From assembly GCA_026417115.1 (NCBI GenBank), contig JAOADW010000049.1, positions 44,857 through 108,856 of the forward strand: DNA of 64,000 nt, in the 5' to 3' direction. Below, piece after piece: positions 1 to 64,000 of this stretch. A program made the position numbers and the translations under genes. Source of the stretch: Rhodocyclaceae bacterium (lineage in GTDB: Bacteria > Pseudomonadota > Gammaproteobacteria > Burkholderiales > Rhodocyclaceae). How positions within the stretch are numbered: the first letter of the stretch is position 1; each line of letters opens with the position of its first letter. The notes under the pieces are model-generated. The model was given only the letters and a program-made list of their open reading frames with translations, was not told the origin of the DNA and did not search any database.

Positions 1-1
1 G

Positions 2-646
2 ATTCAAGTGCGCGCAGATCTTCTCGACGAGCGCCTGACCGCACCGACCGTCTCGCGCCAGGTCGACCGCTGGCTCGACGACATACGGAAAAGCCTGCCG
101 CCCGGCTATCGCATCGAAATGGGCGGCATGATCGAGGAAGCCGCCAAGAACGAAGCAGGTATCCAGGCCGTCGTGCCGTTCATGATCCTCGCCGTCATCA
201 CCCTCTTGATGTTCCAGTTGCGCAGCTTCGCGCGTACCTTGCTCGCGCTTTTGACGGCACCGCTGGGGCTCATCGGCGTGGCGCTGGCCCTCTTCCTCTT
301 CCGCGCTCCCTATGGCTTCGTCGCCAATCTGGGCGTCATCGCACTCGCGGGCATGATTCTGCGCAACACGGTGATACTCATCGATCAGATCGAGCAAGAC
401 GAACGCGCCGGCGTGCCTCCGTGGGAGGCCATCGTCGGCGCGACGGTGCGGCGCTTCCGCCCCATCATGCTCACCGCGGCAGCCGCTGTCTTGGCGATGA
501 TCCCGCTCTCGCGTCAGATCTTCTGGGGGCCCATGGCCATCGCGATCATGGGCGGGCTTGTCGTCGCCACCGTGCTCACGTTGTTCTTTCTGCCCGCTCT
601 CTATGCTGCATGGCGGCGCATCCCAGCGCCTTCCGCAGGAGCGTAG
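2..646 (+). CDS. RND efflux transporter, C-terminal part (5' end outside window)
   Basis: This is the last 215 or so residues of an inner-membrane proton-driven RND pump of the AcrB/MexB/CzcA superfamily; the reading frame is open to the left edge, so the GTG at 8 is not a true start. It carries the tail of the periplasmic loop, then hydrophobic segments matching the last transmembrane helices. The segment RNTVILIDQIEQ and the following RFRPIMLTA correspond to the conserved cytoplasmic turn of the family. The adaptor is not visible. The tolC gene 1 kb downstream could supply the outer-membrane channel, but pcm and a rhodanese gene lie between. Substrate cannot be told. Confidence 0.9.
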   Translation: MQVRADLLDERLTAPTVSRQVDRWLDDIRKSLPPGYRIEMGGMIEEAAKNEAGIQAVVPFMILAVITLLMFQLRSFARTLLALLTAPLGLIGVALALFLFRAPYGFVANLGVIALAGMILRNTVILIDQIEQDERAGVPPWEAIVGATVRRFRPIMLTAAAAVLAMIPLSRQIFWGPMAIAIMGGLVVATVLTLFFLPALYAAWRRIPAPSAGA

Positions 647-653
647 AATTGGC

Positions 654-681
654 TTGTAATTCCCCTCTTCGCCGCTATATT
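654..681 (+). promoter_or_regulatory. Candidate sigma-70 promoter of pcm
   Basis: TTGTAA (654-659), a 16-nt spacer and TATATT (676-681) resemble -35/-10 boxes. Transcription would begin at about 687-690, directly at the pcm ATG, so the transcript would be leaderless or nearly so. No Shine-Dalgarno sequence precedes that ATG. Confidence 0.4.
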
Positions 682-689
682 AGCAAACC

Positions 690-1352
690 ATGAATTACGA
701 AAAAGCCCGCCACCACATGATCGAGCAACAGCTCCGCCCATGGGAGGTGCTCGACCCCGCCGTCATCGATTCGCTCTATGCCGATCGTCGCGAGCTGTTC
801 GTACCCGAGGCGCTGCGCGCCTTCGCCTTTGCCGACGTGGCCCTTCCCCTGCCCCAGGGAGCTCAGATGTTGCCTCCCAAGCTCGAGGCGCATTGCCTGC
901 AAGCGCTCGCCCTCCAGCCCCATGAACGGGTGCTCGAAATCGGCACGGGCTCCGGCCACATGGCGGCTTTGCTTGGCCGCGCCGCGCATGAGGTTTGGAG
1001 CGTGGAGATCGACCCTTCTCTTGCCGAGCTCGCACGCGCGAACCTTGCGCGTGCCGGCATCGACAATGTCTCCGTGATCGTTGGCGACGGTCTCTTGGGC
1101 CTCGCGGATGGCGCCCCATACGACGCGATCCTGGTCTCTGGCGGCATCCGTCAGGTGCCGAGCGTGCTCATCGACCAACTCGCCGCGCAGGGGCGTTTGC
1201 TCGCCTTCGTCGGCGCTTCGCCAGTCTATACCTTGCGCAAGATGACGAAGCACGCCGACGGCGTGATCGTGACCGAGGATCTCTTGGAAACCGACGTGCC
1301 AGCACTCAGACAACCCGCCTTTGCGGCATTCGATTTTTCCTGCGCCGGATGA
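690..1352 (+). CDS. pcm: Protein-L-isoaspartate O-methyltransferase
   Basis: The 220-residue protein uses S-adenosylmethionine to methylate isoaspartyl residues in damaged proteins, a cytoplasmic repair step. The SAM-binding glycine motif EIGTGSGHMAALLG lies near residue 80, preceded by the family's PPKLEAHCLQAL block, which here replaces the usual substrate-loop sequence. The N-terminus MNYEKARHHMIEQQLRPW matches proteobacterial homologues and fixes the start at 690. The stop overlaps the ATG of the rhodanese gene (ATGA). Homologues beside tolC are often annotated simply as Pcm-like, and I cannot confirm catalytic activity from sequence alone. Confidence 0.88.
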   Translation: MNYEKARHHMIEQQLRPWEVLDPAVIDSLYADRRELFVPEALRAFAFADVALPLPQGAQMLPPKLEAHCLQALALQPHERVLEIGTGSGHMAALLGRAAHEVWSVEIDPSLAELARANLARAGIDNVSVIVGDGLLGLADGAPYDAILVSGGIRQVPSVLIDQLAAQGRLLAFVGASPVYTLRKMTKHADGVIVTEDLLETDVPALRQPAFAAFDFSCAG

Positions 1353-1681
1353 AACAAATCACCGCCTTGCAGCTCAAACAGTGGCTCGACGACGCAAAAG
1401 CGGGGAAAAGAGAAGCCCCGCTCTTGATCGACGTGCGCGAGCCCTGGGAATACCATATCGTGCATATCCCGGGGGCGAAACTCATGCCCATGCGCACGAT
1501 CCCTTTGCGCATCCACGAGCTGCCGCGCGAAAAAGACCTCGCCATCGTTTGCCATCATGGGGCGCGCAGCTATCAGGTTTGCTTGTTCCTCGAGCAACAC
1601 GGTTTCGACAGGCTTTTCAACCTCTATGGCGGCATGGCTGCCTGGTCGAGAGACGCAGATCCCACGGCGCCCACCTACTGA
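1349..1681 (+). CDS. Rhodanese-like domain protein
   Basis: This is a single-domain sulfurtransferase-type protein of 110 residues. The family signature DVREPWEY near the N-terminus and the active-site loop CHHGARS, with the catalytic cysteine in a C-x2-G-x-R-S context, are both intact, so persulfide formation is plausible. The ORF-track start at 995 lies in the pcm shadow; the ATG at 1349 overlaps the pcm stop as ATGA, indicating translational coupling. The order pcm-rhodanese-tolC is one I associate with betaproteobacteria, although the physiological sulfur acceptor is unknown. Confidence 0.88.
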   Translation: MKQITALQLKQWLDDAKAGKREAPLLIDVREPWEYHIVHIPGAKLMPMRTIPLRIHELPREKDLAIVCHHGARSYQVCLFLEQHGFDRLFNLYGGMAAWSRDADPTAPTY

Positions 1682-1701
1682 TCACCGTCACCTGCGAGAA
1701 G

Positions 1702-3027
1702 ATGATGAAAAAATCGTTTGCCTTCTTCCTCGGCTTCCTTGGAACGTCCTGCTTCTCTCTGAACGCCCTGGGCGCAGATCTCCTCGAGGTCTATCGGAGC
1801 GCGCAAGGATATGACGCCCAATATGCGGCGGCAAAAGCGCAGCTTTCCGCAGGGCGCGAAAAGCTGCCGCAAGGACGCTCTGGCGTGCTGCCCAGCGTCT
1901 CATTTTCCGCCAACACGAATTGGAACGATCTGGAAAGCCGCGCGCGCGCCACGGGCACGACGGTGGATCGTCGCTACAACAGCAATGGCTGGAATGTCAC
2001 GCTGACCCAACCGCTCTTCCGCTGGCAGAACTGGGTCGGCTTGCGTCAATCGGAGCTCGCCGTGATGGCAGCGGAGCTCCAGATGGCGCAAGCCGAACAA
2101 GATCTCGCCATGCGCGTCGCGCAAGCGTATTTCGACGTGTTGCTGGCGCAGGAAACGCTTACGACCGTGCGCGCACAAAAGGCCGCGATCGCCGAGCAGC
2201 TCGACGCCGCGAAACGCAATTTCGAGGTCGGTACGGCGACGATCACCGACACCCATGAGGCGCAAGCGCGTTTCGATTTGATCGTGGCCCAAGAAATCGC
2301 CGCCGAAAACGACCTCGTTGTCAAGCGCCAGTCCTTGGCCACCCTCACCGGAGAGGCGCCCGAACGATTGAAACGCCTCAAAGACATGGTGCGCATCGAC
2401 AAGCCGCAGCCCGACGCTCTCGAGCACTGGGTCGCGGCTGCAGAGTCCGACAGCCTCCTCGTCAAGCTCGCACAAGCCAACTTGGAGATCGCGCAGCGCG
2501 AAACGGAAAAGCAGCGCGCTGGCCATTATCCGACGCTCGATCTCGTCGCCACGCATGGCAAAAGCTCCAGTGGTTTTTCCACCACGGGCGGCTACGACAA
2601 TACGACGAGCACGATCGGCTTGCAGTTCGTCTTGCCCCTTTATGCAGGCGGCGGCATCTCCTCCCGTGAGCGCGAAGCCGCTGCGCTTGCGGAAAAGGCG
2701 CGCGCTGAACTCGAGCAAGCGCGCCGCCAGGCCGCGCTTGCGGCCCGACAGGCCTATCTCGGCGTCAATGCCGGCCTTGCGCAAATCCGTGCGCTGGAAG
2801 CTGGCGTAAAATCTTCCGAGCTCGCGCTCGAATCGAACAAGCTCGGCTATGAAGTCGGCGTCCGCATCAACATCGACGTACTCAACGCACAGAGCCAGCT
2901 TTATGACACTCGCCAGAAATTGGCGAAAGCGCGCATCGAGACCTTGCTGTCTCAGCTCAAACTCAAAGCAGCCGCCGGAAGCCTGGGCGCCGAAGACCTC
3001 GCCGCCATCAACACCTTGCTCGAATGA
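1702..3027 (+). CDS. tolC: TolC family outer-membrane channel protein
   Basis: The 441-residue protein has a Sec signal peptide (MMKKSFAFFLGFLG...LGA) and the two-fold repeated helical hairpins of TolC outer-membrane factors. Family hallmarks include LTQPLFRW after the first strands, the long alanine/glutamine-rich coiled coil with QAYFDVLLAQETL, and the second-repeat VGVRINIDVLNAQSQLYDT. It would trimerise into the exit duct of RND pumps or type I secretion. I start at 1702 because the upstream part of the ORF is a shadow of the rhodanese gene; the adjacent ATG at 1705 is equally possible. It lies 20 nt after the rhodanese stop. Confidence 0.93.
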   Translation: MMKKSFAFFLGFLGTSCFSLNALGADLLEVYRSAQGYDAQYAAAKAQLSAGREKLPQGRSGVLPSVSFSANTNWNDLESRARATGTTVDRRYNSNGWNVTLTQPLFRWQNWVGLRQSELAVMAAELQMAQAEQDLAMRVAQAYFDVLLAQETLTTVRAQKAAIAEQLDAAKRNFEVGTATITDTHEAQARFDLIVAQEIAAENDLVVKRQSLATLTGEAPERLKRLKDMVRIDKPQPDALEHWVAAAESDSLLVKLAQANLEIAQRETEKQRAGHYPTLDLVATHGKSSSGFSTTGGYDNTTSTIGLQFVLPLYAGGGISSREREAAALAEKARAELEQARRQAALAARQAYLGVNAGLAQIRALEAGVKSSELALESNKLGYEVGVRINIDVLNAQSQLYDTRQKLAKARIETLLSQLKLKAAAGSLGAEDLAAINTLLE

Positions 3028-3036
3028 GCGCACGCA

Positions 3037-4362
3037 ATGATCGGCCTCTTTAGGCGCTTGATCGGCAAGACAGAAGAGATGCCGATCTCACCCGACCCCT
3101 TCGGCCGCGAAGCGGCCCATCCCCCTGCGCCCCCTTCCGCTGCCGCCGTCAAGCCGCCTCCCCCACAGGCAATCCTTCGTCGGGAAGAGATCATCGACGC
3201 CCGCATGCGACTTGCGGGTTATCGCTATTTGGTCGAAGCCTCCGCCGACCACGTCCCCAGCGCCGCTGAAATATTGTCGCTCTGTCAAGAAGCGCGCATC
3301 AAGCCGTTTGCCGAGCGTCGCTTGATCGTTCTCACGCTCGCTGCGCAGGATTGGCTCGCGGCGGATTTCGGCAGCCTCGCCTCGCCCCGTCTCGTGGTTC
3401 ATTTTTCGCCGCCGCGGGAAGAAACGCTGCCAACCTGGCTTCATGCGATCGAGTCGGCGCGCACGCAAGGCATCGGCCTCGCGGTCTCCGTCGAAAGCCT
3501 CGTCCATTTGCCTGAGACGGCGAAAGTCGATCTCGTGTTGATCGATTACTCCGCCTACTCGTTCTTGAGCTTTGAACAGATGCTCATGCGGCTAAGCACC
3601 CAGAGGCCGGATGCTCCCCTCTGGGTCGATCGCGTTCCCGGCTGGGCCGAGCGCCACTACTGCCATGCTCATGGCGCGGCCTATTGTAGCGGTCCTTTTG
3701 CGACAGCCCCTTTTGACGATGAAGGCGAAACGCTCAATGAAAGCCGCATCGTCCTGATCGAAATGCTCAATCTCGTGCGTCAGGATGCGGATATTGCCGC
3801 CATCGCCGCAGTCGCCAAGCGCGATCCGGCCGTGACCCTCAAGCTCGTCGCGCTCGCCAATTCTCCCGTCTTCGGGCTTGAGCGCACCATCACGAGCCTC
3901 GAACAAGCAATCCTGATGGTGGGCAGAGAGTCGCTTTATCGCTGGCTGGCGATTGGTTTGTTCCGTACCGGCAAAGGTTCTCCTCGCGATGAGATGCTGC
4001 TCGAAATCGCGCTCACGCGAGGACGCCTGCTGGAGCTCATCGGCACGCGGCTTGGGCTTGCCAAGCATGAATGCGATGAGCTGTTTCTCGTCGGCCTACT
4101 CTCCCTCATCGATAGCCTCTTAGGCCAGTCGATCACGCAGATCGTCGAGCGTCTTCGCTTGCCCCAAGCGGTACGCAGCGTCTTGCTCGACAGCAGCGGC
4201 CCCTGGGGACGCTATTTGCTGCTCGCCCTGGCCGCCGAAAGAGACCGCGGGGACATCGTCGCAACCCTTGCAGAAAAAATCGGCCTCACCCTTGCCGACC
4301 TCGCCTCTGCGCTCAACGAGGCGCGCGCATGGGCAGAGGGCGCGATCGCTAGCGATCATTGA
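3037..4362 (+). CDS. HDOD domain signalling protein with degenerate EAL-like N-terminus
   Basis: This 441-residue protein begins with a proline-rich linker (about residues 20-45). A region resembling an EAL phosphodiesterase fold (about 50-225) follows but lacks the EAL, DFG and KLD-type catalytic motifs. The C-terminal HDOD domain (about 235-425) shows the signature pattern with LKLVALANSPVFGL and the ITSLEQAILMVG segment. EAL-HDOD proteins (YuxH type) are regulatory, and loss of the EAL residues suggests a binding rather than hydrolytic role. It follows tolC by 9 nt and its 3' end overlaps waaA, on the other strand, by 7 nt. Confidence 0.8.
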   Translation: MIGLFRRLIGKTEEMPISPDPFGREAAHPPAPPSAAAVKPPPPQAILRREEIIDARMRLAGYRYLVEASADHVPSAAEILSLCQEARIKPFAERRLIVLTLAAQDWLAADFGSLASPRLVVHFSPPREETLPTWLHAIESARTQGIGLAVSVESLVHLPETAKVDLVLIDYSAYSFLSFEQMLMRLSTQRPDAPLWVDRVPGWAERHYCHAHGAAYCSGPFATAPFDDEGETLNESRIVLIEMLNLVRQDADIAAIAAVAKRDPAVTLKLVALANSPVFGLERTITSLEQAILMVGRESLYRWLAIGLFRTGKGSPRDEMLLEIALTRGRLLELIGTRLGLAKHECDELFLVGLLSLIDSLLGQSITQIVERLRLPQAVRSVLLDSSGPWGRYLLLALAAERDRGDIVATLAEKIGLTLADLASALNEARAWAEGAIASDH

Positions 4363-5618
4363 GCCTCGATGGGCAAACGCGTTGCGACCAATGCCAGCGT
4401 TTTTTCCGTCGCGCCGCGGTGGCGGGCGGCGAAATCCACGCCCGCCTTGCTCATCGCGGCGCGCGCCTGCGCATCGCCAAGCAGCATGAGCGCAGCGTCG
4501 ACAAGTTCCGCTGCCTGGCCGATTTGACGCACCGCGCCGCAAGCGAGCGCGCTGGCTGCGGCCTCAGCGAAATTGAACGTCGAGGTTCCGATCAACGTCG
4601 GCACCCCCAGCGCGCAAGGCTCGATCAGGTTTTGCCCGCCATGATCGAGGAGAGTGCCGCCCACGAAGGCCACGTCCGCCACCCGATAATAGGCCGGAAG
4701 CTCTCCTAGGCTATCGCCCAGCCAGACCTGCGTGTGTCTGGCGATCGGCGCACCTTGCGAGCGGCGCTGCAAAGAGAAACCCGCGCGCTCGATCAGCCGC
4801 GCCACTTCGTCGAAACGCTGAGGATGACGGGGGACCATCACGAGGAGCACGTCCTCTGGAATACGCGGCTGTGCGGCGCGCCATGCGTCCAGGATCCGTT
4901 CCTCTTCGCCCGCGCGGGTGCTTGCGCAGAGGAATACGCGCCGGCCAGCACAGAAGGCGGAAAAATCGGGCAAATCCTTCGGCCAAGCCACGTCGAACTT
5001 GAGATTGCCCGTCACGACGACCTCTTGCGCGCCCAGGCGTAAAAACCGCTCGCGATCGGCCTCACTCTGTGCGCCGATTGCCGCAAAGCCCTGCATCGTT
5101 TCGCGTATCAGTTTCGGCCAACGCAGATATCGCTGCAGCGAGCGCTCGGAGAGGCGGGCATTGACGAGCAGGATCGGCACGCCCGCGCGAGCGCATTCGG
5201 CGACGAGATTCGGCCAGACTTCAGTTTCCAGGATCAGGCCAAGGCTTGGCCGGTAATGGCGCAAAAACCGTCGCATCGCCCAGGGCAGGTCATACGGCAA
5301 ATAGGCGCATTCCACCTCTTCGCCAAACAGTTTGGCAGCCATCGCGCGTCCCGTCGGCGTCATCTGCGTCACGAGGAAACGATGGCGCGGATAGCTGCGC
5401 CGCAATGCTGCGAGCAATGGCTGAGCCGCCCGTGTCTCGCCCACCGAGACCGCATGCAGCCAAATCAAGGGGGCGTCGTGGGCAACGCCGCGATAAACGC
5501 CCATCCGCTCAGGCCAATCTCGTCGGTATTCAGGCTGGCGCCGCGCGCGCCACAACAGATGCGCAAACGCGAACGGCAACAGAAGATGCACGAGCAAGGT
5601 ATAGAAGAGGCGCGCCAT
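4356..5618 (-). CDS. waaA: 3-deoxy-D-manno-octulosonic acid (Kdo) transferase
   Basis: WaaA adds Kdo from CMP-Kdo to lipid IVA at the inner face of the cytoplasmic membrane, the first step of LPS inner-core assembly. The N-terminal anchor MARLFYTLLVHLLLPFAF precedes the GT-B glycosyltransferase. HAVSVGET and TEVWPNL are family motifs, and the C-terminal half contains FVGGTLLDHGGQN and EPCALGVP for the sugar-nucleotide site. I chose the ATG at 5618 (MARLFY) rather than the track's 5642, which would run into waaC. The gene begins 1 nt after the waaC stop, forming a waaC-waaA unit. Length, about 420 residues, is normal. Confidence 0.95.
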   Translation of the reverse strand: MARLFYTLLVHLLLPFAFAHLLWRARRQPEYRRDWPERMGVYRGVAHDAPLIWLHAVSVGETRAAQPLLAALRRSYPRHRFLVTQMTPTGRAMAAKLFGEEVECAYLPYDLPWAMRRFLRHYRPSLGLILETEVWPNLVAECARAGVPILLVNARLSERSLQRYLRWPKLIRETMQGFAAIGAQSEADRERFLRLGAQEVVVTGNLKFDVAWPKDLPDFSAFCAGRRVFLCASTRAGEEERILDAWRAAQPRIPEDVLLVMVPRHPQRFDEVARLIERAGFSLQRRSQGAPIARHTQVWLGDSLGELPAYYRVADVAFVGGTLLDHGGQNLIEPCALGVPTLIGTSTFNFAEAAASALACGAVRQIGQAAELVDAALMLLGDAQARAAMSKAGVDFAARHRGATEKTLALVATRLPIEAQ

Positions 5619-5619
5619 C

Positions 5620-6591
5620 TCAGCGTGCCGCCAGCAGCGCATCGACGGCGGCAGCGACTTCGGCCACCGACGGCGCAGCGCCGGCCGCGCCGAGGTTGTG
5701 ATAGGGGGTTGCCGCGAAAACCCCCGTGCTCTCGGGATTCGAGGCGCAAAAGATCGCCACCGTCGGCCGCCCCAACGCCGCGGCCAGATGGGTTAGCCCC
5801 GTATCGACGCCGATCGCCAGGCGCGCGCCGGCCAAGAGCCGCGCCACTTCCCCAAGCGGCATCCAGGGCGCCACCGTCGCTCGCGGAAGATGCGTCGCGA
5901 GCCGCTGCGCGCGCTCGAGTTCCGCTCGGCTGCCGCCCAGCAACACACAGTTCATTTCCCGTTCATGGAGCGTTTTTGCCAGCGCGATCCAGTGCGCGTC
6001 CTGCCATTCCTTTTCCGCTCGGCTCGTGAAGGTCAAGAAAACGGCGTAATCTCCTTTGGGCAGCCAGCCGCCGCGCCAGGGCGGCACGCTCAAGCCGTAA
6101 TCCGGCTCATGCGCGGCGATCTCGTAACCGAGCACGCCGGCGGCCAACAGGCGATTGCGCGTCACGGCATGCGCCGTACGCGGCACATCGACGGCGGCGT
6201 CATAGGCCAGGGCAGCGAGGCCCTCGCGCGGATCGGCAAAGCCATATTTTTTTCCGCGCGCACAGGCGGCAAGCAGCGCGCTCTTCACCAACCCCTGGCA
6301 ATCAATGACATAGTCGTAACCAAATTCCGCTCCCAACGGCTGGCGCACCGCGCGACGATATGCGGCGATTTCGCGCCACGTCGCCGCCTGGCCCAGGGCG
6401 CGGCGCCACCGTCGTACGGCCACGGGAATCACCGTCGCTACGGCCGCATGCAAGCGCACGAGGTCGGCAAAAGGCTCTTCCACGACCCAATCGATGACGG
6501 CGTGGGGAAACTGGCAGCGGATGTCGCTTGCCACCGGCAGGGCATGCACGACGTCGCCAAGCGAACTCGTTTTGACCAGCAGGATGCGCAT
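5620..6591 (-). CDS. waaC: Lipopolysaccharide heptosyltransferase I
   Basis: This 323-residue GT9-family enzyme transfers the first L-glycero-D-manno-heptose onto Kdo2-lipid A. The start MRILLVKTSSLGDVVHALP is the classic N-terminal motif of ADP-heptose:LPS heptosyltransferases. The C-terminal half contains GVDTGLTHLAAALGRPTVAIF, shortened here to the donor-binding GVDTGLTHLAAALG. It is upstream of and nearly contiguous with waaA, so the two inner-core steps are co-transcribed. It could be confused with WaaF, but the N-terminal LGDVVHALP favours WaaC. Confidence 0.93.
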   Translation of the reverse strand: MRILLVKTSSLGDVVHALPVASDIRCQFPHAVIDWVVEEPFADLVRLHAAVATVIPVAVRRWRRALGQAATWREIAAYRRAVRQPLGAEFGYDYVIDCQGLVKSALLAACARGKKYGFADPREGLAALAYDAAVDVPRTAHAVTRNRLLAAGVLGYEIAAHEPDYGLSVPPWRGGWLPKGDYAVFLTFTSRAEKEWQDAHWIALAKTLHEREMNCVLLGGSRAELERAQRLATHLPRATVAPWMPLGEVARLLAGARLAIGVDTGLTHLAAALGRPTVAIFCASNPESTGVFAATPYHNLGAAGAAPSVAEVAAAVDALLAAR

Positions 6592-6610
6592 CTGATGCAG
6601 ACCGTGGCGT

Positions 6611-7519
6611 TTAGCTTTCTTCGAAATAGTCGCTGTCGATGCGTTTGACGGCGAACACCTCCGCCACTGTCACGCCCACATCATGATCGATCATCAATTC
6701 CGCCAACGTCCTGCCATCGATGAGCACGACCTTCGGATCGATGTATTTGACATAGTCGATCGCCTCTGGCGTAAACCACGAGGTCGTCAAAAACACCCCT
6801 TTTCTGGCGCGCAGCCCCTGCAAGGCGCCCACGAACCGTTGCACCTCGGGGCGGCCTACGACGTTCTGCCAGCGTTTGGCCTGAAGATAGACGACGTCGA
6901 ATCCGAGCGGATCCTCCTTGATCAAGCCATCGATGCCTCCGTCGCCACTGCGGCCAAGATGCTGCGCCGCCTCCCTAGGCGAGCCGCCATATCCCATCTT
7001 GACGAGCAAATCGATGACCAATCGCTCGAAAAATTGGGGCGAACACTCCTTGATGCGCTCCAAAAGTTCTTCCGCAAGCCTTGCGCGCATCGCGCGAGCG
7101 GCGGAATCGAGCATTTCTTCGGGTGAATACGCCTGCCGTTCCTGATCATGGCGTATTTCGTCGTCGGCATTCGCCGCCACGGCGCGAAACTCCCGAAACT
7201 CTGGAAAACGCATGAGATCCTTGATCGACAAGGCGGATGGCTTTTCCGCCAGCACCTCCTTGCCCCGTGGCGAAATGCGAAAAAACCCCCGTTGCATCGA
7301 GGTCAGCAAACCAGCCTTTTTCAAATAAGTGATCGCCCAGCCGACACGATTGGCGAAAACAGTTTCCCGCCCGCTCGACAAGGGCAGCGCGCGCTCTTCT
7401 TCGCTGAGCGCAAACGTCTTCGCCAAGGCATCGACTGCTTCGCTTCTGCTATGTTCGCGCTCGTCCGCCGTGAATTGGAGAAGCGGCAGCATCAGGCTCT
7501 GGAAATCGGGAATGGACAA
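6611..7519 (-). CDS. mrr: Mrr-like restriction endonuclease (type IV-like)
   Basis: The 302-residue protein has an N-terminal winged-helix domain (about 1-95, with AITYLKKAGLL) that matches Mrr_N, and a C-terminal PD-(D/E)XK nuclease domain. The catalytic core is visible as GDGGIDG followed by YLQAKRW, the D-Q-x-K variant of Mrr. Related enzymes cut modified or foreign DNA; no methyltransferase gene is nearby, which fits a stand-alone type IV enzyme. The start is TTG at 7519, supported by AGGAGG about 8 nt upstream. It lies between waaC and a divergent glycosyltransferase gene, an unrelated neighbourhood that suggests insertion by transfer. Confidence 0.85.
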   Translation of the reverse strand: MSIPDFQSLMLPLLQFTADEREHSRSEAVDALAKTFALSEEERALPLSSGRETVFANRVGWAITYLKKAGLLTSMQRGFFRISPRGKEVLAEKPSALSIKDLMRFPEFREFRAVAANADDEIRHDQERQAYSPEEMLDSAARAMRARLAEELLERIKECSPQFFERLVIDLLVKMGYGGSPREAAQHLGRSGDGGIDGLIKEDPLGFDVVYLQAKRWQNVVGRPEVQRFVGALQGLRARKGVFLTTSWFTPEAIDYVKYIDPKVVLIDGRTLAELMIDHDVGVTVAEVFAVKRIDSDYFEES

Positions 7520-7570
7520 TTCCTTCCTCCTAGGCGATAAGAGGCTGGGCGATTATAGTAGCGGCCAACC

Positions 7571-8395
7571 ATGCGCCCAACGCCCACGCTTCCCCTTTCG
7601 GCCGTGATCATCACGCGCGATGCCGCGCAAACGCTGCCAGCATGCCTGGCAAGCCTCCACTTCTGCGCTGAGATCCTCGTCGTCGATTCGGGCAGCCAGG
7701 ATGAGACGGTCGCCCTCGCAAAAGCGGCAGGATGCCGGGTCATCGAAACACATTGGCGCGGATATGGCGCGCAAAAGCAGTTTGCCGCCGAACAAGCCTC
7801 CCACGACTGGGTGCTCTCGCTCGACGCCGATGAACGCGTAACCCCGGCGCTTGCCGAAAGCATTGCACGCGCGCTGCAAGCGCCTACACATGTAGCCTTT
7901 CGCATTGCGCGCCGCAATCGCTTCCTAGGCCGTTATCTCGCGCATGGCGAAGGCTATCCCGATTGGTGCGTGCGCCTCTTCGACCGCCGACGCGCACATT
8001 GGTCCGACGACGCCGTCCATGAGCGCGTCATCGTCTCTGGCGAAATCGGCACGCTCGACGGCGACCTCTTGCACGATTCGGCCGAAACGCTCGAACGCTA
8101 TCTAGAAAAACAGAACCGCTATTCCACCCTCGCGGCGGAAGCCGCCTGGCGGCAGGGCAAGCGGAGCTCGGCCATACGGCTTTTCTGTTCTCCCCTCCTG
8201 CGTTTCGTCAAGTTTTATCTCGTGCGTCGTGGCTTTCTTGATGGCCTGCCAGGCCTCATTCATATTCTGATCGGCTGCTACGCGAGTTTCGCCAAGCATG
8301 CCAAACTGATCGAGCGCGAACGGGAAGAACTGGAAACACGCTCCCTTGCAAAAGGGCAAAAAGACCCTGGTTCGCTCTTCGACGAGGCGCCGTGA
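7571..8395 (+). CDS. Glycosyltransferase family 2 (LPS core type)
   Basis: This 274-residue GT-A glycosyltransferase begins with PLSAVIITRDAAQTLPACL, the nucleotide-binding start of GT2 enzymes. The metal-binding acidic motif appears as SLDADERV near residue 80, and an amphipathic C-terminal helix pair (FVKFYLVRRGFLDGLPG) could associate with the membrane. The architecture resembles WaaE/KdtX-type LPS core beta-glycosyltransferases, and waaA/waaC lie upstream on the other strand, supporting a role in LPS outer or inner core assembly. The acceptor sugar is not predictable. It ends 1 nt before the convergent DUF3782 gene. Confidence 0.85.
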   Translation: MRPTPTLPLSAVIITRDAAQTLPACLASLHFCAEILVVDSGSQDETVALAKAAGCRVIETHWRGYGAQKQFAAEQASHDWVLSLDADERVTPALAESIARALQAPTHVAFRIARRNRFLGRYLAHGEGYPDWCVRLFDRRRAHWSDDAVHERVIVSGEIGTLDGDLLHDSAETLERYLEKQNRYSTLAAEAAWRQGKRSSAIRLFCSPLLRFVKFYLVRRGFLDGLPGLIHILIGCYASFAKHAKLIEREREELETRSLAKGQKDPGSLFDEAP

Positions 8396-8396
8396 G

Positions 8397-8987
8397 CTAC
8401 CAGCAGCGAGGCGTGAAACGGGCGTCGTTCTTCACCTCGACGATTTCGCCATTCTGCGCGAGCACCCAAAGGCCTTGACTGTAGGCAAAGCGTTGTGCAT
8501 CCCGCGTCCAATGCATCGCAGCGATGGCGCCTTGCAAGCGCAAATCGGCAAAACGCGGAAACGCGTCTTTGAATTTGTCCAGACGCGCCAAATGTTCGCG
8601 CACCTCCTCAATGCCCGCATGGCTTTTGCATTCGACGGCCACCGCGACATCGGAATCGATGACGAGAAGATCGACCTCGCAGATGAGCTCGCCAGACTCA
8701 TTCACCGCCTCGAGACGGCGCAGCACTTGATTGACCGGCAGGCCCCGCGCACGAAAGAGCTTGACCACCGCGGGTTCGACGAGACCCTCGACGAAATCGC
8801 CAAGGCGGTTGCCCAACTTGCCGAGCTGTCGCTCGAGCCGACGCAATGCCTCTTCTTGCTGGGCGCGCATTGCCTCGATGCGCCGATCCGTCTCCTGCAT
8901 GCGCCGGTCGGTCTCCTTACTTTGTTCGACGAGCTCCGCCAGCATGCGCTTGACATCCTCCCAACTGATTTCTTCGCGCGCACCCAT
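8397..8987 (-). CDS. DUF3782-type coiled-coil protein with PD-(D/E)XK-like C-terminus
   Basis: The 196-residue protein starts with a heptad-rich coiled coil (about residues 10-70, with repeated ETDRRM and RRLERQLGKLG). The C-terminal half contains EVDLLVID followed by VAVECKS, the spacing of a D-x(n)-E-x-K nuclease core. Proteins of this type are often annotated DUF3782 and have no proven activity. I prefer the ATG at 8987 to the track's 9005 because AGAGAGGAAG sits 5-8 nt upstream of it. It is a second nuclease-like gene within 2 kb of the Mrr-like gene. Function is otherwise unknown. Confidence 0.72.
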   Translation of the reverse strand: MGAREEISWEDVKRMLAELVEQSKETDRRMQETDRRIEAMRAQQEEALRRLERQLGKLGNRLGDFVEGLVEPAVVKLFRARGLPVNQVLRRLEAVNESGELICEVDLLVIDSDVAVAVECKSHAGIEEVREHLARLDKFKDAFPRFADLRLQGAIAAMHWTRDAQRFAYSQGLWVLAQNGEIVEVKNDARFTPRCW

Positions 8988-9180
8988 CGTTCTTCCTCTC
9001 TGCATGCAATCGGCACAAAATGCTTGCGCTGCCTATTGATCATAGGAAAACGAGATCATAACGCCGGCTCTGCGTCACTCGACCCCTCCCTCTCGGTCAT
9101 GCATGCTGTCGCCGTGACGCGCGAAAACCCGCCCGCCGTCCCCCATGGTTGGATAGGCGCGCAAGAAAGCTGCTTTGTGC

Positions 9181-11124
<1,944 letters not shown>

Positions 11125-11173
11125 TCAATTTTCTGCCGTAAATAGCTGAGCAACAAAGAAGAAGGCGAACCCC

Positions 11174-12640
11174 ATGTCACGCGTCATCCACTTCTCGGCA
11201 GCCATCTTGGCAGGGACCTGCCTGGCCGCGCAGGCCGATTGGCAACTCGTCACCACGTCGGCTTCTGCGAGCGCGGAAATCGATCTTGCGCGCATCACCC
11301 CCACCAAGGATGGCAAGCGCACCGCCTGGACGCGCCTCGTTTTCAACGAACCTCGCTTGGATTTCGAGGGTCGTTTTCGCTATGAGAGCGTAGAGGCCCT
11401 GCAGCATTTCGATTGCGCCAATGCGCGCTTCGCCACACGCCAGCGCATCTACCGTCTCGAAGGCCGGCAAATGGCGAGCGAAAAGGTGGATGGCGCGTAT
11501 CAGTCCGTGGCCAATGGCATCGACGCCAAGCTCTTCCAAGCGGTCTGTGGGACTGCCCCCCCGCTCGCTGGAAAGCCGAGAGCGATGCATGCAGAACTCG
11601 TGACGGCGGGCGAAGAGAAAACCGCGCAGCCGCGCAAAGTGGCAGATACCCCGAGCCCAAGCGGTAAGCCGCGCTTCATCGAGATCCCACAAATCGATAA
11701 ATCGAAGGCCGAAGACCCCTTCAAAAACGCGCCCCCTTCCTCTGCAGGCAAGAATGAAGCGACCGCGCCCGGGAAAAACGATCTGACCAAAGCAGAGGCC
11801 AAAACTCCCGCGCCTTCTGCCAGCACAGGCAAGATGACGCCCTCACTGAAGCCGGAGCTCTCTCGCCTCGAGCGTGAGCGCTTGCTCGCGACCTCCGGGC
11901 CACGCGCGCAGCGCACAAAACCCGCCGAACCGCGGGAGACCGGCAAACCCGAAGCGACACCTACGATCGCCTGGGGGTATGCCGGCGCCGGCGCGCCGGA
12001 AAACTGGAGCAAACTCAAGCCCGAATACGCGCTCTGCGGAAGCGGCAAGCGCCAATCGCCCATCGACATCCGTGGCGCCATTCGCGTCGACCTCGAACCG
12101 ATCAAGTTCGACTACAAACCCACCCAGTTCCGCATCACGGATACCGGCCATACGATCGAAGTCGAGGTCGCCTCCGGCAACACCCTGACGCTCACGGGCA
12201 AGACTTACGAGCTGCAGCGCATCCATTTCCACCGCCCCAGCGAAGAACGCATCCAAGGCAAAGCCTTCGAGATGAGCGCGCACTTCGTGCATCAAAGCTA
12301 TGAAGGCGATTTCGCGATCGTCGCGGTGTTGATGGAAAAAGGGTCGGAGCACCCCCAAGTGCAGACGCTTTGGAATTACATGCCGCTCGAAGTGGGTATG
12401 GGCGTCGAACCGCCAGGCGTGGTCATCGACCTCGCCAAACTCTTACCCGAGCGCCGCGAATACTATACCTACATGGGGTCGCTCACCACGCCTCCCTGTA
12501 GCGAGGGAGTGCTTTGGCTCGTGCTCAAGCAGCCGATCGCGGTCTCGCCTGAACAAATCGCCATTTTTGCGCGTCTTTACCCGATGAATGCGCGGCCCGT
12601 GCAGCCGACGCACGGCCGCTTGATCAAGGAATCGCGCTAA
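11174..12640 (+). CDS. Periplasmic alpha-carbonic anhydrase with N-terminal adhesin-E-like domain
   Basis: This 488-residue exported protein has a signal peptide (MSRVIHFSAAILAGTCLAAQA). A roughly 110-residue domain resembling surface-adhesin protein E/CNP1 (DWQLVTTSASASAEIDL... QRIYRLEG) comes next, then a low-complexity Lys/Ala/Pro linker (about 140-265). The C-terminus is an alpha-class carbonic anhydrase. The zinc ligands are visible in RIHFHRPSEE and SAHFVH, and the substrate pocket in LTTPPCSEGVLW. It should hydrate CO2 in the periplasm. The fusion is unusual because alpha-CAs are normally single-domain. It overlaps the convergent mutY by 17 nt. Confidence 0.9.
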   Translation: MSRVIHFSAAILAGTCLAAQADWQLVTTSASASAEIDLARITPTKDGKRTAWTRLVFNEPRLDFEGRFRYESVEALQHFDCANARFATRQRIYRLEGRQMASEKVDGAYQSVANGIDAKLFQAVCGTAPPLAGKPRAMHAELVTAGEEKTAQPRKVADTPSPSGKPRFIEIPQIDKSKAEDPFKNAPPSSAGKNEATAPGKNDLTKAEAKTPAPSASTGKMTPSLKPELSRLERERLLATSGPRAQRTKPAEPRETGKPEATPTIAWGYAGAGAPENWSKLKPEYALCGSGKRQSPIDIRGAIRVDLEPIKFDYKPTQFRITDTGHTIEVEVASGNTLTLTGKTYELQRIHFHRPSEERIQGKAFEMSAHFVHQSYEGDFAIVAVLMEKGSEHPQVQTLWNYMPLEVGMGVEPPGVVIDLAKLLPERREYYTYMGSLTTPPCSEGVLWLVLKQPIAVSPEQIAIFARLYPMNARPVQPTHGRLIKESR

Positions 12641-13652
12641 GCAGTTTCTTGATCGGCGCCGGCAGCGGCGCAAAGGCAACGCCTGCGCGCGCCACCGGCT
12701 TGAGCGTGGGCTCGCAACACTGAGCCGGCACCACCTCGACGGAAAAGGTTGTGGCCTCGAGGCGAAAATGCGTGAAGACATGGGAAAACGCAGGCCCCGC
12801 GCATACTGCTCGCGCCTCCAGGCCAAGGTGATGGCGACAGTAAGCTTTTACTTCCTGGGCTGGCGGCAGTTCGGGCAGACACCATAAGCCCCCCCAAAAG
12901 CCCGTTGGTGGGCGCACTTCGAGCAGGAAATGTCGCCCCTGCTGCAAGATGAGAAAGACTACCTGCCGCCGCGGTAAGGCGCGCCGCAAGCGCGGCGCCG
13001 GTAACTCTTCCGTGCGATGCATTCGCCGCGCGTGGCAATCCTCGGCCACAGGGCAAGCCTCGCAGGCGGGATGATGGCGCCGACACACCATCGCGCCAAG
13101 GTCCATTTGCGCCTGAATGTAAGTATCCACTTCGCTCTCAGGCAACAATGTTTCGGCCAGTTGCCAAAGCTTTCGAGTCAAGGCAGAGGAACCGGGAGGG
13201 CCTGCGAGACCTGCGTGCCGGCAGAGCAGGCGTCTGACATTGCCATCGAGGATCGGCGCTCGCGCACCAAAGCAAAAGACGGCGATCGCATTGGCCGTCG
13301 AGCGGCCGATGCCCGGCAGTCGCGCGAGCGCTTGCGGACAGCGCGGAAATAGTCCGCCATGATGGGCGACGATCTCTCGTGCGCAGCGGTGGAGATGTCG
13401 TGCGCGGGCGTAATAGCCGAGGCCACTCCAGACAGTGAGCACCGCCTCGAGATCCGCGGCCGCCAATGTCCAGATGTCGGGAAAATTTGCGAGGAAACGG
13501 TGGTAGTAAGGAATCACCGTCGCCACTTGCGTCTGCTGCAGCATGATCTCGGACAGCCACACGCGATAAGGGTCACGCGTACCTTGCCATGGCAGGTCGT
13601 GCCGTCCATGCCGGCGATGCCATGCAATCAGACGCGAAGCAAAGGAAGGCAT
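12624..13652 (-). CDS. mutY: A/G-specific adenine DNA glycosylase
   Basis: MutY removes adenine mispaired with 8-oxoguanine. The 342-residue protein has the helix-hairpin-helix block LPGIGRSTANAIA followed by ILDGNVRR. VWSGLGYYARARHLH is the MutY-type position where endonuclease III has a lysine. The 4Fe-4S cluster is C-x6-C-x2-C-x5-C (CRRHHPACEACPVAEDC). The C-terminal third is the NUDIX-like 8-oxoG recognition domain. Start at MPSFASRLIAWHRRHGR fits the family. A tRNA-Gly gene lies 7 nt upstream on the same strand, so both may share a transcript. Confidence 0.95.
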   Translation of the reverse strand: MPSFASRLIAWHRRHGRHDLPWQGTRDPYRVWLSEIMLQQTQVATVIPYYHRFLANFPDIWTLAAADLEAVLTVWSGLGYYARARHLHRCAREIVAHHGGLFPRCPQALARLPGIGRSTANAIAVFCFGARAPILDGNVRRLLCRHAGLAGPPGSSALTRKLWQLAETLLPESEVDTYIQAQMDLGAMVCRRHHPACEACPVAEDCHARRMHRTEELPAPRLRRALPRRQVVFLILQQGRHFLLEVRPPTGFWGGLWCLPELPPAQEVKAYCRHHLGLEARAVCAGPAFSHVFTHFRLEATTFSVEVVPAQCCEPTLKPVARAGVAFAPLPAPIKKLLSAIP

Positions 13653-13659
13653 CGGGGAG

Positions 13660-13734
13660 TGGAGCGGGCGATGGGAGTCGAACCCACGTCACTGGCTTGG
13701 GAAGCCAGGGTAATAGCCGTTATACGACGCCCGC
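13660..13734 (-). tRNA. tRNA-Gly (anticodon CCC)
   Basis: The minus strand folds into a full cloverleaf: acceptor GCGGGCG paired with CGCCCGC, anticodon stem CTGGC/GCCAG with loop TTCCCAA, and T arm containing GGTTCGACTCC. The anticodon CCC reads GGG glycine codons. The CCA end is encoded (13660-13662). It lies upstream of mutY and is followed on its 5' side by 180 bp of non-coding DNA before thiS. Confidence 0.95.
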
Positions 13735-13914
13735 CCTGGTGGAAATGCTGCGACGGCGGCCCTCTGCGGCGCTGCGGTTCGTCTCGCCCAAGCGATTGGA
13801 TGGTTGCTTGCCTGACGCACCTTTCACCTGGCCGTCGTCGCGACGCATCATCGTTTCTTGCGCTGCGGCGTGACGAAAAGCAGCCGCGGATGGTTTGCCA
13901 GTAAAATTTTATCC

Positions 13915-14118
13915 ATGATCGCCATCCTACTCAATGGGCAGCCTCGAGAATTTTCCGCTCCCCTTTCGATCGCGGACCTGTTGGCGCGCGAAGGACTCGC
14001 CGGCAAACGCGTGGCCGTGGAAAAAAACGGCGAGATCGTGCCCAAAAGTGAACATGCAACGACGCTGCTCGCCAGCGGCGACGAATTGGAAATCGTCATC
14101 GCCGTGGGCGGCGGCTAA
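13915..14118 (+). CDS. thiS: Sulfur carrier protein ThiS
   Basis: This 67-residue ubiquitin-like protein ends in AVGGG, the diglycine tail that is adenylated and thiocarboxylated to donate sulfur for the thiazole ring of thiamine. The N-terminus [13 protein letters not shown] is standard, so I start at 13915 instead of the track's 13858. The gene precedes thiG by 12 nt. No Shine-Dalgarno is evident. An AT-rich TAAAAT lies 8-13 nt before the ATG and could be a -10 box giving a leaderless mRNA. No TPP riboswitch elements are visible upstream. Confidence 0.93.
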
Positions 14119-14130
14119 AGAAGGACTCTC

Positions 14131-14922
14131 ATGGAAAACCTTGACCCCTTGATCATCTCAGGCCGCGCCTATCGTTCACGTCTCTTGGTGGGCACGGGCA
14201 AATACAAGGACTTCGAAGAAACGCGCCGCGCCGTCGAAGCCTCCGGCGCGGAGATCGTGACCGTCGCCATCCGTCGCACCAACCTCGGCCAAGACCCCAA
14301 CCAGCCTTCTTTGCTGGAAGTGCTCCCCCCTTCGCAATACACGATCTTGCCGAATTCGGCCGGCTGCTTCACCGCCGAAGACGCCGTCCGCACGCTGCGC
14401 TTGGCGCGCGAACTGCTCGACGGACACAGCCTGGTCAAACTCGAGGTGCTGGGAGACCCAGAGACCTTGTACCCGAACATGCCGGAAACCTTGCGGGCCG
14501 CAGAAATCCTGGTCAAGGAAGGGTTTTCTGTCATGGTCTATTGCTCGGACGATCCGATCCAGGCGAAACGCCTCGAAGAGATCGGCTGCGTCGCGGTGAT
14601 GCCGCTGGCCTCGCTGATCGGTTCCGGCATGGGCATTTTGAACCCTTGGAATCTGCGCTTGATCATCGAGCGCGCACGCGTGCCCGTGCTCGTCGACGCG
14701 GGCGTCGGCACGGCTTCAGACGCCGCCATCGCCATGGAGCTCGGCTGTGATGGCGTATTGATGAATACCGCGATCGCCCAAGCCAAGGACCCGGTACTCA
14801 TGGCGAGTGCAATGCGAAAAGCCGTGGAAGCAGGACGCGAAGCCTTTCTCGCCGGCCGCATGCCGAAGAAGTTCTATTCCGCCTCTCCCTCATCGCCGAT
14901 GACCGGCCTCGTGGGTTCCTGA
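14131..14922 (+). CDS. thiG: Thiazole synthase
   Basis: ThiG forms the thiazole phosphate of thiamine from deoxyxylulose 5-phosphate, dehydroglycine and ThiS-thiocarboxylate. The 263-residue TIM-barrel has the family start [19 protein letters not shown], and LVKLEVLGD carries the Schiff-base lysine. The phosphate-binding [14 protein letters not shown] and [10 protein letters not shown] segments follow. Length is normal. It is in one operon with thiS, while thiC is 3 kb away on the other strand; the glycine oxidase or ThiH and ThiE genes are not in the window. Confidence 0.96.
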
Positions 14923-14926
14923 TCTC

Positions 14927-15364
14927 GTGTCATTGCGCCCGCTTTTGCTTGCGTTTTGCGCTGCGTTCGTCTGCTTGCCCGCTCATGCGCAAACGGTGCG
15001 GTGGGGCTACGCTTTTGAAGCGCCCGAGGTGCTGGCTGCGCAAAGGATTTGGGGCATTGCCCACGCCGCCAAATTGCTCGCGCGCGCCTGCGCCGAAATC
15101 GGCGATGTCGCCGCCGTCGAGGCCTGGGCAGATTGGCAGGCGCGCGAAAGCCAGGAAATCACCGCCGCCGCCGCCATGCTCTCCCGCTATCATTTCGGCG
15201 CCGACACCGCCTCGCACGCCGCCTTGGCGACCGTGCTCAATCTCGCCTCCCAGCTCGACCTCACTGCCGAGCTCAGACGTGACGCCTGCGCGACCTTGCC
15301 GCAAGCGCTGATGAGCGAGCGATACGATCTGGCGCGCCGCAAACGGGAATGGGTGCAGCCATGA
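14927..15364 (+). CDS. Exported protein of unknown function
   Basis: I do not recognise this 145-residue protein. It has a clear Sec signal peptide ([21 protein letters not shown], cleaved before QTVRWG), and the mature part is alpha-helical with Ala/Leu/Arg-rich helices and no cysteines besides CA pairs. The start is GTG at 14927, four bases after the thiG stop, and the stop overlaps trmB as ATGA. The tight packing in the thiS-thiG-orf-trmB-cca run argues that it is a real gene. A periplasmic location is likely; no enzymatic motif is visible. Confidence 0.75.
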
Positions 15365-16053
15365 GCGAAAGCCGTTTTTCCCAGCAGCCGATTCGCAGTT
15401 TCGTCGTCCGTGGAGGGCGCCTCTCCAATGCGCAGCGCCGTCACTACGAAGAGGACATGCCGCGCTGGGGCATTCCTTACACCCGTGCGCCGCTCGAATG
15501 GGCGTCCGTCTTTGGGCGCAGTGCACCAGTGATCCTCGAAATCGGCTTCGGCATGGGCGAGACGACGGCCGAGATCGCCGCGCAACACCCCGAATACGAT
15601 TACCTCGGCATCGAAGTGCATACGCCCGGCATCGGCAATCTGCTCAAAGAAATCGCGCTGCGCCAGCTCACCAACGTGCGCATCATCCAGCACGACGCCG
15701 TCGAGGTAGTCCGCGACATGATCCCCTTGGCTTCGCTTTCCGGCATCCACGTCTTTTTCCCCGACCCTTGGCCGAAGAAACGCCACCACAAGCGCCGGCT
15801 GATGCAAGCACCCTTCGTGCATGCGCTCGCCTTGCGCTTGATGCCCGGTGGCTATCTCCACTGCGTCACCGATTGGGAAGACTACGCCCATCAGATGCTC
15901 GCGACGCTCTCCGCCGAGCCTTTGCTCGAGAACACCGCGCACGCCTTTGCGCCTCGTCCCGCTTCGCGGCCGCCGACGAAATTCGAGCAACGCGGCCTAC
16001 GTCTCGGCCATGGCGTGTGGGACCTCGTCTTTCGCCGTCGTCAGGCGCCATGA
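15361..16053 (+). CDS. trmB: tRNA (guanine-N7-)-methyltransferase
   Basis: TrmB methylates G46 in the tRNA variable loop using SAM. The 230-residue protein contains [15 protein letters not shown] (SAM motif I), [10 protein letters not shown], and the family-defining [17 protein letters not shown]. The C-terminus has the conserved [18 protein letters not shown] start at 15361, which overlaps the preceding stop (ATGA), rather than at the track's 15349. It is coupled in turn to cca by ATGA, so two tRNA-processing genes are translated together. Confidence 0.96.
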
Positions 16054-17261
16054 AGATCTACTGCGTGGGCGGTGCCGTGCGCGACGAGCTCTTGGGCCGC
16101 CCCGTCGCGGATCGCGACTGGGTCGTCGTCGGCGCCACCCCCGAGGAAATGCTGGCCAAAGGATTCCTCCCCGTAGGGCGGGATTTCCCGGTTTTCCTGC
16201 ACCCCGAAACGCGCGAAGAGTATGCGTTGGCGCGCACCGAACGCAAACAAGGGCATGGCTACCACGGCTTCGTTTTCTATGCCTCCCCGACGGTCACCCT
16301 CGAAGAGGATCTGGCGCGGCGCGATCTGACCATCAACGCCATCGCCAAGGATGAAGAAGGGCGACTCATCGATCCCTATGGCGGCCAGCGTGACCTCGAA
16401 AACAAAATCCTGCGCCATGTCTCCCCTGCGTTTGCCGAAGACCCGCTGCGTATCCTGCGGCTTGCGCGCTTTGCTGCGCGTCTGCCCGATTTCTCGGTGG
16501 CCGCCGAGACGCTGGCGTTGGCGAAGGCGCTCGCCGCAAGCGGCGAACTCGATCATCTGACGCCTGAACGCGTCTGGCAAGAGCTGTCTCGTGGCCTGAT
16601 GGAGGCGAAGCCCTCGCGCATGTTCGAGGTCCTACGCGCATGCGACGCCCTGGCAAGACTCTTGCCGGAGCTCGACCGCCTCTGGGGAGTCCCGCAGCGG
16701 GCCGATTTCCACCCCGAAATCGATACGGGCGTGCATACGATGATGGTCATCGACATGGCCGCGCGTCTCGGTCTCCCGCTGGCCGCCCGCTTTGCCGCGC
16801 TGACTCATGATCTTGGCAAGGGGCTCACGCCGGCCGAGATCCTGCCTCGCCATGTCGGTCACGAAGCAAGAAGCGCGGAGCTGATCCAACCGCTGTGCGC
16901 GCGGCTGCGGGTCCCAGCCGAATGCCGCGCAATCGCTTTGGCGGTCGCCCTTTATCACGGTGAAATCCACAAGGTCGCCGAGCTGCGACCCGCCACGAAA
17001 CTCGCGCTCCTCGAGCGGTGCGACGCCTTGCGCCGCCCGCAGCGCTTCGAGCAAATCCTTGGCGCCTGCGAAGCCGACTGGCGGGGCCGGCTCGGGCACG
17101 AAGACCAGCCCTACCCCGCGGCCGCGCAATGGCGCGCGCTCGCGGCTGCCGTTCGCCACGTCGACGCCCGCGCGATCGTCGCCGCCTGCGAAGACCCGCA
17201 ACAAATCCCTGAGCGCATCAGGCAAGCGCGCCTGGCGGCGATTTCCGCAATACGGCCCTAA
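16050..17261 (+). CDS. cca: CCA-adding tRNA nucleotidyltransferase with HD domain
   Basis: This 403-residue class II nucleotidyltransferase builds or repairs the 3' CCA of tRNAs. The N-terminus [16 protein letters not shown] and the following DRDWVVVG hold the catalytic acidic residues, [10 protein letters not shown] is the family turn, and [15 protein letters not shown] is the neck. The C-terminal HD phosphohydrolase domain (THDLGKG) makes it the long E. coli-like type. The start at 16050 overlaps trmB (ATGA); the longer track ORF is a shadow. Its 3' end overlaps the convergent rep gene by 44 nt, the largest such overlap in the window. Confidence 0.96.
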
Positions 17262-19197
17262 GGGCGGCAATGTGTGCGCTCGCTTTTTCCCTCGAGGCGA
17301 CTTCGGCGCCTTCCGACTCCGGCGCGAGCCCCATTTCGGCGATAAAGCGCGAAGGCTCTTGAGCAACGCGCTCTTTACCCTGTCGACGATTGCGTCGCCA
17401 GCTCACCGTCAGGCTCTCTCGCGCCCGCGTGATGCCGACATACATGAGCCGTCGCTCTTCCTCGATCATGCCGCTGTCAATCGATTCGCGGTGTGGCAAG
17501 ACGCCCTCTTCGACGCCCACCAGAAACACATGCGGGAATTCCAATCCCTTGGCGGCATGCAGCGTCGCCAGACAGACAGCATCGCTTTCTTTGCCATGGG
17601 GTTCGAGCATCGACGCCAGCGCAATGCTTTGAGCGAGCTCGAGCAAGTTTTTGCCTTCCTCCTCGCCTTTCTCGGCCAGCCAATGACCAAACGCATCGAG
17701 GTGGGCGAGCCGCGTTTCGGCCTCCCGTCGCTCATGAGTCTGCTGCAGCCATTGGCGGTAGCCGATCGCGCTCAGAAGCCGTTCATAGGCCTCGCCGGCA
17801 GGCACGCGCCGGCATTCGTCAGCGAAACGGCGAATGAAGGCGCCAAACTCGCGCAAGGCCGCCCAGCCAGCGGCAGGCGCTTCCTCACCCACCGTAGCCC
17901 GAGCGACGGTGGGCAACAAGGCGAGATGACGAAGGCTCGCAGCGCGTGCAAGCGCCTCGAGCGTATTGGCGCCAATGCCCCGACGGGGCGTCGTGGCGGC
18001 GCGTATGAAGGCAGGATCGTCGTTTTCGTTGGACAATAGGCGCAAATAGGCCATGATGTCCTTGATCTCGCTCTTTTCGAAAAAGGATTGGCCGCCGAAA
18101 AGCCGATACGGCACACGCTGGGCGCGCAGCGCCTGCTCGAATACTCGCGCTTGATAGTTGCTCCGATACAGGATCGCATAATCCGAAAAGCGGCCACGAT
18201 ACCCGTATTTGTGCGCAAGCAGCTTTCTCACCACCCATTCCGCCTCATGCGCCTCATCCTCACATGCTTTCACCAAGACGGGGGCGCCTTCGCCTTTCTC
18301 CGACCAGAGCTTCTTGTCATAGATTTTTGGATTGTGGCGGATCAGGGCATTGGCTGCGGCGAGAATCCGGCCGCTCGAACGATAGTTCTGCTCGAGCTTG
18401 ACGACATGAAGGTGGGGATAATCTTCGGCAAGCCGTCGGATGTTGTCGATTTCGGCGCCGCGCCAGGCATAAATCGACTGGTCGTCGTCGCCCACCGCAG
18501 TAAAGCAGGCTTCTCGGCCGACGAGCAAGCGCAACAAATGGTTCTGGCAGCGGTTGGTGTCTTGATATTCGTCGATCAATAGATGGCGTATGCGCGCCTG
18601 CCAACGCGCGGCAAGCAACTCGTCTTTGCTCAACAACAACGCTGGCAAGCGGATCAGATCATCGAAATCGACGGCATGATAGGCGCGTAGTGCTTGCTCA
18701 TAACGAGCGAACGCGCTGGCTGCATAGACCTCTTCGTCGTCGCGAGGGATCACTTCGTGCGGTTCGATGAGTGCGTTTTTCCAGCGTGAAATGTGTGCCT
18801 GCACGCGCCGTAGCTTGACTTTGTCATTGTCTCGCAGCAGCTCGGAAAAAAGCGCGAGGCTGTCGTGGGCGTCCAAAATGGAAAAGCTCGGTCTCATTCC
18901 TGCCGCAAAAGCTTCTTGGCGCAGAAAGGCTGCGCCCAGAGCATGAAAGGTGCCGATGAACATGTCTTGCGCGGCGGCGCCCAATCTTCTCTCGACGCGC
19001 TCACGCATTTCGTGTGCGGCTTTGTTGGTGAACGTGATGGCGACGAGTTGTCGAGGGGCGACGCGCTGGGTCTCGACGAGATAAGCGATCTTTTCGGCGA
19101 TCACGCGCGTCTTGCCGGAACCAGCGCCGGCAAGGACCAACAAAGGGCCGGCGACATACCGCACGGCCTCGCACTGGGGCGGATTCAAACCCTTCAT
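17218..19197 (-). CDS. rep: ATP-dependent DNA helicase Rep (UvrD/PcrA family)
   Basis: Rep is a 3'-5' superfamily 1A helicase that helps replication forks pass protein blocks. The 659-residue protein begins MKGLNPPQCEAVRY and shows motif I GAGSGKTR, motif II IDEYQDTN, motif III VGDDDQSIYAWRGA, and motif VI YVGITRARESL near the C-terminus. I start at 19197 since the track's extra 32 residues lie between rep and DUF4197 without family similarity. The KGLNPPQ start favours Rep over UvrD. It follows the DUF4197 gene by 10 nt. Confidence 0.94.
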   Translation of the reverse strand: MKGLNPPQCEAVRYVAGPLLVLAGAGSGKTRVIAEKIAYLVETQRVAPRQLVAITFTNKAAHEMRERVERRLGAAAQDMFIGTFHALGAAFLRQEAFAAGMRPSFSILDAHDSLALFSELLRDNDKVKLRRVQAHISRWKNALIEPHEVIPRDDEEVYAASAFARYEQALRAYHAVDFDDLIRLPALLLSKDELLAARWQARIRHLLIDEYQDTNRCQNHLLRLLVGREACFTAVGDDDQSIYAWRGAEIDNIRRLAEDYPHLHVVKLEQNYRSSGRILAAANALIRHNPKIYDKKLWSEKGEGAPVLVKACEDEAHEAEWVVRKLLAHKYGYRGRFSDYAILYRSNYQARVFEQALRAQRVPYRLFGGQSFFEKSEIKDIMAYLRLLSNENDDPAFIRAATTPRRGIGANTLEALARAASLRHLALLPTVARATVGEEAPAAGWAALREFGAFIRRFADECRRVPAGEAYERLLSAIGYRQWLQQTHERREAETRLAHLDAFGHWLAEKGEEEGKNLLELAQSIALASMLEPHGKESDAVCLATLHAAKGLEFPHVFLVGVEEGVLPHRESIDSGMIEEERRLMYVGITRARESLTVSWRRNRRQGKERVAQEPSRFIAEMGLAPESEGAEVASREKASAHIAALRAVLRKSPPGALA

Positions 19198-19207
19198 CGG
19201 TATGTTT

Positions 19208-19900
19208 TCAGCGGAGCAATCCGAATACACGACGCGCCATTTTCCCGCTTGCACCCGCGGGATCTTGGCGGATGGCGCGCTCTTCCTCGGCAATCATGCG
19301 ATATAACCCCTCGAGGGTTTTCTCGGCGATATAGGCGTCGAGTTGTGCGTCTTTTTCCTTGATCAGCCCAAGGGTGGCCGCCTTCGCGGCAAATCTCTCA
19401 TACGTTTGCGCAAGTCTGACCTTTTCCATGGCGCGCCGGACGAGGGGAAGGAATCTTTGCAGCAGCTGGTCTTTGGTTTGACGCTTGAAATATTGGGCGC
19501 CGGCATCCTCGCCGCCCATCAATATCGTCCTCGCATCATCGACCGTCATTTCCTGGATGGCTTTCATCAGCAGCGCTCTGGCCTCCGGCACGGCTGCTTC
19601 CGCAGCCCGGTTCATGGACACCTGGAGTTCATCGACCTGGCGGCCCAGGCCCATGCCGCGGAGCAGCCCCTCGGCTTCTCGCAAGCCAGGGGGAAGCATG
19701 ATCTTGACCCTTTCATGGGCGAGAAAACCGTCCGTTCGCCCAAGCAAATTCACGGCCCTGAGCGTTCCTTGGGTAAGCGCTTCCTTCAAGCCTCCGCTGG
19801 CCTCCCGCGCGGATATGTCCGGCAGGGAAAATGCCTGCGTTCCCGCCGCGACCCACAAGAACACGAGCAACACGCCTTGCGGCCATTTTCTGATCATCAT
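19208..19900 (-). CDS. DUF4197 family exported protein
   Basis: The 230-residue protein carries a signal peptide (MMIRKWPQGVLLVFLWVAAGTQA) and matches the DUF4197 pattern: GLKEALTQGTLRAVNLLGRTDGF, KIMLPPGL and the ILMGGEDAGAQYFKR block. The conserved helical C-terminus ends in EKTLEGLYRMIAEEE, followed by the KMARRVFG tail. The family is periplasmic and of unknown function. It is preceded by the dsrE-like gene (12-nt gap) and followed by rep (10-nt gap), so it belongs to the run that starts downstream of tRNA-Sec. Confidence 0.85.
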   Translation of the reverse strand: MMIRKWPQGVLLVFLWVAAGTQAFSLPDISAREASGGLKEALTQGTLRAVNLLGRTDGFLAHERVKIMLPPGLREAEGLLRGMGLGRQVDELQVSMNRAAEAAVPEARALLMKAIQEMTVDDARTILMGGEDAGAQYFKRQTKDQLLQRFLPLVRRAMEKVRLAQTYERFAAKAATLGLIKEKDAQLDAYIAEKTLEGLYRMIAEEERAIRQDPAGASGKMARRVFGLLR

Positions 19901-19912
19901 GATTTCATTTTT

Positions 19913-20290
19913 TCAATAGACCAGCGTCGCCCATGCCGGATCGAGCGTACGCTGCACGAAAACACCCGCCGCTGCCGGCCCCTGATATTCTGGTATCAAT
20001 CGCTCATCGGGCGACAAGAGCGATTTCATCGCCATCGCACATGCATAGAATTTGACGTCCAGATTCGCGGCTTGACGCATCAGCGCGTAGAGCGAAAGCT
20101 CGGAGTCCGGCCAAGGTTTGAGCTTTTCTGCCTCTCCTGCCACGAGCAAGCGGACAGTGGGCCCTGCAAAATGGATCTCGACCTCGGCGTCGAACGCCGC
20201 TGCGGCGGCTGCATGGACGAAGGGCGTCGCGCAGAGGGCAGGATGATCGCCGGTCGCGCGCCAAAGCAATATGGCCAATTTATTCTTCAT
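19913..20290 (-). CDS. DsrE-like sulfur-carrier family protein
   Basis: This 125-residue protein has the alpha/beta fold pattern of DsrE/DsrF-like proteins: a first strand KLAILLWRATGD, an alanine-rich helix AAAAAAFDAEVEIHF, then LKFYACAMAMKSL-like VKFYACAMAMKS. A cysteine occurs there (C-A-M) at the place where some DsrE proteins carry the persulfide cysteine, with another at LCATPF. Members of the family shuttle sulfur or simply bind ligands. It overlaps the upstream GcvH-like gene as ATGA, so the pair is translationally coupled. The partner suggests a carrier function, but the substrate is unknown. Confidence 0.75.
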   Translation of the reverse strand: MKNKLAILLWRATGDHPALCATPFVHAAAAAAFDAEVEIHFAGPTVRLLVAGEAEKLKPWPDSELSLYALMRQAANLDVKFYACAMAMKSLLSPDERLIPEYQGPAAAGVFVQRTLDPAWATLVY

Positions 20291-20724
20291 AGAGGTATCT
20301 CCGCATGAGGCGCATGGCGGAGGACATGAGCACGATAGGTGCTGGAATCGACGAGACGCGCCCGTTCGCCCTCCCAGTTCAAAGGGCGCCCTCTGACCAT
20401 CCAGGCCGCATAGGGATCACGATTGAGCGCACGGGGGTTCTCTTCCAAAAACTCGTTTCCTTGCTGCAGGCGAAAACTCACGGGAGCATGCACGGCGAGA
20501 ATCGTCTTTGCGCATTCGATTACGCCGAGACTTCTGCCCCGCATCACCTCCGCGCCACGAGGCTTTGCGGTAAATCCGATCACCTCGCCAGCGAGATGGA
20601 CGCCATAGGGCGTGGCGCCGATGATGACTTCCTCATTCTCCAAGGCAACCCACATGTCATATTCTGGATCGTAAAGCAGCCCTTCGGGAATAGGGCAAAA
20701 AAACGCATCTTCGTTGGTCGCCAT
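20287..20724 (-). CDS. GcvH-like lipoyl-carrier protein
   Basis: This 145-residue protein aligns with glycine-cleavage H protein. EYDMWVALENEEVIIGATPYG matches the start of the H fold (trimmed here to DMWVALENEEVIIGATP), and IECAKTILAVHAPVSF matches the lipoylation block with Lys73 at the lipoyl-lysine position. NPRALNRDPY replaces the usual second-half motif. Loop changes and the absence of gcvT/gcvP nearby argue against glycine cleavage. Lipoate-binding LbpA proteins of sHdr sulfur oxidation are a known alternative. I choose the ATG at 20724, 14 nt after the tRNA-Sec 3' end, rather than TTG at 20733; neither has a clear ribosome binding site. Confidence 0.75.
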   Translation of the reverse strand: MATNEDAFFCPIPEGLLYDPEYDMWVALENEEVIIGATPYGVHLAGEVIGFTAKPRGAEVMRGRSLGVIECAKTILAVHAPVSFRLQQGNEFLEENPRALNRDPYAAWMVRGRPLNWEGERARLVDSSTYRAHVLRHAPHAEIPL

Positions 20725-20738
20725 GTCTAACAAGCCCG

Positions 20739-20834
20739 TGGCGGAAGAGAGTAGGAGTCGAACCTACCCGGGACTGCATGGCAGCCCCTGCCGGTTTTGA
20801 AGACCGGCCATCCCACCGGGGAACGTTCTCTTCC
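20739..20834 (-). tRNA. selC: tRNA-Sec (selenocysteine, anticodon UCA)
   Basis: The 96-nt minus-strand RNA has the long 8-bp acceptor GGAAGAGA/TCTCTTCC, anticodon loop CTTCAAA giving UCA, a long variable arm (AGGGGCTGCCATGCAGTCCC) and the T arm GGTTCGACTCC. It has the encoded GCCA end and closely follows the E. coli selC layout. It is serylated, converted by SelA and delivered to UGA by SelB. Its 5' end is 2 nt after the selB stop codon and 3' end 14 nt before the GcvH-like ATG, so it is probably cut out of a polycistronic transcript. Confidence 0.98.
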
Positions 20835-20836
20835 TT

Positions 20837-22756
20837 TCATTGCGCAAGCCACTTTGCACCCGCACGCAGACGATGTTCGTCTTTGACGCGGCGAGTGTAG
20901 CCCATACGGTCGAAGAATTCGAGAATGTGTATCGCCACCTTGCGCCCGCCGCGACCATCGGCGAATATCTGGTCACGGAATTCCGCAGCCCGGATTGCCC
21001 CCTTCTCTTCACAGACCCTGGCGGCGATTTCAGCCAGCCTCGCGACGGCCTCGTTGAGAAAATAATGATCATGGGCCACGCAAAACAGGCGTCCCGCGCG
21101 CGCCATACGGCGGAAGAGCTGCCGCACGCGATCCTCCGGCAGGCCGCTCGCGCGCGCGACCTCCCGCACCCTCGGTGGGTTGAAAGGAACCGTCGCGAGA
21201 AGTGGTTTGAGCGTGGCGAAGAGCGCTTCATCTGCCGCGCTGATCTCAATGCTATGCTCGGGCAGATGAAGAAACGCTTGCGTCTGCGCGATGCGTCCCG
21301 CAGCCAACAATTGCTCGACGAGCTGCACAAACGCGCTTAGCGACAGGGAGGGCGCACACATGCGCTTGAGCCGCTCGCGGGTTACGCCGAGGCTGTCGGG
21401 TGAGCGTGCGTGCTCGGCGCGCAGCGCCTCACAAAGATCATCTGCCCATTGCCACCACTTATGTGCGTCAAAGGCAATACACGCCTCACTGCCCTCACAG
21501 ACCCAAAGCCCTGCCCTTTTGGCCATGTCGAGAAGCCGCTGACGTGGGACGTTCCAAGACAGGGCAAGCGCCGAGAGATCGACGCCCGCCGAGGAAGTCA
21601 ATGCGCCATGGCGCAAGCTTTCCATCAAATCACCCGTAGCGAGCTGCGCCAATCTGGACAGATGCGCCGGCGACCGCTTGCGCCGCCTCGGTGGAAACAC
21701 CTCGAGAACACGGCCGCCCGCCAGCGTGGATTGGGCGCTCGCATCGCGCAGCACGAAACGGTCGCCATAAAGCGCATGCGTCGGCCGATCGAGCAAGATT
21801 TCGACGAATGCCGACTCGCCTTCCGCGAGAGCATCCTCGCGATCGAGCAAGGCCACACGTCCCGTGATGTCGGCCGTTCCCAAATGGACATGCACGGCTT
21901 GCAGGTGCCTCAGCGGCTTCGCCTCCTTCGCAGGGGTGATCTCGGCGTGAAAACGGTCTAGCACATGCGCAAGCATCGGCGTCACCAGCCACATGCCGCG
22001 CTCGATCTCATGCTTTTCGACGCCTGCCAGCGCCAAGGCGATGCGTTCTCCTGCTCGCCCTTCCTCAGCAGGACGATCCTGCGCGCGCAGGCTCTTGATG
22101 CGCGTCGTCGTCTGGCTGGGCAAGAGAGCCACCACTTCCCCCGCTCTGATCATCCCGGCGTGCGCGGTGCCGGTCACGACCGTCCCCGTCCCCATGAGCG
22201 TAAAGACGCGGTCGATGGCGAGGCGGAATCCTCCTTCCAAGGAACGCGGCGACAACTGTTGCGCTTCTGCGACGAGATGTGCGCGGAGCTCGGCGATGCC
22301 TTCGCCCGTTTTGCTCGAGGTGCGAAAAATCGGCGCCGCCTCCCAGGGCGTGCGCACAAGCGCCATGCGCACCTCTTGTTCCGCCTCCTCGATACGCCCT
22401 CGCTCGACGGCGTCGCACTTGGTGAGCGCCACGGCGCCACGCGCAAGTCCCAACAGACGCAAAAGCTCGAGGTGCTCCCGTGTCTGGGGCATCACACCGT
22501 CATCGGCGGCGACGACCAAAAGCACGAAATCGATTCCCGTGGCGCCTGCGAGCATGTTATGCACGAGGCGCTCATGCCCTGGGACATCGACAAAGCCCAG
22601 CACCTGGCCATTCGTGGTTTCCACATAGGCATAGCCGAGATCGAGCGTCATTCCACGCGCTTTTTCCTCCGGCAGTCGGTCGCAGTCGACGCCGGTGAGC
22701 GCTTTCACCAGGGTCGTTTTGCCGTGATCGATGTGACCTGCCGTGCCGATGATCAT
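20837..22756 (-). CDS. selB: Selenocysteine-specific translation elongation factor
   Basis: SelB is the GTPase that delivers Sec-tRNA to UGA codons followed by a SECIS hairpin. The 639-residue protein has the G1 motif AGHIDHGKTTL, the switch RGMTLDLGYAYVE, G3 DVPGHE and G4 TKCD. EF-Tu-like domains II-III come next. Four winged helices, including PRVREVARASGLPEDRVRQLFR, form the SECIS-binding C-terminus. The start overlaps the selA stop (ATGA). The gene's own stop is UGA, 2 nt before selC, which is noteworthy in a Sec-decoding cell. Confidence 0.97.
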   Translation of the reverse strand: MIIGTAGHIDHGKTTLVKALTGVDCDRLPEEKARGMTLDLGYAYVETTNGQVLGFVDVPGHERLVHNMLAGATGIDFVLLVVAADDGVMPQTREHLELLRLLGLARGAVALTKCDAVERGRIEEAEQEVRMALVRTPWEAAPIFRTSSKTGEGIAELRAHLVAEAQQLSPRSLEGGFRLAIDRVFTLMGTGTVVTGTAHAGMIRAGEVVALLPSQTTTRIKSLRAQDRPAEEGRAGERIALALAGVEKHEIERGMWLVTPMLAHVLDRFHAEITPAKEAKPLRHLQAVHVHLGTADITGRVALLDREDALAEGESAFVEILLDRPTHALYGDRFVLRDASAQSTLAGGRVLEVFPPRRRKRSPAHLSRLAQLATGDLMESLRHGALTSSAGVDLSALALSWNVPRQRLLDMAKRAGLWVCEGSEACIAFDAHKWWQWADDLCEALRAEHARSPDSLGVTRERLKRMCAPSLSLSAFVQLVEQLLAAGRIAQTQAFLHLPEHSIEISAADEALFATLKPLLATVPFNPPRVREVARASGLPEDRVRQLFRRMARAGRLFCVAHDHYFLNEAVARLAEIAARVCEEKGAIRAAEFRDQIFADGRGGRKVAIHILEFFDRMGYTRRVKDEHRLRAGAKWLAQ

Positions 22757-24141
22757 GACAAGGTACGCAAATTGGCGAGAAACGGCGCTTCATCGCGCTC
22801 TTCGAGACAGCGTAAATCCCAAAGCATCGTCTGCGCTTCGATCCTGCCGATGACCGGCGTCGGCAACGCATGCAACGCCTTTTCGAGGCGCAAGAGCGGC
22901 GCCCGCGCCTTGCCCGTGGGGCGTATCGCCAAACCAGCCGAGGGCAAGCGTTCGATGGGCAGCGCCCCGGACCCGATCTGAGAGAAAAGCGATGTCACCT
23001 CTATGGTCACCGGCCATGCCGCGAGCGCCGCACGCACGAAAGGCAGCAAATGCCGCGCGCGGCCTTCGATTTCGCCTTGCGTTCGGACGAGCAAGCGCAA
23101 CGTCGTCAAGCGATCTGCGAGGCGGTCGGGGTTCTGATACAGGCGCAAGACGGCCTCCAATGCCGCAAGCGTGAGCTTCCCCACGCGCAAGGCCCGCTTG
23201 AGGGGGTTTTTCTTGATCTTCGCGATCAGTTCGCGTCTGCCGACGAGCAATCCCGCTTGCGGGCCGCCGAGGAGCTTGTCGGCCGAAAAGCTGACGAGAT
23301 CCGCACCCGCGCTCAAGGATTCCTGCGGCGTCGGCTCATGTGCAAGCCCCCATGGCTCCAAATCGACGAGCGTCCCCGAGCCGAGATCGACCACGAAGGG
23401 AATCCCCTTTTCATGCGCAAGTTCAGCGAGTTCGCGTTCCGGCACCGCGTGCGTGAAGCCCACGATCGCGTAGTTGCTGGTATGCACCTTCATGATCAGG
23501 GCGGTCTTCGCACCGATCGCCGCCGCAAAGTCGTGCCGGTGCGTCCGGTTGGTCGTGCCGACTTCGACGAGCTTGGCGCCCGCACGGCGCATGATCTCGG
23601 GAATGCGAAAAGAGCCCCCGATCTCGACGAGCTCGCCGCGAGAAACCACCACTTCCTTTCTCTGCGCCAGGGTGTTGAGCAACAAAAACACCGCGGCCGC
23701 GTTGTTGTTGACGACGGTCGCTGCCTCGGCGCCCGTGATCCCAACGAGCAGGTCTTCGATGATGTCATCGCGATCGCCGCGCATCCCTCGCGCAAGATCA
23801 TATTCGAGCGCGCAAGGCTGGCGGGCTGCCGTCGTCAAAGCGACTATCGCTTCTTCCGGCAACGGCGCGCGGCCCAGATTGGTGTGCAACACCGTGCCCG
23901 TTAGATTGAAGACGGGCCTAAGCCTTGGGCTCGTCGCGGCAACCACCTTCTCTTCGATTTTTCCCCACAGCGCCGCCTCTTCGAGGACCGGCGCGCCCGC
24001 CCGAATCATCGCTCGTGCTTCGGCGAGCGCCTGGCGCACGCAATCGGCGATCACGGCACGCCCATGCGCCGCGATCCAGGCAGCGGCGCGTGGATCGGAA
24101 AGCAAACGGTCAACCGCAGGAATGCGAGCAAGCGGATTCAT
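22753..24141 (-). CDS. selA: L-seryl-tRNA(Sec) selenium transferase
   Basis: SelA is a PLP enzyme that converts Ser-tRNA(Sec) to Sec-tRNA(Sec) using selenophosphate. The 462-residue protein has the N-terminal tRNA-binding domain (IPAVDRLLSDPRA) and the conserved VFNLTGTVLHTNLGRAPL. The PLP lysine is in SFSADKLLGGPQAG. It lies 39 nt downstream of fdhE and overlaps selB by four bases. The selenophosphate synthetase gene selD is not in the window and must be elsewhere for this system to work. Confidence 0.97.
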   Translation of the reverse strand: MNPLARIPAVDRLLSDPRAAAWIAAHGRAVIADCVRQALAEARAMIRAGAPVLEEAALWGKIEEKVVAATSPRLRPVFNLTGTVLHTNLGRAPLPEEAIVALTTAARQPCALEYDLARGMRGDRDDIIEDLLVGITGAEAATVVNNNAAAVFLLLNTLAQRKEVVVSRGELVEIGGSFRIPEIMRRAGAKLVEVGTTNRTHRHDFAAAIGAKTALIMKVHTSNYAIVGFTHAVPERELAELAHEKGIPFVVDLGSGTLVDLEPWGLAHEPTPQESLSAGADLVSFSADKLLGGPQAGLLVGRRELIAKIKKNPLKRALRVGKLTLAALEAVLRLYQNPDRLADRLTTLRLLVRTQGEIEGRARHLLPFVRAALAAWPVTIEVTSLFSQIGSGALPIERLPSAGLAIRPTGKARAPLLRLEKALHALPTPVIGRIEAQTMLWDLRCLEERDEAPFLANLRTLS

Positions 24142-24180
24142 GGTTTCACCCGCACGGGGCAGAAACGAAGACGCAGCATT

Positions 24181-25095
24181 CTATGCGTTACCCGGTATGT
24201 AGAGCAGATTTGGGCCGATACGGCCGTAGCCCTCCTGATCCATCAACAAGTCGAGCGTGAGCGTCGCCAAATCGTCGGCCACCGGATCCCCACCGCTTTT
24301 TTCCAGATTTATGACCTTCAAATATCCTTTACAGGCATCGCAGGCTTCCGCGCGCACATCATCGCGACGACAGCCTGCTTCATCCTCGAGAAAACGGTAG
24401 CTGACGTGCTCTTCGCTCCCACAACTGACACACTTGGCGCGCACGAAATGCCATTCGCAATTGCATAAGGGGCAATGCAAATAGCGTAGGTTGGCGAAGT
24501 CAGCGACGCTCTTGAGGACAGCCGCTACGGGCAAGAATCCACAACAAGGACAGACGCTGCCTACATCGAGAGGGGTGATAGCCGTAATGGCGAGGCTTTG
24601 CGCCATGCTCGTCCAATAGACCTCCAAGGCAGAAGCAATGATAGGCTGCAGCAGCGCATCCTCGCCCCCCAAGTCGGTATGCAAGACTCGCTCAGCGATC
24701 GCTTCGAGCCTGTCTGCGTTCGTTCCGAGAGGCACCAGGGCTTCTCGCAAAGCCTGTGGTGCAATGGGCATGAGATTCTCCGCCAAACAGCGGAAGATGG
24801 CCCGCCAAAGAGGATCTCTCGGCAAAGATTGCGCGAGGAGGGGCGGCATGCGATATTCCTTTGACCGTGCGAGTTGCGCCGACGAAGGCAACGTAGGCGC
24901 AGGGGCTTTTTGCAAACACCGCTGCTGCGCGTCTGCAAGAGCGCCGAGGAAAGTGAGCCAATCCCCAAGCGCATGACCTTGCGCGAGCTCGTAAAGACGC
25001 GCCGCACGGCGCGTAAAGACATCTGTCGGAGCGATCAGGATCTTTGGTGCGGCTCCGCTCGCAGGGACTTCACCAGCCGACATCGAAAAATTCAT
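24181..25095 (-). CDS. fdhE: Formate dehydrogenase accessory protein FdhE
   Basis: FdhE is a cytoplasmic maturation factor for Tat-exported formate dehydrogenases and binds iron through rubredoxin-like cysteines. Here the cysteine pairs CPCCGFLP, CPLCNCEW, CVSCGSEE and CDACKGYLK are present in the C-terminal half. The usual FDH-maturation sequence length of about 305 fits. The track's start (25122) falls inside a terminator hairpin, so I use the ATG at 25095 (MNFSMSAG); ATG 25083 is also possible. It is separated from fdnI by that terminator but likely receives some read-through, and it heads the fdhE-selA-selB-selC run. Confidence 0.9.
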   Translation of the reverse strand: MNFSMSAGEVPASGAAPKILIAPTDVFTRRAARLYELAQGHALGDWLTFLGALADAQQRCLQKAPAPTLPSSAQLARSKEYRMPPLLAQSLPRDPLWRAIFRCLAENLMPIAPQALREALVPLGTNADRLEAIAERVLHTDLGGEDALLQPIIASALEVYWTSMAQSLAITAITPLDVGSVCPCCGFLPVAAVLKSVADFANLRYLHCPLCNCEWHFVRAKCVSCGSEEHVSYRFLEDEAGCRRDDVRAEACDACKGYLKVINLEKSGGDPVADDLATLTLDLLMDQEGYGRIGPNLLYIPGNA

Positions 25096-25098
25096 CTC

Positions 25099-25134
25099 AA
25101 AAAAAGAAAAAAGCGGGTGCACCCATGCACCCGC
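25099..25134 (-). terminator. Rho-independent terminator between fdnI and fdhE
   Basis: On the minus strand GCGGGTGCA pairs perfectly with TGCACCCGC around a TGGG loop, followed by TTTTTTCTTTTTTT. This is a textbook intrinsic terminator. It lies 13 nt after the fdnI stop and ends just before the fdhE start, so it should separate high expression of the enzyme from lower expression of fdhE-selAB-selC. Confidence 0.88.
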
Positions 25135-25147
25135 AACAGGAGGACGA

Positions 25148-25771
25148 TCACGATTTGCCTGTCATTTCTCGATACCATGCGCGGTGGTGCTGTTTGGCCC
25201 ACGCACGCGTCACTGTGCCATACCACATGGCGCGTATCGTTCCCTTGACCCAGATCGCCGCATAAACATGCACGAAGATGAGGCCGATCATTACGGCCGC
25301 AGTCGCGGCATGGATCACGACCGCAAGGCGCACGAGCAAAATCGGGAATTCGAAGTACGCACGCCACATCACGATGCCAGAAAGCGTCAGCAATAGCATG
25401 CAAATGGCAAGTAGCCAAAACAAAAGTTTCTGACCACCATTGTATTTGCCCTGCTCCGGCATGTCGTGATCATTGCCCTCGACCATCTCTCCAATGCGCC
25501 GCAACCACTTCTTGTCCACCTCTGTGATGCGATTGAGGTCTTTGAAGCGCAGGAATAAGGCCAAGAACGACACCGCCATAAGCACGCCGATGAACGGGTG
25601 CAGAATGCGCGCCCATACGGGCCCGCCAAAGAGCTGAGTGAGCGGCCAGTAGGCCGGGTGAAAGAAGGCGAGCCCTGACAGCGCCAGTAGGATGAAGCAG
25701 ATGCCGACGACCCAGTGATTGGCGCGTTCTGCCGGAGTATAACGAACAAGGTCCTTCGGATCGCGAATCAT
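25148..25771 (-). CDS. fdnI: Formate dehydrogenase cytochrome b556 (gamma) subunit
   Basis: The 207-residue integral membrane subunit passes electrons from FdnH to the quinone pool. Four transmembrane segments are evident. The haem-ligand histidines of the E. coli FdnI pattern are present: His19 (ERANHWV), His58 (ARILHPF), one in VIHAATAA and one in IFVHVYAAI. The start overlaps the fdnH stop by four bases. A strong terminator follows 13 nt later. The type is the nitrate-respiration or aerobic Fdn/Fdo class; I cannot tell which electron acceptor is used. Confidence 0.96.
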
Positions 25772-26655
25772 GTGCTCTCCTCCTTTTCGAGCTCATCTTC
25801 GAGCTTTTTGCTCACTTCATTGGGGCCTTTGATGACATAGTGGAACAAGCTGCCCAGCGCTACGGCCGCCATGGCGACCGTGGCGAGTGGCTTGGCGAAG
25901 CCTTTCCACAGCGAAACCAAAGGACTGATCGAGGGATCCGGGGGTAACCCGCTATAGAGCTCAGGGCGGTCAGCATGGTGCAAGACATACATGACATGTG
26001 TGCCACCGACGCCTGGCGGATCGTAGAGTCCCGCTTTTTCGAAACCGCGCATTTTGAGATCCTTGATGCGCTTGTCGGCATAGTCCTTCATTTGTTCCTT
26101 GGAGCCGAATTGCAGGGCGCCTGTCGGGCAAGATTTGACACAGGCGGGCGCCTGGCCAACCGCTACCCGATCGGAACACAGCGTGCACTTATAGGCTTTG
26201 CCGTCTTCCTTGGCGATGCGCGGGATATTGAAGGGACAGCCCGTGATGCAGTAGCCACATCCGATGCAATTTTCTTGCTGGAAGTCGACAATGCCATTTG
26301 CATATTGAATGATGGCCCCTGGCGACGGACAAGCCTTCAGACACCCTGGATCTGCACAGTGCATGCAGCCGTCTTTACGAATCAGCCATTGCAGGCGCCC
26401 TCCCTCCTCGACTTCGGCGAATCGCATCACCGTCCAAGACTTGGCGCTGAGATCCACGGGGTTGTCATAGACGCCGACACAGTTTCCTACTTCATCTCGG
26501 ATGTCGTTCCATTCCATGCAAGCCACCTGGCAGGCCTTACAGCCGATGCAGGCAGACACGTCGATCAATTTCGCGACCTCGGTCGTCTGCCTGAGGGCGG
26601 GTGCAGGCGTCGTCGTCGCCGAGCGGCGGGTGATATCCAAGCTTTGCAGTGCCAT
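25768..26655 (-). CDS. fdnH: Formate dehydrogenase iron-sulfur (beta) subunit
   Basis: This 295-residue protein transfers electrons from FdnG to FdnI. It has four 4Fe-4S clusters of ferredoxin type ([50 protein letters not shown]) and a C-terminal transmembrane anchor ([18 protein letters not shown]). It has no signal peptide, so it is co-exported with FdnG by Tat. It starts 11 nt after fdnG, with a gap consistent with co-translation, and overlaps fdnI. Confidence 0.96.
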
Positions 26656-26666
26656 GACGAGACTCC

Positions 26667-29600
26667 TTACGCCTTCTCGATGTTGACCAGGAATGCCTTG
26701 AATTCCGGTGTATGCGAATTCGCATCACCGACATAAGGCGTTAGCGTATTGACGATGTAGCCCGGTTTGACCACGCCTTTGAATCCCCAGTGCGTGGGCA
26801 GCCCTATCACATGCACTTTCTTCCCTCCGACATCGAGAGGGCGAATACGCTTGGTAACCACCGCAACGGCCTTGATTTGGCCGCGCATGCTACGAATCTT
26901 GACGCGGTCCCCATTCTTGATTCCTTTCTCCTTGGCCAAGACCTCGTCGATTTCGACGAACTGCTCTGGCTGTACCACGGCATTCGCGCGCGCATGCTTG
27001 GTCCAGTAATGGAAATGCTCGACCAAGCGATAGGTGGTGGCGACATAGGGAAAGTCCTTGGCCGTGCCAAAGACCTCCATGTCGCCCTTATACACCCGCG
27101 CGGCGGGGTTGCTCTTGGCCAGCGGGTTGTTGGGATGGAAGGGATTGGCGTCAAGTGGGGTTTCAAACGGCTCGTAGTGCTCTGGGAAAGGTCCATCGAC
27201 CATCGCTGGCGCAAAAAGCCGTGCCACACCTTCGGGGTTCATGATGAACGGCCCTACCCCTTCCTCGGGTGCAGCGTCCGGACGCATGTCGGGAACATCA
27301 TTGCCGCCCCATCTGCCTCCCGACCAGCGAATCACGGCCCGACTGGGATCCCAGGGCTTGCCGCTTGGATCGCAGCTTGCGCGGTTGTAGATGATGCGGC
27401 GATTGGCTGGCCACGCAAAGCCCCAATTCGGCGTCTGCCCCAAGCCGGAGGGATCCGAGTTGTCGCGCCGTGCGGTCAGATTCCCTGCCTGCGGCCAACA
27501 TCCCGCATAGATCCAGTTCCCACACGCCGTCGTACCATCGTCGCGTAGTACCGCGAAATTGGGCAGTTGTTCGCCGGCCTTGACCAACACCTTGGTAGGA
27601 TCCTTCGGATCGGTCAAGTCCGCGAGCGCCTTGCCGTTGATTTCCATCAGAAGCTCTTCGGGCGAAGGTTTGTGAGGTATCCGATAGGGCCAGGTAATGC
27701 CCATCAGCGCCTCTGGGAATACCCCGCCTTCCTTGGCATACATCGCCTTGAGCTTCAGATAGAGCGCAGCGATGATCTCGATATCGCTCTTAGCCTCGCC
27801 AGGAGGGTCAGCCGCTTTCCAATGCCATTGGATCACACGTCCCGAATTGGTGAATGATCCCGATTCCTCGGCAAACAAGGCACAAGGCAAGCGGAAGACT
27901 TCCGTCTGAATCTTTGCCGGATCGACTTCGTTATACTCGCCATGCGGCTTCCAAAACTCGGAAGTATCGGTGGCAAGCGGGTCGATGATGACCAGATATT
28001 TGAGCTTGGCGAGCGCATCTGCCACCTTGCGCTTGTTCGGGATTGATGCCAAAGGATTATATCCTTGACATACGAAGCCGGTCATCTTTCCTTGATGCAT
28101 GCGCTCGAAAATGGCCATCGTGTCATAGGCGCCATCGATTTTCGGCAGCCAGTCGTAGCAAAAATCGTTCTCCGGCTTGGCGTGATCGCCATAGAACGCT
28201 TTTTGTAGGCTGGTAAACCACTTCGGGAAGTTCTGCGGGAAGTTCATCTGATTCGGCCGCAGAGCCTTCGGCGTGCGCTTCTCCAAATATGTTTTGCGGT
28301 CTATGTCAGCATCGGTTGGCGCCGAAAGATACCCGGGTAAAGTCGCACCGAAAAGGTTCATGTCGGTGATGCCCTGGACATTGGCGTGCCCCCGCAGCGC
28401 ATTGACGCCTCCACCGGCCATGCCGATATTGCCGAGCAAGAGCTGGATCATCGCCATCGTACGGATGATCTGAGAGCCCTTCGAGTGCTCTGTCCAGCCA
28501 AGCGCATACAAGATGGTCATGGTCTTGTCGGGTGCCGCGGTTTCAGCGATCCACTCACAGACCTTGAGAAACGCCTCCTTCGGAGTGCCACAGACCTGAG
28601 CCACCATCTCCGGCGTGTAGCGGGAGAAGTGCGTTTTCATCAGCTGAAAGACACAATGGGGATCACTCAAGGTTTCGTCGACTTTGACATAGCCGTCCTT
28701 GTCCAGCTGATAGCTCCAAGTCGTCCTGTCGTAGCTGCGCTTTTCCGGGTTGTAGCCAGAAAAAAGACCCTCCTCGAATTTGTAGTCGGGGTTAATCAAG
28801 AAACTCGCATTGGTGTAGTGCTTGACGTATTCATGATGAATCTTGTCGTGGGTGAGCAAATAATTGATCACCCCTCCCAGGAAGGCTATATCGCTTCCCG
28901 GTCGCAAGGGCGCATAGAAATCCGCCACAGCCGCCGAGCGGGTAAAGCGTGGGTCACAGACGACAAGCTTGGCCTTGCGTTCCTTCTTCGCCTCGACCAC
29001 CCATTTGAAGCCACAGGGGTGTGCCTCTGCGGCATTTCCTCCCATGACGATGATGAGATCGGCATTCTTGATGTCCACCCAGTGGTTGGTCATCGCACCG
29101 CGCCCAAATGTCGGGGCCAGACTGGTCACCGTGGGCGAGTGTCAGATGCGGGCCTGGGTTTCGAACGCAACGCAGCCGAGGGCGCGTAAGACCTTGTGGG
29201 TCAGATAGCCGGTCTCATTGCTCGCTGCCGACGACGCGAGAAATCCAAAGGTATTCCACCGATTGACGGTAATCCCTTTTTCGTTTTTCTCGATGAAGCT
29301 TGCGTCACGATCGGCCTTCATGTGCTTGGCAATGCGCTCGATTGCCTCCTCCCAGGAAATGCGTTTCCATTCCGCGCTTCCCGGCTCCCGTACCTGCGGA
29401 TACTTGAGCCGATTCGGGCTTTTGACCATGTCGAGCAATCCAGCGCCTTTCGGGCAGAGCGTTCCCCGATTGACCGGATTGTCCGGATCGCCTTCGATGT
29501 GGATGATGTCGGGTTTGGCGTTTTTCGCCTTGTCACCCACGGTGTAGATCAACACCCCGCAGCTTACCGAGCAATAGGGGCACATGTTGCGCGTTTCCGT

Positions 29601-29729
29601 GGCACGCGCGAGCTTGAAGGCACGCACCTCTGCCAGCGCGGGTGCGGGCGAGAAGCCCATCAGGGCAATGCTCGACCCCCCCATGCCAGCGGCGCATACC
29701 TTGAAGAACTGACGCCGCGTAAGTTGCAT
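26667..29729 (-). CDS. fdnG: Formate dehydrogenase catalytic (alpha) subunit, selenoprotein
   Basis: FdnG oxidises formate with a bis-MGD molybdenum (or tungsten) cofactor, a 4Fe-4S cluster and selenocysteine in the periplasm. The ORF track splits it into 29142-29765 and 26667-29129 at an in-frame UGA (29142-29144), but the frame continues through it as [21 protein letters not shown], the family's Sec site, so Sec is residue 196 of 1020. The N-terminus [10 protein letters not shown] is a twin-arginine signal, and CPYCSVSCG begins the Fe-S site. The start at 29729 has GAGGAGG upstream. A truncated product would form if Sec insertion failed. Confidence 0.97.
29104..29144 (-). promoter_or_regulatory. 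SECIS element and Sec UGA codon of fdnG
   Basis: UGA occupies 29142-29144. Starting about 14 nt downstream, GACC-AGUCU-GGCC forms a short stem (one A-C mismatch) with an AGUCU loop. This resembles the apical loop of the E. coli fdnG SECIS read by SelB. The stem is short and I could not compute its stability. Confidence 0.8.
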
Positions 29730-29784
29730 GAATCGACCTCCTCTTCTTTTTTCACCCAGAAACACTCTGGTGAGGCCTTCTCAA

Positions 29785-29799
29785 GCAAAAGGCAAGCCA
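29785..29799 (-). promoter_or_regulatory. Sigma-54 (-24/-12) promoter of fdnGHI
   Basis: TGGCTT-GCCTT-TTGC on the minus strand matches TGGCAC-N5-TTGC with the invariant GG and GC at the correct 10-nt spacing. Transcription would start near 29773, leaving a leader of about 44 nt before fdnG. The divergent gene encodes a sigma-54 activator, which supports it. An AT-rich segment (29811-29841) with an imperfect IHF-like site lies between promoter and operators. Confidence 0.72.
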
Positions 29800-29864
29800 C
29801 AAATCCTAACCACTTGTTTTTCAATGAATTCAAAAAATTTGAGCTGACAAACTGCGCATACGCT

Positions 29865-29912
29865 GAGACAATTTGACCCAAATATGAAAGAAAGACGAGA
29901 CAACTTGTCCCA
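29865..29912. promoter_or_regulatory. Repeated operator for the divergent activator (two GAGACAA-N-TTG sites)
   Basis: GAGACAATTTGACCCA (29865-29880) and GAGACAACTTGTCCCA (29897-29912) differ at two positions and are about 32 bp apart, near three helical turns. The second has a perfect GACAA-C-TTGTC palindrome. A further GACAA half-site occurs at 29846. Relative to the predicted fdnG start they lie near -100 and -130, where sigma-54 activators usually bind. The second site ends 12 bp before the activator ATG, so it may also control that gene. Confidence 0.65.
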
Positions 29913-29924
29913 CAGGAGACCTCA

Positions 29925-31295
29925 ATGGGCACCATGATGGAGGAAAACGCCGAGCCGTTGGCTTGGCCACGCAGCTCGATCCTCGTCGTCGATGACGAAG
30001 CCGGAATGCGAAGCTTTCTGACGCGCTCGCTTTCTTCCCGCTGCGCACATATCGAGGCGGTGGAGAGTGTCGCCGCCGCAGAACGCCTGATGCGACGATT
30101 CCGTTTCGACCTGTTGATCCTCGACATCAAGCTGCCCGACAAAACGGGCGTCGAATGGCTTGGCGAACTGCGTGACAAGGGGTTCGTCGGTGACGTCATC
30201 TTGATCACGGCCTATGCGGATCTGGATACTGCGATCCATGCATTGCGCGCCGGGGCTTCCGATTTCCTCCTCAAGCCGTTTCGGCTGCCGCAGCTGATCA
30301 ACGCCATTCAGCGCTGTCATGAGCGATCACGCCTCGCGCGTGAAAACTTCGTGCTGCGCCGCGAAGTCGGCGCACGAACCGAAGGGGTGGTGGAACTGAT
30401 CGGTGAATCCCAAACCATGCGCGAAGTGCGCGCGCTGATTCAGCGCCTTGCCCCCTTGCCCAGCACAGTCTTGATCACCGGTGAATCTGGCACCGGCAAG
30501 GAGGTGGCGGCACGCGCCCTCCATCGCATGAGCCCACGCGGCCATGGTCCCCTCGCCGGCCCCTTCGTACCGCTGAACTGTGCTGCCATCAGCCCCGAGC
30601 TGATGGAAAGCGAACTGTTCGGCCATGTGCGGGGGGCCTTCACAGGCGCCACTCAGAATCGCGATGGGCTGTTCTACTATGCCAATGGCGGCACTCTTTT
30701 CCTCGATGAAATCGCGGAATTGCCTTTACCGTTGCAAGCAAAACTTCTGCGCGTTCTCGAGGAGCGCAAGATTCGTCCCGTAGGTTCAGAACAGGAAATT
30801 CCCGTCGATGTGCGCATCGTCGCTGCCACCAATCGGCGTCTGGCCGACGAGGTGGCAGTCAGCCGCTTTCGACAAGATCTTTATTACCGCCTACAAGTCG
30901 TCGAAATCCATATGCCCGCCCTCCGCGAGCATGCAGCTGATATACCTTTGTTGGTCGATCATTTCAATCACAAACTGGCACAAGAACTCGGCGTCCCGCC
31001 CATGTCGATCAGTCACGAGGTGTTACGGCAGATGATGGCGGATTACGACTGGCCAGGCAACGTGCGCGAACTGAGGAACTGGGTAGAGCGCTCGTTGATC
31101 CTCGGTGAGCCACGGCTCGATTTTTTGCCGCACGCTGAAAAAAGCCGCGGGCACGACGCGTCCCTCGAAGAAATCGAACGCCGTCACATCGTCGAAACCT
31201 TGAAAGCAGTGGGCGGAAACAAATCCGAGGCGGCACGCCGACTCGGCATCTCTCGTAAAACGCTGGAACGCCGCTGCGCCGCCTGGGGACTTTAG
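29925..31295 (+). CDS. Sigma-54-dependent response regulator (NtrC family)
   Basis: The 456-residue regulator has a receiver domain (about 15-135) with phosphoacceptor Asp67 in [10 protein letters not shown]. An AAA+ sigma-54 activation domain follows, with Walker A GESGTGKE, the GAFTGA loop and Walker [11 protein letters not shown] Fis-type helix-turn-helix is at the C-terminus ([18 protein letters not shown]). It is divergent from fdnG, with operators and a sigma-54 promoter in between, and its stop overlaps the kinase start (TAGTG). GGAG lies upstream of the ATG at 29925. It should activate fdnGHI in response to the adjacent kinase; formate or oxygen-related input is a guess. Confidence 0.93.
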
Positions 31296-33316
31296 TGTTG
31301 GCGCCTCTGTCTAGATCCGTACGCGCCAAGCTATTGCTCCTGGCCTTGGCGCCGATGTTGATCCTTCTCCCAATCTTGATCGCCCTGCTCGTCGTCTGGG
31401 GTGGCGATGCCTATCATCGCCTGTTGATCTATAAAGTGCGCAGCGACCTCGCCGTCGCCAAAGGGTATTTCGAGCGCGTGATGGAGAGCGTCGGCCAGGG
31501 GGTTGCGACCCAAGCAGCCTCACAACGTTTTGCAAGCGCCTTGGCCAATCGTGATTCGCGCCAGGTCGACGCATTCTTACGGGCCGCGCGCGATGCGCTG
31601 CAAATCGACTTTCTGCATTTCATCGGCGAAGACGGCCGGATTCTGGCCACGAGCTCTGCCCAGCGAGCCGGTGTTCCCGCCGAGCCGCAAACGGTGATAC
31701 GGCTTGCCCTCCAGGAAAAGCGCAATATCACCGCCCTGGCCGTCTATTCCGCCCAGGAGCTCGCCGCGATCGAGCCTGCTCTCGCCGCCCGCGCCTATAT
31801 CCCTCTTTTGCCCACGGCGAATGCGATGCCCACAGAGCGCACCGAAGAAAACCGCGGCTTGGTCATCCTTTCCGCCGCTCTCGTCGAAGATTCGCGTGGT
31901 CGCTTCCTTGGTCTCTTGGTTGGCGGCAGGTTGCTCAACCGCGACCTCGCCTTCGTCGACACGCTCAATGAGATCATCTATCCCGAGGGGTCGTTGCCTT
32001 TTGGAGGGCATGGCACGGCCACCCTTTTTCTTGACGATGTCCGCATCGCCACGAATGTTCGATTGTTCGCAGACGAGCGTGCGATCGGTACGCGCGTTTC
32101 TCAGGCCGTGCGCGAAGCAGTGCTCGAACGTGGCGAAACATGGCTCGATCGGGCATTCGTCGTCAACAATTGGTATGTCTCGGCCTACTTTCCTCTCTTG
32201 GATGCCAATGGCAAGCGCATCGGAATGCTTTACGTCGGCTATCTCGAAGGACCGTTTGCTGCCATGAAGCGGTGGGCGCTTGGGGGCATCGCTGCACTCT
32301 TCGTGCTCGCCGCGCTGTTTGCCACGCTCCTTTCGATTCGTTGGGCGAGAAAGGTTTTCGCTCCGCTCGAGAGAATGGATGCCACCATGCAAGCAATCGA
32401 AAACGGCCAGGTCTCCGCGCGCGTTGGGGATATTGCCAGCCAAGACGAGATCGGGCGGCTCGCCCATCATTTCGATCGCCTGCTTGACCGCCTGCAGTCA
32501 CAGCAAGACGAACTGAGACGCTGGGGAGAAGCGCTCGATGCCAAGGTCGCAGAACGCACCGCTGAACTGGAACGCGCTTATGCCGAGTTGCGGGCAACCC
32601 AGCGCCAGCTCGTCATGAGCGAAAAACTGGCAGCCATCGGCGAGCTCACGGCTGGGGTCGCTCATGAAATCAATAACCCGATTGCCGTGATTCAAGGCAA
32701 CCTCGATCTGATTCGGGAAGTCCTCGCTTCACAGGCCGCGCCGATCTCGGGCGAGCTGAGGCTGATCGATGCGCAGATCGAACGCATCCGGCTAATCGTC
32801 ACCAAGCTCTTACAGTTCGCGAGGCCTGCCGAATTCGCGGGCTACATTGAAGACGTCTCGCCATGCGAGCTATTTTCCGATTGTCTCGTCTTGGTCGGCC
32901 ACCTGCTCAAGCGAGGCAATATCGTCGTCACGCAAAGGATCGAAACCACTCGGTGCGCCGCCATCAATCGCAATGAGTTGCAACAAGTATTGATCAACCT
33001 CTTGGTCAACGCCATCCAGGCTCTCGGTGATCGTGGAGGACACGTGACGCTCGTCGCTCGCGACTGGAACGATGGAGACGTTGCCCAAGGAATCGTCATC
33101 GACGTGGCCGATGATGGCCCCGGCATTCCGCCGCAACATCTCGACCGTATCTTCGATCCTTTCTTCAGCACGAAAGGAACGGGAGGAACCGGCTTGGGCC
33201 TTTCGGTAAGCTTCGGGCTCGTCGAGCGCTATGGCGGCAAGATCACGGTCGACAGCACAGTGGGCAAAGGCGCCGTGTTTCACGTCTGGTTGCCCAGCGA
33301 GGCGCCTTCCTGTTAG
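31295..33316 (+). CDS. Cache-domain sensor histidine kinase
   Basis: The 673-residue membrane kinase has an N-terminal transmembrane helix (LLLLALAPMLILLPI) and a large periplasmic region (about 45-325) resembling a double Cache sensor. The characteristic GTATLFLDDVRIATN precedes the second transmembrane segment. HAMP (about 350-400), a coiled coil, HisKA with phosphoacceptor in AGVAHEINNP, and HATPase with DDGPGIP and GTGLGLSV follow. The start is GTG overlapping the regulator stop. Cache domains often bind small organic anions, so a carboxylate such as formate is a reasonable but unproven ligand. It ends 5 bp before lipA (convergent). Confidence 0.92.
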   Translation: MLAPLSRSVRAKLLLLALAPMLILLPILIALLVVWGGDAYHRLLIYKVRSDLAVAKGYFERVMESVGQGVATQAASQRFASALANRDSRQVDAFLRAARDALQIDFLHFIGEDGRILATSSAQRAGVPAEPQTVIRLALQEKRNITALAVYSAQELAAIEPALAARAYIPLLPTANAMPTERTEENRGLVILSAALVEDSRGRFLGLLVGGRLLNRDLAFVDTLNEIIYPEGSLPFGGHGTATLFLDDVRIATNVRLFADERAIGTRVSQAVREAVLERGETWLDRAFVVNNWYVSAYFPLLDANGKRIGMLYVGYLEGPFAAMKRWALGGIAALFVLAALFATLLSIRWARKVFAPLERMDATMQAIENGQVSARVGDIASQDEIGRLAHHFDRLLDRLQSQQDELRRWGEALDAKVAERTAELERAYAELRATQRQLVMSEKLAAIGELTAGVAHEINNPIAVIQGNLDLIREVLASQAAPISGELRLIDAQIERIRLIVTKLLQFARPAEFAGYIEDVSPCELFSDCLVLVGHLLKRGNIVVTQRIETTRCAAINRNELQQVLINLLVNAIQALGDRGGHVTLVARDWNDGDVAQGIVIDVADDGPGIPPQHLDRIFDPFFSTKGTGGTGLGLSVSFGLVERYGGKITVDSTVGKGAVFHVWLPSEAPSC

Positions 33317-33321
33317 AGTGC

Positions 33322-34257
33322 TCAAACCATGCCGCTTTCCTGCGCCAGGCGATCGGCATGATAGGACGAACGCACGAGCGGCGCGCTCGCCACATTGACG
33401 AAGCCGAGCGCGCGCGCTGCTTCCGCATAGATTTCGAAGACGTCGGGCGCGACATAGCGCGCCACCGGCAAGTGATGAGCGGAAGGCGCGAGGTACTGGC
33501 CTATCGTGAGCATGTCGACGCCATGCGCGCGCAAATCGCGCATGACGTCCAGAATTTCCTCATCGCGTTCGCCCAAACCCACCATGAGGCCGGATTTGGT
33601 CGGCACTTGGGGGGCAAGGCGCTTGAATTCGGCAAGCAGCCTCAACGAATGGGCATAATCGGCGCCAGGCCGTACCTGCTTGTAGAGGCGCGGGACGGTC
33701 TCGAGGTTGTGGTTCATCACGTCGGGAGGGTCGGCAGCGAGGATCGCCAGCGCCACGTCGAGTCGGCCACGAAAATCCGGCGTCAGGATCTCGATTTTCG
33801 TCGCCGGTGCCATCTTCCGGATCGCGCGTATGCAGGCAGCGAATTGTGCGGCGCCGCCATCCTTGAGATCGTCGCGATCTACGCTGGTGATGACGACATA
33901 GCGGAGCCCAAGTTCAGCGACGGTGTGCGCCAGGCGCTCTGGCTCTGCAGCATCGGGCGGCGCGGGCCGTCCGTGGCCGACATCGCAAAAAGGACAACGG
34001 CGTGTGCAGAGGTCGCCCAGGATCATGAAGCTTGCGGTGCCGTGGCCGAAGCATTCGCCGATGTTGGGGCAGGTCGCCTCCTCGCAGACCGTATGCAGGC
34101 CCTGCGCGCGCAAAAGCCGCTTCATCTCGCCAAAGCGCCCTGCGGAATGCACGGCCTTGACGCGTAGCCAGGATGGTTTCGACAAAGGCGTCGCCACCGG
34201 CACGACTTTGATAGGGATCCTTGACGTTTTGGCTTCGCCTTTCTGTTTGACGGTCAT
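33322..34257 (-). CDS. lipA: Lipoyl synthase
   Basis: LipA inserts two sulfur atoms into protein-bound octanoyl groups. The 311-residue radical SAM enzyme has the auxiliary cluster [12 protein letters not shown], the SAM cluster [10 protein letters not shown] and the typical [15 protein letters not shown] block. The C-terminal SSYHAD holds the family serine. I start at 34257, overlapping lipB (ATGA), rather than at the track's 34329 which would run deep into lipB. With LipB it can modify the lipoyl carrier encoded at 20.3 kb as well as 2-oxoacid dehydrogenases. Confidence 0.97.
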
Positions 34258-34877
34258 AGCAGATCCTCGAGGCATCCGATCAGTCCTCTGGCGACATCCT
34301 CGAGGTTTGCATGGGGCGCAAGCGCGCACAGCTGGGTGACTTGCATGCCCTCGTAGCCACAGGGATTGATCGCAGCAAACGGAGAAAGATCCATGTCGAC
34401 GTTGAGCGACAGGCCATGATAGCAGCAGCCGTTGCGCACCCTAAGCCCTAGGGCGGCAATCTTTTTGCCGCCGACATAGACGCCAGGAGCGCCGTGGATG
34501 CGCTCGCCAGCAACGCCATATGCCGCCAGGAGACGGATGGCCGCCTCTTCGAGCCGATGGACGAGGCCTTTGACGGTCAGGCCGCGACGACGGAGATCGA
34601 GCAAAACATAGGCAATGAGCTGGCCTGGACCATGATAGGTGATCTGGCCGCCGCGGTCCGTATGGACCAAAGGCACGCCAATGTCATAACGTCGATGCTC
34701 GGGTTTGCCCGCAAGCCCCAGCGTGAAGATGGGAGGGTGTTCGCAAAGCCAGATTTCGTCATGCGTCGCGCCATCCCGAGCCGCGGTAAACGCCCGCATC
34801 GCTTCCCATGCGGCCCGATAGTCGACAAGGCCAAGGTTTTTGACGCACAGAGGGGGACGGCCGTCGCGGGCGCTCAC
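34254..34877 (-). CDS. lipB: Octanoyl-[ACP]:protein transferase
   Basis: LipB transfers octanoate from acyl-carrier protein to lipoyl domains. The 207-residue protein contains [13 protein letters not shown], the K-I-A-A-L-G-L motif with the family lysine, and [13 protein letters not shown] carrying the acyl cysteine. GTG start at 34877 overlaps the ybeD stop (GTGA); lipA overlaps its stop. The order ybeD-lipB-lipA is the standard lipoate synthesis cluster of beta- and gammaproteobacteria. Confidence 0.96.
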
Positions 34878-35140
34878 AGAACGACCTTCACCCAGGGATG
34901 CGCGACGAGCTCACGATAGAGCGCATCGAGCTGTGCGTGCGACTGCGCACGAATCGAGCAGGTAACCGAGAGATACCGTCCCCGTGCGGAAGCGCGCATC
35001 GTCACCGTCGCGGCATCGAAATCCGGCGCATATTTTTTCACGATGGCGACGATGGTTTGGGCAAAATCGTCACGTCGCTCCCCCAATACCTTGATGGGGA
35101 AATCACAGGGGAATGCGAGCAAGGTTTCGCGCTCAGCCAC
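34874..35140 (-). CDS. ybeD: YbeD/DUF493 family protein
   Basis: This 88-residue protein has the DUF493 pattern [13 protein letters not shown]... [14 protein letters not shown] and ends in VKVVL, an ACT-like ferredoxin fold. The family always accompanies lipB but its function is unproven. The track ORF runs to 35335, but most of that is dat in another frame; the GTG at 35140 gives the family's normal length, overlaps the dat stop and has AGGA upstream. Confidence 0.9.
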
Positions 35141-35987
35141 GGCGTGCGCTTTCCTTGAATGCCTGATACCAGCGATACATCGCGCGGTAATATGGCCCAG
35201 GCGCGCCCGCGCCGATTTGGCGGCCATCGAGCTCGACGACCGCCAACACCTCCTTGGTCGAAGAAGTAAGCCAGATTTCATCGGCGGCAAAAACTTCCTC
35301 GACGAAGATGTCGCGCACCACGACAGGAAGGCCATGGCGCTGCGCCAACTCGAGCACGACGTCGTATGTGATGCCCGAGAGCATCAGGTGATTTTTCTGA
35401 GGGGCGTGGAGCACGCCCTGCTTGACCACCAGGACGTTGGCGGCGGCGCCTTCGGTCAAGACGCCGTCGCGGAAAAGCACCGTCTCGGCGCAGCCGGCGT
35501 CGACGGCCATTTGCCGCAACAGACAATTCGCAAGCAGCGAGGTCGCTTTGATGTGACACCTGAGCCAACGATAGTCGGGAGCCGTGATCGCCGCGACGCC
35601 ATTTTCCACCTGTTCTGGCGGCGGCGGGCTCAACGCTTCGGCGAGCGCGAAGACAGTCGGGCGCGCCTCTTTGGGAAACGCATGGTTGCGCACCGCCATC
35701 GGACCGCGCGTGATTTGCAGGTAGAGCGACTGATCTTCCCATTCGGCCTCGCCGACGAGGCGAGCGACGACGGCGCGCCAGCCCGCCTCATCCAAAGGCG
35801 AGGAGAGCCGAATGGCCGCAAGGCTCTTTTGGAGGCGCGCCAGATGCTCCTCGAGGCGAAAAGGGCGCCGTCCATAGACCGGAATCACTTCATAGACGCC
35901 ATCGCCAAACAGGAAACCGCGATCCATGGGCGAGACGCGCGCCGCCGCAAGCGGCAGAAATTCTCCATTGAGATAACAAAGCGCCAT
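35133..35987 (-). CDS. dat: D-amino acid (D-alanine) aminotransferase
   Basis: This 284-residue fold-type IV PLP enzyme exchanges amino groups between D-alanine and 2-oxo acids. MDRGFLFGDGVYEVIPVYG matches the family start (shown from MDRGF), the PLP lysine is in CHIKATSLLANCL, and the SGITYDVVLELA block follows. It sits beside dacA and the wall cluster, which supports a D-amino-acid role, although an IlvE-like L-branched-chain function cannot be excluded. The gene lies between ybeD (overlap 8 nt) and dacA (9-nt gap). Confidence 0.88.
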   Translation of the reverse strand: MALCYLNGEFLPLAAARVSPMDRGFLFGDGVYEVIPVYGRRPFRLEEHLARLQKSLAAIRLSSPLDEAGWRAVVARLVGEAEWEDQSLYLQITRGPMAVRNHAFPKEARPTVFALAEALSPPPPEQVENGVAAITAPDYRWLRCHIKATSLLANCLLRQMAVDAGCAETVLFRDGVLTEGAAANVLVVKQGVLHAPQKNHLMLSGITYDVVLELAQRHGLPVVVRDIFVEEVFAADEIWLTSSTKEVLAVVELDGRQIGAGAPGPYYRAMYRWYQAFKESARRG

Positions 35988-35996
35988 CTTGAGTCC

Positions 35997-37142
35997 TCAC
36001 TGTAGCCAAAGCTTGAGGGTATCCCATGCGCGCTTGAAGAAGCCGGCCACGGGCACGTCGGCGAGCGCGACCAGCGGAAATTCGCCGAGCGGCGCGCCAT
36101 CCACGGCGAGCTTCAGCGTCGCGACGACCTCGCCCTTTTGCACCGGCGCCAGCAGAGGCTCGCGCGCGCTCACCGTCGCCGAGAGGCGTTCCGGATTATT
36201 GAGCGCCTCGCGCGGAATGGACAACACGAGATCGTCGAGAACGCCCACGCGCAGGCGGCTGTCCTTGCCCTTGAAAACAGAGAGCTCGGCGATCGTCTGG
36301 CCTTTCTCGTAGAGCCTGGCCGCGGCATAGGCGCGCAGGCCATAATGCAGCAGCCGCGTCGTCTCTTGCACGCGCGCCGCATCGGAGGCCGCGCCCAAGA
36401 CGATGGCCGTCAGCCGCCTTGCGCCATCATAACGCGAAGCGATCAGACAGTAGCCCGCCGTTTCGGTGTGTCCCGTCTTTACCCCGTCGACGGCGGGATC
36501 CAGCCAGAGCAGGCGATTGCGATTCGGTTGTTTGATCTTGTTCCACGTGTATTCCTTCACCGCATAGCGTTTGTAATCCTCGGGGAAATCGCGGATCAGG
36601 GCCGTCGTGAGCTTGGCGAGATCGGCCGCCGTGGTGTAATGCGCAGGATCGGGCAGGCCCGTGGCGTTGGCGAAATTCGTCTGGGTCATGCCAAGGCGCC
36701 GTGCTTCGGCGTTCATCAGCGCAACGAAGGCCTCCTCGCTGCCTGCCACGGCTTCTGCGAGCGCGATCGTCGCATCGTTGCCAGACTGGATCACCATGCC
36801 CGAGATCAACTCATCGATGGTCACGCGCTGATCGGGCGCGATGAACATGCGCGAGCCGGGTGCGCGCCAGGCCTTTTCCGAAACCGGCGCCACCTGGTCC
36901 CGGCGAATGCGCCCCTCGCGCAAGGCAGCCGAGACGACGTAGGAGGTCATGATTTTCGTCAAGGAAGCAGGCTCGATGCGCATATCTTGAGCTTGCGCGG
37001 CCAAGACTTGTCCTGTCGCATGATCGATCAGCAGCCAGGCGCGTGCGGAAAGCTGAGGCGGCGGCTCCGCCGCAAACGCCGCGAGTGCGCACCACAACGA
37101 AATGAGCCAGGGCAGACGTCGAACGATCGATGTATTTTTCAT
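35997..37142 (-). CDS. dacA: D-alanyl-D-alanine carboxypeptidase (PBP5/6 type)
   Basis: This 381-residue peptidase trims the terminal D-alanine of peptidoglycan stem peptides. A signal peptide (MKNTSIVRRLPWLISLWCALAAFA) precedes the penicillin-binding fold with SLTK (SxxK), QSGND (SxN) and VKTGHTETAGY (KTG). The C-terminal PBP5-like beta domain and amphipathic helix (FFKRAWDTLKLW) attach it to the inner membrane. The released D-alanine fits the adjacent dat gene. It is 20 nt downstream of rlpA, in the rodA-mrdA block. Confidence 0.93.
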   Translation of the reverse strand: MKNTSIVRRLPWLISLWCALAAFAAEPPPQLSARAWLLIDHATGQVLAAQAQDMRIEPASLTKIMTSYVVSAALREGRIRRDQVAPVSEKAWRAPGSRMFIAPDQRVTIDELISGMVIQSGNDATIALAEAVAGSEEAFVALMNAEARRLGMTQTNFANATGLPDPAHYTTAADLAKLTTALIRDFPEDYKRYAVKEYTWNKIKQPNRNRLLWLDPAVDGVKTGHTETAGYCLIASRYDGARRLTAIVLGAASDAARVQETTRLLHYGLRAYAAARLYEKGQTIAELSVFKGKDSRLRVGVLDDLVLSIPREALNNPERLSATVSAREPLLAPVQKGEVVATLKLAVDGAPLGEFPLVALADVPVAGFFKRAWDTLKLWLQ

Positions 37143-37163
37143 AGGCTTGTCCCCATTTGTCCT

Positions 37164-38129
37164 TCAGCGCACGACGACGCTTTCGAGGGCGAAAGCGTTC
37201 TTCAGGGTTTCCGCCACGGCGCGCGCCTCACGGGCGTCGCGCCACGGCCCGAGCTGAAGTTTGTAGAGATTGGCGCTCGCACGTATCGACAATTTCTCTC
37301 CCATGTCTCCTAGGGCGAGAATCAATTTCGCACGCAGGGCCTCGGCATTTTCGCGGCTGCTGAAGGCGCCGAGCTGCAGCCAATGCGCGTCGCCCTCGAT
37401 GCGGTCCTCGATCGTCGCAGGCGCGGTTTCAGGGGCGGCACCGGCGCGGCCATTCGTCGCCGCCGCCAAGGGGGGCGTCGGCGCCCCGGCGGGAAACACC
37501 CGTTCGACGATGACCTTGCCGCTGCCCTGCTCGAGCAAACCCAGTTTCCATGCCGCCACATAGGATAAATCGATCAAGCGCTCATGGAGGAAAGGGCCGC
37601 GATCATTGATGCGCACCACGATCGATCGACCGTTGGTGGGGTTGGTGACGCGTGCGTAAGAAGGGATCGGCAGCGTCGGATGCGCCGCGGTCATCGCGAA
37701 CATGTCATAGCGCTCGCCGCTCGAGGTCGGCTGACCGTGGTAACGGCGGCCATACCAGCTGGCAATCCCTTCCGCACGGTAGGAGGCATCCGCCGCCAAC
37801 GGTCGATATTCCCGGCCAAACACCGAGTAAGGGCGATTGGCGAAGCGATGCAGCGGCTCGACCCGCGGTATTGCGTCGGGAATGGTAGAGAGATCGAGCG
37901 TAGGGTCGAGGGGGCCATCGTCGAGATAATAGCCGCCTTTCCTGGGCAGGTTCACCGGCGCCGCAGGAGGCAAAGAGGCTACCGTGGCAGCAGCCGTTTC
38001 GAGGGCGCTCGTTTCGGCCGCCGGTCGGGGCGGTTGCACGCTACAGGCGAGAAGCAGGAAGGATGCGCCGAAGGCGAAGGGATGGCGCCATTTCCCTCCA
38101 CAATCGGAAGAAGGGCTGCAAGGGTTCAT
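37164..38129 (-). CDS. rlpA: RlpA family septal-ring lytic transglycosylase, lipoprotein
   Basis: The 321-residue lipoprotein (lipobox LLLACS) has the double-psi barrel RlpA domain. ASWYGRRYHGQPTSSGERYD contains the catalytic-type residues (quoted to 20 letters), and INDRGPF is the signature aspartate motif. The C-terminus is a SPOR domain (WLQLGAFSS... LQLGPW) that binds denuded glycan strands at the septum. I start at 38129, overlapping the rodA stop (ATGA). It belongs to the mrdA-rodA-rlpA run. Confidence 0.93.
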   Translation of the reverse strand: MNPCSPSSDCGGKWRHPFAFGASFLLLACSVQPPRPAAETSALETAAATVASLPPAAPVNLPRKGGYYLDDGPLDPTLDLSTIPDAIPRVEPLHRFANRPYSVFGREYRPLAADASYRAEGIASWYGRRYHGQPTSSGERYDMFAMTAAHPTLPIPSYARVTNPTNGRSIVVRINDRGPFLHERLIDLSYVAAWKLGLLEQGSGKVIVERVFPAGAPTPPLAAATNGRAGAAPETAPATIEDRIEGDAHWLQLGAFSSRENAEALRAKLILALGDMGEKLSIRASANLYKLQLGPWRDAREARAVAETLKNAFALESVVVR

Positions 38130-39211
38130 TTCTGCACCAACATGCGATTTTTCTGAATCGACATCAGGATGCCGACGGCCAGGCAAAGCGTCACCAAGGC
38201 CGTACCGCCATAACTGATGAACGGCAAGGGCACGCCGACGACCGGCAGGATGCCGGAGACCATGCCCATATTGACGAAAGCATAGGTGAAGAGCACCAGC
38301 GTCAAGGAGCCCGCCAGCAAGCGCGAAAACAGATTCGCCGCACCGCTGGCGATCGCAAGTCCGCGCGCAATGAGCAGCGCAAACAGCACAAGTAAGACGA
38401 GATTGCCCAAGAGCCCGAATTCTTCCGACCAAACCGCGAAAATGAAATCCGTATGACGTTCAGGAATGAACTCGAGCTGGGCTTGCGTGCCCTCGCGCCA
38501 GCCCTTCCCCAGGACGCCGCCCGAACCGATGGCGATCGTCGATTGGATGATGTGGAAGCCTTTCCCGAGCGGATCCTTTTCCGGGTCGAGTAGGGTGAGG
38601 ATGCGGTTTCTCTGGTAATCGTGCAGCCAATGCCAGGCAAACGGCGCGATAAAGGCTGCGGCCAGTAGGGAACCGATGATCACTTTCCAAGGCAATCCCG
38701 CGAAAAAGAGGACGAAAAAGCCCGCCGCGAAGACGAGGATCGCCGTGCCCAAATCCGGCTGCTTGGCGATCAGGGCGACGGGGACAGCGAGCAGCAAGGC
38801 CGCGATTAAAAATTGCTTGAACCCCAAGAGCGCCTCATGCTTCTGGAAATACCACGCGAGCATCATGGGCATGGCGATCTTCATCAATTCGGACGGCTGC
38901 ACGCGCATGAAACCGAGATTGAGCCAACGTCGCGCCCCTTTCGAAACGTCGCCAAAGAGCGCCACCGCAACGAGCAGCAAGACGCCGACCAGATAGATCG
39001 GCAGGGCCCATTCCATGAGCCGCTGGGGAGGCAGTTGGGCGGCGATGCGCATCACCACGAGCGCAACCGCGATGTTCGAGAATTGTGCGACGAGCATGTG
39101 AGGCGCGGCGCTTGCCTGGGCGATCACGGAAAGGATCAGCAAGATCAGCGTGAGCGCAAACAAAGAGGCGTCGATCGGCGCGATCAGCCAATGGAAGAAG
39201 CGGCGGATCAT
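38126..39211 (-). CDS. rodA: Rod-shape peptidoglycan polymerase RodA
   Basis: RodA is a SEDS glycosyltransferase that polymerises lipid II during elongation with PBP2. The 361-residue protein has about ten transmembrane segments, GARRWLNLGFMRVQPSEL, the LDPEKDPLG loop with the catalytic-aspartate context, and the C-terminal SYGGTALV. It overlaps mrdA upstream and rlpA downstream by four bases each, indicating strict co-translation. Confidence 0.96.
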   Translation of the reverse strand: MIRRFFHWLIAPIDASLFALTLILLILSVIAQASAAPHMLVAQFSNIAVALVVMRIAAQLPPQRLMEWALPIYLVGVLLLVAVALFGDVSKGARRWLNLGFMRVQPSELMKIAMPMMLAWYFQKHEALLGFKQFLIAALLLAVPVALIAKQPDLGTAILVFAAGFFVLFFAGLPWKVIIGSLLAAAFIAPFAWHWLHDYQRNRILTLLDPEKDPLGKGFHIIQSTIAIGSGGVLGKGWREGTQAQLEFIPERHTDFIFAVWSEEFGLLGNLVLLVLFALLIARGLAIASGAANLFSRLLAGSLTLVLFTYAFVNMGMVSGILPVVGVPLPFISYGGTALVTLCLAVGILMSIQKNRMLVQK

Positions 39212-41097
39212 GGACTGCTCTCCTCGGCGTCTTCGTCAGTCGGCGCAGCGCCTGAAGGCCACTTGCCCAAAAGATAGTAATCGAGCACTTGGCGGGCGAT
39301 GGGTGCGGCAGCCTGCGCGCCAAAGCCGCCGTTTTCGACCAAGACGGCGAGCGCGATCTTGGGCTTTTCCACGGGCGCGAAAGCGATGTAGAGCGCATGA
39401 TCGCGCAGATGCGCACTCATCGTCTCGGTCTTGTGTTCGGCGCCCTTGTAGGAAAACACCTGCGCAGTTCCGGTTTTCCCCGCCACCGTATAGGGCGCGC
39501 CGGCAAAGGCGCGGGCGCCCGTGCCTTCTTTGTTGACGCCCACCATCGCGCGCTTGATGACGTCGAGGTGCTCTTGCTTTATGGGGAGCTTCTTGATGGG
39601 GTTTGGCTCGATGTAGCGTCGCTCGCCCGTGCGCGTGTCGGTCACATAGCGCACCAAATGCGGCCTGAACATTACGCCGTCATTGGCCAGCGTGGCCGTG
39701 GCAAGCGCAAGCTGCATGGGCGTGTAGGCGTTATAGCCCTGGCCGATGGCGATGGAAACGGTTTCTCCGGCATACCATTTTTGCTGCTCCGGCTTTCTGA
39801 AGCGTTTCTTCTTCCACGCTTGCGAAGGCAGCACGCCCTCGACTTCTCCCTCGATATCGACCCCCGTCTTTGCGCCAAACCCGAACATAGACATGAAGCT
39901 CGCGATATTGTCGATGCCGAGATCATTGGCCAGGACGTAGTAGTAGGTGTCGCAAGAGACGACGATCGATTTATACATGTCGACGAGGCCATGCCCTCCC
40001 TTTTTGTCGTCCCGGAAGACATGGTTACCGAAAACGAAATAGCCGGGGTCCAGAATCGCTTGTTCGGGCCGGCGCTTGCCATAATGCAAGGCGGCGAGCG
40101 CCATGAAGGGCTTGAAGGTGGAGCCGGGCGGGTAGGCGCCTGTCAAGGCGCGATTGACGAGCGGCTTGTCAGGCGATTCGTTGAGCGCCTGCCAGTCGGC
40201 GGCGCCAATCCCGTCGACGAAGAGATTGGGGTCGAAGGTGGGCTTGGAAACGAGCGCGAGGATGCCGCCCGTGTCTGGCTCGATCGCCACCAAGGCGCCG
40301 CGCCGATCGCCAAAGGCGCGCTCTGCGATTTCCTGCAATTTAGCGTCCAAGGTCAGCGTCAGATTGTTGCCCGCAATCGGCGGCGTGCGGGACAGCACGC
40401 GCACGGCGCGCCCGCCGGCGTCTACCTCGACTTTTTCATAGCCGGCAACGCCATGCAGCTCGAATTCATAGGATTGTTCGAGGCCGGCCTTGCCGAAATG
40501 CTCAGCGCCGCGATAATTGGCGCTTTGGTTGGCTTCTTCGATGCGCGCGAGATCGCGCTCCGCGATGCGTCCGAGATAGCCCAAGGCATGGGAAGCGAGC
40601 TCCCCCTTCGGATATTGCCGGAACAGTCTGGCCTTGATCTCCACGCCCGGAAAGCGGTAGCGGCGTGCGATGAACTTCGCCACCTCCTCGTCGGAAAGCC
40701 GTGTTTTCAGGGGTAAGGATTCGAAGCGTTTGGCGTCCTCCATCAGCCGCCGAAAGCGGCGCCGATCTCTCGCTTCGATGGTGATGAATTCGGACAAGCG
40801 ATCGATCGTACCTTCGAGGTCGTCGACTTGAGACGGCGTGATTTCGAGCGTATAGGCCGAATAATTGTGCGCGAGCACCTCGCCGTGGCGATCGAGGATC
40901 AGCCCACGCGTGGGCGGAATCGGCAAGAGCGAGATGCGATTGTCTTCCGCACGCGTGCGGAAGTGCTCGTATTGGAGCACTTGCAGCCAAAAAAAGCGTG
41001 CTGCCAAGATCAGGAAAGCCACGAGCACGAAGCCGCCGGCGACCATCAGCCGCCGACGAAAACGCTCGAGGCTTTCTTGGGTCGAGGAAAGCTCCAT
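39208..41097 (-). CDS. mrdA: Peptidoglycan transpeptidase PBP2
   Basis: PBP2 crosslinks glycan strands in the elongasome. The 629-residue protein has an N-terminal membrane anchor (VAGGFVLVAFLILAARFFW), a dimerisation/pedestal region with RGLILDRHGEVLAHN, and the transpeptidase domain. The serine motif is PGSTFKPF, the second SxN is in SCDTYYY, and KTGTAQ is the third. It shares one base with mreD (TGATG) and four with rodA. Length is typical. Confidence 0.96.
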   Translation of the reverse strand: MELSSTQESLERFRRRLMVAGGFVLVAFLILAARFFWLQVLQYEHFRTRAEDNRISLLPIPPTRGLILDRHGEVLAHNYSAYTLEITPSQVDDLEGTIDRLSEFITIEARDRRRFRRLMEDAKRFESLPLKTRLSDEEVAKFIARRYRFPGVEIKARLFRQYPKGELASHALGYLGRIAERDLARIEEANQSANYRGAEHFGKAGLEQSYEFELHGVAGYEKVEVDAGGRAVRVLSRTPPIAGNNLTLTLDAKLQEIAERAFGDRRGALVAIEPDTGGILALVSKPTFDPNLFVDGIGAADWQALNESPDKPLVNRALTGAYPPGSTFKPFMALAALHYGKRRPEQAILDPGYFVFGNHVFRDDKKGGHGLVDMYKSIVVSCDTYYYVLANDLGIDNIASFMSMFGFGAKTGVDIEGEVEGVLPSQAWKKKRFRKPEQQKWYAGETVSIAIGQGYNAYTPMQLALATATLANDGVMFRPHLVRYVTDTRTGERRYIEPNPIKKLPIKQEHLDVIKRAMVGVNKEGTGARAFAGAPYTVAGKTGTAQVFSYKGAEHKTETMSAHLRDHALYIAFAPVEKPKIALAVLVENGGFGAQAAAPIARQVLDYYLLGKWPSGAAPTDEDAEESSP

Positions 41098-41621
41098 CAG
41101 ATCGGTCTCGTCTCATCCCGCTCGATGGGGCGATACTGGGGCAACAGCAAGAGATAGCTGAGCGGGTGCCAAAGCAGCGCAGCCACTGCGCTGGAGAGGA
41201 AATAGGCAAGCCCCGGGAAATCGCCGCCTACGGCCAGACGTAGCAGGAGCTGCGCGGCTTGCGCCAGTAACAACAGCAAAAAGACATGCGCCGCCTGGCC
41301 CGGCAACGAGAACCAGAGCACCCGTCGCGACCAGCCATTGGCCAAAAAAGCGAGCACGACATAGGCCAAGGCATGTTGTCCGAGGATGCTACCTTCGGCG
41401 ACATCCATCGCCAGTCCCATCAGGAAGCCAATACCCATGCCAACCTTGAAAGGTTGATGGATGCACCAGAAAGCGAGCACGAGCGCCGCCCAATCGGGAA
41501 GAAAGACCACCGGCCCCATCGGCAGCCAGGCGAAAAACAATGCAGCGAGCAAGGACGCAGCGATGAACCACGGCTTGACCGGCAGCAAGATGCGCTTCGA
41601 GGCGTGCGTGGGCTGTATCAT
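41097..41621 (-). CDS. mreD: Rod shape-determining protein MreD
   Basis: This 174-residue inner-membrane protein has five or so transmembrane segments (LLAALFFAWLPMG, AALVLAFWCIHQP, AYVVLAFLANGW) and the MreD motif KVGMGIGFLMGLAMDV. It bridges MreC and the PBP2/RodA pair. I start at 41621 (MIQPTHASKR), overlapping mreC, because the longer track ORF contains 46 residues encoded inside mreC. Confidence 0.93.
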   Translation of the reverse strand: MIQPTHASKRILLPVKPWFIAASLLAALFFAWLPMGPVVFLPDWAALVLAFWCIHQPFKVGMGIGFLMGLAMDVAEGSILGQHALAYVVLAFLANGWSRRVLWFSLPGQAAHVFLLLLLAQAAQLLLRLAVGGDFPGLAYFLSSAVAALLWHPLSYLLLLPQYRPIERDETRPI

Positions 41622-42541
41622 CGGCGCATACTCCTGGCCTTGCGGGCTTTCGCGCTGGATCTTTCCGGTGCCGGTTCTGCGTTCGGCGGGGGCGTCGCAG
41701 CGAGCTTGCCCATCACCAAGACCGGCCCGTTTCTTTCGACGCCAGCCAGCGGCGCGCATTCGATGCGGGCGAAGGTCGATGAGGCTTCGCGATCGATTTT
41801 CGTCACCTCCGCCACGGGTAGGCCTGGCAAATAGACGCCGTCGAGCCCCGAGGTGACGAGGTGGTCGCCGACCTCGACGTCGGCGTTGATCGGCAGGAAT
41901 TTGAGCTCCAACACGCCGCCGCCAGCGCCTGCCAAAACCGCGCGCAGGCCGTTACGCGCCAGCTCCACGGGCACCGCCATGTTCTTGTCGGTGATCAGCG
42001 TCGCTTCGCTCGTCAAAGGCAGCACGCGTGTGATCTGGCCCACCAATCCCGTTTCATCGATGACCGGCTGACCCTCGACGATGCCATGGGCCGCGCCCCG
42101 ATCAAGAAGCACCTTGCGCGAAAAGGGGTCGCGCGTGGCGGAAAGGATCTGCGCCGCCTGGGTTGGCGCTTCAACGCGCTCCGCCATCGCCAAGAGCGCG
42201 CGCAGGCGTCGATTCTCGGCGGCAAGGTGCTCTTGGCGCAACAGCAAGTTCGCTTGCTCCAACTGGCGCGCGCGCAAGGTTTCGTTTTCTTCTTTCAGCT
42301 GCCGGATTTCGGCCAGATAGGCGCTCGCATCCTGCATTCCCTCGACGGGCAACAGCAAGGCGCGCTGGATGGGCCAAAAAATGGCCGCCACGGCCTGCCG
42401 CAGCGGGGAGAGCAAAGCAAAGCGCAGATCCGCCGCCACGAGCAAGAGCGACAGCGCCAGGTAGAGGGCCAAGCGCATCACGGGTGCCGGCCCGCGCTTG
42501 AAAAAGGGCGGCGGCGTATGACCAGCGACTACAGAGGCCAC
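41618..42541 (-). CDS. mreC: Rod shape-determining protein MreC
   Basis: MreC (307 residues) is a bitopic periplasmic scaffold of the elongasome. It has one transmembrane helix (LYLALSLLLVAADLRFALL), a coiled coil (QLKEENETLRARQLE) and the two beta barrels with VGQITRVLPLTSEATLITD and DHLVTSGLDGVYLPG. The start codon appears to be GTG at 42541; an internal ATG at 42478 (MRLALYL) is possible. It follows mreB by 63 nt and overlaps mreD. Confidence 0.93.
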   Translation of the reverse strand: MASVVAGHTPPPFFKRGPAPVMRLALYLALSLLLVAADLRFALLSPLRQAVAAIFWPIQRALLLPVEGMQDASAYLAEIRQLKEENETLRARQLEQANLLLRQEHLAAENRRLRALLAMAERVEAPTQAAQILSATRDPFSRKVLLDRGAAHGIVEGQPVIDETGLVGQITRVLPLTSEATLITDKNMAVPVELARNGLRAVLAGAGGGVLELKFLPINADVEVGDHLVTSGLDGVYLPGLPVAEVTKIDREASSTFARIECAPLAGVERNGPVLVMGKLAATPPPNAEPAPERSSAKARKARSMRR

Positions 42542-42604
42542 GGCATCGAGGGCGGACGAAAAACGCGACGGAAGCGCCTGAGCGCAAGGCTAACGCCGAG
42601 CAGC

Positions 42605-43669
<1,065 letters not shown>

Positions 43670-43721
43670 TCAACAGATGGGCGGCGCTTGACGGGTCCGC
43701 TTGCGCCTTTCCGACTCAGCA

Positions 43722-43729
43722 TATGATAC
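43722..43729. promoter_or_regulatory. Candidate symmetrical -10 shared by mreB and gatC
   Basis: The 123-bp region between the divergent mreB and gatC genes holds the near-palindrome TATGATA. It reads TATGAT toward gatC and TATCAT toward mreB, with plausible leaders of about 37 and 68 nt. Clear -35 boxes are not seen, the best being TTGCGC for gatC at 15-nt spacing. This is only a suggestion. Confidence 0.35.
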
Positions 43730-43771
43730 CCTAACGGGCTTTCCACGTTTCGCCCGGACGTTTTCCGATCC

Positions 43772-44059
43772 ATGAGTCTTACTCACTCAGAGGTTGTGCG
43801 CATCGCGCATCTGGCCCGCATCGCCATCACGCCCGCCGAGGCGGAGACGATGCGTCGCGAACTCGAACGCATCCTCGCCTTCGTCGGCGAGCTCGACAAG
43901 GCCGACACCACGGGCATCGAGCCGATGGCGCATGCGATCGACGTCGTGCAAAGGCTGCGCGCAGACGAAATCACCGAGTGCGATCGGCGCGACGAGTTTC
44001 TGGCGCTGGCGCCAGACACCGAAGCCGGCCTCTATCTCGTGCCCAAGGTGATCGAATGA
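43772..44059 (+). CDS. gatC: Asp/Glu-tRNA amidotransferase subunit C
   Basis: GatC (95 residues) is the small clamp subunit of GatCAB, which converts Glu-tRNA(Gln) or Asp-tRNA(Asn) to the amide. It shows [18 protein letters not shown] and the [15 protein letters not shown] block typical of the family. The stop overlaps the gatA start (ATGA). It begins the operon gatC-gatA-DUF3050-gatB. Confidence 0.95.
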
Positions 44060-45519
44060 TCGCCGCCCCGCTTACGGAACTCTCCGCCGCGCTTGCCGAG
44101 AAGCGCATCTCGAGTGTCGAGCTTGTCACGCTTTACCTCGAGCGCATCGAAAAGCTCAACCCCTTGCTCAACGCCTTCATCACCATCGACCGCGAAAAAG
44201 CGCTCACCGCGGCTCAGGCGGCCGATGCGCAACGCGCGCGCGCAAAAGGCGAAGTAGTCTCCCCGCTTTTGGGCATTCCCTTTGCGCACAAGGACATTTT
44301 CTGCGCGAAGGGCTGGCGCACGACCTGCGCTTCCCGCATGTTGGCCAACTTCGTCGCGCCCTACGACGCGCATGTCGTCGAGAAAATGGCCGCCGCAGGC
44401 GTCGTGATGGTCGGCAAAACCAACATGGACGAATTCGCGATGGGCTCCTCGAACGAGACGTCCTATTTCGGGCCAGTCAAAAACCCTTGGAACCTCGATT
44501 GCGTGCCGGGCGGCTCTTCGGGCGGCTCGGCCGCGGCGGTGGCCGCACGCCTCGTTCCCGCCGCGAGCGGCACCGACACCGGCGGCTCCATCCGGCAACC
44601 GGCTGCCCTGTGCGGCATCACGGGTCTGAAGCCCACCTATGGCGTGGTTTCCCGTTTTGGCATGATCGCTTTCGCCTCGAGCCTCGACCAAGGGGGGCCG
44701 ATGGCGCAATCGGCCGCCGATTGCGCGTTGCTGCTCAACGCGATGGCGGGTTTCGATGCGCGTGATTCGACTTCGCTCGACCGCCCCGCCGAGGATTATC
44801 GACGAGAGCTCGACAAGCCCTTGACCGGGCTGCGCATCGGCCTGCCCAAGGAATATTTCGGCGCTGGCCTCGATGCGCGTGTGTCAGCCACCATCACCGA
44901 AGCGCTCGCGGAATTCCGTCGCCTCGGCGCCGATCTCATCGACGTAAGCCTGCCCAATGCAGGGTTGTCGGTGCCTGCCTACTATGTGATCGCGCCTGCC
45001 GAAGCAAGCTCCAATCTCGCGCGCTATGACGGCGTGCGTTATGGCCATCGGGCGCGTGAATACCGCGACCTCATCGAAATGTATGAAAAGACGCGCGCCG
45101 AAGGTTTCGGCGCCGAAGTCAAACGGCGCATCCTGATCGGCACCTATGTGCTTTCCCATGGCTATTACGATGCCTATTACCTGAAGGCGCAAAAAGTCAG
45201 ACGCCTCATCGCCGCCGATTTCTCCGCCGCGTTTGCGTGCTGCGACCTCATCATGGGCCCGACCACGCCCACGCCTGCCTTCCGTTTCGGCGAAAAGAGC
45301 GCCGACCCGGTCGCGATGTATCTTTCCGACATCTATACGATCGCGGCCAACCTCGCCGGCCTTCCCGGCATGTCGATTCCCTGTGGCTTTGTCGACGGTT
45401 TGCCCGTGGGATTGCAAATCATCGGACCGTGGTTCGCAGAAGCCCGCATGCTCAACGCCGCACATCAGTATCAACTCGTCACCGACTGGCACCGACGCAT
45501 TCCTCCCTTGACGCCATGA
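44056..45519 (+). CDS. gatA: Asp/Glu-tRNA amidotransferase subunit A
   Basis: GatA (487 residues) is the amidase subunit that releases ammonia from glutamine. The serine-cis-serine-lysine triad is visible as LGIPFAHKD (Lys), [12 protein letters not shown] and [12 protein letters not shown] start at 44056 ([13 protein letters not shown]) rather than at the track's 43978. It overlaps gatC and the downstream DUF3050 gene by four bases each. Confidence 0.96.
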
Positions 45520-46319
45520 AACTCGACGATTTACCCGGCATCGCCGAACTCAAGCAACGGCTGGAAGCCCATCCCCTCTATGCCGAGGTGCGCTCGCTCG
45601 CGGATTTGCGCTGCTTCATGGCGCACCATGTCTTTTCGGTTTGGGATTTCATGTCGCTCCTCAAATACCTGCAAAACGCCATTGCGCCGACGGCCGTCCC
45701 CTGGCTGCCCACCGGCGAGCGCGAAGCCACGCGTCTGCAGCGTTACATCAACGAGATCGTGCTCGGGGAGGAATGCGACGAGGGTCTGCCCGACGAGCAA
45801 GGCCAGCCGGTCTATGTCAGCCATTTCGATCTCTATCTCGGGGCGATGGAGGAGGTGGGCGCGGACACGAAACCGGTGCGCACGTTCCTTGCGACTCTGC
45901 GTGCGCATGGCTTGGCCGCAGCGCTCGAGCGCCCCGAAGTGCCCGCGCCGGCGCGTCGCTTCATGGCGCAGACTTTCCGCTTTCTCGACAGCCATGAGCC
46001 GCATCGCGTCGCAGCCGCCTTCTCGCTCGGTCGCGAACAAATCATTCCTGGCATGTTCCGGGCGATTCTGGCCGAATTCGGCATCGACAAAGCGCAGGCG
46101 CCCCTTTTTCATTATTACATCGAACGTCATATCCATCTCGACGACGAGGTGCATGGTCCGCTTTCGCTTGCGCTCATGCAGCACTTATGCGGCGAGAACG
46201 AAACGAAGCGCATAGAGGCCATCGAAGCGGGCCGGCTGGCCATCGAAGCGCGCATCGAGTTCTGGCATGGCGTGCGCGCCGCCTTGCCCTCACGACACCT
46301 GCACGAGGGGATGAGATGA
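45516..46319 (+). CDS. DUF3050 family protein (haem-oxygenase-like fold)
   Basis: This 267-residue protein lies between gatA and gatB with ATGA overlaps at both ends. [17 protein letters not shown] near the N-terminus and [19 protein letters not shown] near the C-terminus match the DUF3050 family. Its predicted fold is the all-helical one of haem oxygenase and haem-oxygenase-like diiron oxidases. LDDEVH gives a D-x3-H pair and [15 protein letters not shown] a nearby His/Glu pair, both consistent with metal binding; this is inference. A role with the amidotransferase is suggested only by coupling. I know of no proven function for the family. Confidence 0.82.
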
Positions 46320-47752
46320 GCTGGGAAGTGGTGATCGGGCTGGAAACGCACGTCCAGCTCAAAACGCAAGCGAAGATCTTCTCGGGCGCGGCGACTGCCT
46401 TCGGCGCGGAGCCAAACCGTCAGGCCTGCGCGATCGACATCGCCTTACCCGGCGTATTGCCCGTCTTGAATCGCGCTGCCGTGGTCTGCGCGATCAAATT
46501 CGGCCTGGCTGTCGGCGGCCACATCGCGCCGCGCTCGGTCTTCGCGCGCAAGAATTACTTCTATCCCGATCTGCCCAAAGGGTATCAGATCAGTCAATAC
46601 GAAACGCCGGTGATCTCCGGCGGCAGGATCGTCTTCACCCTGGGCGAGCAGGAAAAAACCGTGCGGCTCATCCGCGCCCATCTCGAAGAAGACGCCGGCA
46701 AATCCCTGCACGAGGATTTCCACGGCAAAACCGGCATCGACCTCAACCGCGCCGGCACGCCGCTTCTGGAAGTGGTCTCGGAGCCCGACATGCGTTCCGC
46801 CAGCGAGGCCGTGGCTTTCGCCAAGGCCCTGCACGCACTCGTCGTATGGCTCGGCATCTGCGACGGCAACATGCAGGAAGGCAGTTTCCGCATCGACGCC
46901 AACGTCTCCGTGCGTCGGCCGGGAGAGCCCCTGGGTACGCGGCGCGAAATCAAGAATCTCAATTCGTTCCGCTTCTTGCAGCAGGCGATCGAGTATGAAG
47001 TCGGCTGGCAGATCGCGGAGCTCGAAGAAGGCCGGGCGATCGAACAGACGACAGTGCTCTTCGACCCCGCCTCCGGCGTCACCCGCGCGATGCGCAGCAA
47101 GGAAGAGGCGCACGACTACCGGTATTTCCCTGATCCCGATCTCTTGCCGCTGGAGATTTCCCCCGCCTGGATCGCGCAGATCGCTGCCGAGATGCCGGAA
47201 CTCCCCGACGCCATGCGCACGCGCTTCATGCACGCCTATGGCTTGCCAGCCTATGACGCGGGCGTGCTCACGAGCAGCCTCGCGCTCGCGCGTTTCTTCG
47301 AACAAACGGTGGCCGCCGCCGGCGCTGCGAACGCCAAGGCCGTGGCCAACTGGATCATGGGCGAAGTGGCCGCGCGCCTCAATCGCGAGGAAAAAACGAT
47401 CGAGGCCTGCCCGCTGACGCCCAACCAACTTGCAAGCCTCATTCGACGCATCGCCGATGGCACGCTCTCCTCGAAGCTCGCCAAGCAAGTGTTCGAGGCG
47501 CTCTGGATGGGCGAAGGCGAAAATGCCGATGCGATCATCGAGGCGCGGGGGTGGAAACAGGTATCCGACACGACGCTGATCGAACCCCTGCTGGAAGAGG
47601 CGATCGCCCGCAATCCCAAATCCGTCGAGGAATTCCGCGCCGGCAAAGAAAAGGCTCTCAATGCGCTCGTCGGCCAGGTCATGAAGGCAAGCGGCGGGCG
47701 CGCCAATCCACAGCAAGTGGCGGAGCTTTTGCGCAAGAAGCTCAGCGGGTAA
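46316..47752 (+). CDS. gatB: Asp/Glu-tRNA amidotransferase subunit B
   Basis: GatB (478 residues) binds the misacylated tRNA and performs the kinase/transamidation step. Hallmarks are [43 protein letters not shown] and the YqeY-like C-terminal tail. The start at 46316 overlaps the DUF3050 stop. Its 3' end overlaps the convergent coiled-coil gene by 11 nt. Confidence 0.96.
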
Positions 47753-48377
47753 AGCTAGGGCGGCTTTTGAGCTCGCGAAAGCGCGCTTTTTCCTCCTCGA
47801 AGCGCCGTTTGACCGCCTCGATCTCGTTTTCCGTGCGCGCGATGACGGCGCGCAAGGCGTCGATCTCGGCCTCGTAGTCGGCGAGCTGCTTGGCCATGGC
47901 CGGCGGTATGGGTTTCCCCGCCAACGCCCCCTTCTCTTCGTTTTGCTTTTGGTAAGCCACTTCGACGGCGGCAAGGCGTTCGCGCGCCTCATCCAGCGTG
48001 CGCTGATGCGCGGCCAGCCGCCGTTTCTGGAGGCGATCGATCTCCTCTACGCTTGCATAGCTCGCCAACAACGCATGATCGCGTCGCCGCTGCTCCTCCG
48101 CGCGCTGTGCTTCTTCCTTGCGTTTGGCTTCTTCGGCCAGACGGCGCTCGCGCTCTTCGGGCGGCGGAGGCGGCTCGAGTTCGCGCTTGATTCGGCCACC
48201 CTTCTCGTAGATGACGCGCGCCTTGTCGAGACAGACGAGGGGCGCGGGGTCGCCGCAAATGCGCTTGCCTTGGACGAAGCAGCACGTGACCTCGGCCTGC
48301 GCGCTCAGGGAAAGGCAGGCAAGCAGCGGCCAGACGAGCTTGGGGGGGATCTGCAAGCTTGAGCGCGCAAGGTGCAT
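47742..48377 (-). CDS. Exported coiled-coil protein (DUF4124-like N-terminus)
   Basis: This 211-residue protein has a signal peptide ([16 protein letters not shown]). A short cysteine-containing domain ([18 protein letters not shown]) comes next, resembling the DUF4124 type in which the sequence is read as a ribbon. A long Glu/Arg/Lys-rich coiled coil (about 65-205) then has heptads such as [25 protein letters not shown]. It is periplasmic or envelope-attached; the exact function is unknown. I start at 48377 because the track's longer ORF runs into pyrE. It is 88 nt downstream of pyrE on the same strand. Confidence 0.72.
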
Positions 48378-48465
48378 CCTTCCGCTTCGTCCCTCGCCGC
48401 CTGGTGCGGCGGGCGCACCGCTTTCTTCGCTCTGCCGTCTTGGGCAGGCTTTCTTCAGGATTGCC

Positions 48466-49125
48466 TTAGCCAGAACCGACTCCGTAGTCATGTCGATACC
48501 GCTCGACGGCGGTGCGCTGAGCGCGCAGCTCTGGCATGTCGGCCAGATAGTCGAGCAGATCGGTGAGGCGCGCGATCGCAAACACCGGCAGGCCATGTTC
48601 ACGCTCGATTTCTTGGGTCGCCGACTCATGGCCGACGCCGCGCTCCTCGCGATCGAGCGCCACCGCCACGCCGCAAGGCGTGGCGCCTTGTGCGCGAATG
48701 ATCTCGATGGCGGCGCGGATCGAGGTGCCCGCGGAAATCACGTCGTCGACGATCAGCACGCGGCCGCGCAAAGGCGCGCCGATCAAAAGTCCCCCTTCGC
48801 CGTGATCCTTCGCTTCCTTGCGATTGAAGGCGAAGGGCTTGTTCGCTCCGCGTTCCGCAAGCTTGATCGCGACCGCCACGACGAGCGGTATGCCTTTGTA
48901 GGCGGGGCCAAACAGCATATCGAAAGGCGCCCCTGCGGCGAGGATGCGCCGCGCATAAAAGTCGCCGAGGCGCGCGATGGCCGCGCCATCGTCGAAGAGG
49001 CCTGCATTGAAGAAATAAGGGCTCATGCGCCCGGCCTTCGTCTTGAATTCGCCAAAGCGCAAGACGTTCTTTTCGCGCGCGAACGCGAGGAATTCACGCG
49101 CCAAGTTAGAATCGACGGCGTTCAT
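48466..49125 (-). CDS. pyrE: Orotate phosphoribosyltransferase
   Basis: PyrE joins orotate and PRPP to make OMP in pyrimidine synthesis. The 219-residue protein has [19 protein letters not shown] at the N-terminus, [11 protein letters not shown], and the PRPP-binding motif [14 protein letters not shown]. The start at 49125 fits the family exactly. It is divergent from xthA with only 14 bp between start codons, inside an inverted repeat. Its -10-like TAGAAT would give an almost leaderless transcript. Confidence 0.96.
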
Positions 49126-49140
49126 ACCATCCCGATTCTA
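49107..49140. repeat. 8-bp inverted repeat covering the pyrE/xthA start region
   Basis: TAGAATCG (49107-49114) and CGATTCTA (49133-49140) are perfect inverted copies with an 18-bp spacer. The left arm is inside pyrE and the right arm includes the A of the xthA ATG. Each arm contains a TAGAAT that could be a -10 box facing the other gene, so this could be a pair of facing promoters or an operator. Confidence 0.6.
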
Positions 49141-49937
49141 TGCTCAAAATCGCCACCTTCAACGCAAACGGCATCCGTTCGGCGTTTGCCAAGGGCTTCG
49201 CCGACTGGCTGGCGAGCGCCTCGCTGGACATCCTCTGCGTGCAAGAGCTTAAGGCGCAAGAAAAGGATCTCCCTCGGCACGCAAGCCGTCTCGACGGCAT
49301 GGAAGGGTATTTTCACTGCGCCGAAAAAAAGGGCTATAGCGGGGTTGCCCTCTATGCGCGGCGCGCGCCGACGACGATCCGCTCAGGAATCGGCATTCCC
49401 GAATTCGACGCCGAAGGGCGTTTTTTGCGCGCCGATTGGCCGCGCCTCGCGGTGATCTCGCTTTATGTGCCTTCTGGCTCTGCCTCGGAAGAACGACAGG
49501 CCGCCAAGTTCCGTTTCATGGATCAGTTCTACCCCGTGCTCGGGGCGCTCTGGCAGGAAGCCCAGCAGACGGGGCGCGAGATCCTGATCTGCGCCGACTG
49601 GAACATCGCCCCCACGGAGAAAGATCTCAAGAACTGGCGCTCGAACCAGAAAAACTCGGGCTTCTTGCCCGAAGAGCGGGCATGGATCCGCGCCGTCACC
49701 AGCGAGATCGGCTGGGTCGACGTCTTCCGGCGGTTGCATCCCGACGCAGAAGGCGAGGGATATACCTGGTGGTCCAATCGCGGCCAGGCCTGGGCCAAAA
49801 ACGTCGGCTGGCGCATCGATTATCAGCTCGCCACCCCAGCCTTGGCAAGCAAGGCCAAAGCAGCCTATGTCTATAAGGAGAAGCGCTTTTCCGACCATGC
49901 GCCTCTGATCATCACCTATGATTGGACGCTTTCCTGA
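49140..49937 (+). CDS. xthA: Exodeoxyribonuclease III (AP endonuclease)
   Basis: This 265-residue protein is a class II AP endonuclease and 3' exonuclease of base excision repair. The start MLKIATFNANGIRSA, the metal-binding QELKAQE, the CADWNIAPTEKD block and the C-terminal FSDHAPL catalytic histidine/aspartate are all intact. No Shine-Dalgarno precedes the ATG. It is divergent from pyrE and followed by the yqjD-like gene. Confidence 0.95.
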   Translation: MLKIATFNANGIRSAFAKGFADWLASASLDILCVQELKAQEKDLPRHASRLDGMEGYFHCAEKKGYSGVALYARRAPTTIRSGIGIPEFDAEGRFLRADWPRLAVISLYVPSGSASEERQAAKFRFMDQFYPVLGALWQEAQQTGREILICADWNIAPTEKDLKNWRSNQKNSGFLPEERAWIRAVTSEIGWVDVFRRLHPDAEGEGYTWWSNRGQAWAKNVGWRIDYQLATPALASKAKAAYVYKEKRFSDHAPLIITYDWTLS

Positions 49938-49988
49938 TTTATGCGAGAATGAACGCGTCGAAAAACGACTTTCATCGAGGAGTCCGCC

Positions 49989-50309
49989 ATGCCTGAAACC
50001 ACCCCGCAAGATCTTGCGAGCAAGGAAAAGCTGATCAATGACTTCAAGGTCGTCGTCGCCGACGCCGAAGAGTTGCTGCGCGCAACCGCCGCACAGGCGG
50101 GCGAAAAAGCCAGCGAATTGCGTGCGAAGCTGGAGCGGCACCTTGCCGATGCGAAGGCACGGCTTGCCGACGCGGAAGCCGCCCTCGTCGACCAAGCAAG
50201 ACGCATCGGCCGCGCTGCCGACGATTACGTCCATGAAAATCCTTGGGGCGCCGTCGGCATCGCCGCGGGCATCGGCTTTCTCGTCGGCCTCTTGATTGGC
50301 CGCCGCTGA
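49989..50309 (+). CDS. DUF883 (YqjD/ElaB) family inner-membrane protein
   Basis: This 106-residue protein has a charged amphipathic helix (KLINDFKVVVADAEELLRAT), a coiled-coil middle and a C-terminal glycine-rich transmembrane helix (WGAVGIAAGIGFLVGLLIG) ending in RR. The architecture is that of YqjD/ElaB, stress-induced tail-anchored proteins that can associate with ribosomes. GAGGAG lies 8-13 nt upstream of the ATG. It leads a run of small membrane-protein genes. Confidence 0.88.
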   Translation: MPETTPQDLASKEKLINDFKVVVADAEELLRATAAQAGEKASELRAKLERHLADAKARLADAEAALVDQARRIGRAADDYVHENPWGAVGIAAGIGFLVGLLIGRR

Positions 50310-50593
50310 TCCAGCCACGCGCAGAAATCCAGCCAGGCCGCTGTGAGCTTTCGCGTGCATGCGGAAAGCAAAAGGCGGCAAGGTGCTCGGAAAACCCTGA
50401 AAAACCGTGGCGAGCGGCTTATGGGCAAGCCGCCGGGTGCTTAGCGACCGAGACATCACCAGAGGATAGGCGAGGGAGCGAGCACCGCGCCACGCAGCCA
50501 TCCGGCGGCACAGCAGGTTATGCAGAGGTTTCCGAGGGGCACTGGCGGCGGGTGATCGGGCGAGATTTCGCATAAGACAGGAAACGCAGCAAG
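50310..50593. other. 284-bp non-coding stretch with a strong hairpin
   Basis: No convincing gene or RNA family is recognised here; the ORFs in it are short and composition-driven. A perfect 7-bp hairpin GCGGCTT-ATGGGC-AAGCCGC lies at 50415-50434. The downstream stretch contains GGTTATGCAGAGGTTTCCG, which looks like the kind of terminal sequence seen in insertion sequences, though no transposase or second end is visible. It separates the yqjD-like from the yqjE-like gene. Confidence 0.4.
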
Positions 50594-51001
50594 ATGGCGT
50601 CTGCACGGCTTCTTTCGTCGCTGCGCGCATTCGTCGCCACGGGTGTCGCGATCCTCGCGACACGCCTGGCGCTGCTGCGCGTCGAGGCGGAAGAAGAAAT
50701 CTGGCGACTCTCCAGCCTGCTTTTGTGGAGTGTCACGGCCCTGATCGCCAGTCTTTTCGGGCTTTTGTTCTTCGCCCTCCTGATCACCGTGCTGCTCTGG
50801 GAAAGCCAGCGCTTACTTGCACTGAGCGTCTTCACTGTGCTTTTCTGGTCGTTGGCCGCCCTCGCTTTCGCGCAGGCGCGTCGCCGCGCGCGACAGGAAT
50901 CCCGCCTGTTCGCCGCAAGCCTTTCCGAGCTCAAACGGGACGCCGAGGCGCTGGCCGGGGATCACGCGCAGAACGGGGAAGATGCCCGTGCGAGAACGTG
51001 A
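50594..51001 (+). CDS. YqjE/holin-X-type membrane protein
   Basis: This 135-residue protein has two transmembrane segments (LLLWSVTALIASLFGLLFFALL and LSVFTVLFWSLAALAFA) after an amphipathic N-terminal helix (LRVEAEEEIWRLSS). A charged C-terminal tail follows (SELKRDAEALAG). This is the phage-holin/YqjE pattern that accompanies YqjD in proteobacteria. AGGAAA precedes the start. Function is unproven. Confidence 0.78.
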   Translation: MASARLLSSLRAFVATGVAILATRLALLRVEAEEEIWRLSSLLLWSVTALIASLFGLLFFALLITVLLWESQRLLALSVFTVLFWSLAALAFAQARRRARQESRLFAASLSELKRDAEALAGDHAQNGEDARART

Positions 51002-51299
51002 GATCGAGCTTGCATTGCGACGCGAAAGGCTCTGCTGGACGGCTGCCGCCCAGCGCGAGGCGCTTTCCCGGCACCTCGAAGCCTTGCAGCCTCTCTTGAA
51101 CGGCGCGGATCGGATCATCGCAGCCGCCGTCTGGGTCAAGCGCCGGCCAGAGCTCATCGTCGGCCTCCTCGCGTTGCTCGCCATGAGCAGCCGTAAAACG
51201 CGGGCGTTTCTCTGGCGTTGGGGCAAACGCGGCTTCTTCTTCTGGCAATTGCTACATAGCCAGCGGGCGCAATGGAGCGGGATCTGGCGCGAACGATGA
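50982..51299 (+). CDS. YqjK-like small membrane protein
   Basis: This 105-residue protein overlaps the yqjE-like gene by 20 nt. A charged helix (REREIELALRRERLCWTAAAQRE) precedes a hydrophobic segment (ELIVGLLALLAMSS) and a basic tail. Position and layout match YqjK of the yqjDEK cluster, but similarity by eye is weak. The stop overlaps the next start (ATGA). Confidence 0.65.
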   Translation: MPVREREIELALRRERLCWTAAAQREALSRHLEALQPLLNGADRIIAAAVWVKRRPELIVGLLALLAMSSRKTRAFLWRWGKRGFFFWQLLHSQRAQWSGIWRER

Positions 51300-51610
51300 G
51301 GACGGCCTTGAGCGTAAGATGGCTGCCGGCCAAATGGTTGGCCGTGCAGCGCCGCGAGCGCGATCGCATCCTCGCCGAGCTTTCCGAGATCAAGGGCTTG
51401 CTGCCTTTATTGATGCGGCAGCGCAACGGTGGCCGCTGGAGCGCGTCCGAGCGCGCGCAACTGCGGCGCACGCTGGCCGCACTCGCCTCTCTCTCACCCT
51501 ACCTCGCGCTCCTGGCGCTGCCGGGGTCGGTGGTGCTGCTGCCGCTTTACGCCTGGTGGCTCGACCGCCGTCGCAAGCCGCGTTTCACAAGCCCAGACAC
51601 AGATACTTGA
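51296..51610 (+). CDS. Small membrane protein with LETM1-like segment
   Basis: This 104-residue protein has a basic helical N-terminus and RDRILAELSEIKGLLPLL. The hydrophobic SPYLALLALPGSVVLLPLYAW (quoted to 20) recalls the proline-containing segment of LETM1-like proteins. The ATG at 51296 overlaps the preceding stop (ATGA), so I prefer it to the track's 51272. The 3' end overlaps the convergent gabD by 26 nt. Probably real; the function is unknown. Confidence 0.6.
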   Translation: MRTALSVRWLPAKWLAVQRRERDRILAELSEIKGLLPLLMRQRNGGRWSASERAQLRRTLAALASLSPYLALLALPGSVVLLPLYAWWLDRRRKPRFTSPDTDT

Positions 51611-53042
51611 TCTCGAGGAATTCCTCGATGCCATACTTCGAGCCCTCGCGGCCGATGCCCGATTGCTTGACGCCGCCAAATGGCGCCATCTCGTTCGCGA
51701 TGAGGCCGACATTGACGCCGATCATGCCGTATTCGAGTGCTTCCGCGACGCGGAAGACGCGAGCGAGATCGCGCGCGTAGAAATAGCCTGCCAGGCCATA
51801 GTCGGTGGCGTTGGCAAGACGCACGGCCTCTGCTTCGTCTTTGAATTTCAAAAGCGGCGCCACGGGCCCGAAGGTTTCTTCCCGGCAACAGAGCATCTCC
51901 GGCGTGACATCGGCAAGCACCGTCGGCTCATAAAAGGTGCCGCCCAGGGAATGGCGCTTGCCGCCCGCGAGCACCCGCGCGCCCTTGGCGACGGCGTCCG
52001 CCACATGCGCCTCGACCTTGGCGAGCGCTTGCTCATCGATCAACGGCCCTTGCTGGACGCCCGTCTGATCGCCTGGGCCCACCTTGAGGCTCGCCACTTT
52101 CGCGGCGAACGCCTGCGCAAACGCTTCATAGACGCCCTCCTGGATCAGCAGCCGATTGGCGCAAATACAGGTTTGGCCGCTGTTGCGGTATTTCGAAGTC
52201 ATCGCGCCCTCGACCGCGGCATTGACGTCGGCATCGTCGAAGACGATGAAGGGCGCATTGCCGCCCAACTCGAGCGAAACCTTCTTCAGCGTCGGCGCGC
52301 ATTGCGCCATCAAGCGCTTGCCCACCTCCGTCGACCCCGTGAATGACAGCTTGCGCACGCTCGGATGGCTCGTCAGTTCCTCGCCGACTGCGGGCACGTT
52401 CTGCGCCGAACTGGTCACGACATTGAACACACCCGCAGGGATGCCGGCGCGCTCGGCGAGATAGGCAAGCGCCAATGCCGACAGGGGCGTCTGTTCGGCT
52501 GGCTTCACCACCACCGTGCAGCCGGCCGCAAGCGCGGGCGCCACCTTGCGCGTGATCATCGCAGACGGAAAATTCCAAGGCGTGATGGCAGCGACGACGC
52601 CGATGGGCTGTTTGAGCACGATCAGCCGTTGTGTGGCCACAGGCGCGGGAATCACATCGCCATAGACGCGCTTGCCTTCTTCCGCAAACCATTCGACGAA
52701 ATTGGCACCATAGAGTACTTCGCCCTTCGCCTCGGTAAGCGGCTTGCCTTGTTCTAGAGTGAGGATGCGTGCGAGATCGTCGGCATGGGCGACGATCGCC
52801 TCATACCAGCGGCGCAGGATGCGACTCCGTTCCTTGGCGGTCAGCGCCCGCCAGGCGGGCCAAGCGGCTTCGGCCGCGGCGATCGCGGCGCGCGCATCGT
52901 CCCGATTCATGTCGGGCACGCGCGCGATGACTTCCCGCGTGGCCGGATTGCGGATCTCCACGCGCGCGCCGCTTTGCGCGCCACACCAGCGGCCATTCAG
53001 ATAGGCGTCTTCTTTGAGCAGGTTCGAATCATTCAATTGCAT
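51585..53042 (-). CDS. gabD: NAD(P)-dependent succinate-semialdehyde dehydrogenase
   Basis: This 485-residue aldehyde dehydrogenase oxidises succinate semialdehyde to succinate. Catalytic residues are visible: ELGGNAPFIVF (Glu) and GQTCICANR (Cys), with the NAD-binding TGSTEVGKRLM. The N-terminal NGRWCGAQSG and the C-terminal EYGMIGVNVG fit GabD rather than general ALDHs. It stands alone here, without gabT, so the substrate is an inference from sequence class. Confidence 0.88.
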   Translation of the reverse strand: MQLNDSNLLKEDAYLNGRWCGAQSGARVEIRNPATREVIARVPDMNRDDARAAIAAAEAAWPAWRALTAKERSRILRRWYEAIVAHADDLARILTLEQGKPLTEAKGEVLYGANFVEWFAEEGKRVYGDVIPAPVATQRLIVLKQPIGVVAAITPWNFPSAMITRKVAPALAAGCTVVVKPAEQTPLSALALAYLAERAGIPAGVFNVVTSSAQNVPAVGEELTSHPSVRKLSFTGSTEVGKRLMAQCAPTLKKVSLELGGNAPFIVFDDADVNAAVEGAMTSKYRNSGQTCICANRLLIQEGVYEAFAQAFAAKVASLKVGPGDQTGVQQGPLIDEQALAKVEAHVADAVAKGARVLAGGKRHSLGGTFYEPTVLADVTPEMLCCREETFGPVAPLLKFKDEAEAVRLANATDYGLAGYFYARDLARVFRVAEALEYGMIGVNVGLIANEMAPFGGVKQSGIGREGSKYGIEEFLEIKYLCLGL

Positions 53043-53100
53043 GGTCCACTTCCCCCTGTTCGAAGCCTGATGCGCAGTCTAACCGATTACCATCGCCGCC

Positions 53101-53580
53101 ATGCGCATCGTCGTGGCGATCCTGGGTCTTCTTCTCGCCGGCTGCGGCGCGCTCGTCGTCACGCCGCCCGCGCCGGCTGCGCGCGAAAAAGCGCCTCGCG
53201 ATCCGCGCGCCCATGAAGTCGTCCTCTATGCGCTCTCCCTCGTCGATATCGGCTACCGCTTCGGCGGCAAAAACCCATCGGCTGGTCTCGACTGCAGCGG
53301 TATGGTGAGTTATGTGTTCGAGCGCGCCGCCAACATGAAGCTCGTGGGATCGGCCGCCGAGATCGCGCGTAAGGGTCGCCCCATCGAGCGCGAGGGCCTC
53401 GAGCCGGGCGATTTGGTCTTTTTCGATACGCGCGGCGGCCCCCATACGCATGTCGGCATCTATGTGGGCGACAAACGTTTCGTGCATGCCCCTTCCGAGA
53501 ACGGCCGCGTGCGCATCGATCGGCTCGATGACGGCTGGTTCGCCAGCCGCTTCACCGAAGCGCGTACTTACTTCGATTGA
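53101..53580 (+). CDS. NlpC/P60 family peptidoglycan hydrolase, lipoprotein
   Basis: This 159-residue lipoprotein (lipobox LLAGC) has the NlpC/P60 fold with the catalytic cysteine in LDCSGMVSYVF, the histidine in HTHVGIYVGD and the third polar residue in FVHAPS. It should cleave peptide bonds in peptidoglycan stem peptides at the outer membrane. It overlaps the convergent membrane-protein gene by 13 nt. Confidence 0.9.
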   Translation: MRIVVAILGLLLAGCGALVVTPPAPAAREKAPRDPRAHEVVLYALSLVDIGYRFGGKNPSAGLDCSGMVSYVFERAANMKLVGSAAEIARKGRPIEREGLEPGDLVFFDTRGGPHTHVGIYVGDKRFVHAPSENGRVRIDRLDDGWFASRFTEARTYFD

Positions 53581-54002
53581 GTAGGCGCCGCCTTGAGCGA
53601 AACCCGCGCCACCGGGTAGCGGGTTCCACAGGGAAGACAAAAGGCCCTGGGCCTCTTGAGCGCTTCATTGCGCCAGACGGCAGCAAGCCAAAACAGCCAG
53701 CCCGTAGCGGCGCCCGCCAGCAGGCAAAAGACGAGCGCGAGGGCGAAGAAATGCGGGCCAAAGGCGAAGGGTAAAGCCGCGCAGGCGCCCGCCGCGGCTC
53801 CAAGCAGCGCAAAGCGCCATGCCTGCCACCAGCCGCGACGGCACGCATAATAGAGCAGAGGCAGGCCACCGCCGATGACGCCGAAAAATACCCAGCCCGG
53901 CCCCCAACCTCGCACGAAGGTATCTTCCCAGAAACCCGATGCGTGCAGCAGGAAAGCCAAGGCCAGCGCTAGCACGATCAAGACGAGCAGAACACGCCGC
54001 AT
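53568..54002 (-). CDS. Small integral membrane protein, unknown
   Basis: I do not recognise this 144-residue protein. Four hydrophobic segments are visible (VLLVLIVLALALAFLL, VFFGVIGGGLPLLYYA, ALLGAAAGACAALPFA, ALVFCLLAGAATGWLFWLA). The C-terminal tail has FCLPCGTRYPVARV, a CLPC pair that could form a disulfide or bind a metal. ATG at 54002. It has no recognised operon partner: it converges on the NlpC lipoprotein and its upstream neighbour is 84 bp away. Confidence 0.6.
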   Translation of the reverse strand: MRRVLLVLIVLALALAFLLHASGFWEDTFVRGWGPGWVFFGVIGGGLPLLYYACRRGWWQAWRFALLGAAAGACAALPFAFGPHFFALALVFCLLAGAATGWLFWLAAVWRNEALKRPRAFCLPCGTRYPVARVSLKAAPTQSK

Positions 54003-54086
54003 CGAAACCCTCCTCGTCCACCCTCTCGCGGGGCGGTGGCATCATTGTGCCGTCGGCACGCGCGATGATCAAGCGCCTCCCCGCCT

Positions 54087-54464
54087 TCAGTAAGCAGGCA
54101 CGGCAATCCACGGCGTCGGGCACGTCGCCACCGTCGGATAATAAGCGCGATAAGGCTCGCAATAATACCAATAACGGGTGGGCGGAGGCGGGGGTGGGCT
54201 CGCCACGAGCGGCGAGATCACGACCGGCGGCGGCTTCGGGGTGGAAAGCGAAATCACCACGCTCCCCAGCGCCAGGCCGGCCGCCGTACCCCAGGCCCAT
54301 CGCTGCCAATGCCCAGGGGGGTGATGGAGATGATGCGGGGGACGTTCGCTGAACATCGGCGACGGTGGACGGTAAGTATCGCGGTGACGCCAATCGTGTG
54401 CAAAAGAGACAGACGAGGCTGTCAGCAGCGCAGCCATCAGGGCAAACGAGACGAAACGTCGCAT
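54087..54464 (-). CDS. Exported Pro/Tyr-rich protein of a betaproteobacterial type
   Basis: This 125-residue protein has a signal peptide (MRRFVSFALMAALLTASSVSFA), a histidine/proline-rich segment and one transmembrane helix (WAWGTAAGLALGSVVISL). The C-terminus ends RYWYYCEPYRAYYPTVATCP, a conserved Tyr/Cys tail of unknown role seen in many betaproteobacterial small envelope proteins. I use the ATG at 54464, with GGAGGGG 7 nt upstream, rather than the track's 54566. Function unknown. Confidence 0.68.
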   Translation of the reverse strand: MRRFVSFALMAALLTASSVSFAHDWRHRDTYRPPSPMFSERPPHHLHHPPGHWQRWAWGTAAGLALGSVVISLSTPKPPPVVISPLVASPPPPPPTRYWYYCEPYRAYYPTVATCPTPWIAVPAY

Positions 54465-54535
54465 GGTCATCCCCTCCATGCCTGCTTCAACGTTCGCCGC
54501 GGCCGTGCTGCCGACACGACTTTTGTAAGGATTTG

Positions 54536-55402
54536 TTACGGCGCAAGGCCATGGCGCGCGAACCACTCGAGCATGCGCCGCCAGCCATCTTCCGCCGCTT
54601 CTTTGCGATAGGTCGGGCGATAATCGGCATGGAAGGCATGGCCGGCATCGGCATAGACGTGGATCATCGAGCCATTGCCTGCTTTCTTGAGCGCATCTTG
54701 CATCGCCTCGACGTCTTCGAGCGGTATGCCCTGATCCTTGCCGCCATAAAGGCCCAAGACCGGCGCCTTGAGTTCAGGGGCGACATCGAGCGGCCAGCGC
54801 GGCGTGCGCGCATTGACTTCGCCATCGAGTCGGCCATACCAGGCCACCCCGGCTTTGACTTTCGGGTTGTGCGCACAGTAGAGCCAAACGATGCGGCCTC
54901 CCCAGCAAAAACCCGTGATGCCGAGCCTTTCGGGGTCGCCGCCGTTTTTTGCCGCCCAAGCCGCGGTCGCGTCGAGATCGGCGAACACCTCTGCGTCGGC
55001 AACCTTGCTGACGATGGCGCTCAGGATTTCCTGGACGTTTGACAACTGCTTCGGGTCGCCATGGCGCGCGAAGAGCTCTGGGGCGATGGCGAGATAGCCG
55101 CGTTTGGCCAGACGCCGGCAGATGTCGGCGATGTATTCATGCACGCCGAAGATCTCCGAGACCACGAGGATCGTCGGCAGGAATGTCTTCCCTTGCGGTT
55201 GAGCGCGATAGGCTGGCAGGCCATCGATCTTCACCTCGCCGGCCAAGAGCCCCTGTGCGTCGGTGTGGATCGTTTCCTGCGCCAAGGTCGGCCTCACCGC
55301 GACGGCAAAACCCGCCGCAAGGCCACCGAACACGAAGCCGCGCCGGGAAAACGTCGCCCCGGGCATGAGGCTTTCGAAATCTGGATGAGCTTTCTCATTC
55401 AT
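54536..55402 (-). CDS. Exported dienelactone hydrolase family protein
   Basis: This 288-residue alpha/beta hydrolase has a twin-arginine signal (SRRGFVFGG) and a DLH domain. The nucleophile cysteine is in [10 protein letters not shown], the catalytic histidine in [11 protein letters not shown], and the acid in YGGKDQGIP. Members open dienelactones, but exported ones act on unknown esters. I start at 55402 (MNEKAHPDF) because the track's 11 extra residues are not family-like. It lies 13 nt downstream of rng on the opposite-side convention (same strand). Confidence 0.85.
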
Positions 55403-55415
55403 GGTTTCCCCCTCC

Positions 55416-56864
55416 TCACAACAACACGATGTCATATTGCTCCTGGCTGTAGCTCGGTTCGGCTTTCAGCGAAATGGGGCGACGGATGAAGTCCGAGAGC
55501 ATGGCCAGGGAGTTCGATTCCTCGTCTTCGAAAAGCTCGATGACGGCGGGCGCGGCGAGCACGCGCATCTCGCGCGCAGAAAACTGCCGCGCTTCGCGCA
55601 GGATTTCGCGCAAGATCTCGTAGGCCACGGTCTGCGCGGTTTTGACGACGCCGCGGCCATTGCACGTCGGGCAGGGCTCGCAGAGCGTCTGCGCCAACGA
55701 TTCGCGCGTGCGCTTGCGCGTGAGCTCCACCAGGCCCAATTGGGTAAACCCATTGACGGTGATGCGCGTGTGGTCGCGCGCGAGCGCCCGCTCGAGCTCC
55801 CCGAGCACGGCAGCCTTGTGCTCGCTGGATTCCATGTCGATGAAATCGATGATGATGATGCCGCCGAGATTTCTGAGGCGGAGCTGGCGCGCGATGGTCT
55901 GCGCAGCCTCGAGGTTGGTCTTGAAAATGGTCTCGTCGAAGTTGCGCGCGCCGACATAGGCGCCGGTATTGACGTCGATCGTCGTCAGGGCTTCCGTCTG
56001 GTCGATGATCAAATAACCGCCCGACTTGAGATCGACGCGCCGCGCAAGCGCTTTTTGGATTTCGTCTTCCACGCCATAGAGATCGAAGAGCGGCCGCTCG
56101 CCCGCATAATGTTCGAGCAGGCCGGCGAGTTGAGGCATGTATTCGCGCGCGAAAGCCGACAATTTCTGGAAGTTTTCGCGCGAATCGACGACGATGCGCA
56201 CGGTTTCCGGCCCCGCGAGATCCCGCAGCACGCGCTCGGCGAGCGTCAGATCATGGTGCAGCAAGGCGGGCGCGGCGGCTTTGGCGGCGCGCTGGCGGAT
56301 TTCTTGCCAGAGCTTCTTGAGGTAGGCGATGTCGGCGGAAAGCGCCTCGTCGGATGCATTCTCGGCCACCGTGCGCACGATGAAGCCACCGCTCTCATCG
56401 GGAGAAAGGAGGCGCGCGACGCGCTCGCGCAAGGCCTCGCGTCCGGCTTCGTCCTCGATCTTCTGCGAGATGCCGATGTGTTTTTCTTGCGGCAGATAGA
56501 CGAGCAGCCTGCCAGCTAACGAGATTTGCGTCGTCAGCCGTGCGCCCTTGCCGCCGATCGGGTCCTTGAGCACTTGCACCATCAGGGTTTCCCCTTCGCC
56601 GATCAATTTTTCGATCGGCGCGGCGCCGCCGTTCTTCCCAGTCCAGACGTCGGCGACATGGAGAAACGCGGTGCGGGCAAGCCCCGCGTCGATGAAAGCC
56701 GACTGCATGCCGGGCAACACGCGCACCACGCGCCCAAGGTAGATGTTGCCGACGATGCCGCGGCTGCCGGTGCGCTCGATGTGCAACTCTTGCACCACGC
56801 CTTGTTCGATCAGCGCCACGCGAGTTTCCTGCGGCGTGCAATTGATGAGGAATTCCTCGGCCAT
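55416..56864 (-). CDS. rng: Ribonuclease G
   Basis: RNase G (482 residues) processes 16S rRNA 5' ends and decays some mRNAs. The start [20 protein letters not shown], the S1 domain with [11 protein letters not shown], the metal-binding IIIIDFIDM and the zinc link [11 protein letters not shown] are all present. I start at 56864 because the track's additional 21 residues lie in the gap to maf. RNase E would be longer and have a C-terminal tail, so G is the right call. Confidence 0.94.
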
Positions 56865-56881
56865 CTCGAAAGAAGCCCCCG

Positions 56882-57496
56882 TCACAGCGGATACCCGCAT
56901 TCTCGCAATAAAAGCGCCGTTTCGCACAGGGGCAGCCCGACGATGCCCGAGGGGCTGCCCTCGATCGCCGCGACGAACATCGCCGCACGCCCCTGCAAAC
57001 CATAGGCGCCTGCTTTGTCGAGCGGCTCGCCCGTCAGCACGTAGCGGCGGATCTCATCGCTCGCCAAAGGGCGAAAGCGCACCGTGCTTGCCGACACGCG
57101 CAGCAGGCACTGCTCGTCAGCCACCACCGCCACGGCGGTCAGCACACGATGCGGGCGCCCCGACAAGCGGCGCAAGATGGCGACCGCATCGCGCTCATCG
57201 CGCGGTTTGCCGATGATTTCGCCATCGAGGTCCAAGGTCGTATCCGCCGCCAAAACCAAACGGGGCGGCAAATGGCGCAGCCGCATGATGCGCGCGCCAT
57301 GGAGCGCCTTCGCCCTGGCCACGCGTTCGACATAGGCCTGCGGCGCTTCTTGCGGCAAGGGCGTCTCGTCGCATTCGGGGTCCTTGCGCAGGCCGCTGCG
57401 AAAAGGCAACACGTCGAAGCGCACGCCGATCTGCGCCAGCAGCTCGCGGCGGCGCGGGCTTTGAGAGGCAAGATAGATGCGTGGCTCTTCTTTCAT
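56882..57496 (-). CDS. maf: Maf/YceF family nucleotide pyrophosphatase
   Basis: This 204-residue protein hydrolyses modified or non-canonical nucleoside triphosphates to monophosphates. It has [14 protein letters not shown], the [16 protein letters not shown] substrate site and [11 protein letters not shown]. The C-terminal GYPL is usual. I start at 57496, four bases overlapping rlmH (57493). Which pyrimidine or modified purine it prefers cannot be told from sequence. Confidence 0.9.
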
Positions 57497-57963
57497 GGCC
57501 GATGATAGGGATGGCCCATCAACAAAGAATAGGCGCGATAAAGGGCTTCCGCGAGGATCACGCGCACCAGTCCATGCGGCAAGGTCAAAGGGGAAAGCGA
57601 CCAGCGGGCCATCGCCGACGCCTTGAGCGGCGCAGCCAGCCCATCGGGACCGCCGATCAGAAAAGCGACGTCGTAGCCTTGGGCGCGCCAGTCCTGGAGC
57701 TTTTCCGCCAGCCGCTTCGTCGTCCAGTATTCCCCCTTTTCGTCGAGCGCGATGCGCTGGCATGTTGCCGGCACGGCCGCGTCGATGCGCTTGGCCTCGG
57801 CCGCCAACACCGCCGCCAGAGGCTTGCCAGGCAGACGTGGCTCAGGCTTGATCTCGATAAGCTCGAGCGGCATCTCGCGCGGCATGCGGCGTGCATATTC
57901 GCGGAAGCCTTCCACCACCCAGGACGGCTGTCGCGCGCCCACGGCGACGACCCAGAGCTTCAT
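57493..57963 (-). CDS. rlmH: 23S rRNA pseudouridine1915-N3-methyltransferase
   Basis: RlmH (156 residues, normal for the family) methylates pseudouridine 1915 in helix 69 of 23S rRNA. The SPOUT signatures [26 protein letters not shown] and the C-terminal [17 protein letters not shown] are clear. The start at 57963 overlaps rsfS (ATGA); the gene continues the nadD-rsfS-rlmH-maf-rng order of many betaproteobacteria. Confidence 0.96.
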
Positions 57964-58439
57964 GCGCGCCTTGGCTGCCGCGCGCCAAGCGTGCGCCCCT
58001 TTTTCGCCTCCGCGGCGCCCGGCTCGGCCGTCTGCCGGCCTTTCCCGCGCGTCGTTGCGCTCTTGAGGCTGGGCTTTCTTTCCTCGCCCTGAGCGACAGC
58101 GCTTCTCGCCTGTTTGCCGCCCGTCTGCCACAAGGATTCGAGATCGTAATAGGCGCGCGCCTGCGGCGTCATCACATGCACGATGGCATCCCCGAGATCG
58201 ACGAGCACCCACTCGCCGACTTCCTCGCCTTCGACGCCGAGCACCGCCCCGCCTGCTTCCTGGATTCTCTCGACGACGCGATGGGCGAGCGCGCGCACAT
58301 GCCGAGTCGAATCGCCGCTGGCGACGATCACGCGCCCGAAGAGATCGGAAAGCTTGCGGGTGTTCAGCACGACGATGTCCTTGCCCTTGACGTCTTCAAG
58401 GGCTTCGACGATCAAGCGTTGCAACGTTCGGATATGCAT
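57960..58439 (-). CDS. rsfS: Ribosomal silencing factor RsfS with basic C-terminal extension
   Basis: RsfS binds L14 (uL14) and blocks subunit joining in starvation. The first 110 residues are the canonical domain ([57 protein letters not shown]). A 50-residue Lys/Arg/Ala-rich tail ([14 protein letters not shown]... [12 protein letters not shown]) follows that most homologues lack. It overlaps rlmH by four bases; nadD ends 5 nt upstream. Confidence 0.93.
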
Positions 58440-58444
58440 AGGGG

Positions 58445-59107
58445 TCAGGGATCGGCGAGGTATAGGCGATGGGCGCGGATATAGGCGAGCACCGGCGCGG
58501 GAATCAACGCCAGGAGTTCGGCATCATGAGCGCCAGCGGCGATTTTCTCGCGCACTTCGGTCGCCGATACCGTGCCCGCGGAAAGCGGAAAAACATGGAT
58601 GCCGCCGGCGGGGGTGCAAAACCGTGGCTCCTGATGCGCGCGCGCCGCAAGCAGGTCGCAAAGCGGCGGGCCCAGCCCCTCGAGCGAAAAGCCCGGGCGC
58701 GTGGCCACCGCGAGATGCGCAAGCGTAAAGAGCTCGCGCCAGCGGTGCCAGGCAGGCAAGCCCAGAAAGGCGTCAGCCCCCAACAGCAGCACCAGGGGGC
58801 GCTCGCGTCCCACCTGCTCGCGCAGCCGCACCAGCGTGGGCACCGTGAAGCTTGGCTCCATGCGGCGCGCTTCGGTTTCGTCGAGGCGGAAGCCCTTTTC
58901 TTGCGCGATCGCCGCCGCCACCATCGCCAGCCGATGCTCGGCGGCTGCCTTCGGCAGACCGCGATGGGGCGGCAGCCCCGCGGGTATCCAGAGCACTTCG
59001 GGGATGCCAAGGCGATCCCGCGCCGCTCGCGCAAGCGCCAGATGGGCATGATGCACGGGGTCGAACGTGCCGCCCAGGACGGCAAGCGGAGCGTCAGCGC
59101 ACGACAT
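58445..59107 (-). CDS. nadD: Nicotinate-nucleotide adenylyltransferase
   Basis: NadD (220 residues) makes deamido-NAD from nicotinate mononucleotide and ATP. It has the nucleotidyltransferase start VLGGTFDPVHHAHLALAR, the family's WIPAGLPPH and the C-terminal VSATEVREKIAAG (the ISSTxIR site). It overlaps the BPSS1780-type gene by 14 nt and precedes rsfS in the usual cluster. Confidence 0.95.
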   Translation of the reverse strand: MSCADAPLAVLGGTFDPVHHAHLALARAARDRLGIPEVLWIPAGLPPHRGLPKAAAEHRLAMVAAAIAQEKGFRLDETEARRMEPSFTVPTLVRLREQVGRERPLVLLLGADAFLGLPAWHRWRELFTLAHLAVATRPGFSLEGLGPPLCDLLAARAHQEPRFCTPAGGIHVFPLSAGTVSATEVREKIAAGAHDAELLALIPAPVLAYIRAHRLYLADP

Positions 59108-59858
59108 CGTCGCCTACCTGGAAAATGTCGCGGTAGCTCACATAGACCGCGGCCGAGAGCACGGGAGCGATAAAGAATACGAGCAAAAGCCGCAGGGCGA
59201 TGAAGACGGCATTGAGGGCGACGCCAAAGGCCTGGCCAACGAAGATCAGAATCAGGGCGGGCAACACCCCCGCGAGGATCAATGCGCTGAGGCTGAACAC
59301 CGCCATGGCCGCCCAGTTGCGTAAGGAAGCAACCGTGCTGAAGAACAGGCTCTTGACCGGCGCCACCTGCGCCCAGCCCGTCAAAAACGGCGCGAACCAG
59401 AACGCGAGGATCAGGGGGGTCGCCGTCAGCAACAAGCGCGCCAAGGGCCAAAGCGAGGGCGGCGTTTCGTCGCCAGGCTCGAGGATGTTCACAAAGGGGT
59501 CTTCGCCGCCGGCGAGCAAGACATTGACGAGCAACAGGAGCACGGCGCCTGCAAGCTGCAAGCCGCCCAAGCGCAGCATCGCCGGCCCATTGCCCGCGAG
59601 GCCGTGGACAAGGGTCGCGCGCGAAAGCGCCGCGCGTGCATCGACGAGCCGGCAGACATTGCCCACGATGAGGGTTGCGGCCGGCAGCATGAGGGGCAAA
59701 AGCACCGGCCCGATCACGGGCAGCAGCGCCACCACCTGCACGACGAGCAAATAAATGACAGTCGCGGCGGCGATTAACGGCGGATTGGCGCGAAACAACC
59801 GCAAGCCGGCCAAGAGCCAAAAGATTCCGCGGGCGGCTGGCAGCTTGCGGGCAATCAT
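59094..59858 (-). CDS. BPSS1780 family membrane protein
   Basis: This 254-residue protein has about six transmembrane segments (VIYLLVVQVVALLPVIGPVLL, AVLLLLVNVLLAGG, LLLTATPLILAFWFAP, VFSLSALILAGVLPALILI, LRLLLVFFIAPVLSAAVYVSY). The conserved FWFAPFLTGW and VYVSYRDIF segments are characteristic of the BPSS1780 family. Function is unknown. It is encoded upstream of nadD with a short overlap, in a betaproteobacterial arrangement. Confidence 0.82.
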   Translation of the reverse strand: MIARKLPAARGIFWLLAGLRLFRANPPLIAAATVIYLLVVQVVALLPVIGPVLLPLMLPAATLIVGNVCRLVDARAALSRATLVHGLAGNGPAMLRLGGLQLAGAVLLLLVNVLLAGGEDPFVNILEPGDETPPSLWPLARLLLTATPLILAFWFAPFLTGWAQVAPVKSLFFSTVASLRNWAAMAVFSLSALILAGVLPALILIFVGQAFGVALNAVFIALRLLLVFFIAPVLSAAVYVSYRDIFQVGDDVVR

Positions 59859-59883
59859 GATCGCGCGGTTGGTGGCCTTGCGC

Positions 59884-60234
59884 TCAGAACTGGTGGATCA
59901 CCCACATCGGCACGGAAAGCCGCGGCCCGCCATCGGGCGCCTCCTCGCGCACGAAAACGCCATCGCCCTTGAGATCGACCAAGTAATAGGGCACGCCATG
60001 TGCAGGCGTCACCTTGATCATGTAGAGCTTGCCATGGAGGCGGTATTCCTCGATCTTATCCTCGCCGCGTTTCTTGATCGTCACCTGCGGCGCATCCGGC
60101 GCATCGAAAAATCCCGGTGGTGGCGGCGGTGGTTCCGGCAAAGGCTCAAGCGCCGGCGGCCGCGTCTGTGCCGCGGCAGGGAAAGCAGCCCAGACACCTA
60201 ACGCGATGGCGATCAACTGGCATGAAAGGCGCAT
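59884..60234 (-). CDS. DUF2782 family exported protein
   Basis: This 116-residue protein has a signal peptide (MRLSCQLIAIALGVWAAFPAAA) and a proline-rich spacer (EPLPEPPPPPPG). The DUF2782 fold follows (QVTIKKRGEDKIEEYRLHGKLYMIKV, quoted as VTIKKRGEDKIEEYRL; GVPYYLVDLKGDG). I start at 60234 rather than at the track's 60282, since the latter lies upstream of the signal. It is common beside polA or BPSS1780 genes in betaproteobacteria; its role is unknown. Confidence 0.85.
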   Translation of the reverse strand: MRLSCQLIAIALGVWAAFPAAAQTRPPALEPLPEPPPPPPGFFDAPDAPQVTIKKRGEDKIEEYRLHGKLYMIKVTPAHGVPYYLVDLKGDGVFVREEAPDGGPRLSVPMWVIHQF

Positions 60235-60316
60235 CAAGGAGAATCCTTTGGTTTCGCAAACGCCGCGCCCACGTTTCGCCATTTGGCGGCGCGTCGCGGT
60301 CTGCTACCAATTTTAG

Positions 60317-61045
60317 CTACAAATTAAGGATCAGCTCATGCTCCGAAGGCAGGCGCGCGAGTCCTCCCGTCTCGAAATGATGCACGATCGCCGCGACGAC
60401 GTCTTCGGGCTCATCGAGCACCTGCATCAGGTCCATGTCCTTCGCATCGATCATCCCCTGCGCCACGAGCCGCTCCTTGAACCAAGCGATGAGCCCAGCC
60501 CAGAAATCCGAGCCGACCAGAATCAGGGGCATCCTGGGCGTCTTGCCCGTCTGAATCAAGGTCAGCGCCTCGACGAGCTCATCCAGCGTGCCAAAGCCGC
60601 CCGGCATCACCACATAGGCGGAGGCGAAGCGCACGAACATGTATTTGCGCGCGAAGAAATGACGAAAGGTTTGCGAAATGTCCTGATAGAGATTCGCGCG
60701 CTGCTCCATCGGCAACTGGATGTTGAGGCCGATCGACAAGCCCTTGCCGTCGTAGGCGCCCTTGTTCGCCGCTTCCATGACGCCCGGCCCGCCGCCGGAG
60801 ATCACGGAAAAGCCGGCATCCGAAAGCATGCGCGCGATCTTTTCGGTGAGGCGATAGACCTCGGAATCGGGCGATACCCGGGCGCTGCCGAAGATCGAGA
60901 CGGCCGGTCGCACGTGCGCAAGCCGTTCGGTCGCCTCGACGAACTCTGACATAATGCCGAATACGCGCCAGGCCTCGCGCGCGAGCGGCTGGGCGTCGGT
61001 CCGGCGCGCATCGTATTCCGGCGGCAACTTTTCTTTCGCACCCAC
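60317..61045 (-). CDS. LOG family (TIGR00730-like) Rossmann-fold protein
   Basis: This 242-residue protein contains VSIFGSARV, GGGPGVMEAANKGAYDGKG and the PGGFGTLDELVEALT signature of LOG proteins, which in plants and some bacteria are cytokinin riboside 5'-monophosphate phosphoribohydrolases. In bacteria many act as nucleotide 5'-monophosphate nucleosidases instead. The start is GTG at 61045, only 6 bp from the polA ATG on the other strand, so promoters must overlap. An ATG in AREAWRVFGIMSEF is a possible internal start. Confidence 0.88.
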   Translation of the reverse strand: MGAKEKLPPEYDARRTDAQPLAREAWRVFGIMSEFVEATERLAHVRPAVSIFGSARVSPDSEVYRLTEKIARMLSDAGFSVISGGGPGVMEAANKGAYDGKGLSIGLNIQLPMEQRANLYQDISQTFRHFFARKYMFVRFASAYVVMPGGFGTLDELVEALTLIQTGKTPRMPLILVGSDFWAGLIAWFKERLVAQGMIDAKDMDLMQVLDEPEDVVAAIVHHFETGGLARLPSEHELILNL

Positions 61046-61051
61046 GTCGTC

Positions 61052-63811
61052 ATGCTCCTTCTCGTCGATGGTTCCTCCTATTTATACCGCGCTTTCCACG
61101 CCTTGCCTGCGCTCAAGAATTCGCAGGGCTTTCCGACCGGCGCGATCTATGGCGTGCTCAACATGTTGCGGCGTCTGGTCGCCGATTTTCCCGACGCCAA
61201 CAAGCGCGCCGTCGTCTTCGACGCCAAAGGAAAGACTTTCCGCGAGGCGATCTATCCCGCTTACAAGGCCCATCGCCCGCCCATGCCCGACGATCTCGCG
61301 CGGCAAATCCCCAAACTTCACGAGTGCATCCAGGCGCTGGGATGGCCGCTCATCGTCATCGAAGGCGTAGAGGCCGACGACGTCATCGGCACCCTCGCGA
61401 CGCGGGCCACCGAGGCGCGCGAGCCTTGCGTCATCTCCACCGGCGACAAGGATCTCGCCCAACTCGTCGGCGATTTCGTGACGCTCATCAACACGATGAG
61501 CAATGAAAGATTCGACCGTGCCGCCGTGATCGAAAAATTCGGCGTGCCGCCCGAAGCCATCGTCGACTACCTCGCGCTCGTCGGCGATGCCGTCGACAAC
61601 GTGCCCGGCGTGCCCAAGGTCGGCCCCAAGACCGCGGCCCGGTGGCTCCAGCAATATGGCTCGCTCGAAGCCCTGATCGCCCATGCGCAGGAAATCGGCG
61701 GCGCGTTGGGCGAAAACTTACGCAAAAGCCTCGACTTCTTGCCCGTGGCCAAACAGCTCGTCACCATCCGGCGCGATCTGCCGCTTCCCGCGCTCGACCT
61801 CGTACCCCGTTCTGTCGATCTTCCACGCCTGCGAGCGCTCTTTGCCGAACTCAACTTCACAAGCTTCCTGCGCGAACTCAACGGCTCGCCGCCCGCTGCC
61901 GAGGCGCCCCAGGCTTTGCCGAAAGACGCGGGCGGAAAAGCCGACCCTCGGCCAAGCCAGGCGTCCTCAGACGTCTTCCGCAAGGCCCAAGACGCTGGCA
62001 TCGACCCACGCCGCTATGAGACGATTCTCGATTGGCAAAGCTTCGAGCGCTGGCTTTCCCGCCTCATGGCCGCCGAAATCGTCGCCCTCGACACCGAAAC
62101 GACGAGCCCCGACCCCTTCGACGCGCGGCTCGTCGGCATCTCCTTCGCGATTGCGCCAAACGAGGCGGCCTACCTGCCCCTCGCCCATGATCATGCGGAC
62201 GCGCCGCCGCAACTGCCTCGCGCCGAAGTCCTCGAAAGGCTCAAACCCTGGCTCGAATCGACGACCCACAAAAAACTCGGCCATCATCTCAAATTCGATC
62301 GTCATGTCTTCGCCAACCATGGGCTGCGGCTAGCAGGGGTGGCCGAGGACACCTTGCTCGCCTCCTACGTGTTGGCCTCGCACGAGCGGCACGAGTTGGG
62401 GGCGCTGGCTGCGCGCGAGCTGGGCCTTTCCGCCCCGTCCTATGACGATGTCACGGGCGTGGGCGCCAAGCGCATCCCCTTCGCACAGGTGCCGCTTGCG
62501 CGCGCCGCCGCCTATGCGGCGCTCGAGGCCGACGTCGCATGGCGCGTGCAACAAAAGCTCGCCGCTCGGCTACGCGCCGAGCCAAAGCTCGCGGCGCTTT
62601 ATCGCGACCTCGAATTGCCGCTCGCGGAAATCCTCTTCCGCATGGAGCGCCAGGGCGTGCTCATCGATCGGGCGCGGCTTTCCGCCTTGAGCGAAACGCT
62701 CGGCCAGCGCCTTGCCGCCCTCGAAAAAGACGCTCACCGGCTCGCCGGCGGCCCCTTCAATCTTTCCTCCCCCAAGCAGCTGACGGAAATCCTCTTTACG
62801 CGCATGCGCCTGCCGGTGCTCAAAAAAACGCCCTCCGGCGCGCCCTCGACCGACGAGGAAGTCCTTTCCAAACTCGCCGAGGATCACCCGCTCGCCAAGT
62901 GCCTCCTCGAGCACCGGCAGCTCTCCAAGCTCAAGAGCACCTATGCCGATGCGCTCGTGAAGAAGATCGACCCTGCCACTGGCCGCGTGCATACCACCTT
63001 TACGCAAGCCAACGCCGTCACCGGGCGGCTTGCCTCGCAAGACCCGAACCTCCAGAACATCCCCGTGCGCACGCCCGAAGGCCGGCTCATCCGCTCCGCC
63101 TTCATCGCGCCCCCGGGCCATCGCCTCGTCTCGGCCGACTACTCGCAAATCGAGCTGCGCATCATGGCGCACCTCTCCGGCGATTTTGGGTTGCTTTCCG
63201 CCTTCGCCCGCGGCGAAGACATCCACCGCGCCACCGCCGCCGAAGTCTTCGGCGTCACCCCGCTCGAAGTCACCGCCGAACAACGCCGCGCCGCCAAAGC
63301 CATCAACTTCGGCCTCATCTACGGCATGAGCGCCTTCGGGCTTGCCCGCCAGCTCGGCATCGAGCGCAGCCTCGCCCAGGCCTACATCGACCGCTACTTC
63401 GCCCGCTATCCTGGGGTTGCGCAGTATATGGAGCGCACGCGTGAAAGCGCCCGACGCCAAGGTTTCGTCGAAACCGTCTTCGGCCGCCGCCTGTGGCTCC
63501 CAGACATCAACGCCTCCCACGCCGGCCGACGCCAGGCCGCCGAGCGCGCCGCCATCAACGCCCCCATGCAGGGCAGCGCCGCCGACATCATCAAACGCGC
63601 GATGATCGCCGTGCAAGACTGGCTCGATCGCGAGCGCCTGCGCGCGCAGATGATCCTGCAAGTCCATGACGAACTCGTGCTCGAAGTCCCGGCAGACGAA
63701 CTTTCTGCCATAGAAGACACCCTGCCCCGCCTGATGAGCGGCGCAGCGCAACTGAGCGTGCCGCTCGTCGTCGAACTAGGCCATGGCCACAATTGGGAAG
63801 AAGCCCACTAG
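61052..63811 (+). CDS. polA: DNA polymerase I
   Basis: PolI (919 residues) fills repair gaps and removes RNA primers. The 5'-3' exonuclease domain (about 1-290) has VDGSSYLYRAFHALP and GVEADDVIGTLA. The 3'-5' exonuclease (about 330-510) retains LDTETTSPDP, so proofreading should be active. The polymerase domain has motif A DYSQIELR, motif B RRAAKAINFGLIYG and motif C QVHDELVLEV. The start MLLLVDGSS is standard; it is divergent from the LOG gene. Confidence 0.97.
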   Translation: MLLLVDGSSYLYRAFHALPALKNSQGFPTGAIYGVLNMLRRLVADFPDANKRAVVFDAKGKTFREAIYPAYKAHRPPMPDDLARQIPKLHECIQALGWPLIVIEGVEADDVIGTLATRATEAREPCVISTGDKDLAQLVGDFVTLINTMSNERFDRAAVIEKFGVPPEAIVDYLALVGDAVDNVPGVPKVGPKTAARWLQQYGSLEALIAHAQEIGGALGENLRKSLDFLPVAKQLVTIRRDLPLPALDLVPRSVDLPRLRALFAELNFTSFLRELNGSPPAAEAPQALPKDAGGKADPRPSQASSDVFRKAQDAGIDPRRYETILDWQSFERWLSRLMAAEIVALDTETTSPDPFDARLVGISFAIAPNEAAYLPLAHDHADAPPQLPRAEVLERLKPWLESTTHKKLGHHLKFDRHVFANHGLRLAGVAEDTLLASYVLASHERHELGALAARELGLSAPSYDDVTGVGAKRIPFAQVPLARAAAYAALEADVAWRVQQKLAARLRAEPKLAALYRDLELPLAEILFRMERQGVLIDRARLSALSETLGQRLAALEKDAHRLAGGPFNLSSPKQLTEILFTRMRLPVLKKTPSGAPSTDEEVLSKLAEDHPLAKCLLEHRQLSKLKSTYADALVKKIDPATGRVHTTFTQANAVTGRLASQDPNLQNIPVRTPEGRLIRSAFIAPPGHRLVSADYSQIELRIMAHLSGDFGLLSAFARGEDIHRATAAEVFGVTPLEVTAEQRRAAKAINFGLIYGMSAFGLARQLGIERSLAQAYIDRYFARYPGVAQYMERTRESARRQGFVETVFGRRLWLPDINASHAGRRQAAERAAINAPMQGSAADIIKRAMIAVQDWLDRERLRAQMILQVHDELVLEVPADELSAIEDTLPRLMSGAAQLSVPLVVELGHGHNWEEAH

Positions 63812-63835
63812 CGGAAACTTTCGCGCCGCTTTTTT
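63811..63835 (+). terminator. Candidate rho-independent terminator of polA
   Basis: GCGG (beginning at the last base of the polA stop) pairs with CCGC at 63826-63829, followed by TTTTTT. The stem is short and the loop AAACTTTCGCG is partly self-complementary, so this is a weak candidate. The remaining 165 bases to the end of the window show nothing else I can support. Confidence 0.4.
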
Positions 63836-64000
63836 CGCCGCGAGAAAACAGAATGGATAAACGCCGCGCAGAAAGAAAGCCGCCCCTTCCTGCTCAAAGC
63901 CGATCTCGCCGTGAAACGGGCAGCGCCTTCCCACGACCCCATGCCCTCCCGAGGGGAATGCGGAAGAACCCCCCGCGTGCGGGCATAACGCAAGACAGCC

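Follow-up and report, generated by a model that had tools for sequence, protein, structure and literature searches.

The window, by which we mean the whole 64,000-nt stretch of DNA analyzed here, carries on its minus strand a run of genes in the order fdoG-fdoH-fdoI-fdhE-selA-selB-selC-GcvHL-DsrEL. Intergenic gaps along the run from fdoG to DsrEL are 39 nt or less. The first three genes encode a formate dehydrogenase (FDH): the catalytic subunit fdoG (26667..29729; Pfam Molybdopterin and Molydop_binding), the iron-sulfur subunit fdoH (25768..26655; Pfam Form-deh_trans and Fer4 domains), and the cytochrome b subunit fdoI (25148..25771; Pfam Ni_hydr_CYTB). They are followed by fdhE (24181..25122; TIGR01562), selA (22753..24141; TIGR00474), and selB (20837..22756; TIGR00475), each matched above the cut-off of its model, and then by the tRNA-Sec gene selC (20739..20834), which was called by ARAGORN and matched by Rfam RF01852 at 20743-20834. 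Reading the fdoG sequence revealed an in-frame UGA (Sec) codon at 29144-29142, also on the minus strand. This codon lies inside a match to the SECIS_3 element (29147-29089, minus strand; Rfam RF01989, above the gathering score). Thus, the operon encodes a selenocysteine-type FDH (Sec-FDH).

The last two genes of this fdoGHI-fdhE-selA-selB-selC operon encode small proteins. GcvHL (20287..20724, minus strand, 145 aa; Pfam GCV_H) is a GcvH-fold, putative lipoyl carrier and DsrEL (19913..20290, minus strand, 125 aa; Pfam DrsE_2 and DsrE) is a DsrE-fold, putative sulfur carrier. The GcvHL ATG lies 14 nt downstream of selC, and the GcvHL stop and DsrEL start overlap by 4 nt (ATGA), so that an earlier note on this DNA had correctly placed the pair directly behind the tRNA-Sec gene. 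A DUF4197 gene starts 12 nt downstream of DsrEL. We rejected it as part of the module because its adjacency to the pair is not conserved in the loci of relatives.

We scanned a DsrEL alignment against 84,980 species genomes and analyzed the best 80 of 93 loci. The search patterns came from close relatives, so the scan does not measure the full spread of the gene, for which evenly drawn genomes were used (see below). Most of the best 80 loci were labelled Rhodocyclales, Rhodocyclaceae, or other Betaproteobacteria. GcvHL adjoined DsrEL in 79 of these 80, with an overlap of 4 nt in 42 loci and of 8 nt in 26. In 73 of the 80, a selC gene precedes the pair in the same orientation, at 200 nt or less from GcvHL in 47; the earlier note had proposed checking whether the pair and selC occur together across genomes, and the pair is indeed found mainly with sel genes. 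Of the seven loci that lack selC, six retain GcvHL, and several end at contig breaks. Where more than 9 kb of upstream sequence was available among the best 80 loci, FDH or fdhE genes plus selA and selB were present in 46 of 55. Because the operon layout recurs in dozens of genomes, it is far beyond chance. We conclude that a lipoyl-type and DsrE-type gene pair is the conserved end of the Sec-FDH operon in many Rhodocyclales-type bacteria. We found no earlier report of the pair in the literature that we searched, on DsrE, GcvH, or lipoate in connection with FDH or selC and on selenium comparative genomics.

Some loci depart from this layout in their details. The only one of the best 80 DsrEL loci without GcvHL lies on a short contig (L073, 3001-4184), and there a second DsrE-like ORF, recognized by eye, follows. 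Varied extra ORFs are inserted among fdhE, selA, selB, and selC in many relatives (loci L040-L067), including transglutaminase-like and methyltransferase-like ORFs recognized by eye; the overlap between GcvHL and DsrEL is kept in these loci.

What kind of protein is GcvHL? It matches Pfam GCV_H with E=1.1e-18. Its score against the NCBIfam gcvH equivalog model is 57.1 bits, about half the cut-off of 115.85 bits, whereas the GcvH proteins of related genomes score above it (119.7-153.3 bits). In the AlphaFold model (pLDDT 95.5), strands 65-71 and 75-79 form a beta-hairpin whose turn contains Lys73, and the best structural matches of the model in Foldseek are H proteins. Lipoyl domains carry lipoate in such a turn between strands. 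GcvHL is thus predicted to have an H-protein fold with a candidate lipoyl-lysine in the hairpin turn. The lysine stands in an ECAKT context and is invariant in all 79 GcvHL relatives from the best 80 of the 93 DsrEL loci, which bears out the claim of the earlier note that GcvHL keeps a lipoyl-lysine context.

In a tree that has few columns and few rows of LbpA, the lipoate-binding protein of the sHdr sulfur-oxidation system, GcvHL groups by itself (95/93), and GcvH (99/99) and sHdr-type LbpA (89/84) form separate clades. We rejected the identification of GcvHL as a canonical GcvH, given the curated cut-off and the separate clade. One could still propose that GcvHL serves as an ordinary glycine-cleavage H protein or as a general lipoyl donor, since it has the H-protein fold and is the only GcvH found in the genome of the window: no second free-standing GCV_H protein turned up in this 87%-complete genome, in which the two other GCV_H matches are short segments within frames of 470 aa and 677 aa. 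However, relatives such as G003, G094, G145, G152, and G187 have a second, weaker-matching GcvH-type protein elsewhere in the genome. Together with the low model score and the constant coupling to a DsrE gene, this makes an ordinary H-protein role extremely improbable.

The nearest relatives of the pair from outside include LbpA and DsrE proteins of the sHdr type, and the two genes could accordingly be sulfur-oxidation proteins, or mere passengers after selC, unrelated to FDH. The context of the genes argues against this. At the sHdr-type LbpA loci L032 and L033, the adjoining genes are of the radical-SAM and LplA type or encode CCG domains, but in the loci of the pair that we read, we saw no coupling to hdr, lplA, or lipS. 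GcvHL also has a clade of its own, and the gene order is kept across many genera. We thus rejected the identification of GcvHL as an sHdr LbpA, on both gene context and tree, and consider a role apart from FDH to be very unlikely. One divergent member, L110, sits near LbpA in the tree. In this metagenome-assembled genome (L110, 9442-10375), an LbpA-like protein replaces the usual GcvHL in an fdo-sel-selC-DsrEL cluster.

The window also holds candidate genes for lipoylation. An LplA/LipB-fold gene, probably lipB (34254..34877, minus strand), was detected with PF21948 in a search of the bacterium's own genome and is the only match to this fold found there. Beside it lies a radical-SAM gene (33322..34329, minus strand; Pfam Radical_SAM) that is probably lipA, the lipoyl synthase gene, a name based on its position next to the lipB-type gene. 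The two genes (33322-34877) are located ∼13 kb from the GcvHL-DsrEL pair. The lipB-type product is a candidate octanoyl donor for GcvHL and, if GcvHL is lipoylated, the lipB-type and lipA-type products would be the likely enzymes. Lipoylation of GcvHL by generic enzymes is not assured, because LbpA proteins of the sHdr type are not substrates for the machinery of either E. coli or B. subtilis (PMC6067878).

DsrEL passes the Pfam gathering cut-offs of both DrsE_2 and DsrE, and these DsrE-type matches are the only Pfam matches over its 125 aa. Its AlphaFold model (pLDDT 94.6) retrieves DsrE/DsrF-family proteins in Foldseek. Cys84, in an ACAMA context, aligns with a cysteine of the solved relatives 3pnx and 3mc3 and is invariant in all 80 DsrEL relatives from the best 80 of the 93 loci. 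With this fold and a conserved cysteine of the active-site type, DsrEL belongs to the DsrE family; it has neither a SirA domain nor a CGXC motif. We made no use of a weak similarity between DsrEL and a Moco carrier protein that Foldseek reported (E=0.022, probability 0.72). Neither GcvHL nor DsrEL matches PF02634, the family of the FDH sulfurtransferase FdhD.

We wondered how closely the pair follows the use of selenocysteine. We searched 200 genomes drawn evenly from the family as well as 321 genomes of the class. In the family sample, selA was found above the cut-off in 61 genomes and a strong DsrEL match in 48: 44 genomes had both, 17 had selA only, 4 had DsrEL only, and 135 had neither (counts not corrected for phylogeny). 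DsrEL was located within 20 kb of selA in 39 of the 44 genomes with both, and in two of the four with DsrEL and no selA above the cut-off (G148 and G209) the pair lies next to SelB and selC. Beyond the family, neither GcvHL nor a sel gene was found near the strongest DsrEL matches among the 321 class genomes (G408 and G262), and the pair was absent from the sel loci that we read in five selA-bearing genomes.

We recognized Sec-type FdoG by a reading frame broken at UGA. It was found in 53 of the 200 family genomes and the pair in 43 of these 53, leaving 10 Sec-FDH genomes without it. Five Sec-using genomes, 90–99% complete, that yielded no Sec-FDH (G011, G026, G168, G175, and G205) also lack the pair. 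Two genomes, G003 and G118, have the pair and no FDH that we could find; the G003 contig starts 2.4 kb upstream of selA. Thus, it is Sec-type FDH, and not Sec use by itself, that the pair follows. ORFs resembling flavocytochrome-c-type sulfide dehydrogenase, recognized by eye, lie beside sel or FDH genes at L172 17005-18306 (G370) and L163 5264-6628 (G169), both in genomes without the pair.

These distributions bear on a possible selenium relay, in which a perselenide on DsrEL would be reduced by the dithiol of GcvHL to selenide for SelD, feeding Sec synthesis. The position of the pair directly after selC and its co-occurrence with selA are what such a relay would lead one to expect, and a link with selenium and with Campylobacter FDH biogenesis has been described for the DsrE-domain protein YedF/FdhU (PMC5322559). 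Yet the five Sec-using genomes without a detectable Sec-FDH do not have the pair, ten Sec-FDH genomes manage without it, and the frequent absence of FdhD described below would be left unexplained. We therefore regard a selenium relay as unlikely.

FdhD moves sulfur from IscS to bis-MGD and is essential for the FDHs of E. coli; according to a review, not every organism that expresses FDH has fdhD (PMC10609526). We searched for FdhD in the sampled genomes with a sensitive search (full-length matches at E=1e-45 or better, and the expected control genomes positive). Of the 43 pair-bearing Sec-FDH genomes of the family sample, 23 gave no FdhD match, compared with 1 of the 10 that lack the pair (Fisher test, two-sided, p=0.015, not corrected for phylogeny). 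The 23 FdhD-less genomes span 16 genera, and four of them are single-contig genomes (G083, G094, G152, and G187). In a named, partly overlapping set, 27 of 50 pair-bearing genomes gave no FdhD match. The FdhD-less genomes include five isolates: Azonexus hydrophilus DSM 23864, Dechloromonas agitata is5, Dechloromonas hankyongensis XY25, Rhodocyclus purpureus DSM 168, and Sulfurisoma sediminicola BSN1.

Either FdhD or the pair was present in 52 of the 53 Sec-FDH genomes of the family sample. The exception, G093, has neither; its assembly is a draft in 210 contigs, and we detected no GcvH of any type there. For Cys-type FDHs (n=13), fdhD was adjacent in 10 cases, elsewhere in the genome in 2, and not found in 1, a genome that is 52% complete. 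Two genomes of the same genus differ in the same sense: G164 has the pair and no FdhD, whereas G035 has no pair and carries fdhD beside its FDH operon, a contrast that agrees with the trend for FdhD to be absent from pair-bearers. In G035, an integrase-like ORF, recognized by eye, follows selC at the place where relatives carry the pair (L157, 9602-10825).

The two systems are not strictly exclusive. We considered and rejected strict mutual exclusion because 20 of the 43 pair-bearing Sec-FDH genomes retain FdhD. The FdhD gene lies beside the same operon in three of these 20 genomes, and in G106 fdhD is directly downstream of DsrEL. We read 16 distant FdhD loci from pair-bearers: 12 are near genes matched by FdoG or FdoH queries (FDH-like or iron-sulfur), at L178 the distant FdhD follows an ORF of 906 aa that looks, by eye, like a molybdoenzyme, and near those at L179, L185, and L191 no FDH-like or molybdoenzyme-like gene was found. 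This pattern fits, but does not prove, the idea that the distant FdhDs of pair-bearers serve other enzymes. Outside the family, FdhD was present in 11 of 13 selA-bearing genomes. Neither FdhD nor the pair was found in G370, which has a Sec-FDH cluster, and no FdhD was found in G262, where separate DsrE- and LbpA-like genes are all that is seen.

Taken together, these results suggest that GcvHL and DsrEL are maturation factors of Sec-FDH that most likely deliver the essential sulfido ligand to the Mo of bis-MGD without FdhD, a reading to which we give a probability of about 50%. The relay could run as follows: a cysteine desulfurase would load sulfane sulfur onto Cys84 of DsrEL; the DsrEL persulfide would pass to, or be reduced by, a dihydrolipoyl arm on Lys73 of GcvHL; and, ahead of export, the swinging arm would present the Mo-bisMGD of apo-FdoG with reduced sulfur and possibly with electrons. 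The gene pair and its operon, the conserved Lys and Cys, the co-occurrence with Sec-FDH, and the frequent lack of FdhD are observations, and the folds are predictions; that GcvHL is lipoylated, that sulfur moves at each of these steps, and that the pair stands in for FdhD is what we infer. The earlier note had proposed a sulfur- or selenium-relay for FDH maturation; its sulfur branch, which is FdhD-like, is favored because the pair follows Sec-FDH and FdhD is often absent, and its selenium branch has become the less likely of the two. The absence of FdhD in pair-bearers lends independent support to sulfur delivery.

Chemically, the relay is consistent with the finding that desulfo-FDH takes up sulfide in vitro only if a reductant is present (PMC12140954), since a dithiol arm and a persulfide carrier could supply both. 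The proposed passage from DsrEL to GcvHL also has a parallel, because a flow of sulfur from DsrE3C to the lipoyl protein LbpA has been proposed for sHdr sulfur oxidation (PMC11582611). The same chemistry could be read in another way: the dithiol arm, together with DsrEL, might keep the Sec/Mo site of FDH reduced or repair oxygen damage, rather than act as a sulfur source. Lipoyl dithiol chemistry would suit such a task, and the sulfido ligand of FDH is quickly lost in oxygen (PMC12140954), but this redox care would explain neither the absence of FdhD nor the invariant DsrEL cysteine beside a carrier fold, and we judge it decidedly improbable.

Sulfur delivery by the pair would have a wider implication. 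We propose, tentatively and at somewhat less than even odds, that a relay of a lipoyl swinging arm and a DsrE protein is a second natural route for the sulfido ligand of the FDH Mo-bisMGD, one that takes the place of FdhD across Rhodocyclales-type bacteria. FdhD is considered to be the sulfurtransferase of FDHs, and the pair is a concrete candidate for this step where fdhD is missing. If the proposal is true, protein-bound lipoate would have a new role, that of a sulfur carrier in the maturation of a molybdoenzyme cofactor, and the pair could aid the production of active Sec formate dehydrogenases for CO2 reduction. Cultured FdhD-less strains have been identified here, so the relay hypothesis is open to experiment.

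The pair resembles several known systems in part. GcvHL shares its fold and its lipoyl-lysine hairpin with the GcvH of glycine cleavage, and differs from it in sequence clade, model score, gene context, and presumed partner. Like YedF/FdhU, which joins SirA and DsrE domains, the pair associates a DsrE-type domain with a selenium-dependent FDH (PMC5322559); unlike YedF/FdhU, DsrEL lacks SirA and CGXC and has a lipoyl-type protein as its partner. A parallel in composition is the sHdr system of Hyphomicrobium denitrificans, where a GcvH-like lipoyl-carrier protein, LbpA, is encoded with DsrE-family sulfur carriers (PMC6067878, PMC11582611), whereas our pair is part of an fdo-sel operon, without coupled hdr, lplA, or lipS, and its GcvHL falls in a separate clade. 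Compared with FdhD (FdsC), a sulfurtransferase and bis-MGD carrier, the pair consists of two small proteins of different folds with no sequence match to it. Like FdhD, however, the pair is tied to FDH genes, and its proposed role is the sulfuration of Mo-bisMGD.
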